Positions 1 through 42,189 of a DNA stretch of 42,189 bases are shown in pieces; position 1 is the stretch's first letter; each line of letters opens with the position of its first letter. Made by a program: the position numbers and the translations under genes. Where the stretch lies: positions 1 to 42,189 of the forward strand of contig NZ_AZCZ01000021.1 in NCBI RefSeq assembly GCF_001434055.1. The letters are read 5' to 3'. The DNA is from Levilactobacillus parabrevis ATCC 53295 (GTDB taxonomy: Bacteria > Bacillota > Bacilli > Lactobacillales > Lactobacillaceae). A model generated the notes under the pieces. The model made no database searches. It had not been told where the DNA came from and saw nothing but the letters and a program-made list of their open reading frames with translations.

Positions 1-190
1 ATTCTTGTCTAAATATTTTGTACAGCTGCTGGTTGATTTTTAACCAGCTTAGCTGGAACCCATTGTCAAAGATCCATTGACTGACAATATTAGCTAATCG
101 TTGATACTCCTGGCTCATCGCTAGAAATTGGTCTGCCTGATTAGTGTCCGGGTAGAGTCTCAGCTTGATTGTTCGCCCTAATTTAACCAA
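1..190 (-). CDS. tnpB: TnpB (IS200/IS605 family, IS1341-like), N-terminal part, cut by window edge
   Basis: Reading the minus strand from a TTG at 188-190 gives 63 open codons to the window edge. The protein begins LVKLGRTIKLRLYPDTNQAD and continues through a segment with NIVSQWIF and a basic LYKIFRQE stretch. The K-L-R-L-Y-P-x-x-x-Q opening and the following helical segment are the pattern of TnpB N-termini in lactobacilli. TnpB is an RNA-guided nuclease carried by IS200/IS605 elements; its RuvC residues and the guide RNA would lie beyond the left edge. A ribosome site (GGGGAGG on the minus strand, about 195-201) sits just upstream and supports the TTG start. No TnpA is visible, so this may be a TnpB-only element. 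Identity rests on N-terminal pattern only. Confidence 0.72.
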   Translation of the reverse strand, partial: MVKLGRTIKLRLYPDTNQADQFLAMSQEYQRLANIVSQWIFDNGFQLSWLKINQQLYKIFRQE

Positions 191-574
191 TGGATGCCTC
201 CCCTGTAGATTGGGTTAAGTATACCATGTTTAGTCTCTTTCAGGGGAACATATGTTTCGAAAAAATATTAAATTCTGGCATTCATCCCGCGATCAAAATC
301 GCAGGTTTTCTGCTTAGTTTTTAATAATTTGAAAGCGATGCCACGTCAACGGACCAATCTACGCCTAAGGTTGCTATCGCGGGAACTGACGCCTAACGTG
401 CGGGTAAAGAATGGATAACGGATTAATTTGTTTTAAGTGTTGTTAAAGAAGGCGCAACCTGATTATAAATTTGTCACTAATTTGCAAAAAATCTGTTATA
501 CTACTAGGCGGTTAGAAAAATACTTTGTCGGCAAAATTTGTCGGTCAAACTCAATATAAGGGGTCAGGAAAACA
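191..574. other. Non-coding stretch between tnpB and the secreted-protein gene; possible IS left end
   Basis: No convincing gene. It holds a short perfect hairpin GCGAT-CAAA-ATCGC (289-302) and a direct repeat ACGCCTAA (361-368, 389-396). The left end of the TnpB element should lie here, since TnpB is transcribed leftward, but its boundary cannot be placed without relatives. The right part carries the promoter of the next gene. Confidence 0.4.
494..502 (+). promoter_or_regulatory. Extended -10 promoter of the Lys-rich secreted protein gene
   Basis: TGTTATACT at 494-502 is a TGn-extended -10 box. A TTGTCA at 471-476 is a possible -35, but the 20-nt spacer is long, so the extended -10 probably carries the activity. 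A ribosome site (AAGGGG, 558-563; also AGGAA at 566-570) precedes the ATG at 575. Confidence 0.5.
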
Positions 575-1420
575 ATGAAGAAATTTATGGTTGCGATGAC
601 TGGTTTGGTTACTTTATTTACAATTGGTGCCACAGTACCAGCTGTGACGGGTACTGCCACGACGACCGCACATGCCGCTACGCACGTTGGGCCTAGCTTG
701 AGCGTTAAGGCAATTCACAACAATTCTAAGTCAATCACGGGGACGGCTACGAAGGGCTCTAAGATTACGGTCAAGAGCACGAAGAATGCCAAGAAAGACT
801 TGGGTAGTGCAACGGCTTCTAAGAAGACGGGTAAGTACACGGTTAAGTTAGCCAAGAAGTTAAAGAAGAACGCTAACGTCTACGTTTACGCTACTAATCC
901 GAAGACGAAGACGTCTTTCTACCGGATCATCCGGGTTCAAGCCGCTGCTACTAAGAAAGCAACGACTAAGAAGGTAACCTCTAAGAAGACGACTGCCAAA
1001 AAGGTAGCAACGAAGAAGACAACTAAAAAAGTTACGAAGAAGGCCACTGCCAAGAAGACGACTTCAACCAAGAAGGCTGCTAGCTTCACGGTTAAGACGC
1101 CTACTGGTACCTGGAAGTCTAACACGGCTAAGAAGTATTCTCAAAAGATCGTCTTCAGCCAAAAGACTGGTTTCAACCAATACCTTTACAAGAACGGTAA
1201 GAAGGTTAAGACTTTAGTTTCTTACGCTAAGTACAGTGTTAAGGCTAAGACCCCTACGTTCTGGAAGATTAATTACACGCCTAAGGGTTCTAAGACGTCT
1301 AAGACCTTTTACTTACGCTTCACTTCTGCTAAGAAGTTCAAGATCGTTAACAGCAAGGACCAAGTCGTTGCCGTTAAGGCCGGCGTTGCACCAGCTGCAA
1401 AGTGGACTTTCACGAAGTAA
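575..1420 (+). CDS. Secreted, highly basic cell-surface protein with Ig-like domain and histone-H1-like Lys/Thr/Ala linker
   Basis: 281 residues. A signal peptide (MKKFMVAMTG..., likely cut after AHA at residue 34) is followed by a bacterial Ig-like segment (about 38-122, pattern G-x-A-x-x-G-S-K-I-T-V ... G-K-Y-T-V), then a low-complexity tract of K, T, A, V and S (about 123-170, repeated TKK/AKK units), then a C-terminal domain (about 171-281) rich in aromatic and Lys residues that I do not recognise. There is no LPxTG motif or transmembrane anchor, so attachment could be by charge to teichoic acids or DNA. Lys is coded almost only by AAG, as in highly expressed genes. It is monocistronic, with its own promoter and terminator. 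Function is unknown; a wall-associated or matrix protein is an inference. Confidence 0.75.
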   Translation: MKKFMVAMTGLVTLFTIGATVPAVTGTATTTAHAATHVGPSLSVKAIHNNSKSITGTATKGSKITVKSTKNAKKDLGSATASKKTGKYTVKLAKKLKKNANVYVYATNPKTKTSFYRIIRVQAAATKKATTKKVTSKKTTAKKVATKKTTKKVTKKATAKKTTSTKKAASFTVKTPTGTWKSNTAKKYSQKIVFSQKTGFNQYLYKNGKKVKTLVSYAKYSVKAKTPTFWKINYTPKGSKTSKTFYLRFTSAKKFKIVNSKDQVVAVKAGVAPAAKWTFTK

Positions 1421-1445
1421 GCTTGTTTCTATAAAATAGTTAGTT

Positions 1446-1484
1446 AAAACCGTCATTTCGTAAATTTGCGAAATGATGGTTTTT
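1446..1484 (+). terminator. Rho-independent terminator after the Lys-rich secreted protein gene
   Basis: Arms ACCGTCATTTCG and CGAAATGATGGT around an 8-nt loop, followed by a T-run, directly after the stop codon. Confidence 0.85.
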
Positions 1485-1576
1485 GTTCGGTATTTGTAAG
1501 TACGCGTGGAAGATTAGCGAGAATTCCCACCCAGAAAAATACGCAGTCAGTTGTGATTATGGCCTTAATTCCGCTG

Positions 1577-1610
1577 TATAATAGTTATGTATCACATATA
1601 TCTAGGGGGT
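1577..1610 (+). promoter_or_regulatory. -10 box and ribosome site of the second secreted protein
   Basis: A perfect -10 TATAAT (1577-1582) with no good -35 at the normal distance, then AGGGGGT (1604-1610) seven bases before the TTG at 1618. The ribosome site decides the TTG start, since no ATG lies nearby in frame. Confidence 0.5.
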
Positions 1611-1617
1611 AATTAGA

Positions 1618-2433
1618 TTGTTGAACTTTAAAGGAACACTGCTGACTGGCTTACTGTTGGCCGGTGCGATTGTGGGGATGGGGATGCTCACAGCACCAGC
1701 AACGGCGCAGGCCTCAAGCAAGTATTTGACGGCCCAGTATGGGAGTTACGTTCGGGCCAAGCGCAACGTGTACGTGGGTATTTCGCAACGACACGGGCAT
1801 ACATACAAACCATTGCTAAAGAAGAAAGGGTCCTTGCTCTTCGTGACCAGTTCAACGCAGAAGTTTGGAAGCCCAGTGGTTAAGGCGTCCTTCACTTCCG
1901 GGGCGGTACACTATAATCGGCTCAAAAATTTAGCCTTTAATATGACGGATTCGGTGCCGTTAACGAAACGAAACTTTAAGAAGGTCAGTCTCAAGGCCCC
2001 AATCCGCGGAACGATTCTACGCCAAGGAAATGGGTTCAAGGATACCAAGAAGAATGGATTTGCCTTGCCAATGTTTTACCTGACACTTGACAATTACATT
2101 CAGTATTACAATCAGACCGCGATGAATAAATATGATAATGGTGGCGTCATGTCAGTCAACTATGGCAATAGTATGGAAGTTTACAAGCCGACCGCCTCTG
2201 CCAAGATGACTAAGACTACGGTCAAGGGAAACACGACGACGGTACAATATAACAAGTACATCAAAGGCTTACCCGGCAAGAAGATTAGTGCGCACACTTA
2301 CCAGATGAAGATTACCGACCTTAAGACCAAAGGGAGTAAATCCTTCGAAGATGACTATTATGGTGGCACGTGGAATAACTACACGGTCAATGGCAAGTCT
2401 TACTTCTCTGGCATCATTAATGACTTTGGTTAA
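1618..2433 (+). CDS. Secreted protein of unknown function
   Basis: 271 residues from a TTG start chosen because AGGGGGT lies seven bases upstream (a second TTG follows directly at 1621). The signal peptide has a long hydrophobic core (GLLLAGAIVGMGML) and a likely cut after AQA at residue 32. The mature part has no cysteine, anchor or known catalytic motif that I can see. It is rich in Tyr, Lys and Gly and ends in a Tyr/Trp/Asn-rich segment (DDYYGGTWNNYTVNGKSYF). Many lactobacilli encode secreted proteins of this kind near other surface genes. It lies beside another secreted protein but has its own promoter and terminator. Function not assigned. Confidence 0.7.
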   Translation: MLNFKGTLLTGLLLAGAIVGMGMLTAPATAQASSKYLTAQYGSYVRAKRNVYVGISQRHGHTYKPLLKKKGSLLFVTSSTQKFGSPVVKASFTSGAVHYNRLKNLAFNMTDSVPLTKRNFKKVSLKAPIRGTILRQGNGFKDTKKNGFALPMFYLTLDNYIQYYNQTAMNKYDNGGVMSVNYGNSMEVYKPTASAKMTKTTVKGNTTTVQYNKYIKGLPGKKISAHTYQMKITDLKTKGSKSFEDDYYGGTWNNYTVNGKSYFSGIINDFG

Positions 2434-2470
2434 GCGTAACTGCTTCCAGGAACATTAAAATTTGTATTTT

Positions 2471-2511
2471 AAAAAACCGATCACCCTAAATTTCTGGGTA
2501 ATCGGTTTTTT
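2471..2511. terminator. Bidirectional terminator between the secreted protein and metal ATPase genes
   Basis: AAAAAACCGAT...ATCGGTTTTTT with an inner ACCC/GGGT pairing. It serves both convergent genes because each strand ends in a T-run. Confidence 0.85.
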
Positions 2512-2531
2512 GTCGCGTCTATTCGACTGTG

Positions 2532-4433
2532 TTAGTTCGTGGCTAACTGCTGAACGGGTTGTTTCGTGGGCTTGTTGACGTGGGGATGGTAGCCAATCAA
2601 GCGCATCGCGTTGAAGATAACGACGAGGATTGAGGCTTCGTGGACGAACATCCCACTGGCCATGTAGATGTAACCGTAGACCAGGCCAATCAGTAAGAAC
2701 AAGACCGTAGCGATGGCAATCGTGATGTTTTCCTTGGTGTTGGCAGAGGTCTTCTTGGCCAAGCCAACCGCGTGATTCAGGGCGTTGAAGCTGGATTGCA
2801 TCAGGACAACATCCGCCGTTTCAATGGCGACATCGGTCCCACCACCCATGGCAATACCGACGCTAGCGGTGGCTAAGGAAGGACTGTCGTTGATACCGTC
2901 CCCAACGAAGGCCACGTTGCGACCCATGTCTTGGAACTTCTTGACGAAGGTAACCTTGTCGGCTGGTAACAGGTCGGCGTGGACCTCGTCGATGCCTAAG
3001 GATTCGGCAACGGCTTGGGCGGTGGCTTGGTTGTCACCCGTCAACATAACCAGGTGCTTGATACCTTGGCGTTTCAGCGCAGCGAGTGCGGCGGGAACTT
3101 CTGTCCGCACTGTGTCAGCAACACCGAGGATGAAAGCTAATTGACCTTGGTAACCGACCAATACCGTGGATTGGCCATCGTCTTGCATCTCGTGTAAATC
3201 AGTTAATTGCGTATCGGTTAACGTAATGCCGTTGTCTTTCAACAGGGCAGCATTACCGACGTAGAGGGGTTCATCGTGCCATTGACCGATCATGCCGCGA
3301 CCCTTGATGGTTTCGGTAGTCATGGTGGCCGCATCCGCTGGCATGTGGGCAGCGAGATGACTCGTAATGGCTGTTGCTAACGGGTGATCGGAGGTTTGTT
3401 CGACCTGAGCGATGGCACCTAATAAATCGGAATCGCCTGTGTATTGTTTCATGCTAGCGACGTCCATTTTACCCGTCGTTAACGTCCCGGTTTTATCAAA
3501 GACAATCGTGTCGACTTTGGCGAGACTTTCAACCACATCGCCACCCTTGATAAGAATGCCGTTCTTAGCACCGTTACCGATCCCAGCCACGTTGGAGACT
3601 GGCGCACCGATAACCAGGGCCCCAGGGCAACCAAGGACGAGGACCGTGATGGCCAACCGGAGATCTTGTGAGAAGACGAAGACCAGAATGGCAATGACCA
3701 GAACGGCTGGCGTATAGTATTGGGCAAATTTGTCGATAAACTTTTCAGCGGGAGACTTGGTGTCTTGGGCTTCTTCGACCAATTCAATAATCTTGGAGAA
3801 GGTCGTTTCATCACCAACTTGGGTGGCTTCAATCTGCAGGGTACCACTTTCGACCATGGCACCGGAGTAAACACCATCGCCATCAGCCTTGTTGACGGGC
3901 CGGGATTCACCAGTAATGGAGGATTCGTTGACGTAGCCAGTACCGCTGACGACTTTGCCATCGACGGGGACTTGGCCACCGGCTTTGACGAGGACAATGT
4001 TGCCTTCCTCAAGGTCATCGACATCGACTTCTTCAGTCTCACCATCGTCACCGACCAGTAGTGCCGTGGTTGGGGCCATTTCGGTCAGGGATTGAATCGC
4101 GCCCCGCGTCTTGGCCAACGTCTTTTGTTCCAAGTAGGAACCGAAGAGAAATAGGAATGTTACAATGGCTGATTCTTCAAATTCACCGATGGCAAACGCC
4201 CCGATAACGGCGATACCGACCAGTAATTCAATACTGAAGACTTTGGCCTTCAAAGCACTGATGGCCCGCAGAACGATGGGAGCTGCGGCGATAACGGAAG
4301 CGATGATCCAGGCGGTGTCGGTGACGTAGGGCACCTTGGTGAACCAGGCGTTGAGGAAGCCGACGATAATCAAGCCGGCGGACCAGAAGGTAATAGGATT
4401 AGTGTGAGAATAAATATAACGTTGGAATGCCAT
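2532..4433 (-). CDS. P1B-type heavy-metal ATPase with CPG and HEAS motifs (P1B-4-like exporter)
   Basis: 633 residues. ATP-driven metal export is expected. Visible motifs: TGES (174-177, actuator), CPG in the metal-binding membrane helix (269-271), the DKTGTLT phosphorylation site (D313), SDHPLA (the HP motif of P1B pumps), TGDN, GDGINDSP, and HEAS in the last membrane region (about 598-601). P1B pumps normally have CPC, SPC or TPC in this helix; CPG is a departure. HEAS resembles the HEG-G/S-T signature of P1B-4 pumps, a group that includes Fe2+, Co2+ and Zn2+ exporters. There is no N-terminal HMA domain; separate HMA proteins are encoded at 10.6-11.1 kb under a matching promoter. The ATG at 4433 follows GAAAGGA. 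The metal cannot be read from sequence; iron is an inference from subclass and the Dps-like partner. Confidence 0.88.
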   Translation of the reverse strand: MAFQRYIYSHTNPITFWSAGLIIVGFLNAWFTKVPYVTDTAWIIASVIAAAPIVLRAISALKAKVFSIELLVGIAVIGAFAIGEFEESAIVTFLFLFGSYLEQKTLAKTRGAIQSLTEMAPTTALLVGDDGETEEVDVDDLEEGNIVLVKAGGQVPVDGKVVSGTGYVNESSITGESRPVNKADGDGVYSGAMVESGTLQIEATQVGDETTFSKIIELVEEAQDTKSPAEKFIDKFAQYYTPAVLVIAILVFVFSQDLRLAITVLVLGCPGALVIGAPVSNVAGIGNGAKNGILIKGGDVVESLAKVDTIVFDKTGTLTTGKMDVASMKQYTGDSDLLGAIAQVEQTSDHPLATAITSHLAAHMPADAATMTTETIKGRGMIGQWHDEPLYVGNAALLKDNGITLTDTQLTDLHEMQDDGQSTVLVGYQGQLAFILGVADTVRTEVPAALAALKRQGIKHLVMLTGDNQATAQAVAESLGIDEVHADLLPADKVTFVKKFQDMGRNVAFVGDGINDSPSLATASVGIAMGGGTDVAIETADVVLMQSSFNALNHAVGLAKKTSANTKENITIAIATVLFLLIGLVYGYIYMASGMFVHEASILVVIFNAMRLIGYHPHVNKPTKQPVQQLATN

Positions 4434-4496
4434 AAGATAACGATCCTTTCTTTGTCTAAGTTATTTAAGGTTTTTACGTTCCTTGTTTATGTACTC

Positions 4497-4538
4497 ATTA
4501 TGCCTGGGAATGGCGGACATTAACTTGATGCGAATCAA
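4497..4538 (-). promoter_or_regulatory. FNR/CRP-type box at -41.5 with -10 box, promoter of the metal ATPase
   Basis: Minus strand: TTGATTCGCATCAA (4525-4538), a perfect TTGAT-N4-ATCAA box, then 22 bases, then CATAAT (4497-4502) as -10. If CATAAT occupies -12 to -7, the box is centred at -41.5, the class II activator position. No good -35 is present, as expected for an activator-dependent promoter. The same arrangement precedes the HMA-HMA-Dps operon at 11160-11201. Confidence 0.7.
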
Positions 4539-4817
4539 GTTGGCTGATTTATTTTAAATAAAGTGAGAATTATTGTCTGCGATTACTGGAGGCTCTGTCA
4601 CTAATTGCTTTGGTTGTTGGTTGTGGTACTGAGCGATGAAGCTTGTCGTCTATCAATCGGTAAAGCTTGTAAGATATGAAAATCCACCTGCAGTGTCGTT
4701 TTGACATTGTAGATGGATTTTTGTGATTGATAGAATTGAATGTCACGGGTTTCAATAATTCTTGAATTAGTAACTATCGTGAACCGCAGGCGACGGGTAA
4801 TCACTCATTTAAGGGAA
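4539..4817. other. Intergenic region without a gene; contains a strong hairpin
   Basis: Apart from the hairpin terminator at 4679-4722 nothing coding is convincing. The short reading frames here have no ribosome site and overlap the hairpin. Confidence 0.5.
4679..4722. terminator. Long hairpin terminator downstream of the GH31 gene
   Basis: A 19-bp stem (one mismatch, two G-T pairs) with loop GTTTT; outer arms AAAATCCA and TGGATTTT. It lies between two leftward genes, so it probably ends the alpha-glucosidase transcript. The stem is longer than an ordinary terminator. Confidence 0.7.
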
Positions 4818-7127
4818 TTATTTCAACCGGTAACCATCGCTGGCGCGGTCGTAGGTCAACGTTACGCTGCTGTCTGGCAGATCGACCGTAATCGTCTGGT
4901 AGGCGGGATCGTAACCGTGGTGCAACAGGTCAACGGCCACCTGGCCATCCTTGACGGTGATTTCGTAGCGGTTGAATTCGCCGTTTTGATAATTGAAGTC
5001 GAGACCGTCATCTTGGTAATGGGTGTAGGTGCCGGCATTGCCGAAGAGCTTGAAGGTCATGGTCGTATCGGGCTCCTCGCTGATATGGCTGACTGGTGCG
5101 CCCCATGGTAAGAGGGTGTCTTTCTTGATAAATAGAGGCAGCTTAGCCAGTGGTGCATCGGCGACAATGTCCTGGTTACCCGTGTATTCACGGTTGTTCC
5201 AGAAGTCAATCCACTTACCAGCTGGCAGGTAGACGAGCCGTTTAGTTTGAGACTTCTGAACGACTGGCGCGACTAACACATCGTCACCAACCATGTATTC
5301 ATCGTTTAAGTCGCGAGTCCGTGGGTCATCCTCGTAGTTCAGAACCAGTGGCCGCATGACGGGAAGCCCAGTCTGACTTTCCTGCGCAAATAGATCGTAC
5401 AGGTAGGGGATGAAGCGGTAGCGGAGCTTCAAGTACTTGCGGTAGATCGACAGCGTCGGTTCACCGAAGGCCCATGGTTCCTGCCGCCGGGTGCCCATCG
5501 CCGCGTGGTTCCGCAGTAGGGGACTGAAGATAGCGGCTTCGATCCACCGGGTCAGCAGTTCAGCGTTAGTATCGGAAGCAAAGCCCCCGATGTCGGTGCC
5601 GACAAAGCTGAAGCCACTCAGTCCTAAGTTGCAGAGCTGAGGGATCATCATTTGAATGTGTGGCCAGATACTCCGGTTATCCCCGGTCCAAACGGTCGAG
5701 TACTTCTGAGTCCCAGCGTAGGCCGCCCGGGTGATGACGTATGGCCGCCGTCCCTGTTGACTCTTCAGGCCTTCATAGGTGGCCTTGGCCATGTTGTGAC
5801 CGTAAACGTTGTGCATCTTGGCGTGAGTTGATGGCGTGTCCTGGTCGCTGAAGACCACATCGTCCGGGATGTTGCCCTCAAACGTTGCGGGTTCGTTCAT
5901 GTCGATCCAGACCCCACCAACACCGTTGTCCGTTAGGAATTTATTGTTGTTTGCCCACCACTTGCGAACCGCTGGCCGACCAAAGTCGGGGAAGGCGGAG
6001 TCGCCGGGCCAAACTTTGTTGATGTAGACCTTGTTATCCGGTGTCTTGACGAAGTAATCCTGTTTGAGGCCTTCCGCGTAGGTGTGATAGTTCGGGTCCT
6101 GTTTAACGCCGGGATCGATAATTGGAATAACTTTGATCCCGTTTTGCTTGAGTTTGGCCACGAAGGCCTTGGGGTCACCCTCGAATTTATCCTTGTCCCA
6201 GGTGAAAACTCGGTAGCCTTCCATGTAGTCGACGTCAAAGTGAATCGCATCGCAGGGGAGATCGTACTTCTTCAGGCCGTCTACAATCGTTTGGACTTCC
6301 GCCTGGCTGGCGCTGTAGCCCCAACGCGATTGTTGATAACCCAGCGTCCACTTCTGTGGCAATGGCACGCGACCGGTGAGGTAGGTGTAGTTGGTCACAA
6401 CGTCCTTCAATGTTTGGCCGCCAATGATGTAGTAGTCTAGATTGCCTTGAACGGCAGAGTAGAAGTAGTAGTGGGTGTCTTCCTTACCCATGTCGAAGTG
6501 ACTCTTGTAAGTGTTGTCGAAGAATAGACCATAGGGATGACCGTTCTTCAAGCCCAGCATAACGGGAATCGACTTGTAGAGGTTCGGAAAGTTTTCGAGT
6601 TGGGGAGCGGGGTTATCCACGTTCCAGTTGTCGTATTCGAAGCCCCGCTTGTCGAGGTAGCCGGTCTTGTCACCCAGACCATAGAGGTGTTCGTCAGGAG
6701 CGAGGGCCTTGACGACTTCGTAGTAGCCCGTATCGGACTTGACCGTTGACTTCGTGACACTGTGACCTTCGGCTTCAACCAGCCGTTGGTGAACCTTGTC
6801 GATCCCCTTGTCGAGGAGCTGCCGTTCGCCGCGGTAGTCGGTGACGAGGGCGTTGCCGTTGGCGTCGTAAGCGTCCACGTGGCGGTCAGCATCTAATTTC
6901 AGTGTCAGAGCGCTGGTCTTTAATTCATAGTGATCGCCGGCGTCGGTAAGGGTGTAGTTGGTCGGTTGTTCCTTGTTGCCTTCGATGGCGTAGGATTGGC
7001 CGTTGTCGCCGCGATTTTCAAAGACCCGGATGATAGCGGGGGTCACAACGGTAAGCTGCAGGGGATGCTGCGGATAATCCAGTGTCACCGTTTGTTTAGT
7101 TTGCGTGTATTTTGGTAAAGTTGTCAT
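4818..7127 (-). CDS. GH31 family alpha-glucosidase
   Basis: 769 residues, full length for bacterial GH31. The enzyme releases glucose (or another alpha-linked sugar) from non-reducing ends of oligosaccharides. Landmarks: an N-terminal beta domain (about 1-250), HFDVDYM (about 296-302), the catalytic nucleophile region WIDMNEP (D409), the acid/base region TGDNRS (D483), GTDIGGF (about 510-516) and RNHAAMGTR (about 539-547), then C-terminal beta domains. There is no signal peptide, so it acts inside the cell on imported sugars. It lies 30 bp downstream of an SLC45-like permease on the same strand and opposite a LacI regulator, so it probably works on the permease's substrate, such as maltose, isomaltose or related glucosides. 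The exact linkage is not readable. Confidence 0.93.
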   Translation of the reverse strand: MTTLPKYTQTKQTVTLDYPQHPLQLTVVTPAIIRVFENRGDNGQSYAIEGNKEQPTNYTLTDAGDHYELKTSALTLKLDADRHVDAYDANGNALVTDYRGERQLLDKGIDKVHQRLVEAEGHSVTKSTVKSDTGYYEVVKALAPDEHLYGLGDKTGYLDKRGFEYDNWNVDNPAPQLENFPNLYKSIPVMLGLKNGHPYGLFFDNTYKSHFDMGKEDTHYYFYSAVQGNLDYYIIGGQTLKDVVTNYTYLTGRVPLPQKWTLGYQQSRWGYSASQAEVQTIVDGLKKYDLPCDAIHFDVDYMEGYRVFTWDKDKFEGDPKAFVAKLKQNGIKVIPIIDPGVKQDPNYHTYAEGLKQDYFVKTPDNKVYINKVWPGDSAFPDFGRPAVRKWWANNNKFLTDNGVGGVWIDMNEPATFEGNIPDDVVFSDQDTPSTHAKMHNVYGHNMAKATYEGLKSQQGRRPYVITRAAYAGTQKYSTVWTGDNRSIWPHIQMMIPQLCNLGLSGFSFVGTDIGGFASDTNAELLTRWIEAAIFSPLLRNHAAMGTRRQEPWAFGEPTLSIYRKYLKLRYRFIPYLYDLFAQESQTGLPVMRPLVLNYEDDPRTRDLNDEYMVGDDVLVAPVVQKSQTKRLVYLPAGKWIDFWNNREYTGNQDIVADAPLAKLPLFIKKDTLLPWGAPVSHISEEPDTTMTFKLFGNAGTYTHYQDDGLDFNYQNGEFNRYEITVKDGQVAVDLLHHGYDPAYQTITVDLPDSSVTLTYDRASDGYRLK

Positions 7128-7157
7128 ACGAATTCTCTCCTCAATCAGAAGTTAAAA

Positions 7158-8582
7158 CTATTGTACATCTTCAGATAAATCTTTCTGTGGCTTATCTTGC
7201 TTGAGCACGCTGATGGCTAAGACCGCGATCAGCATGGAAATCCCAGCGACCAGCATCATACCAGGCATGGACTTGCCGACCAGACGGAAGACCAGGAAGC
7301 TGGCAACGGAGGCGATGATCTGTGGTAAACAGATTGTCCCGTTAAAGATTCCGATGTAAGAACCTTCGTTGGATCCATTCAATGATGACGTGAAAATGTT
7401 GAAGGGTTCAACGTGGACCGTGAAGAAGCCAATCCCGATTAAACAGAATGGTAAGATCAGCAGGTACTGGTTGTGGATGAAGAAGACCCAGATCAAGCCG
7501 ATAGCGAAGCAGGTAATCCCGAAGCGGTACCAGAATTTCCGCTTGAAGGGGTTAGTGTGTGACAGAATCAGAAAGCCATAGAGTACGGCAGCCATGGACT
7601 GAATAAAGGTCAGAATCCCGTACCAGTTCCCAGCGGCTTGATAGCCGGCAGACGTGGCATTGGTCGTGTTCCAAACGTTTTGGGCAATGGCCCCGGTCGT
7701 GTAGGTCCACATGTATTGAATCCCGATCCAAGCGAACATTTGCACGATGGCGACTTCCCACAAGGCCTTAGGTGCTTCCTTGATCAGTTGCCAGATGGAC
7801 TTGTGATTCTTGTGGGCTTGCGGATCGATCTGGTGATAGTCAGCGTAAGTTTCTGGATCGTATTCCTTAACGGAGTGGATGGTGTAAGCGGAAATGCCTA
7901 ACAGAATGGCGGCTCCAATGTAGAAGGCTAAGCGGACGGAGAGGGGCACAACGCCCTTCTTAGCGGTGTTGGCGACCCCGAAGTAGGTCAGCACGAAGGG
8001 GAGTAAAGTGGCGAGCACCCCACCTAAGTTACTGAAGGCTTGTTGCCAAGACCAAGCTTTATCCTTTTGATTTTCGTTGACCATGTCACCGATGATCATC
8101 CGGAAGGGTTGCATGCAGACGTTGCTGGAGAGGTCCATCAGCAAAATGGCAATGGCCCCGAATAGTAAGGCGGCAAGTGAGGCGTAACCGAAGCCAAATG
8201 ACCCGGCATTAGGTAACAGAATCATAACCAGTGCGGCGATAGGGGCACTGAACAACAGGTACGGCATCCGCCGGCCAAAGCGTGGTGACCAGGTCCGGTC
8301 GGAATACTTCCCGACCAGTGGCTGGACAATCAATCCGGCAAGCGGGGGCAGAATGAAGAAGAGTCCCAGGTTGGTCGGGTCGGCACCAATCGTTTGGAAG
8401 ATCCGGCTCATTTGTGATGACTGTAGTGAGAAGGCCATGTTGACCCCACAGAATCCAAATGTAATCGCGAATAATGTCTTCAATGGTAAATTTGGCAGGG
8501 AATTTGAGATCCGTGCTGGTTTCTTGGCGGCAGTTCCAGTCGGTTTAGCGGCTCCAGCTGCGTGTGCTGTTGGTTGATTCAT
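7158..8582 (-). CDS. MFS sugar permease, SLC45/GPH-like (probable maltose-type oligosaccharide transporter)
   Basis: 474 residues with about 12 membrane helices. After a 30-residue Ala/Pro/Lys tail come FCGVNMAFSLQSSQMSRIF and the loop VGKYSDRTWSPRFGRRMPY, which match the SLC45-like group of sugar/proton symporters (the conserved G-x-x-S-D-R ... G-R-R loop between helices 2 and 3). It would import an alpha-glucoside for the GH31 enzyme encoded 30 bp downstream. The ATG at 8582 follows AGGGGAT on the minus strand. The promoter overlaps the twin operators at 8648-8691, so repression by the divergent LacI protein is likely. The substrate is inferred from the neighbour. Confidence 0.85.
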   Translation of the reverse strand: MNQPTAHAAGAAKPTGTAAKKPARISNSLPNLPLKTLFAITFGFCGVNMAFSLQSSQMSRIFQTIGADPTNLGLFFILPPLAGLIVQPLVGKYSDRTWSPRFGRRMPYLLFSAPIAALVMILLPNAGSFGFGYASLAALLFGAIAILLMDLSSNVCMQPFRMIIGDMVNENQKDKAWSWQQAFSNLGGVLATLLPFVLTYFGVANTAKKGVVPLSVRLAFYIGAAILLGISAYTIHSVKEYDPETYADYHQIDPQAHKNHKSIWQLIKEAPKALWEVAIVQMFAWIGIQYMWTYTTGAIAQNVWNTTNATSAGYQAAGNWYGILTFIQSMAAVLYGFLILSHTNPFKRKFWYRFGITCFAIGLIWVFFIHNQYLLILPFCLIGIGFFTVHVEPFNIFTSSLNGSNEGSYIGIFNGTICLPQIIASVASFLVFRLVGKSMPGMMLVAGISMLIAVLAISVLKQDKPQKDLSEDVQ

Positions 8583-8647
8583 GGTGTGACATCCCCTTGA
8601 TTAATTTAAAACAATTACCTTTCAACGCCTATATCCTATCACTTTAC

Positions 8648-8691
8648 GTAAACGTTTACAACGGCTATTCTACAGTAAGGTAAACGTTTAC
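8648..8691. promoter_or_regulatory. Twin LacI-family operators in the divergent promoter region
   Basis: Two copies of the perfect palindrome GTAAACGTTTAC (8648-8659 and 8680-8691), centres 32 bp apart, about three helical turns. Each is extended outward by GTAA/TTAC in mirror orientation. For the leftward permease gene, -35 TTGTAA and -10 TAGGAT with a 17-bp spacer overlap the left operator. For the rightward lacI gene, TATAAT lies at 8724-8729, with a further half-site GTAAACG at about 8740. The left copy read on the minus strand matches cre at 13 of 14 positions, so CcpA might also bind. Confidence 0.85.
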
Positions 8692-8767
8692 GTAATCCGC
8701 TGTGAAAATGGGACGATTAAGACTATAATTAGGGAGTATTGTAAACGAAAGTCAGGTGGAGGTCGTT

Positions 8768-9742
8768 ATGAAGCCAACGATTAAAGATATTGCAGCGAAG
8801 TCAGGATTCTCGATTGCCACTGTCTCGCGGGTTCTGGGGAATAAGACCGGCTCGTATAGCGAAAAAACGCAAATTAAAATTTTAAAAGTTGCTAAGGAAC
8901 TCGGCTACCGCAAGAACTCGGTGGCCGTGGACCTGGTTAAGAAGCGCTCTGACGTGATTGCCTTGATCATTAATGCCACGCCAACCAACTTTTCCACGCA
9001 GATTATCGATGGTATTCAGCAGCGCGCCAGTGAATTGGGGCAGGGCGTTATTATCCTCTACGCGGGAAATCGGGACAATGGGCTCCAACATAAGGCCATC
9101 ATCACTGCATTGGAGCGGTCCGTGACGGGGATCTTGTTGGCGGCAATCGAGCCCGATGAGCAGGATCTAGCGTTGTTGAAGGCGTCACGGATTCCCTATT
9201 GTTTTGTCTCACTCTACTTGGGGACCCGGGATATTCTCGCCGTCAGTTCGGACAACCGGGACCTCGCCTATCAGGCCACGCAGTATCTGATTGACCGGGG
9301 CCACACGCGGATCAGTCTGGTCGGGATCGATGGCTACCATACCGGAAGTCAGCGCCAAGCCGGTTACCGTGATGCCATGGCGGCCAATCAACTGACAGCC
9401 GCGGACATTCTCTCTGGCGATTACAGCTATGAGTCCGGCGTGAAACTTCTCCAGCAGGTCCACGACCAGGGTGTAACGGCGGTAATCGCGGCCAGTGATA
9501 TGGTGGCGGCCGGCCTCCTGACAGCGGCCCAGCAGCAGGGGCTGACGATTCCCCGAGACCTCTCCATCATGAGCATTGATGGCACGATTATCTGTCAGAT
9601 TACGACGCCAGCGCTGACCAGTGTGACGCAGGATTTCTACCGCATCGGTAGTCAGAGTGTCAATAAAGTTATGGGACAGCCGGCGGAAGATTTTATCCCG
9701 GTCGTGATTACGGAGCGGGCGAGCGTAGCCGTTCAGAAATAG
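8768..9742 (+). CDS. LacI-family transcriptional regulator of the GH31/permease operon
   Basis: 324 residues from ATG 8768. A GTG at 8756 is also in frame, but GGAGG (8758-8762) ends five bases before the ATG and would lie inside the gene if the GTG were used. The N-terminal helix-turn-helix is clear: MKPTIKDIAAKSGFSIATVS, then RVLGNK. A periplasmic-binding-protein-like effector domain follows (from about residue 60, with ISLVGIDGY and the DLSIMSIDG region). It faces the permease gene across two identical palindromic operators and probably represses the operon and itself. The effector is probably the imported sugar or a product of it. Confidence 0.92.
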   Translation: MKPTIKDIAAKSGFSIATVSRVLGNKTGSYSEKTQIKILKVAKELGYRKNSVAVDLVKKRSDVIALIINATPTNFSTQIIDGIQQRASELGQGVIILYAGNRDNGLQHKAIITALERSVTGILLAAIEPDEQDLALLKASRIPYCFVSLYLGTRDILAVSSDNRDLAYQATQYLIDRGHTRISLVGIDGYHTGSQRQAGYRDAMAANQLTAADILSGDYSYESGVKLLQQVHDQGVTAVIAASDMVAAGLLTAAQQQGLTIPRDLSIMSIDGTIICQITTPALTSVTQDFYRIGSQSVNKVMGQPAEDFIPVVITERASVAVQK

Positions 9743-9772
9743 GGTTAATTTCCAGAAAAAATGTTTATGCAC

Positions 9773-9822
9773 AAAAACTGCTAGTTAGCGCTATCGTTGA
9801 ACGGCACTAGCTAGCAGTTTTT
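9773..9822 (+). terminator. Terminator after lacI-family gene
   Basis: Arms AAAAACTGCTAGTTAG and CTAGCTAGCAGTTTTT with one mismatch, ending in a T-run. Confidence 0.85.
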
Positions 9823-9871
9823 CTGTGGAATTGAGACGGTTGGGTCAATGATGATTGGTTTTATATAAATT

Positions 9872-9912
9872 AAAAGCCGTGAAGTCACCTCGCAGTGTGG
9901 CTTCACGGCTTT
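9872..9912 (-). terminator. Terminator of the HMA-HMA-Dps operon
   Basis: Arms AAAGCCGTGAAG and CTTCACGGCTTT with an inner pairing. On the minus strand it runs into TTTTAATTTATA, so it fits the leftward operon. Confidence 0.75.
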
Positions 9913-10031
9913 CGTATTACAGAGTTGACTGGAAAAATGACACGTGCTGGTGACTGAGCTAGTACATGGGTTTAGCGGCTAGTTTAGCCGGCACAATCCC
10001 TGGTAACCGCAGACGTCAGCATTAATCCCGA

Positions 10032-10595
10032 TTAGTCTTCGTCGTCATCATCGTCTTCTTCGTCCAGACCATCGCGGGCATCGTTGCCCAGTACGGCCTG
10101 AAGCTCACGGATGATGTGATTATTAGTGCCGCGTAACGTGGTCAGGAAGCTGGCCAGTGCGGGGCGTTCTTCCTTTTCGGCAAGCTTGATGGCCCGGTCG
10201 ATGAAGAGGTTGTGGGTATCTGCGTCGTGAACCAGCTCGTTGACTTGTTCTTCGGCGGTCAGGTACTTCTTGGCGCCACTTTCTTGGAGCATGTTGTAGT
10301 CATGGAATTCCTTGGTCGTGGTCGAGACGATTTCGCCCTCATCCAGGAGCAGTTCACCCAGAGCGTCGAATTGCTTGCGGTAGGTGTCGATGTAGTCACT
10401 GAGCAGGGTGCGGACGCTCAATGCCAGTGGACCTTTGACGGACCAGCGAACTTGATGGAATTTAACGATGGAGATGTGCAGGTTTGACAGGATATGGTTC
10501 GTCATAGCGCCTGCGGTTGGGACGTGGTGGTCGTGTTCCGTTTGGGCTTGTTCGGCAGCGTAGCGGTCTTCAACGGTCATTGTGGTGTTTGTCAT
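10032..10595 (-). CDS. dps: Dps/ferritin-like protein lacking the usual ferroxidase histidines, acidic C-terminal tail
   Basis: 187 residues from ATG 10595; AAAGGAAG precedes it, so a TTG 18 bases upstream is not the start. The fold match is the segment KFHQVRWSVKG ... FDALGE, which aligns without gaps to classical Dps (K-x-H-Q-V-H-W-x-x-x-G ... M-D-x-x-x-E). In classical Dps the inter-subunit ferroxidase site uses H31, H43, D47, D58 and E62. Here these are R50, R62, S66, D77 and E81, so three of five ligands are gone. The tail ends in a run of Asp/Glu (DEEDDDDDED) absent from most Dps proteins and possibly metal-binding. It is the last gene of an operon with two HMA proteins. Iron storage is uncertain; DNA protection or a partner role is possible. 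Confidence 0.82.
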   Translation of the reverse strand: MTNTTMTVEDRYAAEQAQTEHDHHVPTAGAMTNHILSNLHISIVKFHQVRWSVKGPLALSVRTLLSDYIDTYRKQFDALGELLLDEGEIVSTTTKEFHDYNMLQESGAKKYLTAEEQVNELVHDADTHNLFIDRAIKLAEKEERPALASFLTTLRGTNNHIIRELQAVLGNDARDGLDEEDDDDDED

Positions 10596-10627
10596 AGGTA
10601 AACTTCCTTTCAAATGTGGGTGGGGGA

Positions 10628-10855
10628 TTAGAGAGCCTTTACTTTAGAACTCTGAACGACGTAACCGAGATCGGTTACCGTGTCTGCTAGGCTTTCGGCG
10701 GTTACTTGACTGTCGTCGAATTCGGCCTTGATCTTGCTGGCATTGAAGAGGACTTTGACGTTTTCCACGCCATCCTTCTTGCTCAACGCGCCTTCGATCT
10801 TGGTCATGCAAGATGGGCAGGTCAGTGCATCTAACTTCATCGTTACTTTACTCAT
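10628..10855 (-). CDS. HMA-domain metal-binding protein, second of a tandem pair
   Basis: 75 residues, a single heavy-metal-associated domain with metal ligands C14 and C17 in TCPSC. ATG 10855 is chosen because GGAGG lies nine bases upstream; a TTG six bases earlier is less likely. By hand count it matches its upstream neighbour at 62 of 75 positions. Such proteins bind Cu+, Zn2+ or similar ions and hand them to P1B ATPases. The P1B ATPase in this window lacks its own HMA domain and has a matching promoter, so a donor role to it is plausible but unproven. It is followed 32 bp on by dps. Confidence 0.85.
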   Translation of the reverse strand: MSKVTMKLDALTCPSCMTKIEGALSKKDGVENVKVLFNASKIKAEFDDSQVTAESLADTVTDLGYVVQSSKVKAL

Positions 10856-10884
10856 AATCAAAAACCTCCTGTATTGTGTTTTAA

Positions 10885-11112
10885 CTAAAGTTGCTTAACT
10901 TTACTGCTTTGAACGGCATAGCCTAAGTCGGTGACGACGGTTGCGAGATCCTCAGCGGAGACGGTTGCGTCATCGAATTCGGCTTTAACCTTGCTGGCAT
11001 TGAAGAGGACCTTGACGTTTTCCACGCCATTCTTCTTGCCCAGCGCGCCTTCAATCTTGGTCATGCAAGACGGGCAGGTCAAGTCGTCTAATTTCATTGT
11101 TACCTTACGCAT
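10885..11112 (-). CDS. HMA-domain metal-binding protein, first of a tandem pair
   Basis: 75 residues from ATG 11112, with GGAGG upstream. A single HMA domain (beta-alpha-beta-beta-alpha-beta length) begins MRKVTMKLDDLTCPSC; C14 and C17 are the metal ligands. The motif reads LTCPSC, not the GMTCxxC typical of copper chaperones, so the metal is open. It is the first gene of the leftward operon HMA-HMA-Dps, with intergenic gaps of 29 and 32 bp, under an FNR/CRP-box promoter. Tandem duplication is recent enough that stretches of DNA remain nearly identical. Confidence 0.86.
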   Translation of the reverse strand: MRKVTMKLDDLTCPSCMTKIEGALGKKNGVENVKVLFNASKVKAEFDDATVSAEDLATVVTDLGYAVQSSKVKQL

Positions 11113-11159
11113 CGTGAAAACCTCCTTCGGCTATTTCGTTTGTCTTGATTACATAACCT

Positions 11160-11201
11160 AGTATACGGGCAGGTGCTCGGGAAAAACTTGACTCAAATCA
11201 A
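11160..11201 (-). promoter_or_regulatory. FNR/CRP-type box at -41.5 with -10 box, promoter of HMA-HMA-Dps operon
   Basis: Minus strand: TTGATTTGAGTCAA (11188-11201), then 22 bases, then TATACT (11160-11165). The box centre falls at -41.5 relative to the start implied by TATACT. Spacing is identical to the ATPase promoter at 4497-4538, and the bases around the box also match (AT-C/T-AG-C/T-CAAC before it, GTT after it). Confidence 0.72.
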
Positions 11202-11350
11202 GTTGACTAATCTTTTTTTGCAGTATACATAAAATGAATAAAATTGAATTTAAAAACTTGCTTTAATAGGCCCGATGAGCGTTGTTGTTTTCTTTCCTTA
11301 AAAAATATGCGACAATGGAGAGCGGAATTCAAACAAGTGAGGTATCTTAA

Positions 11351-12514
11351 ATGTGGAAAAGCAACAAGGAAGTCAGTCTGGTCGGGATTCTTTCGGCAAC
11401 GCTCCTGCTTAATGCAGCGGCAGCGTGTATGTGGCCGTTAACAACGGTCTATATGCACAATGAGTTACATCAGACGCTGACGTTGGCCGGCATTGCCCTG
11501 TTGGGGATGTCGTTGTGTATGATTTTAGGAAATTGGTTGGGTGGCTGGCTCTTCGATAACTGGTCACCATTCAAATCGGCAATTTTGGGAACGCTGTGCT
11601 CCTTTATTCCCATGTTAATTTTGATCTTCTTCCATGGCTGGCCAATCTTTGGCATCATGCTCCTATTTATTGGCTTGGGTGATGGGGTCGTGATGACCGT
11701 GGTCAACTCGTTTGCGGCTAACGTCACGACCATCAGTAGTCGCCGAGTATTTAATTACTTATATATTGGGATGAACCTAGGGGTCGTTGTCGGCACGTTG
11801 ATGGTCGGCTACCTGATGGACCACGGTGTCCAACTGGTCTTCATCGCCGCTAGTATCTGTTACACGGCGCTCCTGCTGATTATTTTGGCGGACTTCCGGA
11901 TGAAGATTACCACCAAGACCCAGCATCACCAACAAAAGGCCGCCAAGCCGGCACAGTTGAATCTGATTTGGCTAATTGCGGTCATGGTGTTCTGCCTGTA
12001 CATGAGCTATACACTGTGGGAAAGTGTGATTTCCGTTCACATGACCAATCTGGGAATTTCGTTCGAGCACTATAGTTTGCTGTGGACGCTGAATGGCTTG
12101 ATGATCGTCTTCGGCCAACCCATTGCCAATCGCCTGGGTGGTTACTTTAAGATGAGTTCGCAGATTGCGGTCGGGGCGTTGATTTTTATCCTGTCCTTCC
12201 TGATTCTAGTCTTTGCCAGGACCTACGCAATGTTTGTCCTGACGATGGTGATTTTGACTATTGGGGAAATGATAGGATTTCCGGGCATTCCAGCCTGGAT
12301 CGATAAGCTGGCCGGCGACAACGATAAAGGGAAATTCCAGGGAATCTATAACATGGCGATTTCCTTTGGTCGCGCAATTGGTCCGTTGTATGGGGGCCTC
12401 CTGATCGAGTATGGTAGTTATCGCGACTTGTTCGGGTCAGTGACGTTGCTGATGCTGTTGGCACTAGTGGCAGTTATGGTTCGCAACCGGCTGAACCAAG
12501 CACGGCTAAAGTAG
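11351..12514 (+). CDS. MFS transporter, DHA1-like drug or metabolite exporter
   Basis: 387 residues and about 12 membrane helices. The short loop after helix 2 reads GNWLGGWLFDNWSP, matching motif A of MFS drug/proton antiporters (G-x-L-a-D). A second half begins after the basic central loop (KITTKTQHHQQKAAK). It was probably acquired or kept as a single-gene unit; its ATG follows AGTGAGGT and a terminator follows the stop. Divergent from the HMA operon with about 240 bp between. The substrate is not readable. Confidence 0.82.
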   Translation: MWKSNKEVSLVGILSATLLLNAAAACMWPLTTVYMHNELHQTLTLAGIALLGMSLCMILGNWLGGWLFDNWSPFKSAILGTLCSFIPMLILIFFHGWPIFGIMLLFIGLGDGVVMTVVNSFAANVTTISSRRVFNYLYIGMNLGVVVGTLMVGYLMDHGVQLVFIAASICYTALLLIILADFRMKITTKTQHHQQKAAKPAQLNLIWLIAVMVFCLYMSYTLWESVISVHMTNLGISFEHYSLLWTLNGLMIVFGQPIANRLGGYFKMSSQIAVGALIFILSFLILVFARTYAMFVLTMVILTIGEMIGFPGIPAWIDKLAGDNDKGKFQGIYNMAISFGRAIGPLYGGLLIEYGSYRDLFGSVTLLMLLALVAVMVRNRLNQARLK

Positions 12515-12544
12515 GCCAAATATAATGAATTAACTCGTTACTTT

Positions 12545-12578
12545 AAGGGGCAATTTCTTCGTGAAGTTGCCCTTTTTT
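12545..12578 (+). terminator. Terminator after the DHA1-like MFS gene
   Basis: GGGGCAATTTC and GAAGTTGCCC arms around TTCG, followed by six T. Confidence 0.85.
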
Positions 12579-12752
12579 CGTCCAACTAGATTAGTTCATA
12601 AACTAATAAATGGGTATGGTGACTGGCCTTGCTATGGTGGGATAGGCAACGCTTTTATAAACTCTGTAATAGCGGATTTAGCCGAACAGACCGAAAGTAA
12701 TTGCTTATCACGTGAACAGGCGTAATATGCTAAGAAAAGGGGAGGCTTTGCC

Positions 12753-13952
12753 ATGTTAATCGACTTCACGTTAGGTAATTTTCGTTCGTTCAAGGATTCC
12801 GCCACACTTTCAATGGAGACTGGGGGTGGCGTCCAGCAGTGGGCCCATGAAAATACAGTGCCGATTACACCTGAATTAAGCCTTCTGAAGAGTGCAGCCA
12901 TCTTTGGTGCTAATGGTGCGGGTAAGAGTGCCGTGTTGGCTGGATTGGAACGGATGCGGCAGATGGTCGTGGGGCCCACGGAACAGATTACGGATAATCT
13001 GCCCTATGAGCCCTTCCAGTTTGATCGGGAGTCTGCGAGCAAACGGACCACGTTCATGGTGAATTTTACCCGTGATGACCAGCAATATCGCTATGCATTC
13101 AGCTACACGGCGACGCAAATCGTCAATGAGGTGCTGAGCGTCGCCACCGGGGATGACTACGAGGTGTTATTTGCACGAGAGAAGGAAATGATGACCGTGG
13201 TGCCGGAGGGCTTGTTGCCGGTAACCCAACGAGTCCGGCCCAATGCACTGATGCTCTATGCGCTACAGGACTGGAACTATCGATCGGCCATCGACGTCTT
13301 CGAGTGGTTCAATAACGACCTGATTATTTTAAGCGAACATCCTAGTGGCCACGCGTTAGACAGCGAGTGGGTCCACAGTCAGATGGCCCAATTTCTGAGG
13401 GCCGTAGGCAGTGAAGTAGCTGGGATCACACAGCGCAAGGTGGCCGTTCAATTTCTGGATGGGTCCGCGTTTACCCGTCCCGATTTGTACCTGGTCTATG
13501 AGAAGTACGACGAGGAAGGGGCCGTCATTGGTCGAGAGGAGTTGCCACTGACCAGTACGTCGATGGGGATGCAGCAGTTGGTCGTGTTGGGATTGGCGCT
13601 GATTACTGCTCAGCATGCCGAGCAGCCGCAAACAATTCTGACCGACAGCCGACTGGATGCTATTCATCCGGCGGCCCTAGCGGCGCTCCTAGCCCTGTTT
13701 AACTCGGTGGCAAATACGAGCCAGGTCATCCTGACGACGAATCAACCCGTGTTAATGAGCCAACACCTACGCGTTGATCAGATTTACTTGGCGGAGAAGG
13801 ATTATCGAGGGGAGAGCCAGTTAGTGTCCCTCTTTGACTTTATTGATGTCCCAGCAGAAGGCTGGCTGCAGGATTATCTTAGTGGTCGTTTTGGTGCAAT
13901 GCCAACGGTCGATCCAGGTGACTTAATGGCGGCATTTGACCCAAACTTATAG
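12753..13952 (+). CDS. AAA/ABC-type ATPase (COG1106, RloA-like) with degenerate Walker B and switch residues
   Basis: 399 residues. The start MLIDFTLGNFRSFKD is the usual opening of COG1106 ATPases (many are parts of phage-defence or RloA-type modules). Walker A is GANGAGKS (52-59) and the signature-like loop is STSMGMQQL (268-276). The region that normally reads DExx-LHP is TDSRLDAIHP (297-306): the Walker B Asp (D298) is kept but the catalytic Glu is S299. The usual TTH switch is TTN (N330). ATP binding may persist with weak or no hydrolysis. A strong site AGGGGAGG precedes ATG 12753. No RloB-like partner or nuclease lies beside it, so a defence role is only a possibility. Confidence 0.78.
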   Translation: MLIDFTLGNFRSFKDSATLSMETGGGVQQWAHENTVPITPELSLLKSAAIFGANGAGKSAVLAGLERMRQMVVGPTEQITDNLPYEPFQFDRESASKRTTFMVNFTRDDQQYRYAFSYTATQIVNEVLSVATGDDYEVLFAREKEMMTVVPEGLLPVTQRVRPNALMLYALQDWNYRSAIDVFEWFNNDLIILSEHPSGHALDSEWVHSQMAQFLRAVGSEVAGITQRKVAVQFLDGSAFTRPDLYLVYEKYDEEGAVIGREELPLTSTSMGMQQLVVLGLALITAQHAEQPQTILTDSRLDAIHPAALAALLALFNSVANTSQVILTTNQPVLMSQHLRVDQIYLAEKDYRGESQLVSLFDFIDVPAEGWLQDYLSGRFGAMPTVDPGDLMAAFDPNL

Positions 13953-13958
13953 CGGGTC

Positions 13959-13991
13959 AAAAAAGGATGTCCTGCACCTGCAAGACATCCT
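13959..13991 (-). terminator. Terminator of the nitroreductase operon
   Basis: AGGATGTC...GACATCCT stem with inner TGCA/TGCA pairing; on the minus strand it is followed by six T. Confidence 0.8.
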
Positions 13992-14000
13992 GCTGAAAAG

Positions 14001-14753
14001 CTAATGGTGTTGTAAAAATCCCTGGTACTCTAGCGCTTGATTTAGCTTTGCGCGTTGTTGTGGGTCCCGTGCAAGCTCGGTCGCGATGTGGTGAGTAAAA
14101 GTTTCGGTGCGTTGGTGACTACCCCGTGCCTGGTAGTAATCCGTGATGACCCGGTTGTAAGCCGCCAAGGTTGCATTGTCGGCCGTTAGGGGCTGATAGT
14201 CATTGGTGAAGTGCATCAGTTCTTGCGGCATGCGAGGCTTGCGTTCTGGCGTCTCCGCCGGGTGACCCACGGCGAGTCCAAAGACGGGGAAGGTCAACTC
14301 TGGCAGATGAAACAGGTCGATCAGGCGGGGCACATCATTCAAGATACTTCCCATGATGGTGCTGCCCAGACCCAGACTCTCACCAGCAACGACCATGGCC
14401 TCGACAGCGATGCTCGCATCGAAGATTCCTGCCAAAAACTTGTCAGTACTGTGCAGGTTGGCGATGGTTGCCGGTGTAGCTGTGACCAGTTGGGAGTTGC
14501 GGTATTGATCGGCGAGAAATAGGAAGAAATGACCCGATTTTTCGAGCCAGTGGTGACCCGTAATGTCGCCGAGGGCCGCCAACTTTTGAGGGTCGGTGAC
14601 ACTGATAATACTGTACTGTTGAGAAAAGGTACTGGTTGGCGTGTGTTGGGCGGCATCGACTAAGGTTGTAATTTCCGCCGTGGTTAATTTTTTTGTGGTG
14701 AATTTACGGATACTGCGATGATTCAATAGGGTTGTTAGTGTTGGGTTAGTCAT
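14001..14753 (-). CDS. NfsA/FRP-type flavin nitroreductase
   Basis: 250 residues. The N-terminus LLNHRSIRKFTTKKLT gives the R-S-I-R-K-F phosphate/FMN-binding motif, followed by AAQHTPTSTFSQQYSI (the second FMN contact) and the LGLGSTIMGSILND segment. The C-terminal extension (about 160-250) fits the NfsA/FRP subgroup, which reduces quinones, flavins or nitro compounds with NADPH. Its ATG overlaps the end of nrdI by eight bases (ATGACTAA), so the two are translationally coupled; a reductase for the flavodoxin-like NrdI is an attractive guess. Confidence 0.88.
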   Translation of the reverse strand: MTNPTLTTLLNHRSIRKFTTKKLTTAEITTLVDAAQHTPTSTFSQQYSIISVTDPQKLAALGDITGHHWLEKSGHFFLFLADQYRNSQLVTATPATIANLHSTDKFLAGIFDASIAVEAMVVAGESLGLGSTIMGSILNDVPRLIDLFHLPELTFPVFGLAVGHPAETPERKPRMPQELMHFTNDYQPLTADNATLAAYNRVITDYYQARGSHQRTETFTHHIATELARDPQQRAKLNQALEYQGFLQHH

Positions 14754-15219
14754 GGTTAGATACTTCTTTCATTCGGGCAACTAAGGCGTCGTAAACGCGG
14801 GTCTCGTCGCGCGGGACGCCACGGAGTTCGTAGTTTGCAATAAAGGGTGCGTCGAATTTCTTGGCGTAGCGTTTAGCGGTGAGGCAATATTGTTCGTTAA
14901 AGTTGCGGTTGCCGCTACCGACAACGCCGATTAAGTGTTGCGCGTTGTTGGCATAGCCGATATATTCGCCTAAGACGTTGGTCATGAGTTCTTTGACACC
15001 GTTGTCGATGCCGTTGCCCCCGTCGAGATAGGTAGGGACAAAACAGAAGTAGGGCTGGGTTTCGGCCACAAGGTCACTCGTTTCACTGATCTCGGTCGCC
15101 GTGATTTCAGGCAGTTCGGGATCTTGCGCGTGCTGTTTGGCAGCATAGGTCGTTAAATTAGTGACGAAGTTGCGGGTGTTGCCTTCAATAGAGATGAATA
15201 AAATACGTAATGGTTGCAT
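14746..15219 (-). CDS. nrdI: NrdI-family flavodoxin-like protein, stand-alone
   Basis: 157 residues. Family motifs: ISIEGNTRNFV (FMN phosphate loop), FVPTYLDGGNGI, GVVGSGNRNFNEQYC (FMN isoalloxazine loop), NYELRGV near the end. NrdI supplies oxidant to assemble the Mn-tyrosyl cofactor of class Ib ribonucleotide reductase. Here there is no nrdE/nrdF/nrdH nearby; instead the gene overlaps a nitroreductase gene. Such orphan NrdI proteins occur in lactobacilli and may be electron carriers for other partners. Ribosome site GGAGGGA precedes ATG 15219. Confidence 0.88.
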   Translation of the reverse strand: MQPLRILFISIEGNTRNFVTNLTTYAAKQHAQDPELPEITATEISETSDLVAETQPYFCFVPTYLDGGNGIDNGVKELMTNVLGEYIGYANNAQHLIGVVGSGNRNFNEQYCLTAKRYAKKFDAPFIANYELRGVPRDETRVYDALVARMKEVSNHD

Positions 15220-15327
15220 AAAGTTTCCCTCCGATTTCGGCTGTTCGTTTATCCCTAGTGTACTCGAAATTTACTGGGAATGCTCTTAAGTTTTAACGCA
15301 TATTTTGGGCAGAAAAATGGCGACGGC

Positions 15328-15356
15328 TTGTCAAAGCCGTTAGGGTATGCTATTCT
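15328..15356 (+). promoter_or_regulatory. Strong promoter of the ABC-F leader
   Basis: -35 TTGTCA (15328-15333), 17-bp spacer, -10 TATTCT (15351-15356) with a TGc extension. Transcription would begin near 15363, about 230 bp before the ABC-F start, leaving a long structured leader. Confidence 0.75.
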
Positions 15357-15391
15357 ATTCGTACTTTAAGAAAGAACGAGGTATTCAGCCG

Positions 15392-15403
15392 ATGCGTAAC
15401 TAA
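15392..15403 (+). CDS. Three-residue upstream ORF (Met-Arg-Asn) in the ABC-F leader
   Basis: ATG CGT AAC TAA at 15392-15403, about 30 bases after the predicted transcription start, preceded by GAGGT (10 bases away). A tiny leader ORF followed by competing hairpins and a terminator is the arrangement expected for ribosome-mediated attenuation, in which an antibiotic-stalled ribosome changes leader folding. Translation is inferred from position only. Confidence 0.5.
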   Translation: MRN

Positions 15404-15429
15404 TCACTCTCAAATGTTTGTCAGCTTCA

Positions 15430-15545
15430 CCACCGTTTAGAGGGGTGGAGTGGGCCTGCAATTGGGATTGATGGTTTCGCCGACTGAATTGCCAAACGCA
15501 ATCAGTGGGTGCCATTTCCGAACGGGAAATGCGGCCACTTTTTTT
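15430..15545 (+). promoter_or_regulatory. Antibiotic-responsive attenuator leader of the ABC-F gene
   Basis: Three successive hairpins follow the 3-codon ORF: CCACC/GGTGG (15430-15448); GATTG-GTTT with AAAC-CAATC (15466-15503); and a terminator (15505-15545) with arms GTGG-GC-ATTTCC and GGAAAT-GC-CCAC, then seven T. The terminator lies 45 bp before the ABC-F start, so it would stop transcription before the gene. An upstream GTGGGCC could pair with GGCCAC of the terminator as an antiterminator. Confidence 0.7.
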
Positions 15546-15589
15546 ATTTGCCAGCCATCGATCCCTGCTTTTAAAAGGGGGACGACTCT

Positions 15590-17101
15590 TTGACACAAAT
15601 TACTTTAAAAAATATCACGAAAACAATTGCTGGCGAAACGCTGTTTAGCGTGGCGCAACTGACGGCTCACACCGGTGAACGAATCGGTATTGTGGGGGCC
15701 AACGGTACGGGAAAGACGACGCTGGCACGGATCATTGCCGGCAGCGATACTGATTTTGACGGCCAACGAACCGTGACTGATGATGTCACGCTGGTTCCAC
15801 AGATTGCCCCCACACGTGGGCGCTCCGGTGGGCAGAGCATGTTGGACCGGGTGCGAGTCGCCCTAGCGCAACGGCCAGCTATTTTGATTTTAGATGAACC
15901 CTCCGCCAATCTTGACGACGAGCATCAACGGTGGTTGGCGCAACAGCTCCTGCATTTCAATGGGTTATTGCTGCTGATCTCACATGACCGTGACTTATTG
16001 ACGACGGTCGCCACGCAAATCTGGTCGCTGACGGAGCGGACGTATACGCAGTACAGCGGTGGCTTCGCTGAGTTCACTGCCCTGCGAGAGCAACAACGGC
16101 ATAACGCGCTGGATCGGTACCAGAACGAACAGCGCGAAAGAAAAGAATTGCAGCAAGCCGTCCAGGCCCGTCATGAAAAAGCTGCTCGGATTCGTAAGGG
16201 GAGTCGAAGCATGAGCGCCGCTGAACGGTCGAATTCTAAGAAGATACGGGAACAGAATGCCGGTAAGATGGAGCGTGGTGCGCGGGCCTTACGGGAACGG
16301 GCGGACCGTCAGACCACGGCTGTGAAGCCGCATGAGTCGGCGCCATTGAAGATCGTCGCTACCGATCTACCACCCGTCACGGGGAAGTACCTCATTACGG
16401 TAGCGGATCTTCACCTGAAGCGGGGTAAACATGACCTGCTCCACCACGTGAAGTTGCGGATCCGTCCGGGTGAACGAGTTGCCTTGGCCGGACCCAATGG
16501 TAGTGGCAAGTCGACGCTGATCACGGCTATTTTAGATCAAACGCCGGGGACGCGATTGGCTCCCAGCGCGCGGGTAGGCTATTTCCATCAGGACATGACG
16601 CAGTTACCGACCGACCAAACGGTGTGGCACGTCTTGCGGCGAGCGACAGCGTTGGATGAGAATCGGACGCGCCAGGTGATGGGCGCCTTTGGTCTGACCG
16701 CTAACTTTTACGATCGACTAATTGGCGACCTCAGTGGTGGTGAGCAGGTCAAACTCCAACTGCTGACGATTCTGGTCAGCGCCAGCAATCTGTTGATTCT
16801 GGATGAGCCTACCAACTACCTGGATCTGCCAGCTCTGCAGGCACTCGAAGATTTTTTAGTCGGTTATCCCGGAACGGTCCTGTTCGTGGCGCATGACCAG
16901 ACCTTCCGAGAAAAGGTAGCAACGCGGGTACTAGAATTGACTGATCAAAAGCTGATCGATCCGAAACAAACGGCGCAAGGGACGCCAGTAACGGACCTGC
17001 CACGGCTACAGTTTGAATACGATCAATTGATGATGGCTCCCGAGCTGGATACCCAACGGCTCAAAGAAATACGAGCTCAAATTGCGGCCTTGAAGTCGTA
17101 A
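15590..17101 (+). CDS. ABC-F ribosomal protection protein (antibiotic-resistance subgroup likely)
   Basis: 503 residues with two ATP-binding domains and no membrane domain, so a soluble translation factor that acts in the ribosomal E-site region. Domain 1: Walker A GANGTGKT (36-43), GGQS, LDEPSANLD. Domain 2: GPNGSGKS, LSGGEQ, LDEPTNYLD. Between them is the basic interdomain linker rich in Arg, Lys and Glu (about 165-250). In domain 1 only about 38 residues separate Walker A from the signature, a compact form without the arm, as in Vga/Lsa/Msr-type proteins. The TTG start at 15590 follows AAGGGGG. The attenuator leader strongly supports drug-inducible expression; the drug class is not readable. 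Confidence 0.88.
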   Translation: MTQITLKNITKTIAGETLFSVAQLTAHTGERIGIVGANGTGKTTLARIIAGSDTDFDGQRTVTDDVTLVPQIAPTRGRSGGQSMLDRVRVALAQRPAILILDEPSANLDDEHQRWLAQQLLHFNGLLLLISHDRDLLTTVATQIWSLTERTYTQYSGGFAEFTALREQQRHNALDRYQNEQRERKELQQAVQARHEKAARIRKGSRSMSAAERSNSKKIREQNAGKMERGARALRERADRQTTAVKPHESAPLKIVATDLPPVTGKYLITVADLHLKRGKHDLLHHVKLRIRPGERVALAGPNGSGKSTLITAILDQTPGTRLAPSARVGYFHQDMTQLPTDQTVWHVLRRATALDENRTRQVMGAFGLTANFYDRLIGDLSGGEQVKLQLLTILVSASNLLILDEPTNYLDLPALQALEDFLVGYPGTVLFVAHDQTFREKVATRVLELTDQKLIDPKQTAQGTPVTDLPRLQFEYDQLMMAPELDTQRLKEIRAQIAALKS

Positions 17102-17235
17102 AACTAATAAACGAATAAGAAATTAGCGATGAAACCGGTTACCTTTAATGTTTTCAAAATTTGTGCTTACGAAGATTGTTTTTTTCTGGTAGAGTAATCC
17201 ATTGTGTTTAAAATGAAAGCGAGTGTGAAAACAAA

Positions 17236-18669
17236 ATGGATTCTGTACAAAGTAGCCAAGAGAACGTGGCTAAAAAAGCGCGAGTACAAGTTGCCCACCC
17301 AATGCTAGCCATGATGGGGATGCTCATCGGGGGCTTTGTCGGGATGTTTTCCGAAACGTCCTTGAATATTGCATTGCCACAATTGATGGCGCAATTAGGC
17401 GTAACGACCGCCACGATTCAGTGGTTGGTCACGGGTTATATGTTAGTGGTTGGGATTATCCTGCTATTATCCAGTATTATTACGAAATGGTTTACAACGC
17501 GTCAAGTGATTCTGTTTGCCTTGATTGACTTTATCGTTGGGGCGGTTATCTCTGCATCTGCACCGGGCTTTGGTGTTTTACTGTTTGGTCGGATGATTCA
17601 GGGGATTGCGACTGGACTGATCTTACCACTGATGTTTACCGTTGCCATGCAGATCTTCCCACCATACAAGCTGGGGGCTGCCATGGGGATGGTCGGACTG
17701 GTCATCATGTTCGCACCAGCTGTTGGTCCTACCTTAGCGGGTATCGTGCTAGGGGTTGCTTCTTGGCGGTGGATTTTCTGGCTGTTCGTGCCATTCTTGG
17801 TCATTGCTTTTATCTTCGCGGTATTATCACTGAAAAATATTGCTGAAGTGACGCGGCCTAAGGTTGATTTCTTATCAATTCTACTGTCGACGGTTGGTTT
17901 CGGGAGTTTAGTGCTCGGAGTCAGCTTGGCCAGTGACCGAGGCTGGGGCTCAGCTGCCGTAATTGGTTCCTTGGTTGTCGGATTAGCAGTCTTAGCATGG
18001 TACACGCATCGCCAATTGACGATGGACAAACCAATCTTGAACTTACGGGCCTTTGGAATTCCTGGATTCCGAATCGGGGCTAGCTTGGTTATGATCAACT
18101 TCGGGATTATTTTATCCGCAATGTACCTGTTGCCTATGTATATTCAAAAGGGACTGTTAGTTCCAGTTGCCTTGACTGGGATCATCATGTTCCCCGGTGG
18201 GATTATGAACGCGGTTATTTCAGCCGTTGCTGGTCGGATGTATGACCGCGTGGGTGCGCAAATGCCTGCTCGTATCGGTTTTATCATCTCGATGGTTGGG
18301 GCACTGATGTTGGCCTTTACTAGCACACACAGTGCCATCTGGTACGTCATCATGGCCCACATCATCTTGATGATTGGGGCACCGCTAGCGATGTCGCCAT
18401 CACAGACGTATGGTTTGAACTCCCTGACCGGACCAATTGCGGCCGATGGGAGTGCCATCATGAATACCTTACAACAGATTGTGGGGGCGATTGCGACGGC
18501 GGTTGCCACCAGCCTGTTGGGCATTGGGCAAGCAGCCTACATGGCTAACGGCGCGAACCACGCCGCCGGAGCCTTCGTCAACGGGGCACACTACGGTTTC
18601 TTCTTCACGTTTGCGTTGGCTATCGTTGGGTTCGTGTTAGCGCTGCGAATTCCTAAGGCTAATCGGTAA
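17236..18669 (+). CDS. MFS multidrug transporter, DHA2 (EmrB/QacA) family
   Basis: 477 residues with about 14 membrane helices. Features of DHA2 exporters: LNIALPQLMAQLGV in helix 1 (the ALP-x-I/L motif), QWLVTGYMLV in helix 2, and the motif C segment VGPTLAGIVLG in helix 5. The N-terminal 20 residues are soluble and charged. It is a single-gene unit with its own terminator; only 134 bp separate it from the ABC-F gene on the same strand, so two drug-handling genes lie side by side. The ATG at 17236 has only a weak ribosome site. The substrate is unknown. Confidence 0.88.
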   Translation: MDSVQSSQENVAKKARVQVAHPMLAMMGMLIGGFVGMFSETSLNIALPQLMAQLGVTTATIQWLVTGYMLVVGIILLLSSIITKWFTTRQVILFALIDFIVGAVISASAPGFGVLLFGRMIQGIATGLILPLMFTVAMQIFPPYKLGAAMGMVGLVIMFAPAVGPTLAGIVLGVASWRWIFWLFVPFLVIAFIFAVLSLKNIAEVTRPKVDFLSILLSTVGFGSLVLGVSLASDRGWGSAAVIGSLVVGLAVLAWYTHRQLTMDKPILNLRAFGIPGFRIGASLVMINFGIILSAMYLLPMYIQKGLLVPVALTGIIMFPGGIMNAVISAVAGRMYDRVGAQMPARIGFIISMVGALMLAFTSTHSAIWYVIMAHIILMIGAPLAMSPSQTYGLNSLTGPIAADGSAIMNTLQQIVGAIATAVATSLLGIGQAAYMANGANHAAGAFVNGAHYGFFFTFALAIVGFVLALRIPKANR

Positions 18670-18704
18670 GCTGTTTCGTGTGAAATTTAAACTGTAAATG
18701 AAGA

Positions 18705-18741
18705 TGGACCTGAGATTTTTACATCTCAGGTCCATTTTTTT
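18705..18741. terminator. Terminator after the DHA2 MFS gene
   Basis: Perfect 12-bp stem TGGACCTGAGAT/ATCTCAGGTCCA followed by seven T. Confidence 0.9.
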
Positions 18742-18804
18742 GCCAGTATTCACTATAGTTGAAACGTGTTCCACCAAATGGTTCCGCTGTCTCGCACTTA
18801 TTAG

Positions 18805-20139
18805 CTAATCATCTAAGAAATTCTTCCGACGAAAGACTCGGATGACCATAAAGATACAGTAAGCCAACGCGAGTCCCCAGGCTAGTGGATTGGCGTAGGC
18901 AATGGCGGTGAAGCCCAAGCCGGCGATGGAGAGCCAACCGGCGGTGGTCCGTCCAATCAGTTCGCCCATGCCAGAGAAGATGGCGTAGAAGCTGTGGCCC
19001 CAACCCTGTAAGGTGTTTCTGAAAATCATCAGAATCCCGTGAACCGGGAAGTAACAGCTGATGATGATAATGTAGTAGTTGGCCTCTCGGACAATGTCTG
19101 GATGGCCAGGACCAATGATGGCGGTCACTAGCGGTGTCTTGGCCAGGTTAATAATGATAAAGGCCGCGGCGGAGTAGATCACTTGAATCCAGACCCCGTC
19201 GATGATGCCCCGCTTCATTCGGCCCCGTTGCTTGGCGCCAAAGTTCTGGGCTTGGTAGGTGGCCATGGCCGCCCCCACGCTCTCCATCGGCAACGTAAAG
19301 AGCTGACGAATTTTTTCTGCGGCGGATTGGGCCGCAATGATGCTGGTTCCCAGAAGGTTAATGGCATCCTGCATCACGATGGCCCCAATGGCGGAGACGG
19401 AATATTCAAAGCCCATTGGTAGACCAATCAGGTTCATCTTCTTAATCCGGGCCCAGTTTACCGCCCAATCCTTGCGGGTCAAGCCCAGGCTGAATTTTGG
19501 AAAGACGGTCAGGTTGAGTAGGCCACCGATGAATTCACTAATGACGGTGGCGATGGCGGCGCCAGCAATTCCCCAGTGGAAGACCAGGATAAATACCAGG
19601 TCCAGAATCACGTTGACCACCAGCGATACAATCAGAAAGTAGAGCGGATGGACCGCGTCACCAAAGGATCGCAGGGCGTCCGCCGAGTAATTAAAGAGGA
19701 TATTGGCCGGAATCCCCAGAAACGAGATGGCCGTGAAGATGATGGTCAACTGAAGAATCTGGTTTGGCGTATGTAGGGCGGTCAGTAGGGTTGGCGTCAA
19801 GGCGACCATCAGTGGTGTCAGAATCACGGCGAGCACCAAGCAGAGCCACACGGCGTTGGTCAGGTATTGCCGAATTGCGGCATGATTCTCCTCACCCACA
19901 CTGTGAGAGAGGGGAATACTGTAGCCAATACAGGTTCCCTGTACGAAGCCCATAATCAGAAAGCTCAGAGGATAATAGGCTCCAATCGCAGCCACGGCAT
20001 CGACACCAATTAAGCGACCAACAATCAGCGTATCAATAAAGTTATAGAGTTGTTGAAAGAGGGAGCCGCCAATCAAGGGTAGTGAAAACAGAATAATCTG
20101 TTTGATGGGGCGGCCTTCGGTTAATTTTAAGGGTGCCAT
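18805..20139 (-). CDS. MATE-family efflux transporter
   Basis: 444 residues from ATG 20139; AGGAGG lies just upstream, so an earlier in-frame start at 20169 is not used. About 12 membrane helices in two MatE halves. Helix 1 reads LFSLPLIGGSLFQQLYNFID, a typical MATE opening, followed by TLIVGRLIGVDAVAAIG. MATE proteins exchange drugs or metabolites for Na+ or H+. It is convergent with the DHA2 gene and is followed upstream by the AEC gene on the same strand, about 140 bp away, with a terminator between. The substrate is unknown. Confidence 0.9.
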   Translation of the reverse strand: MAPLKLTEGRPIKQIILFSLPLIGGSLFQQLYNFIDTLIVGRLIGVDAVAAIGAYYPLSFLIMGFVQGTCIGYSIPLSHSVGEENHAAIRQYLTNAVWLCLVLAVILTPLMVALTPTLLTALHTPNQILQLTIIFTAISFLGIPANILFNYSADALRSFGDAVHPLYFLIVSLVVNVILDLVFILVFHWGIAGAAIATVISEFIGGLLNLTVFPKFSLGLTRKDWAVNWARIKKMNLIGLPMGFEYSVSAIGAIVMQDAINLLGTSIIAAQSAAEKIRQLFTLPMESVGAAMATYQAQNFGAKQRGRMKRGIIDGVWIQVIYSAAAFIIINLAKTPLVTAIIGPGHPDIVREANYYIIIISCYFPVHGILMIFRNTLQGWGHSFYAIFSGMGELIGRTTAGWLSIAGLGFTAIAYANPLAWGLALAYCIFMVIRVFRRKNFLDD

Positions 20140-20239
20140 TGCGTTCCTCCTGGTTGATAGCGGTTTCAATGCTATTTAGTATATCAGTCACTGGCGAAAA
20201 AAGTCACCACGATTCGAGGAACTTTTAAACGTGCCCATG

Positions 20240-20281
20240 AAAAAAGGCTGCGACCACTATTGCAGTAGTCAACAAGCATCA
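20240..20281 (-). terminator. Terminator of the AEC-family permease gene
   Basis: On the minus strand the stem GACTACT/ATAGTGGTC with a longer imperfect base is followed by six T; it begins at the stop codon of the AEC gene. Confidence 0.6.
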
Positions 20282-21202
20282 AAGGGTACATAGCGCAAAG
20301 ACCACCGGAATTGTGGCGACACTAAAGATGGTGGAGATACTCATCAAAGTCACAGCTGGACTCGGGTCCCCGTGAGCTTTGAGTGTGAACAACACAACGT
20401 TACCAGCGACAGGGCAGGCGGCCATCAGTACCGTCGTGTAGAGGGGAATTCCGCTGATACCAAAGGCCCGCAAGATAACGATATCGATAACTGGAAACAG
20501 GAGGTTCCGGCAGAGCAACGGCCACCAGAGACGTTGATTAAGAGAGGTACGATTGAATTTGACTGCGGCCAGGCTATTTCCAATGACGATCATCGACAGG
20601 GGTGTGTTGATGGAGCTCACGTCAGTTACCGCGTGATTCAGCAGACTTGGCAGGTGAAAGCCACTGATGAAGATGGCCAAACCCACGACAATCGCGATAA
20701 TATTGGGATTGAGTAGAATTTGCCGCCAGTTGAGTGGTGTCCCTTTTTGCCGTGGTGTAAATAGCGCGATACCGTGCGTCCAGCAGAAAATATTGAAGGC
20801 AGCTAGGGAGGCAACGGCAAAGAAGACACCGGTACTGCCGAACAACGCGCTGGCCAGGGGGACCCCCATGAAGCCGGCGTTGGAGTAGACTGCACCAAAA
20901 CGCATGATCCGCTGCAGGTTGCGGTCCGCAACGCGTTTGAAGGCAATGTTGGTGATCAGCACCATGAGGCCGTAAGTCAACAGAATCCCTAAGAGAACGA
21001 GGCCGAGGCTCTGTAACCGACTCGTCGAGAAGTCCTGCTCGAAGGCGTTCACAATCAGGCAGGGGGAGACGATATACAGAAGAATATTGGTCAGATCCGT
21101 CGCCGTCTGGCCGTGCATGAAGCCGAGCTTGTTAGTCAATAGACCGATGCCCATCAGTAGGAACATCAGGAGAATTTGCGTGGTTAATTGAGCCATGTCC
21201 AT
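20279..21202 (-). CDS. AEC-family transporter (auxin efflux carrier/malate permease type)
   Basis: 307 residues with about ten membrane helices in two inverted halves. Family marks are the N-terminal FLLMGIGLLTNKLGF, LLYIVSPCLIVNAF, and the second-half VLMAACPVAGNVVLFTLK (the conserved small-residue crossing helix). Bacterial AEC carriers move malate, citrulline-type or other small organic anions. ATG 21202 follows AAAGGAAG. Single-gene unit; a small membrane-protein gene diverges from it. The substrate is not readable. Confidence 0.88.
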   Translation of the reverse strand: MDMAQLTTQILLMFLLMGIGLLTNKLGFMHGQTATDLTNILLYIVSPCLIVNAFEQDFSTSRLQSLGLVLLGILLTYGLMVLITNIAFKRVADRNLQRIMRFGAVYSNAGFMGVPLASALFGSTGVFFAVASLAAFNIFCWTHGIALFTPRQKGTPLNWRQILLNPNIIAIVVGLAIFISGFHLPSLLNHAVTDVSSINTPLSMIVIGNSLAAVKFNRTSLNQRLWWPLLCRNLLFPVIDIVILRAFGISGIPLYTTVLMAACPVAGNVVLFTLKAHGDPSPAVTLMSISTIFSVATIPVVFALCTL

Positions 21203-21334
21203 GACACGGGACTTCCTTTCTGGAAAAACACAACGCTCTATTATGGGAACAGTTGATGGTGACTGTCAAACTTGGCCGTGATTTTGGTCGTCACGGGGCT
21301 TACAATGGGAAAAGAAAGAGAGGCTGATCAGACT

Positions 21335-21514
21335 ATGCGCTTTAATCGCAAATTTTACCGCTCTGTGCGCTTCTGGAGTGGTCTCGTTGTCATTGGTCTC
21401 ATGTTGCCCAATGTGATCTCAGTTAGCCTGACGAGTGTCTTCTGGTGGGTCTCACTGGCCTGCTTGGTCGGGGGTGTTGGCTATCTGGTAGCGGGAATGC
21501 TGACGCGTAAGTGA
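21335..21514 (+). CDS. Small two-helix membrane protein
   Basis: 59 residues from ATG 21335, chosen because AGAGAGG lies about ten bases upstream and the upstream sequence contains a possible -10 (TACAAT, 21301-21306). The protein has a basic head (MRFNRKFYRSVRFWSG) and two hydrophobic stretches separated by an SVFWW turn, ending in Arg-Lys. I recognise no family. It lies between two leftward genes and is followed by a terminator, so it is probably a real separate gene. Function unknown. Confidence 0.55.
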   Translation: MRFNRKFYRSVRFWSGLVVIGLMLPNVISVSLTSVFWWVSLACLVGGVGYLVAGMLTRK

Positions 21515-21542
21515 AGCCATTACGAGGCAATTTAAAACCGTC

Positions 21543-21576
21543 AAAAAACCGTCACCCAATTGGGCGGCGGTTTTTT
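21543..21576. terminator. Bidirectional terminator
   Basis: AAAAAACCG...CGGTTTTTT with inner CCC/GGG pairing, between the small membrane-protein gene and the CorC-type gene. Confidence 0.85.
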
Positions 21577-21588
21577 GATGAATCCTTG

Positions 21589-22959
21589 TTATTTGTCGCT
21601 ATCATCATCGCTAGCTTCGGTCGTGGTAATCTGCTTCTGTGGCGGATTGACCGTGACTTCTAACCAATTGATAAATGAATTTTCGTAGTCCAGAACCTTC
21701 AAATCGAAGTTCTTCAGGTGAATGACATCGTTGACCTTGACGTTCGGGTAATTATCAATGATAAACCCGGCCATCGTGACGGTTTCGGTGGTTTCAAAGC
21801 CTTTAATATCGGTATTGAAGTACCGCTCGAAGTCGTAGGTCGTCATCTTACCGTTAACTTGGAAGGTGCCATTAGGCTGTTTGAAGATGTACTGGTCGTT
21901 GGCGTCGTCGATTTCATCACGGACGGTCCCAAACAACTCTTCGTAAATATCCTTATCGGTAATGATCCCGGAGGTGCCCCCGTATTCGTCAACAACGACG
22001 ACGATTGGTGTCCGCTTCTGGATCATTTGTTGTAAGACTTCGGTGATGGGCGTCGTCTCGGGCGTCGTGGAAATATCACGAATCAATTTATCCACGCGCA
22101 CGGAGGAGTCAACCTGTTGCTGACGAATCAAGTCGTAGTTGTAGACGTAACCGAGGACCTTATCTTTATCGCCATCGGCAACGACTGGTAGACGGCTGAA
22201 CCGTTCTTGCAGGTAGACGTTCAACGCCTCTTTGACACTCGACGTGATGTCGATGACTTCTAGTTGCGTCCGGTCGATCATGATATCCTTGGCAACCTTG
22301 TCGTTTAACTCGAAGGCTCGTTGCATGTAGACCAAGTCGTTCTTTTCCAGTTGGCCACCTTCTACGGCACTCCGTGATAGGTTTAAAATCTCAGCTTGTG
22401 AGAAGACTTCGTCACTCTCGTTGGCGACCTTCAGCCCCATTAACCGAACGACACCGGACGCACTGGTGTTGAGTAACCAGACGAACGGGTAGAACATAAT
22501 GTGGCAGTAGTGCAACGGCGTCACAATCAACATTAAGACCTTCATGGGCATGTCGATCGAGATGTTTTTAGGGACAATTTCCGTGAAGACCACTTCTAAG
22601 TAGGTCAACAGGAGCACCCCGACGATCACACTGATGGTGTGGGTCGTTGCCGTGTTGAGGTGCGCTGGCGCCATGCCGTCCAGCAAAAGGTCAACGAAGA
22701 AGGTTTCACCGATCCACCCTAAGATGATTCCGGCAAGTGAGACCCCCACTTGAGTCGTTGATAAATATTCATTTAAGTTGGTTACCATTTTCATGGCCCG
22801 GTTGAGCTTAACCGACGGCTTGTCTCGTTCGGCAATCTTTTCCTCCAAGGCACTAGGCCGGGTCTGTACTAAGGCAAATTCACAAGCAACAAAGAAAGCT
22901 GCAAAGAAGAAGGTAATTAAAATAATAATTAGGTTCACAACTATCTGACCGCTATCCAC
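21589..22959 (-). CDS. CNNM/CorC-type membrane protein (DUF21-CBS-CorC, HlyC/CorC family)
   Basis: 456 residues. Three or four membrane helices at the N-terminus (DUF21, about 1-200, with the FFVACEFALVQTRPS helix), two CBS motifs (about 215-345; MIDRTQLEVID and EYGGTSGIITDKDI), and a C-terminal CorC/HlyC domain (about 365-440). Such proteins act in Mg2+ or Co2+ transport and resistance; bacterial members have been described as Mg2+ exporters. The GTG start at 22959 follows GAGGAATGA. It is monocistronic. No Mg2+ riboswitch is evident in the upstream region. Confidence 0.9.
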   Translation of the reverse strand: MDSGQIVVNLIIILITFFFAAFFVACEFALVQTRPSALEEKIAERDKPSVKLNRAMKMVTNLNEYLSTTQVGVSLAGIILGWIGETFFVDLLLDGMAPAHLNTATTHTISVIVGVLLLTYLEVVFTEIVPKNISIDMPMKVLMLIVTPLHYCHIMFYPFVWLLNTSASGVVRLMGLKVANESDEVFSQAEILNLSRSAVEGGQLEKNDLVYMQRAFELNDKVAKDIMIDRTQLEVIDITSSVKEALNVYLQERFSRLPVVADGDKDKVLGYVYNYDLIRQQQVDSSVRVDKLIRDISTTPETTPITEVLQQMIQKRTPIVVVVDEYGGTSGIITDKDIYEELFGTVRDEIDDANDQYIFKQPNGTFQVNGKMTTYDFERYFNTDIKGFETTETVTMAGFIIDNYPNVKVNDVIHLKNFDLKVLDYENSFINWLEVTVNPPQKQITTTEASDDDSDK

Positions 22960-23174
22960 ACATCATTCCTCATTTCATTAATTCTATCTCTTTATTATAG
23001 CGCGTCTGCACGCCATTTTGTAGTGAGTAGATTGAACCAAATTCTACTCTCAAAGCGTTCGCCTGGCAACCGAACAAGACAAAATAATTGGATTAACTTT
23101 GAGAAATGAGATACTTAACGTTTTCGTCAAAAAGGACTAGACTGAAACTAGTAACATCAAAGGAGATTTTGATT

Positions 23175-23540
23175 ATGGCAGAAACACCAAAGGACGAAGA
23201 AATTGCGCCAACCATTGAAATTCCAACGGCCGACGTCGAAAAGGCGGCAGAATTAATTTTGACGCCAGGATTTGTAACGAAGAAAGACTTACCAAAGATG
23301 AAGGACCTAGCTTGGGCAACGGCTCTCTCTAAGGCAGTCACGAAGCACTTCTTGGAAAATGACGACGATCACGATCCTTACGTTTACTTTGAACAATTTG
23401 ACTTTGCTGGTGGGGACATTGACTCCATTCTCTTTAACATGGACGTTGTGCCAACCCGTGAAGCGGCTTTGCAAGACTTAGCCGACGCCTTGGGCGAAAA
23501 GATTGTTGTTCCTAAGGATAATGACCAAGAAACTTACTAA
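23175..23540 (+). CDS. Conserved acidic cytoplasmic protein, function unknown
   Basis: 121 residues from ATG 23175; AAAGGAG is eight bases upstream, so an earlier in-frame start at 23106 is not used. Acidic, with no membrane segment or cysteine. A charged N-terminus (MAETPKDEEIAPTIEI) is followed by a helical body with the segment ENDDDHDPYVYFEQFD. I do not recognise the family. It has its own terminator and lies opposite the CorC-type gene. Confidence 0.65.
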   Translation: MAETPKDEEIAPTIEIPTADVEKAAELILTPGFVTKKDLPKMKDLAWATALSKAVTKHFLENDDDHDPYVYFEQFDFAGGDIDSILFNMDVVPTREAALQDLADALGEKIVVPKDNDQETY

Positions 23541-23573
23541 AAGCTAACCACGTTGCTTGTGGTGAAGCACCTG

Positions 23574-23598
23574 ACAGAGATGTTGGGTGCTTTTTTGC
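23574..23598 (+). terminator. Terminator after the acidic protein gene
   Basis: AGCACCTGACA/TGTTGGGTGCT stem with loop GAGA, then six T. Confidence 0.8.
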
Positions 23599-23619
23599 AG
23601 ACTGAAAGAGTCTTTTAGT

Positions 23620-23670
23620 AGACTTTTAAAAGTCTTTTTAATGTCATTTAAAGCTGATTTCGTATATATT
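23620..23670 (+). promoter_or_regulatory. Promoter and palindromic operator of the toxin-antitoxin pair
   Basis: AGACTTTTAAAAGTCT (23620-23635) is a perfect 16-bp palindrome; a third AGTCTTTT copy lies just before it (23610-23617). TATATT (23665-23670) is a likely -10. This fits autorepression by the antitoxin or the complex. Confidence 0.6.
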
Positions 23671-23692
23671 AGGTGCCTAAGGGGGAGTCAAT

Positions 23693-24028
23693 GTGAAAAC
23701 AATGGATGTGCCATACAGTAACATTACGGAATTAAAAAAATCGCCTAAGAAGTTGTTTGAAGAAGCTGAAAATAAAAAAACGGGTGTCTATGTGTTCAAT
23801 CGTGATCGGCCGGCAGGTGTTGTGTTATCGGTCGTTGATTATGAACGATTGGTCAATAAAAACGAAGAGCTAAAGGATAAAGTATTTGAAATGGAACAGG
23901 ACTATGAAGTCATTAAGCGCTTGGCAAAACAGGCGAAAAATCCCGAGCCTTTGGCAACGGATGCTGAGGTTCGCGGTTCGGTTGCCAACGAGAATCCTGA
24001 GATCGATGAAAAGGATGGTTGGGAATAA
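23693..24028 (+). CDS. Phd/YefM-type antitoxin
   Basis: 111 residues from GTG 23693; GGGGGAG (23681-23687) gives good spacing, while an ATG at 23702 is too close to nothing. N-terminal Phd/YefM fold pattern: VPYSNITELKKSPKKLFEEA, then KTGVYVFNRDRPAGVVLSV, then DYERL. The acidic C-terminal tail (about 60-111) would wrap the toxin. Longer than most Phd antitoxins because of this tail. The toxin gene begins two bases after its stop. Confidence 0.82.
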   Translation: MKTMDVPYSNITELKKSPKKLFEEAENKKTGVYVFNRDRPAGVVLSVVDYERLVNKNEELKDKVFEMEQDYEVIKRLAKQAKNPEPLATDAEVRGSVANENPEIDEKDGWE

Positions 24029-24030
24029 GG

Positions 24031-24357
24031 ATGACTGCTGATGAGCACCATTCATCCAAATACGTCATTAACTATTTTAGGAAGGCTAGGCTGGAGTATG
24101 AACGGCTTGATGGTTCGCAGAAAGTATTTGTGAACAAGGGGTTAGCTCGAATCAGTCGATTGGGCATGCAAGCGGGTCAACCACTGAAGGGTGATCTAAG
24201 TCTTTGCCGAAAGCTTAAGAATAAAAAAATGGGTCTACGGATTGTATTTACACAGGATGGCGAAAAAATTAATGTGATTCAAATTGTGGCTATCGGACAA
24301 CGTGCTGATAAGATTGTTTATCACTTTTCGAATTTGTCTGGATTACTAAAGATTTGA
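24031..24357 (+). CDS. RelE/ParE-superfamily toxin
   Basis: 108 residues from ATG 24031, two bases after the antitoxin stop; a TTG at 24019, overlapping the antitoxin, is an alternative. Pattern of the RelE fold: a long helix (about 10-60) rich in Arg/Lys, then LSLCRKLKNKKMGLRIVFTQ, where the K-L-K ... LRIVF strand is typical, then a basic C-terminus with INVIQIVAIGQR. RelE-type toxins cut mRNA on the ribosome. The family call rests on context plus these strands; catalytic residues cannot be assigned. Confidence 0.75.
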   Translation: MTADEHHSSKYVINYFRKARLEYERLDGSQKVFVNKGLARISRLGMQAGQPLKGDLSLCRKLKNKKMGLRIVFTQDGEKINVIQIVAIGQRADKIVYHFSNLSGLLKI

Positions 24358-24430
24358 TTAAGTCGCGCTAAAGCATGAGACTCAAAACACTTTTTTTACA
24401 TTGGTATAAGTATAGAGGTATTAAATGATC

Positions 24431-24457
24431 TTTGACCTTTAGCCAATATATTTGACC
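24431..24457 (+). promoter_or_regulatory. CtsR-like heptad repeats before hsp20
   Basis: TTTGACC occurs at 24431-24437 and 24451-24457, exactly 20 bp apart, each followed by TTT. CtsR boxes are tandem TTTGACC-type heptads usually 10 bp apart; here the spacing is doubled and each partner is degenerate. Probable CtsR control, not certain. Confidence 0.5.
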
Positions 24458-24524
24458 TTTGAAAACTAAAGAGTTAATCTACCAGAAAATAGAATGCTTC
24501 TATATCGGCAATTGCCTGCTGGAA

Positions 24525-24550
24525 TTAGCACTCTAAAAATTGAGTGCTAA
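24525..24550 (+). promoter_or_regulatory. CIRCE (HrcA operator) with 8-nt spacer
   Basis: Perfect arms TTAGCACTC (24525-24533) and GAGTGCTAA (24542-24550). The usual spacer is nine nucleotides; here it is eight. It lies about 75 bp before the hsp20 start. Confidence 0.85.
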
Positions 24551-24624
24551 TTATTTGCAATTCTGACCAATACTGACTATTATAGAAAATGTAATCAAAC
24601 AAAGCAGAAAGGGGTTAATTGATT

Positions 24625-25050
24625 ATGGCTAATGATGTAATGAACCGGAACTTTGATTTCTTTGATCCAATGAATTTCTTTAACGAAGTGGGTAACTTGG
24701 GTCACGATATGTTTAGTGGTGAGAGTGATATGAAGACCGACGTTGTTGAACACGACAAGGACTACGTGGTTACAGCTGAATTGCCAGGATTCAAGAAGGA
24801 TGATATCCACGTGGATTACCGTGATGAGACGTTGCGGATCTCTGGTAAGTCCGAAGTCAATCAATCCACTAAGGACGATGACGGACGGATCTTACGGCAA
24901 GAGCGTCACAGCCAAAACGTTGCCCGTTCCTTCTATCTGCCAAATATTGACTTGAAGCAGGTCAAGGCAGGCTTCACTGATGGTGTCTTGACGTTGACCC
25001 TGCCAAAGCAAACCGAAGTTGAAGACAACCATAAAATCAGTATTGACTAG
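24625..25050 (+). CDS. hsp20: Small heat-shock protein, Hsp20/alpha-crystallin family
   Basis: 141 residues from ATG 24625; AAAGGGG precedes it. The alpha-crystallin domain spans about 35-130: MKTDVVEHDKDYVVTAELPG, KDDIHVDYRDETLRISG, and GVLTLTLPK near the end (the conserved G-V-L-x-L-x-x-P). Short N-terminal arm with NRNFDFFDPMNFF. It is an ATP-independent chaperone that holds unfolding proteins. Upstream CIRCE and CtsR-like repeats predict dual heat-shock repression, as known for small heat-shock genes of lactobacilli. Confidence 0.95.
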   Translation: MANDVMNRNFDFFDPMNFFNEVGNLGHDMFSGESDMKTDVVEHDKDYVVTAELPGFKKDDIHVDYRDETLRISGKSEVNQSTKDDDGRILRQERHSQNVARSFYLPNIDLKQVKAGFTDGVLTLTLPKQTEVEDNHKISID

Positions 25051-25068
25051 TCGCTAAAGACGAGTGAA

Positions 25069-25110
25069 GGCACGCATTCTGGAGAGATCGGAATACGTGC
25101 CTTTTCTTTT
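25069..25110 (+). terminator. Terminator after hsp20
   Basis: GGCACG-ATTC and GAAT-CGTGCC arms followed by TTTTCTTTT. Confidence 0.8.
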
Positions 25111-25119
25111 AGGGAAAAT

Positions 25120-25166
25120 AAAAGACCTGATTGGCAGTAAATTTCTTATCAGCCATCAGATCTTTT
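25120..25166 (-). terminator. Terminator of the aldo/keto reductase gene
   Basis: AAAAGA-CTGAT-GGC and GCC-ATCAG-TCTTTT arms; the minus strand ends in TTTT. Confidence 0.75.
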
Positions 25167-25173
25167 CTAATCA

Positions 25174-26022
25174 TTAGTATTGTTTACCCGTTTCATAAAC
25201 GATTTCCGGTTCGTTCCCGGTCCGTTGGTACTTGTTTAGCAGGTCAATCGTGGACATTTCGTCTTCATCCAACGTGAAGTCAAAGACCTTCGTGTTTTCG
25301 ACGATCCGTTCTGGATGTTGGGACTTGGGAATCGGTAGGATGCCGTGTTGGAGTTCCCAGCGCAGGATAACTTGAGCGACGGACTTGTCGTGGTGCTTCC
25401 CAATCTTAGCGATCATTGGGTCGCCCAGAACAGCGCGCCGGCCCAGTGGACTCCACGCTTCCGTCACGATGTTGTGTTGCTTGTTGTAGTCCAGCAGTGC
25501 CAACTGGTTTAGGTAGGGGTGGTATTCCACTTGGTCAACGACCGGCATTTCTTTAGCCTTGGTTGCCAGTAAGTCCAAATGTGCCGCGGTGTAGTTGGAA
25601 ACCCCGATAGACTTGACCTTGCCATCCGCCTTCAATTGTTCAAAGGCGCGCCACGTGTCGAAGAAATGTTCGCGCACAGGCCAGTGAATCAGTAATAGGT
25701 CCAAGTAATCCGTTTGCAGGCGCTTGAGAGACCCTTCGACAGACTTCAACGTTTGGTCGTAGCCCTGAACTTCTTCAGCAACTTTACTCGTCAAATACAG
25801 TTCCTGACGAGGGATTTCGAGACGGTGCAGCGTTTCCCCTAAGATATCCTCGTTGCGGTAAAGCATCGCCGTATCAAATAGCCGATAGCCTTCGTCCCAT
25901 GCGGTTTTAATGGTGGTATCCATGCTTTCTTGGTCGCTGATGAGGTAGGTCCCGAAACCAAAACCAGGAATCTTGTTGCCATCCGCGAGTTTGATCGTAT
26001 CTGCAATGTTGGTAAGTGTCAT
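25174..26022 (-). CDS. Aldo/keto reductase
   Basis: 282 residues, a single (beta/alpha)8 barrel. Catalytic tetrad: the Asp of RLFDTAMLY, the Tyr of the same segment, the Lys of YLTSKV, and the His of LLLIHWP. NADPH-binding end: PIPKSQHPERI. Members of this soluble family reduce aldehydes, methylglyoxal-type dicarbonyls or 2,5-diketogluconate. ATG 26022 follows a GGAGGAAG site. It is monocistronic; the substrate is not readable. Confidence 0.93.
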   Translation of the reverse strand: MTLTNIADTIKLADGNKIPGFGFGTYLISDQESMDTTIKTAWDEGYRLFDTAMLYRNEDILGETLHRLEIPRQELYLTSKVAEEVQGYDQTLKSVEGSLKRLQTDYLDLLLIHWPVREHFFDTWRAFEQLKADGKVKSIGVSNYTAAHLDLLATKAKEMPVVDQVEYHPYLNQLALLDYNKQHNIVTEAWSPLGRRAVLGDPMIAKIGKHHDKSVAQVILRWELQHGILPIPKSQHPERIVENTKVFDFTLDEDEMSTIDLLNKYQRTGNEPEIVYETGKQY

Positions 26023-26159
26023 TAGTTCTTCCTCCTTGGCATTAAGGGCGTTGATCGAAATGTTGTTAGGCCACTTCAGGCTTACCCGAAGTTTGGCGGT
26101 CAGCGTCTAAATACGGTTATAAATAATATGTTAAGCCAATTTGGCGGTATTGGTAACGC

Positions 26160-26321
26160 TTACTTTTTGGCTTTGAATTGGTCGTAGAGGTTAATCGCGG
26201 CTTCTGCCAGCATCCCGAAAGTCATCAACCACATGGCCAACATCTCTTGATGTGCCAGCATGCAGCCGAGCAAGATAATGTAGAGGATAAATAAAATAAC
26301 TGCCGATGATTTATGATTCAT
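26160..26321 (-). CDS. Small membrane protein, two helices
   Basis: 53 residues from ATG 26321, set by GGGAGGAAT upstream. Two hydrophobic stretches (AVILFILYIILLGCML and MLAMWLMTFGMLAEAAI) and a charged C-terminus (YDQFKAKK). No family recognised. It lies between the aldo/keto reductase and the divergent P-type ATPase. Confidence 0.6.
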   Translation of the reverse strand: MNHKSSAVILFILYIILLGCMLAHQEMLAMWLMTFGMLAEAAINLYDQFKAKK

Positions 26322-26492
26322 GGTAATTCCTCCCTCGTGTAATTGGGTCCATCTCCATTTAACCACTCTTGCCGAGCCCTGTTAACAGCTAGCGTTTCAT
26401 TTAAGAATCCCAAAAATGCAACAGATTAGTCGGCGTGAAAGCGCATTATCGAGTACAATATGGGTAACGAATCGGTAAAGGAGGACGCCTAA

Positions 26493-28832
26493 ATGACAGA
26501 ACGTTACCTGCCACCGCTCGATCAAGGCTTAACTGCGGTCGAAGTGAAACAACGGGTGGCTGAGGGGCTAAAGAATGACCCGCTACCACCGTTAACGCGG
26601 AGTGTAAAACAAATATTTAGAGACAACTTATTAACGCTATTTAATTTAATCAACATTCTGCTGGGTGGCCTCGTGCTGTTCACTGGCAGCTATAAAAATT
26701 TACTGTTTTTAGGTGTCGTGATTTTTAATACCGGGATTGGAATTTTTCAGGAAATTCGGTCGAAACGGCAAGTCGATAAACTCGCGCTACTTTCGGAGGC
26801 CCAGATTAACGTGCTGCGAGATGGCGAGCTCACGGCGATGCATCAGGACAAAATCGTCCAGGATGACCTGCTTGCCATTGGTCGCGGGGACCAACTACCA
26901 GTCGACGGTTTGGTTCGCGAGACGGCGGGGATGGAAGTCGATGAATCCCAGATTACCGGAGAATCGACGCCAATCATTAAGAACACCAACGATCAACTGG
27001 TCTCCGGAAGCGTCATTCTCGGTGGAAAGGCCATTGTACAAGCGACCAAGGTCGGCAGTGGCAGCTTCGTCAAACAGCTGGCTCATTCGGCTAAGCAAAA
27101 ACGGCGTTCCGCTAGCCAACTCCTGATCATTATTAACCGGATTATTAAAGTGTTGACCTTTGCCATTATTCCTTTGGGAGCAGCGTTGTTCGTCTCCGCG
27201 TTGATGCGAGGACAGGACCAAAACCGCGCCATTCTGGGAACGGTTGCTTCGATGGTCGGGATGATTCCAGAAGGTTTAGTTCTGTTGACGTCGGTGGCGT
27301 TGGCTGCGGGGGCTTTTACTCTGGGTCGGCGACACGTGTTGGTTCGAGAACTACCTGCCATTGAAGCGCTGGCGCGAGTCGACGTTCTGTGTTTGGATAA
27401 GACCGGGACTATCACTAACGGTAAATTGGAATTAGAAAAGGTCGAAGCCGTAGGTAATCAGTCAACGGACGACCTGAATGAAACATTGGCCCAACTGGTG
27501 TCGGCGACGGGTGACGACAACGAAACGGCAACGGCCATCAAGAACGCGCTGGGAACACCAACCGTCACGTCACCAGAAGTCTTGCCGTTCTCCTCTGGAC
27601 GTAAGTGGAGTGGAGCTCGGTTGGCCACTGGGGCTTACGTCATGGGGGCGCCGGAGTTTATTTTTGATAACGTGCCAGCTGATGTGAAGCAACGAATTCA
27701 AACACTCGCCGCGCAAGGCTATCGGGTCCTGTTGCTGGCTGAAGTCACGGCATTAACGGCACCCAAGCCCACTAATCCGGAGGCAATTGGTCTGATTTTG
27801 ATTACCGATGAATTGCGGCCGCGGGCCAAGGACACCTTTAGCTTCTTTGCCAATCAGGATGTGGCGCTGAAGGTCATCTCCGGGGATAATCCGGTGACGG
27901 TTGCCAGTATCGCTGGTCGGGCCGGAATTGACGGCGCTGATCAGTTGGTCGACATGAGTCAGGTCGGGGAAGAACCCGACTATGATCGACTGGTTGCGGA
28001 CTACAACGTCTTCGGTCGGGTCACGCCGCAGCAGAAGCAGGGACTGATCAAGGCCTACCAAACGGCCGGGCATACCGTTGCCATGACTGGGGATGGGGTC
28101 AATGACCTGTTGGCGCTGCGCCAGTCGGATTGCAGTATTGCGATGGCCTCGGGGAGTGAGGCCACGAAGAGTCTGGCGGATTTCGTACTGGTCGACTCCA
28201 ACTTTGATGCGATGATCAACGTCCTGAATGAAGGTCGCCGGGTTATTAATAACATCGAGCGGGTGGCCTCACTCTACCTGATCAAGACCATGTATTCCGT
28301 GGTGTTGACGCTGATCTTTATCTTCATGAGCCGTAGCTATCCGTTTGAGCCGATTCAGCTAACACCAATCTCTTCACTGATGGTTGGAATTCCAACATTC
28401 TTCCTAGCGCTACAGCCAAACTACGCGCGAATCGCTGGCCGTTTCATGAAGCAAGTCATGGAGGTCGCTGCGCCGGCAGCCGTCTGTGTAGTGGGCTACA
28501 TTCTGGTCATTTTGGCATTGGGCACGCAATTTGGTCTGAGCTTCGCCACGACCTCTACGCTGAGTGTCCTGATGACGGGGCTGATCAGCCTAAATGCCTT
28601 GATTATGGTGGCCCGGCCGCTGAACCGGTTTAAGATCGGGCTGATTGCCCTCATGGCGGGACTCTTTGCCGTCGTCTTCCTACTGTTTGGTCCGATTTTC
28701 TCGCTGGTTAGCCTGTTGAATTGGAAACTGGCTTTGATTTACTTACCACTGATGATCAGCGTGTACCCAGTCTTCATCGTGGTTCAAGAAGGCTTAGGCA
28801 AACGGATCTTGAGTCGTATTCGGTGGCGGTAA
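26493..28832 (+). CDS. CtpE-like cation-transporting P-type ATPase
   Basis: 779 residues, complete. Motifs: TGES (155-158), the membrane motif MIPEGL (257-262) in place of metal CPx, the DKTGTIT phosphorylation site (D302), SGDNP, TGDGVNDL. The short N-terminus and PEGLVLLTSVAL helix resemble the CtpE-type branch, members of which have been linked to Ca2+ transport. About ten membrane helices. Start ATG 26493 with GGAGG upstream. Calcium is the most likely ion by family analogy; this is not proved by the sequence. Confidence 0.85.
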   Translation: MTERYLPPLDQGLTAVEVKQRVAEGLKNDPLPPLTRSVKQIFRDNLLTLFNLINILLGGLVLFTGSYKNLLFLGVVIFNTGIGIFQEIRSKRQVDKLALLSEAQINVLRDGELTAMHQDKIVQDDLLAIGRGDQLPVDGLVRETAGMEVDESQITGESTPIIKNTNDQLVSGSVILGGKAIVQATKVGSGSFVKQLAHSAKQKRRSASQLLIIINRIIKVLTFAIIPLGAALFVSALMRGQDQNRAILGTVASMVGMIPEGLVLLTSVALAAGAFTLGRRHVLVRELPAIEALARVDVLCLDKTGTITNGKLELEKVEAVGNQSTDDLNETLAQLVSATGDDNETATAIKNALGTPTVTSPEVLPFSSGRKWSGARLATGAYVMGAPEFIFDNVPADVKQRIQTLAAQGYRVLLLAEVTALTAPKPTNPEAIGLILITDELRPRAKDTFSFFANQDVALKVISGDNPVTVASIAGRAGIDGADQLVDMSQVGEEPDYDRLVADYNVFGRVTPQQKQGLIKAYQTAGHTVAMTGDGVNDLLALRQSDCSIAMASGSEATKSLADFVLVDSNFDAMINVLNEGRRVINNIERVASLYLIKTMYSVVLTLIFIFMSRSYPFEPIQLTPISSLMVGIPTFFLALQPNYARIAGRFMKQVMEVAAPAAVCVVGYILVILALGTQFGLSFATTSTLSVLMTGLISLNALIMVARPLNRFKIGLIALMAGLFAVVFLLFGPIFSLVSLLNWKLALIYLPLMISVYPVFIVVQEGLGKRILSRIRWR

Positions 28833-28913
28833 AGGTTGATTATTGGTGCAATGAGATTATCCCAAAACACGGATGTTGGCTACTCTAAAGCTGATAAACC
28901 TAACTACAAAAGT

Positions 28914-28953
28914 AACGCGGTCAGTGCACAACTCGTCCACTGGCCGCGTTTTC
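28914..28953 (+). terminator. Terminator after the CtpE-like ATPase
   Basis: AACGCGG-CAGTG and CACTG-CCGCGTT arms followed by TTCGTCTT. Confidence 0.75.
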
Positions 28954-28980
28954 GTCTTAACGCTAGCTGAAATAACTTAA

Positions 28981-29023
28981 TCTAGTTATATCTAGTCACT
29001 AGAACTAGGTAATATGCTATAAT
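28981..29023 (+). promoter_or_regulatory. Promoter of the DUF1836 gene packed with TCTAGT half-sites
   Basis: Extended -10 TGCTATAAT (29015-29023). Just upstream are TCTAGT (28981-28986), TCTAGT (28991-28996), ACTAGA (28998-29003) and ACTAGG (29004-29009); the middle pair makes the palindrome TCTAGTCACTAGA. These cover the -35 region, as a repressor operator would. Confidence 0.6.
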
Positions 29024-29055
29024 GAAAGCAAGAAATAGAAGGGCAGGGAAGAAAT

Positions 29056-29583
29056 ATGGCTGATTATAATCAATATACCCGTTGGGAAAACCAGATGCAC
29101 AAAGCGAAGTTGCCACGATGGGATGATTTACCAAAGTTTGACCTCTACATGGACCAGGTGACGGCCTTGATCAACGATATTCTGGGACCATTAGGTATCG
29201 ATACCATCACGCCGGCAATGATCAATAATTATGTGAAGCATCACGTGATCCTAGCGCCCGTCAAGAAGAAGTATCAGACAATGCAGTTGACGGATATCTT
29301 GATGATCAGCCTCCTTAAGCCCATGTTCCAAACGGATACGGTGCGCTCCGGGATTGACCAGATCACGGCCGGAGATTACCCCAAGCAAGCCTACGATAAC
29401 TTCATTGGCCAGCTGGAAGACCGCTTGCACCATTTAGGTGAGGAACAGGTTCAACCCGCTGCTAAGGACTTAAACGAAAAGTTGATGCAGGTTGCGGTCG
29501 ATGCCGTAGTAGCCCGGTTACAGTCGGAAAAACTACTGCACTTGATTAAGCGTCCGCTCCGAAAGATTGAAAAAAGTAAATAG
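29056..29583 (+). CDS. DUF1836 protein, probable DNA-binding regulator
   Basis: 175 residues. The core LPRWDDLPKFDLYMDQVTAL and MINNYVKHHVI-APVKKKY are the DUF1836 signature; the family is thought to have a MerR-like helix-turn-helix. There is no effector domain beyond the helical C-terminus. ATG 29056 follows AGGGAAG. The palindrome-rich promoter suggests autoregulation. Other targets are unknown. Confidence 0.85.
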   Translation: MADYNQYTRWENQMHKAKLPRWDDLPKFDLYMDQVTALINDILGPLGIDTITPAMINNYVKHHVILAPVKKKYQTMQLTDILMISLLKPMFQTDTVRSGIDQITAGDYPKQAYDNFIGQLEDRLHHLGEEQVQPAAKDLNEKLMQVAVDAVVARLQSEKLLHLIKRPLRKIEKSK

Positions 29584-29593
29584 GCTTTAACGT

Positions 29594-29633
29594 AAAAAAG
29601 ATGCCTGACTAGTTATAGTCGAGCATCTTTTTT
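29594..29633. terminator. Bidirectional terminator between DUF1836 and GDPD genes
   Basis: AAAAAAGATGC...GCATCTTTTTT with inner GACT/AGTC pairing; T-runs on both strands. Confidence 0.85.
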
Positions 29634-29652
29634 CTATACGACTGGTTAGAGC

Positions 29653-31446
29653 TTACTGCGTCTGTGTCTCTAACGTTAAGTCGTTCATAAATGTTAACAG
29701 GAGGTTGGCGTAGCTCGGATGATCCGTGTTGTCCTTAATTTCCTGCTGAATCAGGTGGAGGTTATTGGTGATGACGCCGTTAGCCCCAATAAACATCATC
29801 TGATCCATGCTGGTAATATCATCGATATCCCAGGCGTAAACCTTCTTATGTTCGCGGTTAGCCTGCTCAATGAAGGCGTCGTTAAGCGTAGTTGCCTCCA
29901 TGGTGTAGGCGTTGGCCCGTGTGTGGGGAAAGGTCAGGTTATACGGCATGATATAGCTGACAAAGAGGTCGGGATGCTCCATCTTCAACCGGTTCATAAT
30001 GGTGTAACTTAGGGTGTGAACCTGCTCGTGATTGGCGAGGATACGAGCACCGAATTGCCGGTAGAACCGTTCGGGGAGGTCCTTGGTGTCGGCACCGCCA
30101 GTTTTAATTTCAATTAGTAATTTTTGATGGTGTTTGATCGCCGTGTTGAGGTAATCATTGAAACTGGGAATCTTTGCCTGGTAACCATTTTCGGTGACCG
30201 TGACGTTAGCCAATTGCTTGAGGGTCATGGACGAGACTTTGCGTTTGAGATTGGCGAGATTTTTTAAATTAGCATCGTGCATGACGACAAACTGATGGTC
30301 CTTCGTCATTCGAATATCCATTTCAACGTAATCCGGCCGTTCCTGGCTGGTCTTGACCATGGCGGGAATTGTATTTTGGACGCCGTTGCCGTTGTCCACA
30401 CCACGGTGGGCAATCGTCAGTGGTCTACTCATGGTCAACCCATTCAGGTAGATCAAGTTGAATCCGACTAGGGCGGCGCTAATGGCCGCTAGACCAGTGA
30501 TAATCAAGAGTCGCGTTCGTAGCCGAGTCTTGGCGGGCTCACGAAAGCTGAACAGAGTGGATGGTGCGGGTTGGTGCGCGTCATGACTACTGAGAATCAC
30601 CATCATAAAAATCACGGTGGCGTAGCAGACGATGAATTCCGTAATAACCTCCATTAAAAAGAGATTGATGGTCGCGGTGACTAGGGCAATCCCCGTCTTA
30701 TCAAAGAGAACTTGGCCCACGTAGATGGTCATGTAGATAGCAGCGACAACGATGCTGACGATGACTAGGGTCACGATAATTTTAAGAAAATAGTTCCAGA
30801 AGTGACCGCGGGTGCGTTGCCAGCTAAGGCGAATGGCGTCACGGCTGTGATAGTGGTCGATCATCATTAAGGGGAGGACGGCAATTAACCGAATTCCCAG
30901 ATAAGCCGCGCCAACGTAGAAGATACCCAGGAGGATGGCAAAAGCGTTGTTGGCCATAAGGTAGCTGATAATAAATGCCGGAATCTTGGCCTTATTGAGC
31001 AGTGGGGTTGTAAAAAGTTCGCTCCCAAAGGGCATGATCACGATGAAGTAGCCAATAAAGAAGAGAAAAGTACTAGGCGAGGCCCCGGCGATGCTACGAA
31101 TGGTATCGCCTAAAACGGCCAGCATGGTTTGAGGCCGACCGTGACGGATATTGGTGATCCCCAGAAGTAGGTAGGCAAACTGCCAATAGATCAAGGTCGT
31201 AATGGCGAGCAGAATGACGATCAGCCCTAGGATGGCTAGAGGATGATGGATCAATAGGGCGCCAATATTGGTATAGGAGACGTAAGGTACGTGTTGCCAG
31301 CGCATCAAAGCAGCAGTCAACCAGGTAAAGGTAGGCACCGCAATGTAGCTGACGACCAGGTTGGTTAGAAAGACTAGGGTGACGTAACTACCCCAATGAT
31401 GGAAAAAGTGGCTGTTCGCGTCACGCCAGAAAGCTAAGGGTCGCAT
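29653..31446 (-). CDS. Membrane-anchored glycerophosphodiester phosphodiesterase
   Basis: 597 residues from ATG 31446 (a GTG nine bases earlier is an alternative). About seven or eight membrane helices (residues 20-330) are followed by an outward-facing GDPD domain (about 340-590). Catalytic marks: IAHRGVDNGNGVQNT, VEMDI (Glu and Asp metal ligands), VVMHDANL (HD), LIEIKTG, and the C-terminal YAWDID and GANGVITN segments. It would hydrolyse glycerophosphodiesters such as lipoteichoic-acid or phospholipid head groups. It is a single-gene unit ended by a bidirectional terminator. Confidence 0.9.
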   Translation of the reverse strand: MRPLAFWRDANSHFFHHWGSYVTLVFLTNLVVSYIAVPTFTWLTAALMRWQHVPYVSYTNIGALLIHHPLAILGLIVILLAITTLIYWQFAYLLLGITNIRHGRPQTMLAVLGDTIRSIAGASPSTFLFFIGYFIVIMPFGSELFTTPLLNKAKIPAFIISYLMANNAFAILLGIFYVGAAYLGIRLIAVLPLMMIDHYHSRDAIRLSWQRTRGHFWNYFLKIIVTLVIVSIVVAAIYMTIYVGQVLFDKTGIALVTATINLFLMEVITEFIVCYATVIFMMVILSSHDAHQPAPSTLFSFREPAKTRLRTRLLIITGLAAISAALVGFNLIYLNGLTMSRPLTIAHRGVDNGNGVQNTIPAMVKTSQERPDYVEMDIRMTKDHQFVVMHDANLKNLANLKRKVSSMTLKQLANVTVTENGYQAKIPSFNDYLNTAIKHHQKLLIEIKTGGADTKDLPERFYRQFGARILANHEQVHTLSYTIMNRLKMEHPDLFVSYIMPYNLTFPHTRANAYTMEATTLNDAFIEQANREHKKVYAWDIDDITSMDQMMFIGANGVITNNLHLIQQEIKDNTDHPSYANLLLTFMNDLTLETQTQ

Positions 31447-31660
31447 AGAAATCACGCTTTCAAATTTATTTGCGATTTACGGCTAACTGGCATGGCGTGC
31501 TTTCACCGTGCGCAGTGGCCGAACTAGAGATTTTTCATGTCTTAACTGTAGCATACTCGTTGCACCGCCGGTATGGAAACTGCCCAGTTGGTGGAAAAAA
31601 CTTGGCGAACACAAGAGTTCAGTGGCGCAACTGCCAGAATTATGAAAGAAAAGTGATGGG

Positions 31661-31678
31661 TTGTGATTTAAAATACAT
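31661..31678. promoter_or_regulatory. Rex-like site, distal
   Basis: TTGTGATTTAAAATACAT; it shares TTGTGATTT-N5-ACAT with the proximal site 118 bp downstream. Confidence 0.45.
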
Positions 31679-31710
31679 CAAAAAATTTCTGAAAAGTTTT
31701 TTAAAATTTG

Positions 31711-31724
31711 TGTATGCGCTTACA
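31711..31724 (+). promoter_or_regulatory. cre-like site (CcpA) before adhE
   Basis: TGTATGCGCTTACA matches TGWAANCGNTNWCA with one mismatch, about 100 bp upstream of the -35 box. Confidence 0.6.
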
Positions 31725-31778
31725 TTCTTTATCGCTGTAAGCCTTGCTGGCGGCGGGTTTGTTTGTCAGTCCAACTAG

Positions 31779-31831
31779 TTGTGATTTTTTTAACATAAAC
31801 CTCTTGCAGAATTTTAAAAAGGTGATATGAT
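31779..31831 (+). promoter_or_regulatory. Rex-like site and promoter of adhE
   Basis: TTGTGATTTTTTTAACAT (31779-31796) lies directly upstream of -35 TTGCAG (31804-31809), a 16-bp spacer and -10 TATGAT (31826-31831). It matches the Rex palindrome at about 15 of 18 positions. Confidence 0.6.
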
Positions 31832-31879
31832 TTAACTCGTGAAGAACTTAACAAGATGTTTTCAAATGGAGGCATAAAA

Positions 31880-34498
31880 ATGTTAAAAGACGTGAAAGAA
31901 AATCCAAAAGTAAAAAAAGAAGAAAGTGCGGAAACCGTTGATCAAATGATCGACCGGTTGACCGCTAAAGCCCACGACGCGCTGTGCGCCATGGATGACT
32001 TTACCCAAGAAAAAGTTGATCACATCGTTCACCAAATGGCGATCGCTGGGTTGGACCACCATATGGAATTAGCCAAGGCGGCCTTTGAAGAAACTGGCCG
32101 TGGTGTGATGGAAGACAAGGCCGTTAAGAACATGTTTGCCACTGAAGAAATCTGGCACTCCATCAAGAACGATAAGACGGTCGGTATCATCAAAGATGAC
32201 CGTGAACGCCAATTGATTACGGTTGCTGAACCTCTGGGAATCTTGGCCGGGGTAACGCCTGTCACCAACCCAACGTCAACGGCAATGTTCAAGTCATTGA
32301 TTGCCGTTAAGACGCGGAACCCAATCATCTTTGCCTTCCACCCACAAGCACAGAAGTCTTCCGTGATGGCTGCTAAGGTTGTTCGCGACGCTGCGATTGC
32401 TGCTGGTGCCCCAGAAGGTGTTATCCAGTGGATCGACAAGCCTAGTCTGGAAGCCACGACGGCATTGATGAACCATCCAAAGGTTGCCAGTGTCTTGGCT
32501 ACTGGTGGTCCCGGCATGGTTAAGGCTGCTTACTCAACTGGGAAGCCAGCCTTAGGGGTTGGTCCTGGTAACGGTCCAGCTTACATTGAAAAGACGGCCA
32601 ACATCAAGCGTTCTGTCTACGACATTGTGCTTTCCAAGACGTTTGATAACGGGATGGTCTGTGCTTCTGAAAACAGTGCCGTGATTGATCAAGAAATCTA
32701 CGACACCGTTAAGAAGGAAATGGAAGATCGTGGCGTCTTCTTCATTAAGAAGAGTGACGAAAAGGCCTTAGCTGATGCAATGTTTCGGCCAGAAGGTGGG
32801 GTCAAAGGACCTATCGCGGGGATGTCCGCACAGAAGATTGCTGAAATTGCTGGTATCAAAGTTCCAGCTACGGCGAAGGTTCTGGCTGCTGAGTTGAAGG
32901 GTGTTGGGCCTAAGTTCCCACTTTCACAAGAAAAGCTATCTCCAGTACTTTCCGTTTACAAGGCCAAGAGCCACGAAGATGCGTTCAGACTTTGTGATGA
33001 ACTTCTCCATTTCGGTGGTTTAGGTCACACGGCCGGCATTCACACGATGGATGACGACTTAGCTACTGACTTTGGGATTAAGATGAAGGCTAGTCGGGTG
33101 CTGGTCAACACGCCATCCGCTATCGGTGGTATTGGGAACCTCTACAACGAAATGATTCCTTCATTGACGTTGGGGACTGGTTCGTGGGGTAAGAACTCTG
33201 TATCCCATAACGTTTCCTCATTTGACCTGTTGAACATCAAAACGATTGCAAAGCGGCGAAATAATATGCAATGGATTAAATTACCTCGAGTTTACTTTGA
33301 AAAGACGTCTGTCCGTTACCTCGACGATATGCCTGGCATCAAGCGGGTCTTCCTGGTAACCAGCCCATCCATGGTTGAACTGGGTTACATCGACACTGTC
33401 TTAAATGAATTGAAGCGTCAACCAGGTGGTATCGAATACTCCCTGTTCTCCGACGTTGAACCAGATCCAACGACTGACACGGTTGAACGTGGGGTCGCTC
33501 AGATGCGGACATTTAAGCCAGACACGATCATCGCCTTAGGTGGTGGGTCACCAATCGATGCTGCTAAGAACATGTGGTTATTCTACGAAGATCCTAACGC
33601 TAGCTTCTTCGGTGCTAAGCAGAAGTTCTTAGACATTCGGAAGCGGACTTACAAGTTCCACAAGCCTCACAAGGCACAATTCGTTGCAATTCCAACGACG
33701 TCTGGGACTGGTTCAGAAGTAACGCCATTCTCCGTTATCACGGATTCCAAGACGCACGTGAAATACCCACTGGCTGACTACGCTTTGACGCCTGATGTGG
33801 CGATCGTGGATTCACAATTTATCCAAACGGTACCAAAGAAGACGGTGGCTTACTCTGGACTAGACGTGTTAACTCACGCCATCGAATCCTACGTTTCCGC
33901 AATGGCTTCCGATTACACACGGCCATGGTCATTACAAGCCATCAAGTTAGTTATGGAAAACCTGACCAACTCCTACAATGGCGATGTGACGGCGCGGGAA
34001 GAAATGCATAACGCTTCGACACTTGCCGGGATGGCCTTTGCCAACGCCTTCCTCGGGGTGGATCACTCGATTGCCCATAAGTTAGGTGGGGAATTCGGCT
34101 TACCTCATGGGTTGGCTATCGCCATCACCTTGCCACACGTTATTCGTTACAACTTCAAGGAACCAACGAAGCTGGCTATGTGGCCGAAGTACGAGTACTT
34201 CCGTGCTGACGAAGACTACGCCCAAATCGCTCGTTACCTGGGCTTGCCAGGGAACACCAAGGAAGAACTGAAGGAAGCCTTAGTCAAGAAAGTTATCGAC
34301 TTGGCGCACTCAGTTGGCGTTACCTTGAGCTTGAAGGCTAACGGCGTGGACAAGGCCCACTTTGACAAGGTCGTTGACCACTTAGCAGAATTGGCCTTCG
34401 GTGACCAATGCACGACTGCTAACCCTAAGGAACCATTAGTTTCTGAATTAAAGCAAATCATGATTGATGAATACGACGGTAAGAACGTCGAAAAATAA
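31880..34498 (+). CDS. adhE: Bifunctional acetaldehyde-CoA/alcohol dehydrogenase AdhE
   Basis: 872 residues from ATG 31880 (GGAGG seven bases upstream; an ATG 24 bases earlier would place that site inside the gene). The N-terminal aldehyde dehydrogenase part (about 20-440) has the catalytic Cys in NGMVCASENS (C261). The C-terminal iron-dependent alcohol dehydrogenase (about 460-870) has GGGSPIDAAK, TSGTGSEVT, and DHSIAHKLGGEFGLPHG with metal-binding His residues. It reduces acetyl-CoA to ethanol with two NADH, regenerating NAD+. Codon use is strongly biased, as in abundant glycolytic genes. Rex-like and cre-like upstream sites fit redox and sugar control. Confidence 0.97.
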   Translation: MLKDVKENPKVKKEESAETVDQMIDRLTAKAHDALCAMDDFTQEKVDHIVHQMAIAGLDHHMELAKAAFEETGRGVMEDKAVKNMFATEEIWHSIKNDKTVGIIKDDRERQLITVAEPLGILAGVTPVTNPTSTAMFKSLIAVKTRNPIIFAFHPQAQKSSVMAAKVVRDAAIAAGAPEGVIQWIDKPSLEATTALMNHPKVASVLATGGPGMVKAAYSTGKPALGVGPGNGPAYIEKTANIKRSVYDIVLSKTFDNGMVCASENSAVIDQEIYDTVKKEMEDRGVFFIKKSDEKALADAMFRPEGGVKGPIAGMSAQKIAEIAGIKVPATAKVLAAELKGVGPKFPLSQEKLSPVLSVYKAKSHEDAFRLCDELLHFGGLGHTAGIHTMDDDLATDFGIKMKASRVLVNTPSAIGGIGNLYNEMIPSLTLGTGSWGKNSVSHNVSSFDLLNIKTIAKRRNNMQWIKLPRVYFEKTSVRYLDDMPGIKRVFLVTSPSMVELGYIDTVLNELKRQPGGIEYSLFSDVEPDPTTDTVERGVAQMRTFKPDTIIALGGGSPIDAAKNMWLFYEDPNASFFGAKQKFLDIRKRTYKFHKPHKAQFVAIPTTSGTGSEVTPFSVITDSKTHVKYPLADYALTPDVAIVDSQFIQTVPKKTVAYSGLDVLTHAIESYVSAMASDYTRPWSLQAIKLVMENLTNSYNGDVTAREEMHNASTLAGMAFANAFLGVDHSIAHKLGGEFGLPHGLAIAITLPHVIRYNFKEPTKLAMWPKYEYFRADEDYAQIARYLGLPGNTKEELKEALVKKVIDLAHSVGVTLSLKANGVDKAHFDKVVDHLAELAFGDQCTTANPKEPLVSELKQIMIDEYDGKNVEK

Positions 34499-34510
34499 GG
34501 TTTAGCCGGG

Positions 34511-34541
34511 AACGGTCACTCTGAATGGAGTGGCCGTTTTT
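34511..34541 (+). terminator. Terminator after adhE
   Basis: AACGGTCACTC and GAGTGGCCGTT arms followed by five T. Confidence 0.85.
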
Positions 34542-34690
34542 GTGTTGTTTAAAGGAAGATTGGGGAGCAATCTGCTGTAAATTTGCGCTTTAATTGGTGC
34601 GTTTCTACTATAATATAGCAATAATCATTACCGTTAGTCCCTAAACAGCGTTATGCTTAAGGTGTCAAATTAATCTGAGGAGGAATCATT

Positions 34691-35161
34691 ATGCCACAAA
34701 CAAAAACAGCAGTTGTGTACTTCTCTGTATCAGGACGGACCCAGACGGCCGCCGAAGCGGTGGGGCGATACCTGCAGCTTACCCCGGTTCGGCTAAAAGC
34801 TAAGGATCCGTACCCTACGACAGGCTTCCAGCAATTGGTCGCGCGGACCGATGCTGAGAACGAGCAGCGTGAGTTACCTGATTTTGACCCCGTCGATGTG
34901 AGTCAAGTTGAGACGCTTTATTTAGGTTTCCCAACCTGGTACCATCAGCCACCACGCCTCATTCAAAACTTCTTGACGACCACTCAGCTGGCTGGTAAGA
35001 CGGTGGTTCCGTTTGTGACGAGTGCTAGTAGCCGGGTAACCGAGAGTTTGCCGTACCTGAAGGAGTGGGCGGAAGCTGGGAACTTTAAGATTCAAGATAG
35101 CTTTACGGCGAATACGCCGGATGAGATTGCGACCGGCTTGAAGGATGATTTTCCTTTATAA
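34691..35161 (+). CDS. Flavodoxin-like protein
   Basis: 156 residues of the flavodoxin_4 type. FMN phosphate loop VYFSVSGRTQTAAEAV, then LYLGFPTWYHQPP (the 50s loop) and VPFVTSASSRVTESLPYL (the third FMN loop). ATG follows GAGGAGG; TATAAT lies at 34609-34614. A soluble electron carrier or quinone-reductase-like protein; the partner is unknown. Monocistronic with a terminator after it. Confidence 0.88.
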   Translation: MPQTKTAVVYFSVSGRTQTAAEAVGRYLQLTPVRLKAKDPYPTTGFQQLVARTDAENEQRELPDFDPVDVSQVETLYLGFPTWYHQPPRLIQNFLTTTQLAGKTVVPFVTSASSRVTESLPYLKEWAEAGNFKIQDSFTANTPDEIATGLKDDFPL

Positions 35162-35176
35162 AGAATGAATGTTGTT

Positions 35177-35227
35177 AGCGGTAAGTTTTGCTGAAGTGGA
35201 TAATTTCAGTGAAATTTGCCGCTTTTT
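35177..35227 (+). terminator. Terminator after the flavodoxin gene
   Basis: Imperfect stem AGCGG...CTGAA with TTCAG...CCGCT, ending in five T. Confidence 0.7.
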
Positions 35228-35550
35228 AAGTCTCTAATTTAGACGTGATTTCCGAAAATTTTCAAAAACATTCGGAAAAATGGCGTATTTTCATCGAATT
35301 ATCATTAAATATAATAAAAAAGTCCGATTTTTCAGTGCAAAATGCACTTAAAAACGGCCCTCGTTTTAGCTGAAATGGGTAAAAATTAGCTGATTAAAGC
35401 GTTTTATATTACACCACCATTACAAATATTACGGAATGTCATAATGTAATATTTTTCTTAACCTCCGCGTAATCTAACATCAATTTGAATGTAATACCTA
35501 TCAGTTATTCTAATATCCGTTAAGCAAACAAAGGAGGACATTCATTTCTT
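35228..35550. other. AT-rich leader before the first apf-type gene
   Basis: No gene. Holds the WalR-like repeat at 35408-35424, further TGTAAT/ATTAC copies up to about 35500, and the ribosome site AAAGGAGGA. The ribosome site sits 13 bases before ATG, more than usual. Confidence 0.5.
35408..35424 (-). promoter_or_regulatory. WalR-like direct repeat before apf-type gene 1
   Basis: On the minus strand TGTAAT-GGTGG-TGTAAT, a perfect TGTWAH-N5-TGTWAH pattern. WalR (YycF) controls cell-wall hydrolases in Firmicutes. Confidence 0.5.
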
Positions 35551-36165
35551 ATGAATATCAAAAAAGCTTTAGTTACTACTTTAGGAACGGCCGCTATTGT
35601 CGGTGCCGGTTTCTTCGCTACTACTGAAACGGCTAACGCCGATACTGTTACGGTCAAGCAGGGGGATTCTGTTTGGTCATTAGCTAACACGTACAAGACG
35701 TCCGTTAACGCCATTGAAAAGGCCAACAGCCTTGCTAACAGCAACCTGATCTATGTGGGTCAAACGCTGAACGTGCCTACGAGTACGACGACGTCAACGA
35801 CTGCTGCTAACGTTGCTAGCCAAAACTACAGCAATAACGCTTCTACGCAAGCTAGTCAATCCACGACTAGCCAAGCAACCACTTCTTACTCTAACCAAGC
35901 AGCTACTAGCAGCAACACGTCTGCTTCTACTGGTGTTTCTGGCTCCGAAGCCAGTGCCAAGTCTTGGATTGCGGGTAAGGAATCCGGTGGTTCATACTCA
36001 GCTCGTAACGGCCAATACGTAGGTAAGTACCAATTGAGTGCTTCCTACTTGAATGGTGACTACTCAGCTGCCAACCAAGAAAAGGTGGCTAACTCTTACG
36101 TTGCCTCCCGTTACGGTTCATGGTCTGCTGCGCAATCATTCTGGCAAGCAAACGGCTGGTACTAA
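35551..36165 (+). CDS. apf: Apf-type secreted LysM protein 1
   Basis: 204 residues. Signal peptide cut after ANA (residue 30); LysM domain (about 32-77, VTVKQGDSVWSLANTY and LIYVGQTLNVP) for peptidoglycan binding; Ser/Thr/Gln/Asn-rich linker (about 78-133); C-terminal Apf domain (about 134-204) with SWIAGKESGGSYSARNGQYV and ASRYGSWSAAQSFW, ending in NGWY. The Glu of KESGG aligns with the catalytic Glu of lysozyme/Rpf-like enzymes, so muralytic activity is plausible. Aggregation-promoting-factor proteins affect cell shape and adhesion in lactobacilli. First of three neighbouring genes with this domain. Confidence 0.92.
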   Translation: MNIKKALVTTLGTAAIVGAGFFATTETANADTVTVKQGDSVWSLANTYKTSVNAIEKANSLANSNLIYVGQTLNVPTSTTTSTTAANVASQNYSNNASTQASQSTTSQATTSYSNQAATSSNTSASTGVSGSEASAKSWIAGKESGGSYSARNGQYVGKYQLSASYLNGDYSAANQEKVANSYVASRYGSWSAAQSFWQANGWY

Positions 36166-36721
36166 AACTCAGCTAATCTAATCGTTTAAATCAAGTAAGT
36201 CTCCACGGATGCAGGTCCGTGGAGGCTTTTTTGCGTTTTTTAATAAAATGCATTGGAGAGTGAGAGGAAAAGTATGGGGTGAAGCCGGCTAGAGGATCAT
36301 CTGTCCATTACTACATGGAAAACAAATAAAATGTGGCTGAGAGAGCCGCCTGATCATAAAATTTTAGTCACAATCGGACGTGACACGGAGAACACGGACC
36401 GTGGTTTCCACAAGATTGCGGCATGTTTTCGTCAAATTAAGACGTATTTCCTTAATTTTTGAGATTTTAAACCTAATTTTTTTACGCAAATAATTCGTGG
36501 ATTTGGTCAAAACCGTCACATCCCAGCAAAGAAGCACTCGAAAACCGGCTTAATGTTTCGGCACCGTTAACCATGTTACAGTTTGTCATTTAACCAGGTT
36601 TTTCTTAACGCGGGTGTAACTCAGGAACAATCGCGGTGTAACCTCCACAGGTTATGATAGGTCTCGTTAAGTAATTGATAGACAACCGCTTCACTTAAAT
36701 CAAAGGAGGACATTCATTTCT
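36166..36721. other. Intergenic region between the two LysM apf-type genes
   Basis: Contains the terminator of gene 1 (36199-36232). From 36233 to 36720 no gene is supported. Near the second gene there are TGTAAC copies (36615, 36638) that may be WalR sites, but their spacing is off. The last 20 bases before the second gene repeat those before the first. Confidence 0.5.
36199..36232 (+). terminator. Terminator after apf-type gene 1
   Basis: CTCCACGGA/TCCGTGGAG stem followed by a run of T. Confidence 0.88.
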
Positions 36722-37333
36722 ATGAATATCAAAAAAGCTTTAGTTACTACTTTAGGTACTGCCGCAGTCTTAGGTGCAGGTTTATTCGCGGGCACCACTT
36801 CCGCTAACGCCGACGTCCGGGTAACGGTGAAGTCGGGAGACACTGTCGCAAAGATCGCTAACCAATACAGTTCAAGTGTTTCTTCAATCGAACAAGCAAA
36901 CAACTTAAAGAACGTCAATTTAATTTACGTGGGTGAATCCTTAGTGGTCCCTGGCTCAACGACCGCAACGGCTACGACTAGCCAAGCTACGACGCCAAGC
37001 ACGTCAACGACGCATGCTACGACTGGGACTAACAACTACAGTAGCACGTCAACGGCATCCACTGGGACAACGAACTCAGCTGCAACGAGCACGACGAGTT
37101 CATCAACATCTAACAGTTCTTCTGCCAAGTCTTGGATTGCCAACAAGGAATCTGGTGGCTCATACACGGCTTCTAATGGGAACTACTACGGTAAATACCA
37201 ATTGAGTAAGTCTTACTTGAATGGTGATTACTCTGCCGCTAACCAAGAAAAGGTTGCGAACAACTACGTATCCTCCCGTTATGGTTCATGGGCAGCTGCA
37301 AAGTCCTTCTGGCAAGCAAACGGCTGGTACTAA
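36722..37333 (+). CDS. apf: Apf-type secreted LysM protein 2
   Basis: 203 residues, a paralogue of the gene 557 bp upstream. Signal peptide (cut after ANA), LysM (VTVKSGDTVAKIANQY ... LIYVGESLVVP), Thr/Ser-rich linker, and the same C-terminal domain (SWIANKESGG ... SRYGSWAAAKSFW, NGWY). The first codons and the 5' leader are almost identical to gene 1, while the linker differs entirely. Two working copies may provide dose or differ in regulation. Confidence 0.92.
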   Translation: MNIKKALVTTLGTAAVLGAGLFAGTTSANADVRVTVKSGDTVAKIANQYSSSVSSIEQANNLKNVNLIYVGESLVVPGSTTATATTSQATTPSTSTTHATTGTNNYSSTSTASTGTTNSAATSTTSSSTSNSSSAKSWIANKESGGSYTASNGNYYGKYQLSKSYLNGDYSAANQEKVANNYVSSRYGSWAAAKSFWQANGWY

Positions 37334-37382
37334 ACTGGGCCGTGCGTCACTAAATTTAGTCAGTTAAGCAACTAAAATAAGA

Positions 37383-37420
37383 AACGACGGTAAAACCTAA
37401 AAAGGTGGACCGTCGTTTTT
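37383..37420 (+). terminator. Terminator after apf-type gene 2
   Basis: ACGACGGT/ACCGTCGT stem with inner ACCT/AGGT pairing, then five T. Confidence 0.85.
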
Positions 37421-37481
37421 GCGTCCCCAAGAGCGCATAAATTAGGGATTCTTACCCCAGTCTGGTCAAAATGGGGGTCGC

Positions 37482-37498
37482 TGTTACTGTTTCGTAAC
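37482..37498 (+). promoter_or_regulatory. WalR-like repeat before apf-type gene 3
   Basis: TGTTAC-TGTTT-CGTAAC, one mismatch to TGTWAH-N5-TGTWAH; it also reads as an inverted repeat (GTTAC/GTAAC). Confidence 0.4.
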
Positions 37499-37567
37499 AT
37501 TCGGACAACTTTCCTGTAACTTAACAACGTTATGCTGGTCTTAACAAATTCGCTAGGAGGGACCACA

Positions 37568-37918
37568 TTGAAGCTTAAGTCACTATTCATGGTTATGTTA
37601 ATGGTTGTTTCAATGGTTCTGCCTAGCGTGACCTCAGTTGCTAGCACGACCACTACGGCAGAAGCTAGCGTGAAGTACGTTTGTACCCTGTCTAAGAGCG
37701 AAAAGAAGGCTAAGGCTTGGATTGCCAACAAGGAATCCGGTGGTAACTACCGTGCCAGCAATGGCCGGTATTACGGGAAGTACCAATTGACCCGCTCATA
37801 CTTGAAGGGTGACTACAGTAAGGCTAACCAAGAGAAAACTGCTGACCGTTACGCACACAGTCGTTATGGGACGTGGAAGCATGCTAAGCGGCACTGGTTA
37901 TCCTGGGGCTGGTTCTAA
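37568..37918 (+). CDS. Short secreted Apf-domain protein without LysM
   Basis: 116 residues from TTG 37568, chosen because AGGAGGG lies just upstream; an ATG 36 bases earlier precedes that site. Signal peptide (likely cut after VAS or AEA, residue 26 to 34), then directly the Apf domain: AKAWIANKESGGNYRASNGR, GKYQLTRSYLKGDY, SRYGTWKHAKRHW, ending GWF. No LysM and no linker. It is more basic than its two neighbours. With no wall-binding domain it may be freely secreted or bound by charge. Monocistronic, with a terminator. Confidence 0.85.
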   Translation: MKLKSLFMVMLMVVSMVLPSVTSVASTTTTAEASVKYVCTLSKSEKKAKAWIANKESGGNYRASNGRYYGKYQLTRSYLKGDYSKANQEKTADRYAHSRYGTWKHAKRHWLSWGWF

Positions 37919-37936
37919 TTAAATCGTAAATATGTA

Positions 37937-37973
37937 GGGGTTCTTTGACTGATAAGGTCAAGGAACCTTTTTT
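37937..37973 (+). terminator. Terminator after the short Apf-domain gene
   Basis: AGGGGTTC-TTGAC and GTCAA-GAACCT arms around TGATAAG, then T-run. Confidence 0.8.
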
Positions 37974-38140
37974 AGTTAGTGATGATTTGAAAACGACGTC
38001 CTCACTATTGGCTGGGCCAACCAGTGATTCTGTTACCTGACGAGGCCTACGCGTTATTTACTCGGACACGGCAGTTGTCACCCCAACAGCTGATGCACGG
38101 AACGGCTAATGACTAAGTGAAAGTTGTGCAGCGTTTCGGT

Positions 38141-38154
38141 TGTAAACGATTACA
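38141..38154 (+). promoter_or_regulatory. cre site (CcpA) before ackA
   Basis: TGTAAACGATTACA matches TGWAANCGNTNWCA at every position, 54 bp before the ackA start. CcpA activates ackA in related bacteria from a site upstream of the promoter; here the site is so close to the start that repression is also possible. Confidence 0.75.
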
Positions 38155-38207
38155 GGGTTCGCTAAACTGTGAGTGTTAAGACAGAAATAACGCTTGGGAG
38201 GCGGCTC

Positions 38208-39395
38208 ATGGCAAAAGTATTGGCAATTAATGCGGGGAGTTCCACGCTGAAATGGAAATTATTTTCGATGCCCGAGGAGCAAGTGATTGCTTCGGGGATG
38301 GTTGACCGGTTAAATCTACCGGGTTCACTGTTTAAAGTTAAACTAGCTAACGGTGAAAAATTCACGGAAACGCAGGACAATATTACCAATAAATTGGCTG
38401 CGGCAATGGTGTTAACACGCTTAAAATCATATGGTATCTTGTCGCATCTGAGCGAGATTACCGGCGTAGGTCACCGAATTGTTGCAGGTGGTGAGATCTT
38501 TAAGGATTCTGCCGTCATCACGCCAACTGTGTTGCGGCAAATCAAGGCGCTCAAGGATTATGCGCCACTGCATAACCCGGTACAGGCGTATTATATTGAA
38601 GTGTTTACGCAGCTGCTACCGAGGGCCCAACAGGTGGCGGTCTTTGATACTTCGCTGTACGCGCAGATGCCGGCGGTGAATTATATGTACAGTATTCCCT
38701 ATAGTTACTATGAAAAATTCGGAGCGCGAAAGTATGGCGCTCACGGAACCAGTCACCGATACGTGGCAATGCGAACGGCGGAGCTATTAGGCAAGCCGTT
38801 GGCTGACTTAAAGCTAATCACGCTTCATTTAGGCTCTGGTTCGTCCATCACGGCGTTTGATCATGGTAAAGCTCTGGATACGTCGATGGGCTTTACCCCG
38901 CTTGCAGGCGTCATGATGGGGACACGTTCGGGCGATATTGATGCGTCACTGGTGGCCTTCTTAGCTGAGAAGTTGCAGAAGACAATGCCAGAAATAATTG
39001 CGATTCTGAACAATAAATCTGGCTTGTTGGGTATATCAGAACTGTCGCCGGATCAACGTGACTTGGAACAAACGCAAGCTGACCGACCCAAGTCCAAACT
39101 AGCTCTCGATATGTTCGTGAGTCGTGTCGTTCAGTACGTGGGGAGCTATATTGCTGAACTGGGTGGGGTAGATGCAATTGTCTTTACTGCCGGATCCGGT
39201 GAGAATGGAATTGAGATGCGGCAGACGATTGCAGACAAATTGGCCTACTTTGGCATTGTAATCGATCCGACTAAGAATGATTGTCGCGGTAAAGAGCGTG
39301 TTGTTAGCCCAGAGGGGACCCCAGTTCAGGTTCTCGTGGTACCAACAAATGAAGAACTTATGATTGTCCGTGATGTTACACGGTTAACGACTTAG
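38208..39395 (+). CDS. ackA: Acetate kinase
   Basis: 395 residues from ATG 38208 (GGGAGG upstream; a GTG at 38169 is not needed). It makes ATP from acetyl phosphate, yielding acetate. Motifs: LAINAGSSTLKWKLF (ATP-binding, N-terminal), VGHRIVAGG, VFDTSLYAQMP, KYGAHGTSHRYV (active-site His and neighbours), LHLGSGSS, GVMMGTRSGDIDAS, and FTAGSGENGIEMR near the end. Full length for the family. Near adhE: both use the acetyl-phosphate/acetyl-CoA node, one for ATP and one for NAD+. Confidence 0.96.
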   Translation: MAKVLAINAGSSTLKWKLFSMPEEQVIASGMVDRLNLPGSLFKVKLANGEKFTETQDNITNKLAAAMVLTRLKSYGILSHLSEITGVGHRIVAGGEIFKDSAVITPTVLRQIKALKDYAPLHNPVQAYYIEVFTQLLPRAQQVAVFDTSLYAQMPAVNYMYSIPYSYYEKFGARKYGAHGTSHRYVAMRTAELLGKPLADLKLITLHLGSGSSITAFDHGKALDTSMGFTPLAGVMMGTRSGDIDASLVAFLAEKLQKTMPEIIAILNNKSGLLGISELSPDQRDLEQTQADRPKSKLALDMFVSRVVQYVGSYIAELGGVDAIVFTAGSGENGIEMRQTIADKLAYFGIVIDPTKNDCRGKERVVSPEGTPVQVLVVPTNEELMIVRDVTRLTT

Positions 39396-39404
39396 TAAGT
39401 GTGC

Positions 39405-39427
39405 GCCCGTTGACCAGCGGGCTTTTT
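39405..39427 (+). terminator. Terminator after ackA
   Basis: GCCCG/CGGGC stem followed by five T. Confidence 0.75.
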
Positions 39428-39660
39428 ATGTGGACTGGTATAGACCTAGCATAACTGATTGACAATGAAAATACGACAACAATTTGACTATTCTATTTAG
39501 GGGTTTAGATGACGAATCCTAGAATATAAATAGCGTGAAAATGGCAGGTAGCGCAACAAGTATTATGATATCAAATTATAAATAATATGATTAACAATTA
39601 ACTCTTGCTATTAGCCGTGAAATCCCGTATGCTTGGTCTACTAAAAGGCAGGCAAGACAA
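39428..39660. other. AT-rich intergenic stretch
   Basis: No gene or clear site seen between the two terminators. Confidence 0.4.
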
Positions 39661-39690
39661 AAGCGGAATCCAAAGGTAAGGATTCCGCTT
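39661..39690 (-). terminator. Terminator of the ABC exporter operon
   Basis: AAGCGGAATCC/GGATTCCGCTT stem; T-run TTTTG on the minus strand. Confidence 0.8.
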
Positions 39691-39711
39691 GAATTTACTG
39701 AATTGAGGTAA

Positions 39712-41337
39712 TTAGCTCATGTGCAAGTCCCGCCGGCGGTAGCCCCACCAACCGAGTAAGATGAGTCCAATGCTAAGCACCAGCATCCAGCTGAAGTTAG
39801 CCCACTCTACATCATGGGTTGGGACTTTATTCATCCAACCGAGAGGGGACAGGTGCTGTGCCCATTTTGGAAGTTTGAGCATGCCGCCCATGTAAATCAT
39901 AATGAAGCCAAGTCCCAGATAGAGCCAGTTCAGGAAACGAATCCGTGGCCACCAGCCAATAATGGCTGCAGCGATGCCGATAAAGACCAAGATTGCTGGC
40001 AATTGTCCCCAGATGGACTGCCAGAATTCAAAGATCGTCAAACCATCTTTAGGATGATCAAGAGTTGCATTTCCGACGAAGATCAGGCTGCTGATGGCAC
40101 CAGCAAAGGTAACAAGGCTGCTCAGGAGGCCAGTGATTACATAGCTAAAGAACAGGCGAGTTCGTGAGAGCGGCCGAGCGTATAGGGATTCCAACCAGCC
40201 GTTCGTTTCATCACTGTAGAGTTTGTAAACAAGTTGAATGCCAGGGATAGCCGCCACTGCCGCCATTAGAACGACTAATGTTGATGTGAAATTAACCAAC
40301 ATTACGTGATTGGCTTCGTGCAAAACATTGGCACCGAAGACTTGCTGCATCGTCGGATTGGTTTTCAGCATATCGCCAACGGTATTGTAGATACTGCCAT
40401 AGGTCATGCCAAGAATGGCGATGCCAATAATCCACCCAATAATGACATTGTGTTCGCGCCGCCACAGCAGTGAGGCGGGGCCGCGCAGAAAGCTAGATGC
40501 GGTGCGTCGACCTGGTCGGGTGGCCAGAGCACCGGCATTAAGGTCACGGTGCAGGTTGATGCTTGCTGCGAGAATGAAGAGGATAATGGCAGTTACCAGA
40601 GATAAGACGATAGGCAACCAATTGAGATGATAGTAAGGCGATATTTTTTCCACCCAGCCCAGTGGTGACCACCAGGTGTAGTCGGGATTCTGAACATCGG
40701 TCATCATCCGTACGATGTAGGCTAGACCGAATAGGCCGTAAGTCAGTCCCGTGGCACTAGCAGAATGATCAGCGAGTTGCGCGGCGACCAGTCCTAGTAG
40801 GCCAAAGACGAGACTGATAGCAGATAGTCCAAGACCTACAGCCCAATTTCCAGCAGTCGTCATACCATGCATCCCAGACAGTCCTAGTCCAGCACCATAG
40901 ATGACCGCAATAATGGCGTTTACGATGACCAGTTCTAAGGCTGCCGCACTCAGTGGTGCCAATTGACCCACAGCTCGTGAGCGAACCAACTCGGTGATGC
41001 CTTGGTCTTCTTCGCCCCGTGTTGCGTGAATGCCAAGCATGATGTTCATGATGATTTGTGTAATTACCATGAAGACGACCATTTCGGTAGAAAATATCTG
41101 TGCCGTCGATGGATTGTTTGTGAACTTAAATGCACCCAATAGAGCCACCATAGCAGGACTTTTCAGGGTATCCTTAATCGCCGCAATCTCATGTTGTGTG
41201 CCGAAAATGTCGGTAAATTTGTAAGCCACACCCACCATCAGCCCGGCAAGAATCAGAACCCAGATCAAAATTTTAAAGCGATCGCGGCGTAGGGCAAGTC
41301 CGGTTAGACGACCGGTACGAGAAAAATGAGATATCAT
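39712..41337 (-). CDS. ABC exporter permease, COG3559 (polyketide-antibiotic exporter type)
   Basis: 541 residues from ATG 41337 (site AAAGGAG upstream; a GTG at 41346 overlapping the ATPase stop is an alternative). About 12 membrane helices in two similar halves. The segment HATRGEEDQGITELVRSRAVG and the later DETNGWLESLYARPLSRTRL show the repeated motif of this ABC-2 subfamily. Such permeases with one ATPase export antibiotics or membrane-active compounds. The gene is 5 bp downstream of the ATPase; the operon's 5' end is lost at the window edge. Confidence 0.86.
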   Translation of the reverse strand: MISHFSRTGRLTGLALRRDRFKILIWVLILAGLMVGVAYKFTDIFGTQHEIAAIKDTLKSPAMVALLGAFKFTNNPSTAQIFSTEMVVFMVITQIIMNIMLGIHATRGEEDQGITELVRSRAVGQLAPLSAAALELVIVNAIIAVIYGAGLGLSGMHGMTTAGNWAVGLGLSAISLVFGLLGLVAAQLADHSASATGLTYGLFGLAYIVRMMTDVQNPDYTWWSPLGWVEKISPYYHLNWLPIVLSLVTAIILFILAASINLHRDLNAGALATRPGRRTASSFLRGPASLLWRREHNVIIGWIIGIAILGMTYGSIYNTVGDMLKTNPTMQQVFGANVLHEANHVMLVNFTSTLVVLMAAVAAIPGIQLVYKLYSDETNGWLESLYARPLSRTRLFFSYVITGLLSSLVTFAGAISSLIFVGNATLDHPKDGLTIFEFWQSIWGQLPAILVFIGIAAAIIGWWPRIRFLNWLYLGLGFIMIYMGGMLKLPKWAQHLSPLGWMNKVPTHDVEWANFSWMLVLSIGLILLGWWGYRRRDLHMS

Positions 41338-41342
41338 AACCC

Positions 41343-42179
41343 TCACTCCTTTTCCGTCGTGTAGTAGTGCATAAAGAGATCTTCTAGGGTTGGTGGTGTA
41401 CTTTGTAGAGCCATAATATGGTGATCTGTTAATGCCGTCATGACCGCAGGAAGGGACTTAGCTTCGACTGAGAATTGCCATTCGTTCGGATGCTGACCAG
41501 CTTCGGCGTTGTGAACGCCTGCGAGCTGAGTCAAATCGAGTGGCGTCTTTAACGTGACGTTGATCACGGTTCGCGTCAGGTGCCGCATTTCAGCAAGGCT
41601 ACCCGTTTCAATGATCGTGCCCTCACGAATAATGGCGATACGGTCACACATGCGTTCAACTTCTGAAAGGATATGACTGGATAGGAGGACCGCCTTACCC
41701 TGTTGTTTCAGATTAAGAACGGCCATTTGAAATTGCCGTTCATTCAGGGGATCGAGGCCGGACGTGGGTTCATCGAAAATGTAGAAGTCTGCGTCCTGAG
41801 AGAAGGCGGCAATCAGCGCGACCTTTTGGCGATTTCCTTTGGAGTAGGTCCGGGCCTTCTTGGTCGGGTCCAAGCCGAATTGCTTGATCAGCTCATCGGT
41901 TCGGGAGGAATGCTGTGTGCCATTCATCTTTAGCAGCAGGTCAACAATTTCCCCACCGGTAAGATTGGGCCAGAGATAGACGTCTCCAGGAACGTACGCT
42001 AAACGGCGATGAATGTCGACGCTGTTTGTCCAAACGTCTTGACCGAAGATCGTGGCGTTCCCGTCAGTTGCCCGAATGAGGCCGAGTAAAACTCGAATTG
42101 TCGTTGATTTACCAGCACCGTTTGGTCCGATAAAGCCAAAGACCTCGCCGGCATGAACGTTGAAGGAGTGTTTAAATAA
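41343..42179 (-). CDS. ABC exporter ATPase, 5' end interrupted near the window edge
   Basis: 279 readable codons to an in-frame TAA at 42180-42182 on the minus strand. Walker A GFIGPNGAGKST lies about 17 residues from that stop, the signature region is TYSKGNRQKVALIAAF, Walker B IFDEPTSGLDP, and the H-loop LSSHILSE. The normal start (20-30 residues before Walker A) is missing: the frame reads YT-stop-LFKHSFNVHAGEVF. No start codon lies between the stop and Walker A. The gene is therefore either interrupted (for example by an insertion at about 42180) or wrong at a contig end. Otherwise it is intact and pairs with the permease. An internal ATG at 41927 would yield a protein without Walker A. 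Confidence 0.8.
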   Translation of the reverse strand, partial: LFKHSFNVHAGEVFGFIGPNGAGKSTTIRVLLGLIRATDGNATIFGQDVWTNSVDIHRRLAYVPGDVYLWPNLTGGEIVDLLLKMNGTQHSSRTDELIKQFGLDPTKKARTYSKGNRQKVALIAAFSQDADFYIFDEPTSGLDPLNERQFQMAVLNLKQQGKAVLLSSHILSEVERMCDRIAIIREGTIIETGSLAEMRHLTRTVINVTLKTPLDLTQLAGVHNAEAGQHPNEWQFSVEAKSLPAVMTALTDHHIMALQSTPPTLEDLFMHYYTTEKE

Positions 42180-42189
42180 TTATGTGTAA

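Follow-up and report, generated by a model that had tools for sequence, protein, structure and literature searches.

In the window, that is, the whole 42,189-nucleotide stretch of Levilactobacillus parabrevis DNA analysed here, two metal-gene promoters carry the same FNR-type box in an activator arrangement, and very probably a Flp-type Crp/Fnr dimer at AACTTGAYN4RTCAAKTT, centred at -41.5, drives both halves of a conserved metal cassette from them. In the ATPase promoter, the box (TTGATTCGCATCAA, 4525..4538, minus strand) is separated by 22 nt (4503-4524) from the -10 hexamer CATAAT (4497..4502, minus strand); in the HMA-HMA-Dps promoter, the box (TTGATTTGAGTCAA, 11188..11201, minus strand) again lies 22 nt (11166-11187) from its -10 hexamer, TATACT (11160..11165, minus strand). 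The flanks are alike, with ATCAGCCAAC and ATTAGTCAAC, respectively, before the boxes and GTT after both. The shared box, its distance from the -10 and the matching flanking bases had been pointed out in a preliminary description, and re-reading both promoters on the minus strand confirmed them. One half-site of the HMA promoter box is altered (TTGATN4GTCAA), and the core across relatives is TTGAYN4RTCAA. The predicted centre of -41.5 in either promoter assumes a start about 7 nt past a -10 that is itself predicted; of the class II position claimed earlier, the 22-nt geometry proved near-invariant, and the value of -41.5 comes only from the predicted -10. Judged from sequence, both would be class II FNR/CRP-type promoters, with a site at -41.5 and a weak or absent -35 element.

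This geometry is conserved in the orthologous promoters of other Lactobacillaceae. In a set of 80 named relatives plus the window, a -10-like hexamer was found exactly 22 nt from the box in 75 of 75 distinct ATPase promoters and in 70 of 71 distinct HMA promoters, with the box positions conserved by construction since the count required an exact TTGAN6TCAA box. Any other spacing from 12 to 35 nt occurred in at most 11 of the 75 and 8 of the 71, respectively. The spacer itself is mostly unconserved, with about 0.1 bit per base in its middle. In an independent count, the box was present at the ATPase in all 80 relatives' loci and the window, including 30 of 30 Levilactobacillus-like ATPase loci, and at 72 of 79 HMA genes of the relatives plus the first HMA gene of the window (matches starting after residue 3 or less than 120 nt from the locus end were excluded). 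Six of the seven boxless HMA genes are second tandem HMA genes, and the seventh (L069) has its box farther upstream. The absence of a -35 box, also noted earlier, was borne out over 146 distinct promoters, relatives included: the best match to TTGACA at 16 to 18 nt was 1 to 3 of 6 bases, no better than in shuffled spacers, and a TGn extended -10 was found in none of the 146.

More distant loci gave the same picture. Among 20 lower-identity Lactobacillaceae loci, 16 had the box and 22-nt spacing at the ATPase and the remaining 4 at the HMA gene of HMA-Dps-ATPase units; the ATPase-promoter hexamer of L186 matches at only 3 of 6 positions, and the HMA genes without a box in L182 and L199 directly follow the ATPase gene. 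In the class Bacilli, 26 of 26 non-own loci had box, 22-nt spacing and -10-like hexamer ahead of the ATPase or of a gene close by, in sets that partly overlap (L248 and L193 are one locus, and L242 shares its promoter with L083). Several loci, such as L252, have one palindrome 22 nt from -10s on either side, between divergent HMA and Flp genes. Of 241 boxes that have a -10 at 22 nt, the ORF caller labelled 39 as "other"; by position, many of these fall at the same promoters, and some have nothing to do with them.

The genes behind the two boxes encode metal-handling proteins. The ATPase (2532..4433, minus strand, 633 amino acids) has E1-E2 ATPase and HAD domains and the DKTGT motif, and its score of 563.8 bits with the heavy-metal subfamily model TIGR01525 (cut-off, 346.25) places it among the P1B-type heavy-metal ATPases. 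It is the metal exporter of the preliminary description, and its motif is CPG instead of CPC. CPG was present in 81 of 81 ATPases and is neither the CPC membrane motif of P1B-1/2 nor the SPC membrane motif of P1B-4; in the Bacilli set it was displayed for 22 of 26 ATPases, the pattern having caught another stretch first in the other 4. The ATPase resembles P1B-4 enzymes in its HExS-like motif near the C terminus (HEASI), which we take to be P1B-4-like, and in that a profile search found no HMA domain in it, but it differs from them in having CPG in place of SPC. PDB entry 7qbz, presumably a P1B-4 metal ATPase, is one aligned homologue. The two HMA-domain proteins, metallochaperone-like and both with CPSC, are encoded at 10885..11112 (the first gene of the HMA-HMA-Dps unit) and 10628..10855 (both minus strand). 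Both clear the PF00403 cut-off, and they score 45.7 to 54.5 bits with the CopZ models NF033795 and NF033794, below the cut-offs of 91 and 95. Two HMA proteins had been assigned to the regulon; the first has a box, whereas the second has none of its own and is presumably transcribed from the first HMA promoter.

The Dps-like protein (10032..10595, minus strand, 187 amino acids, with an acidic C-terminal tail) is of the DpsA type by profile and structure matches, the best structures being DpsA of Lactococcus lactis (1zs3) and another Lactococcus Dps (1zuj), which we take to be DpsB. Ferroxidase Dps proteins have the ligands His31, His43, Asp47, Asp58 and Glu62 (Listeria innocua numbering). At these positions, the window protein carries R, R, S, D and E, so that H31, H43 and D47 are replaced; the earlier assignment to a Dps-like protein holds for the family, but by its residues this does not look like a canonical ferroxidase Dps. 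His was found at position 31 in 9 and at position 43 in 10 of 95 aligned Dps sequences. Between the two units lie an alpha-glucosidase-like ORF (4818..7127, minus strand), a sugar-transporter-like ORF (7158..8582, minus strand) and a LacI-type regulator-like ORF (plus strand, from 8756, with the interposed region ending at 9742), all read by eye. The genes from 4818 to 9742 are not part of the regulon.

A search of the genome for CRP/FNR-family genes revealed two of the Flp type, flp1 on contig C41 and flp2 on contig C75, whose products exceed the Pfam cut-offs for a cNMP-binding-type domain, PF00027, and for the Crp HTH, PF13545. The recognition helix E-x-x-S-R, which is of the FNR type and fits a TTGA half-site, was present in 54 of 54 Flp sequences. 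Two cysteines, as conserved in FLP of Lactobacillus casei, were found in 53 of 54; L176 alone deviated, owing to an over-long start call. Classical FNR has four cysteines for a 4Fe-4S cluster; the aligned Flps share only one N-terminal and one later cysteine, and Flp1 and Flp2 score 83.6 and 60.5 bits with the Fnr model PRK11161 (cut-off, 228). A third Crp-family protein of the genome was rejected as the regulator, as it does not have the E-x-x-S-R helix.

Which of the two Flps acts on the window promoters can be judged from their distribution. Flp1 is present in 35 of 35 Levilactobacillus genomes, which speaks for it; on the other side, no box was found at flp1 in 13 relatives or in the genome itself. 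That Flp2 instead of Flp1, or both, governs the window promoters is unlikely. Flp1 and Flp2 have identical recognition helices, the box at flp2 has the same half-sites as the window boxes, and a tree places Flp2 nearer the cassette Flps and Flp1 apart; however, this grouping is unsure because the branches are long, and the root is unsure as well. Moreover, Flp2 is present in only 17 of 35 Levilactobacillus genomes, whereas the box is kept at every Levilactobacillus-like ATPase locus, and the flp2 box starts 28 to 42 nt before flp2 in 17 of 17 cases and has an A/T-rich centre, a -10-like hexamer pointing away from flp2 follows at 22 nt in 15 of 17, and a CHRD-like gene lies on that far side in 16 of 17. 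Flp2 looks devoted to its divergent CHRD-like gene, and Flp1, encoded outside the cassette here, is probably the activator of both window promoters.

The flp2 box also bears on the direction of regulation. It sits in the leader of flp2 directly ahead of the ribosome-binding site, a place fit for autorepression, and FNR-family proteins are able to repress, so the box could be an operator for repression by Flp or for a state-dependent dual action. We consider this quite improbable for the window promoters: some 145 distinct promoters with base-fixed spacing and no -35 element have the signature of class II activation, whereas a fixed spacing is not required of an operator for repression.

Flp is linked to the metal genes in many relatives, where a cassette of CPG-motif P1B ATPase, HMA protein, DpsA-type protein and Flp is found. 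All four genes were present in 8 of 9 plasmid stretches read (L204 was without Flp), and plasmid pGdh442 has the order ATPase-HMA-Dps-Flp; in the window, the halves are separated and flp is elsewhere in the genome. Flp was within the retrieved flank in 24 of 26 Bacilli loci and absent from the stretch read in the other two (L255 and L256), as it was from many of the 80 named loci, including L082 and Pediococcus and Lentilactobacillus loci. Among 151 Lactobacillaceae genomes, 79 have the ATPase, 98 have Flp and 78 have both (Fisher p = 1.2e-22, without phylogenetic correction). Of the 72 genomes that lack the ATPase, 20 have Flp. Genome G054 has the ATPase and intact boxes and gave no Flp match on contigs of which one ends just past the HMA gene. 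It is highly improbable that another regulator of the ArsR/SmtB, CsoR or Fur-like type uses the palindrome with Flp as a bystander. ArsR-type operators are dyads of similar size, and other metal regulators are found near some of the plasmid copies read (metal-sensitive in L207 and L210, ArsR-type in L205 and L208), but the TTGA half-site fits the Flp helix, and Flp is cassette-linked in much of the Bacilli and co-occurs with the ATPase in all but one of the genomes that have it. The earlier proposal of one FNR/CRP-type activator and one regulon is supported by this linkage, by the presence of two Flp-type genes in the genome and by the near-invariant geometry; a loss of the boxes in relatives, which would have spoken against it, was not seen. 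Binding and activation themselves are inferred.

The core alone is weak evidence because TTGATN5TCAA with up to one mismatch matched 31 times in the window, against 13.1 ± 4.4 expected. Apart from the two promoter boxes, the genome has 65 distinct sites with the exact core, 64 of them beyond the window and one within it, at 17013. Sixty of the 64 were analysed, among them every one of the 33 TTGATN4RTCAA sites (three were not retrieved, and one was a second site within a retrieved stretch); most lie within genes, 9 of the 60 being intergenic by a simple ORF call. Among these 9, only the promoter of the CHRD-like gene next to flp2 has a -10-like hexamer at 22 nt. In L101, TACAAT stands 22 nt from a core site that the ORF caller places inside an 83-amino-acid ORF; the site sits behind a 444-amino-acid gene, and no ORF of at least 60 amino acids starts within 600 nt past it. 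In contrast to the core, the extended 20-bp palindrome AACTTGAYN4RTCAAKTT is confined to the two window promoters within the 2.61-Mb genome, with no match for the reversed control. Across the 151 genomes, the reversed control matched in 7; among the matches listed, the pattern was present in some ATPase-less genomes (e.g., G053, G063 and G145), and several of the non-cassette sites at the 30 loci read had no -10 at 22 nt. The reality of the box is settled by the conserved geometry in relatives, and chance likeness or functionless inheritance, for which the commonness of the core would speak, is practically negligible given the two-site palindrome and spacers of mostly random sequence whose length hardly varies.

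We propose that a Flp dimer would bind AACTTGAYN4RTCAAKTT centred at -41.5 in each promoter, replace the missing -35 element and recruit RNA polymerase through class II contacts. The cysteine pair of Flp may sense a redox or thiol-reactive metal signal, and the cassette would export and buffer a toxic first-row metal, with iron(II) the leading, tentative guess ahead of copper and zinc/cadmium. Flp boxes at fetB or VIT1, iron-exporter genes near plasmid copies, were discarded as proof of an iron regulon, as in L203, L206 and L207 no box stood 22 nt from a -10; a weak search for a RIC-like gene in the genome found none. It is conceivable, with some doubt, that Flp is a metal or thiol-redox sensor with an ancestral role, still common across Bacilli, in controlling a mobile metal-resistance cassette of CPG P1B exporter, CPSC HMA chaperone and ferroxidase-poor Dps via a base-fixed class II promoter. 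If so, the many plasmid copies in Lactococcus, Enterococcus and Listeria would use an FNR homologue, not ArsR, MerR, CopY or CsoR, as the dedicated activator.

Class II promoters of E. coli FNR and CRP have a TTGA half-site palindrome at -41.5 and a poor or no -35 element. The window promoters are like them in palindrome, predicted centre and lack of a -35; in contrast to the E. coli systems, the targets are metal-handling genes, not genes of anaerobic respiration or catabolism, and Flp is without the Fe-S cysteine set. The flp operons of L. lactis have the order orfX-orfY-flp and may be the HMA-Dps-Flp part of the cassette, a likeness drawn from the gene order on pGdh442 and the Dps structure matches in Lactococcus. 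FLP of L. casei and FlpA/FlpB of L. lactis, reportedly studied by Gostick (1998, 1999) and Scott (2000), are said to be FNR-like proteins, and both Flps of this genome resemble them in the Crp/Fnr fold, two cysteines and FNR-like recognition helix. Excerpts of PMC5039431 and PMC3547956 cite the FLP and FlpA/FlpB work, and in the former, FlpS of Streptococcus suis, likewise a Flp-type activator in Lactobacillales, activates the arginine deiminase operon. Among the metal regions described for plasmids of Listeria and Enterococcus, that of pLM58 has the same gene set as the cassette, with Dps, Crp/Fnr, copper chaperone and P-type ATPase listed adjacently, and the excerpts concerned describe no regulon, box or promoter geometry for these regions (PMC5663981, PMC8508797). 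According to excerpts of a Listeria plasmid review, the substrates of three further plasmid ATPase types are unknown (PMC8508797), and the cassette ATPase is probably among these; no description of a CPG class of P1B exporter was found in the literature excerpts. The finding ties in this widespread plasmid-borne cassette, and some 145 distinct promoters, whose spacers share a single length but are mostly random in sequence, make an unusually clean natural data set. FLP and FlpA are already known regulators; unlike in their systems, Flp here goes with a P1B ATPase cassette whose class II geometry is exact to the base across the Bacilli, and in Levilactobacillus the regulator gene is unlinked to the cassette. 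What is new is the proposed regulon, which would span the whole cassette with a locked promoter geometry.

The ATPase gene of the window (2532-4433, minus strand) and its HMA-HMA-Dps genes (11112 down to 10032, minus strand) are preceded by FNR-type palindromes of TTGA half-sites, TTGATTCGCATCAA and TTGATTTGAGTCAA, respectively, and the 22 nt claimed in the preliminary description between each minus-strand box and its predicted -10 hexamer (CATAAT and TATACT) were indeed found. A search with the ATPase protein gave 80 loci, 30 from Levilactobacillus or labelled only Lactobacillus sp. (81 to 99% identity) and the others from Pediococcus, Lentilactobacillus, Lactiplantibacillus, Weissella, Sporolactobacillus, Enterococcus, Tetragenococcus, Oceanobacillus, and others. 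The box was conserved in these relatives: all 80 loci had it upstream of the ATPase gene with a -10-like hexamer (at least four of six matches) at 22 nt, and 72 of the 79 HMA genes examined, lying either elsewhere or directly behind the ATPase gene, had a box of their own. Among distinct promoters of relatives and the window, the spacing was 22 nt in 75 of 75 for ATPase and in 70 of 71 for HMA; the mid-spacer bases carried about 0.1 bit each, and the -35 signal was missing, as had been claimed. In L. namurensis (L032), two complete boxes stand in tandem upstream of the ATPase gene, at distances of about 100 and 200 nt, and each is followed after 22 nt by a -10-like hexamer of its own.

Two further, partly overlapping locus sets (L248 is L193; the L242 promoter is that of L083) were chosen without regard to promoters. 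Among 20 lower-identity Lactobacillaceae loci, the box was present at the ATPase gene in 16 (the L186 hexamer has three of six matches) and at the head of HMA-Dps-ATPase units in 4; the HMA genes of L182 and L199 had no box. In a draw over the class Bacilli, each of the 26 loci had, ahead of the ATPase or a nearby gene, the box followed at 22 nt by a -10-like hexamer, with other sequence between box and gene in L246 and about 800 nt between box and HMA match in L259.

ATPase, HMA, and Dps genes adjoin in Lentilactobacillus, Furfurilactobacillus, Loigolactobacillus, and others. A Flp-type Crp/Fnr gene comes next after this cassette in Enterococcus, Tetragenococcus, and one Sporolactobacillus locus; the arrangement in Oceanobacillus is similar, except that no Dps match was seen. 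Lactiplantibacillus and Liquorilactobacillus have flp and HMA-Dps in divergent orientation, a few kilobases from the ATPase gene, and at several such divergent loci a single palindrome has a -10 at 22 nt in either direction. Pediococcus loci had no Dps match, and neither they nor Lentilactobacillus loci had Flp within the flank examined. The Levilactobacillus loci whose flank covers both have HMA-Dps on the same strand as the ATPase gene, 0.3 to nearly 9 kb upstream of it; in the window, the two are separated by about 5.6 kb of genes that look sugar-related by eye. Near-identical ATPase promoters and similar cassettes in four lactobacillar genera (L061, L062, L063, and L065) suggest recent transfer or assembly contamination. 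The ATPase also occurs in 412 PLSDB records (Enterococcus, 218; Lactococcus, 60; Leuconostoc, 34; Listeria, 26; others). Eight of nine plasmid stretches chosen by match carry ATPase, HMA, Dps, and Crp/Fnr genes; the stretch from S. equorum (L204) has no annotated Crp/Fnr gene. A tenth, from L. brevis, has HMA, Dps, and two Crp/Fnr genes and no ATPase within the part examined. Separate boxes for dps, flp, HMA, and ATPase were found on three plasmids (L203, L205, and L206).

Among 151 Lactobacillaceae genomes, 79 had the ATPase (E ≤ 1e-180), 98 had Flp (E ≤ 1e-20), and 78 had both (Fisher p = 1.2e-22, uncorrected for phylogeny). The only ATPase genome without a Flp match, G054, has the boxes, and its contig ends just past HMA. 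In the Bacilli draw, Flp lay within the examined flank at 24 of 26 loci. The recognition helix contains E-x-x-S-R in all 54 Flp sequences, and both cysteines are present in 53.

The 2.61-Mb genome contains two matches to the 20-bp form AACTTGAYN4RTCAAKTT, exactly at the ATPase and HMA-HMA-Dps promoters, and none to its reversed control. The core TTGATN5TCAA by itself is frequent (64 other sites outside the window); of 60 analysed, a simple ORF call placed 9 between genes, and a single one of the 9 was followed at 22 nt by a -10-like hexamer; it is the promoter of a CHRD-like gene that diverges from flp2. Another site (L101, contig C50, 25076-25089) also has a -10-like hexamer, TACAAT, at this distance; a 444-aa gene precedes it, and no ORF of at least 60 aa starts within 600 nt downstream.

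Flp-type genes of the CRP/FNR family were sought in the genome and two were found, flp1 (contig C41) and flp2 (contig C75), both on contigs other than the window's. By similarity, Flp1 is present in 35 of 35 genus genomes versus 17 of 35 for Flp2. The Flp2 box begins 28 to 42 nt before the flp2 start in 17 of 17, and in 15 of them a -10-like hexamer follows at 22 nt in the divergent direction; flp1 lacks a box in 13 of 13 relatives and in this genome. Therefore, we favour Flp1 as the likelier activator of the window promoters. Flp2 is kept as a candidate controller because a tree with long branches groups it with the cassette Flps, Flp1 standing apart. Flp2 and the 184-aa CHRD-like protein, whose CHRD match scores under the Pfam cut-off, are divergently encoded, with an A/T-centred box. 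On the L. brevis plasmid (L268, 12637-13926), a 72% identical CHRD-like gene has as its neighbour a Crp/Fnr gene with about 40% identity to Flp2, and HMA-Dps-Flp genes lie close by.

CPG replaces CPC/SPC in 81 of 81 ATPases (window and relatives), and HExSI is found near the C terminus in 79; judged by these sequences, the CPG-motif ATPases look like a distinct P1B subgroup. If iron were the metal of the cassette, this would agree with the Dps, with HExS, which we take to be P1B-4-like, with the fetB and VIT1/CCC1 genes found close to plasmid copies, and with the small RIC-like proteins whose genes follow this type of promoter. However, three of five ferroxidase ligands are gone in the window Dps, and thus iron oxidation is less likely as its role. 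The fetB iron-export genes (L203, L206, and L207) and VIT1/CCC1 transporters (L207) have no own box with a -10 at 22 nt. The genes of the RIC/ScdA-like proteins (L214, L221, and L229; 94 to 100 aa; two of the three, as scanned, far under the NCBIfam cut-off) carry the box of the cassette, again 22 nt from a -10-like hexamer, and may therefore be further regulon members. Copper is also a candidate, given the CPSC motif of the HMA proteins and a multicopper oxidase encoded near one copy of the cassette; CadD genes lie near others.

A palindrome of TTGA half-sites at -41.5, with fixed spacing and no -35, would be what a class II activator requires, and the two Flp cysteines could sense redox or thiol-reactive metals, as in L. 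casei FLP. An FlpA regulon, under metal homeostasis, is listed as expanded in lactic acid bacteria, its members not being named in the available part of that text (PMC3616900). The cassette is not described as a Flp regulon in the available parts of that and other PMC open-access articles (PMC3547956, PMC5039431, PMC5663981, PMC8508797, PMC9484302, and PMC12282311), and part of what is described here may already have been published for L. lactis (Gostick 1998/1999, Scott 2000).
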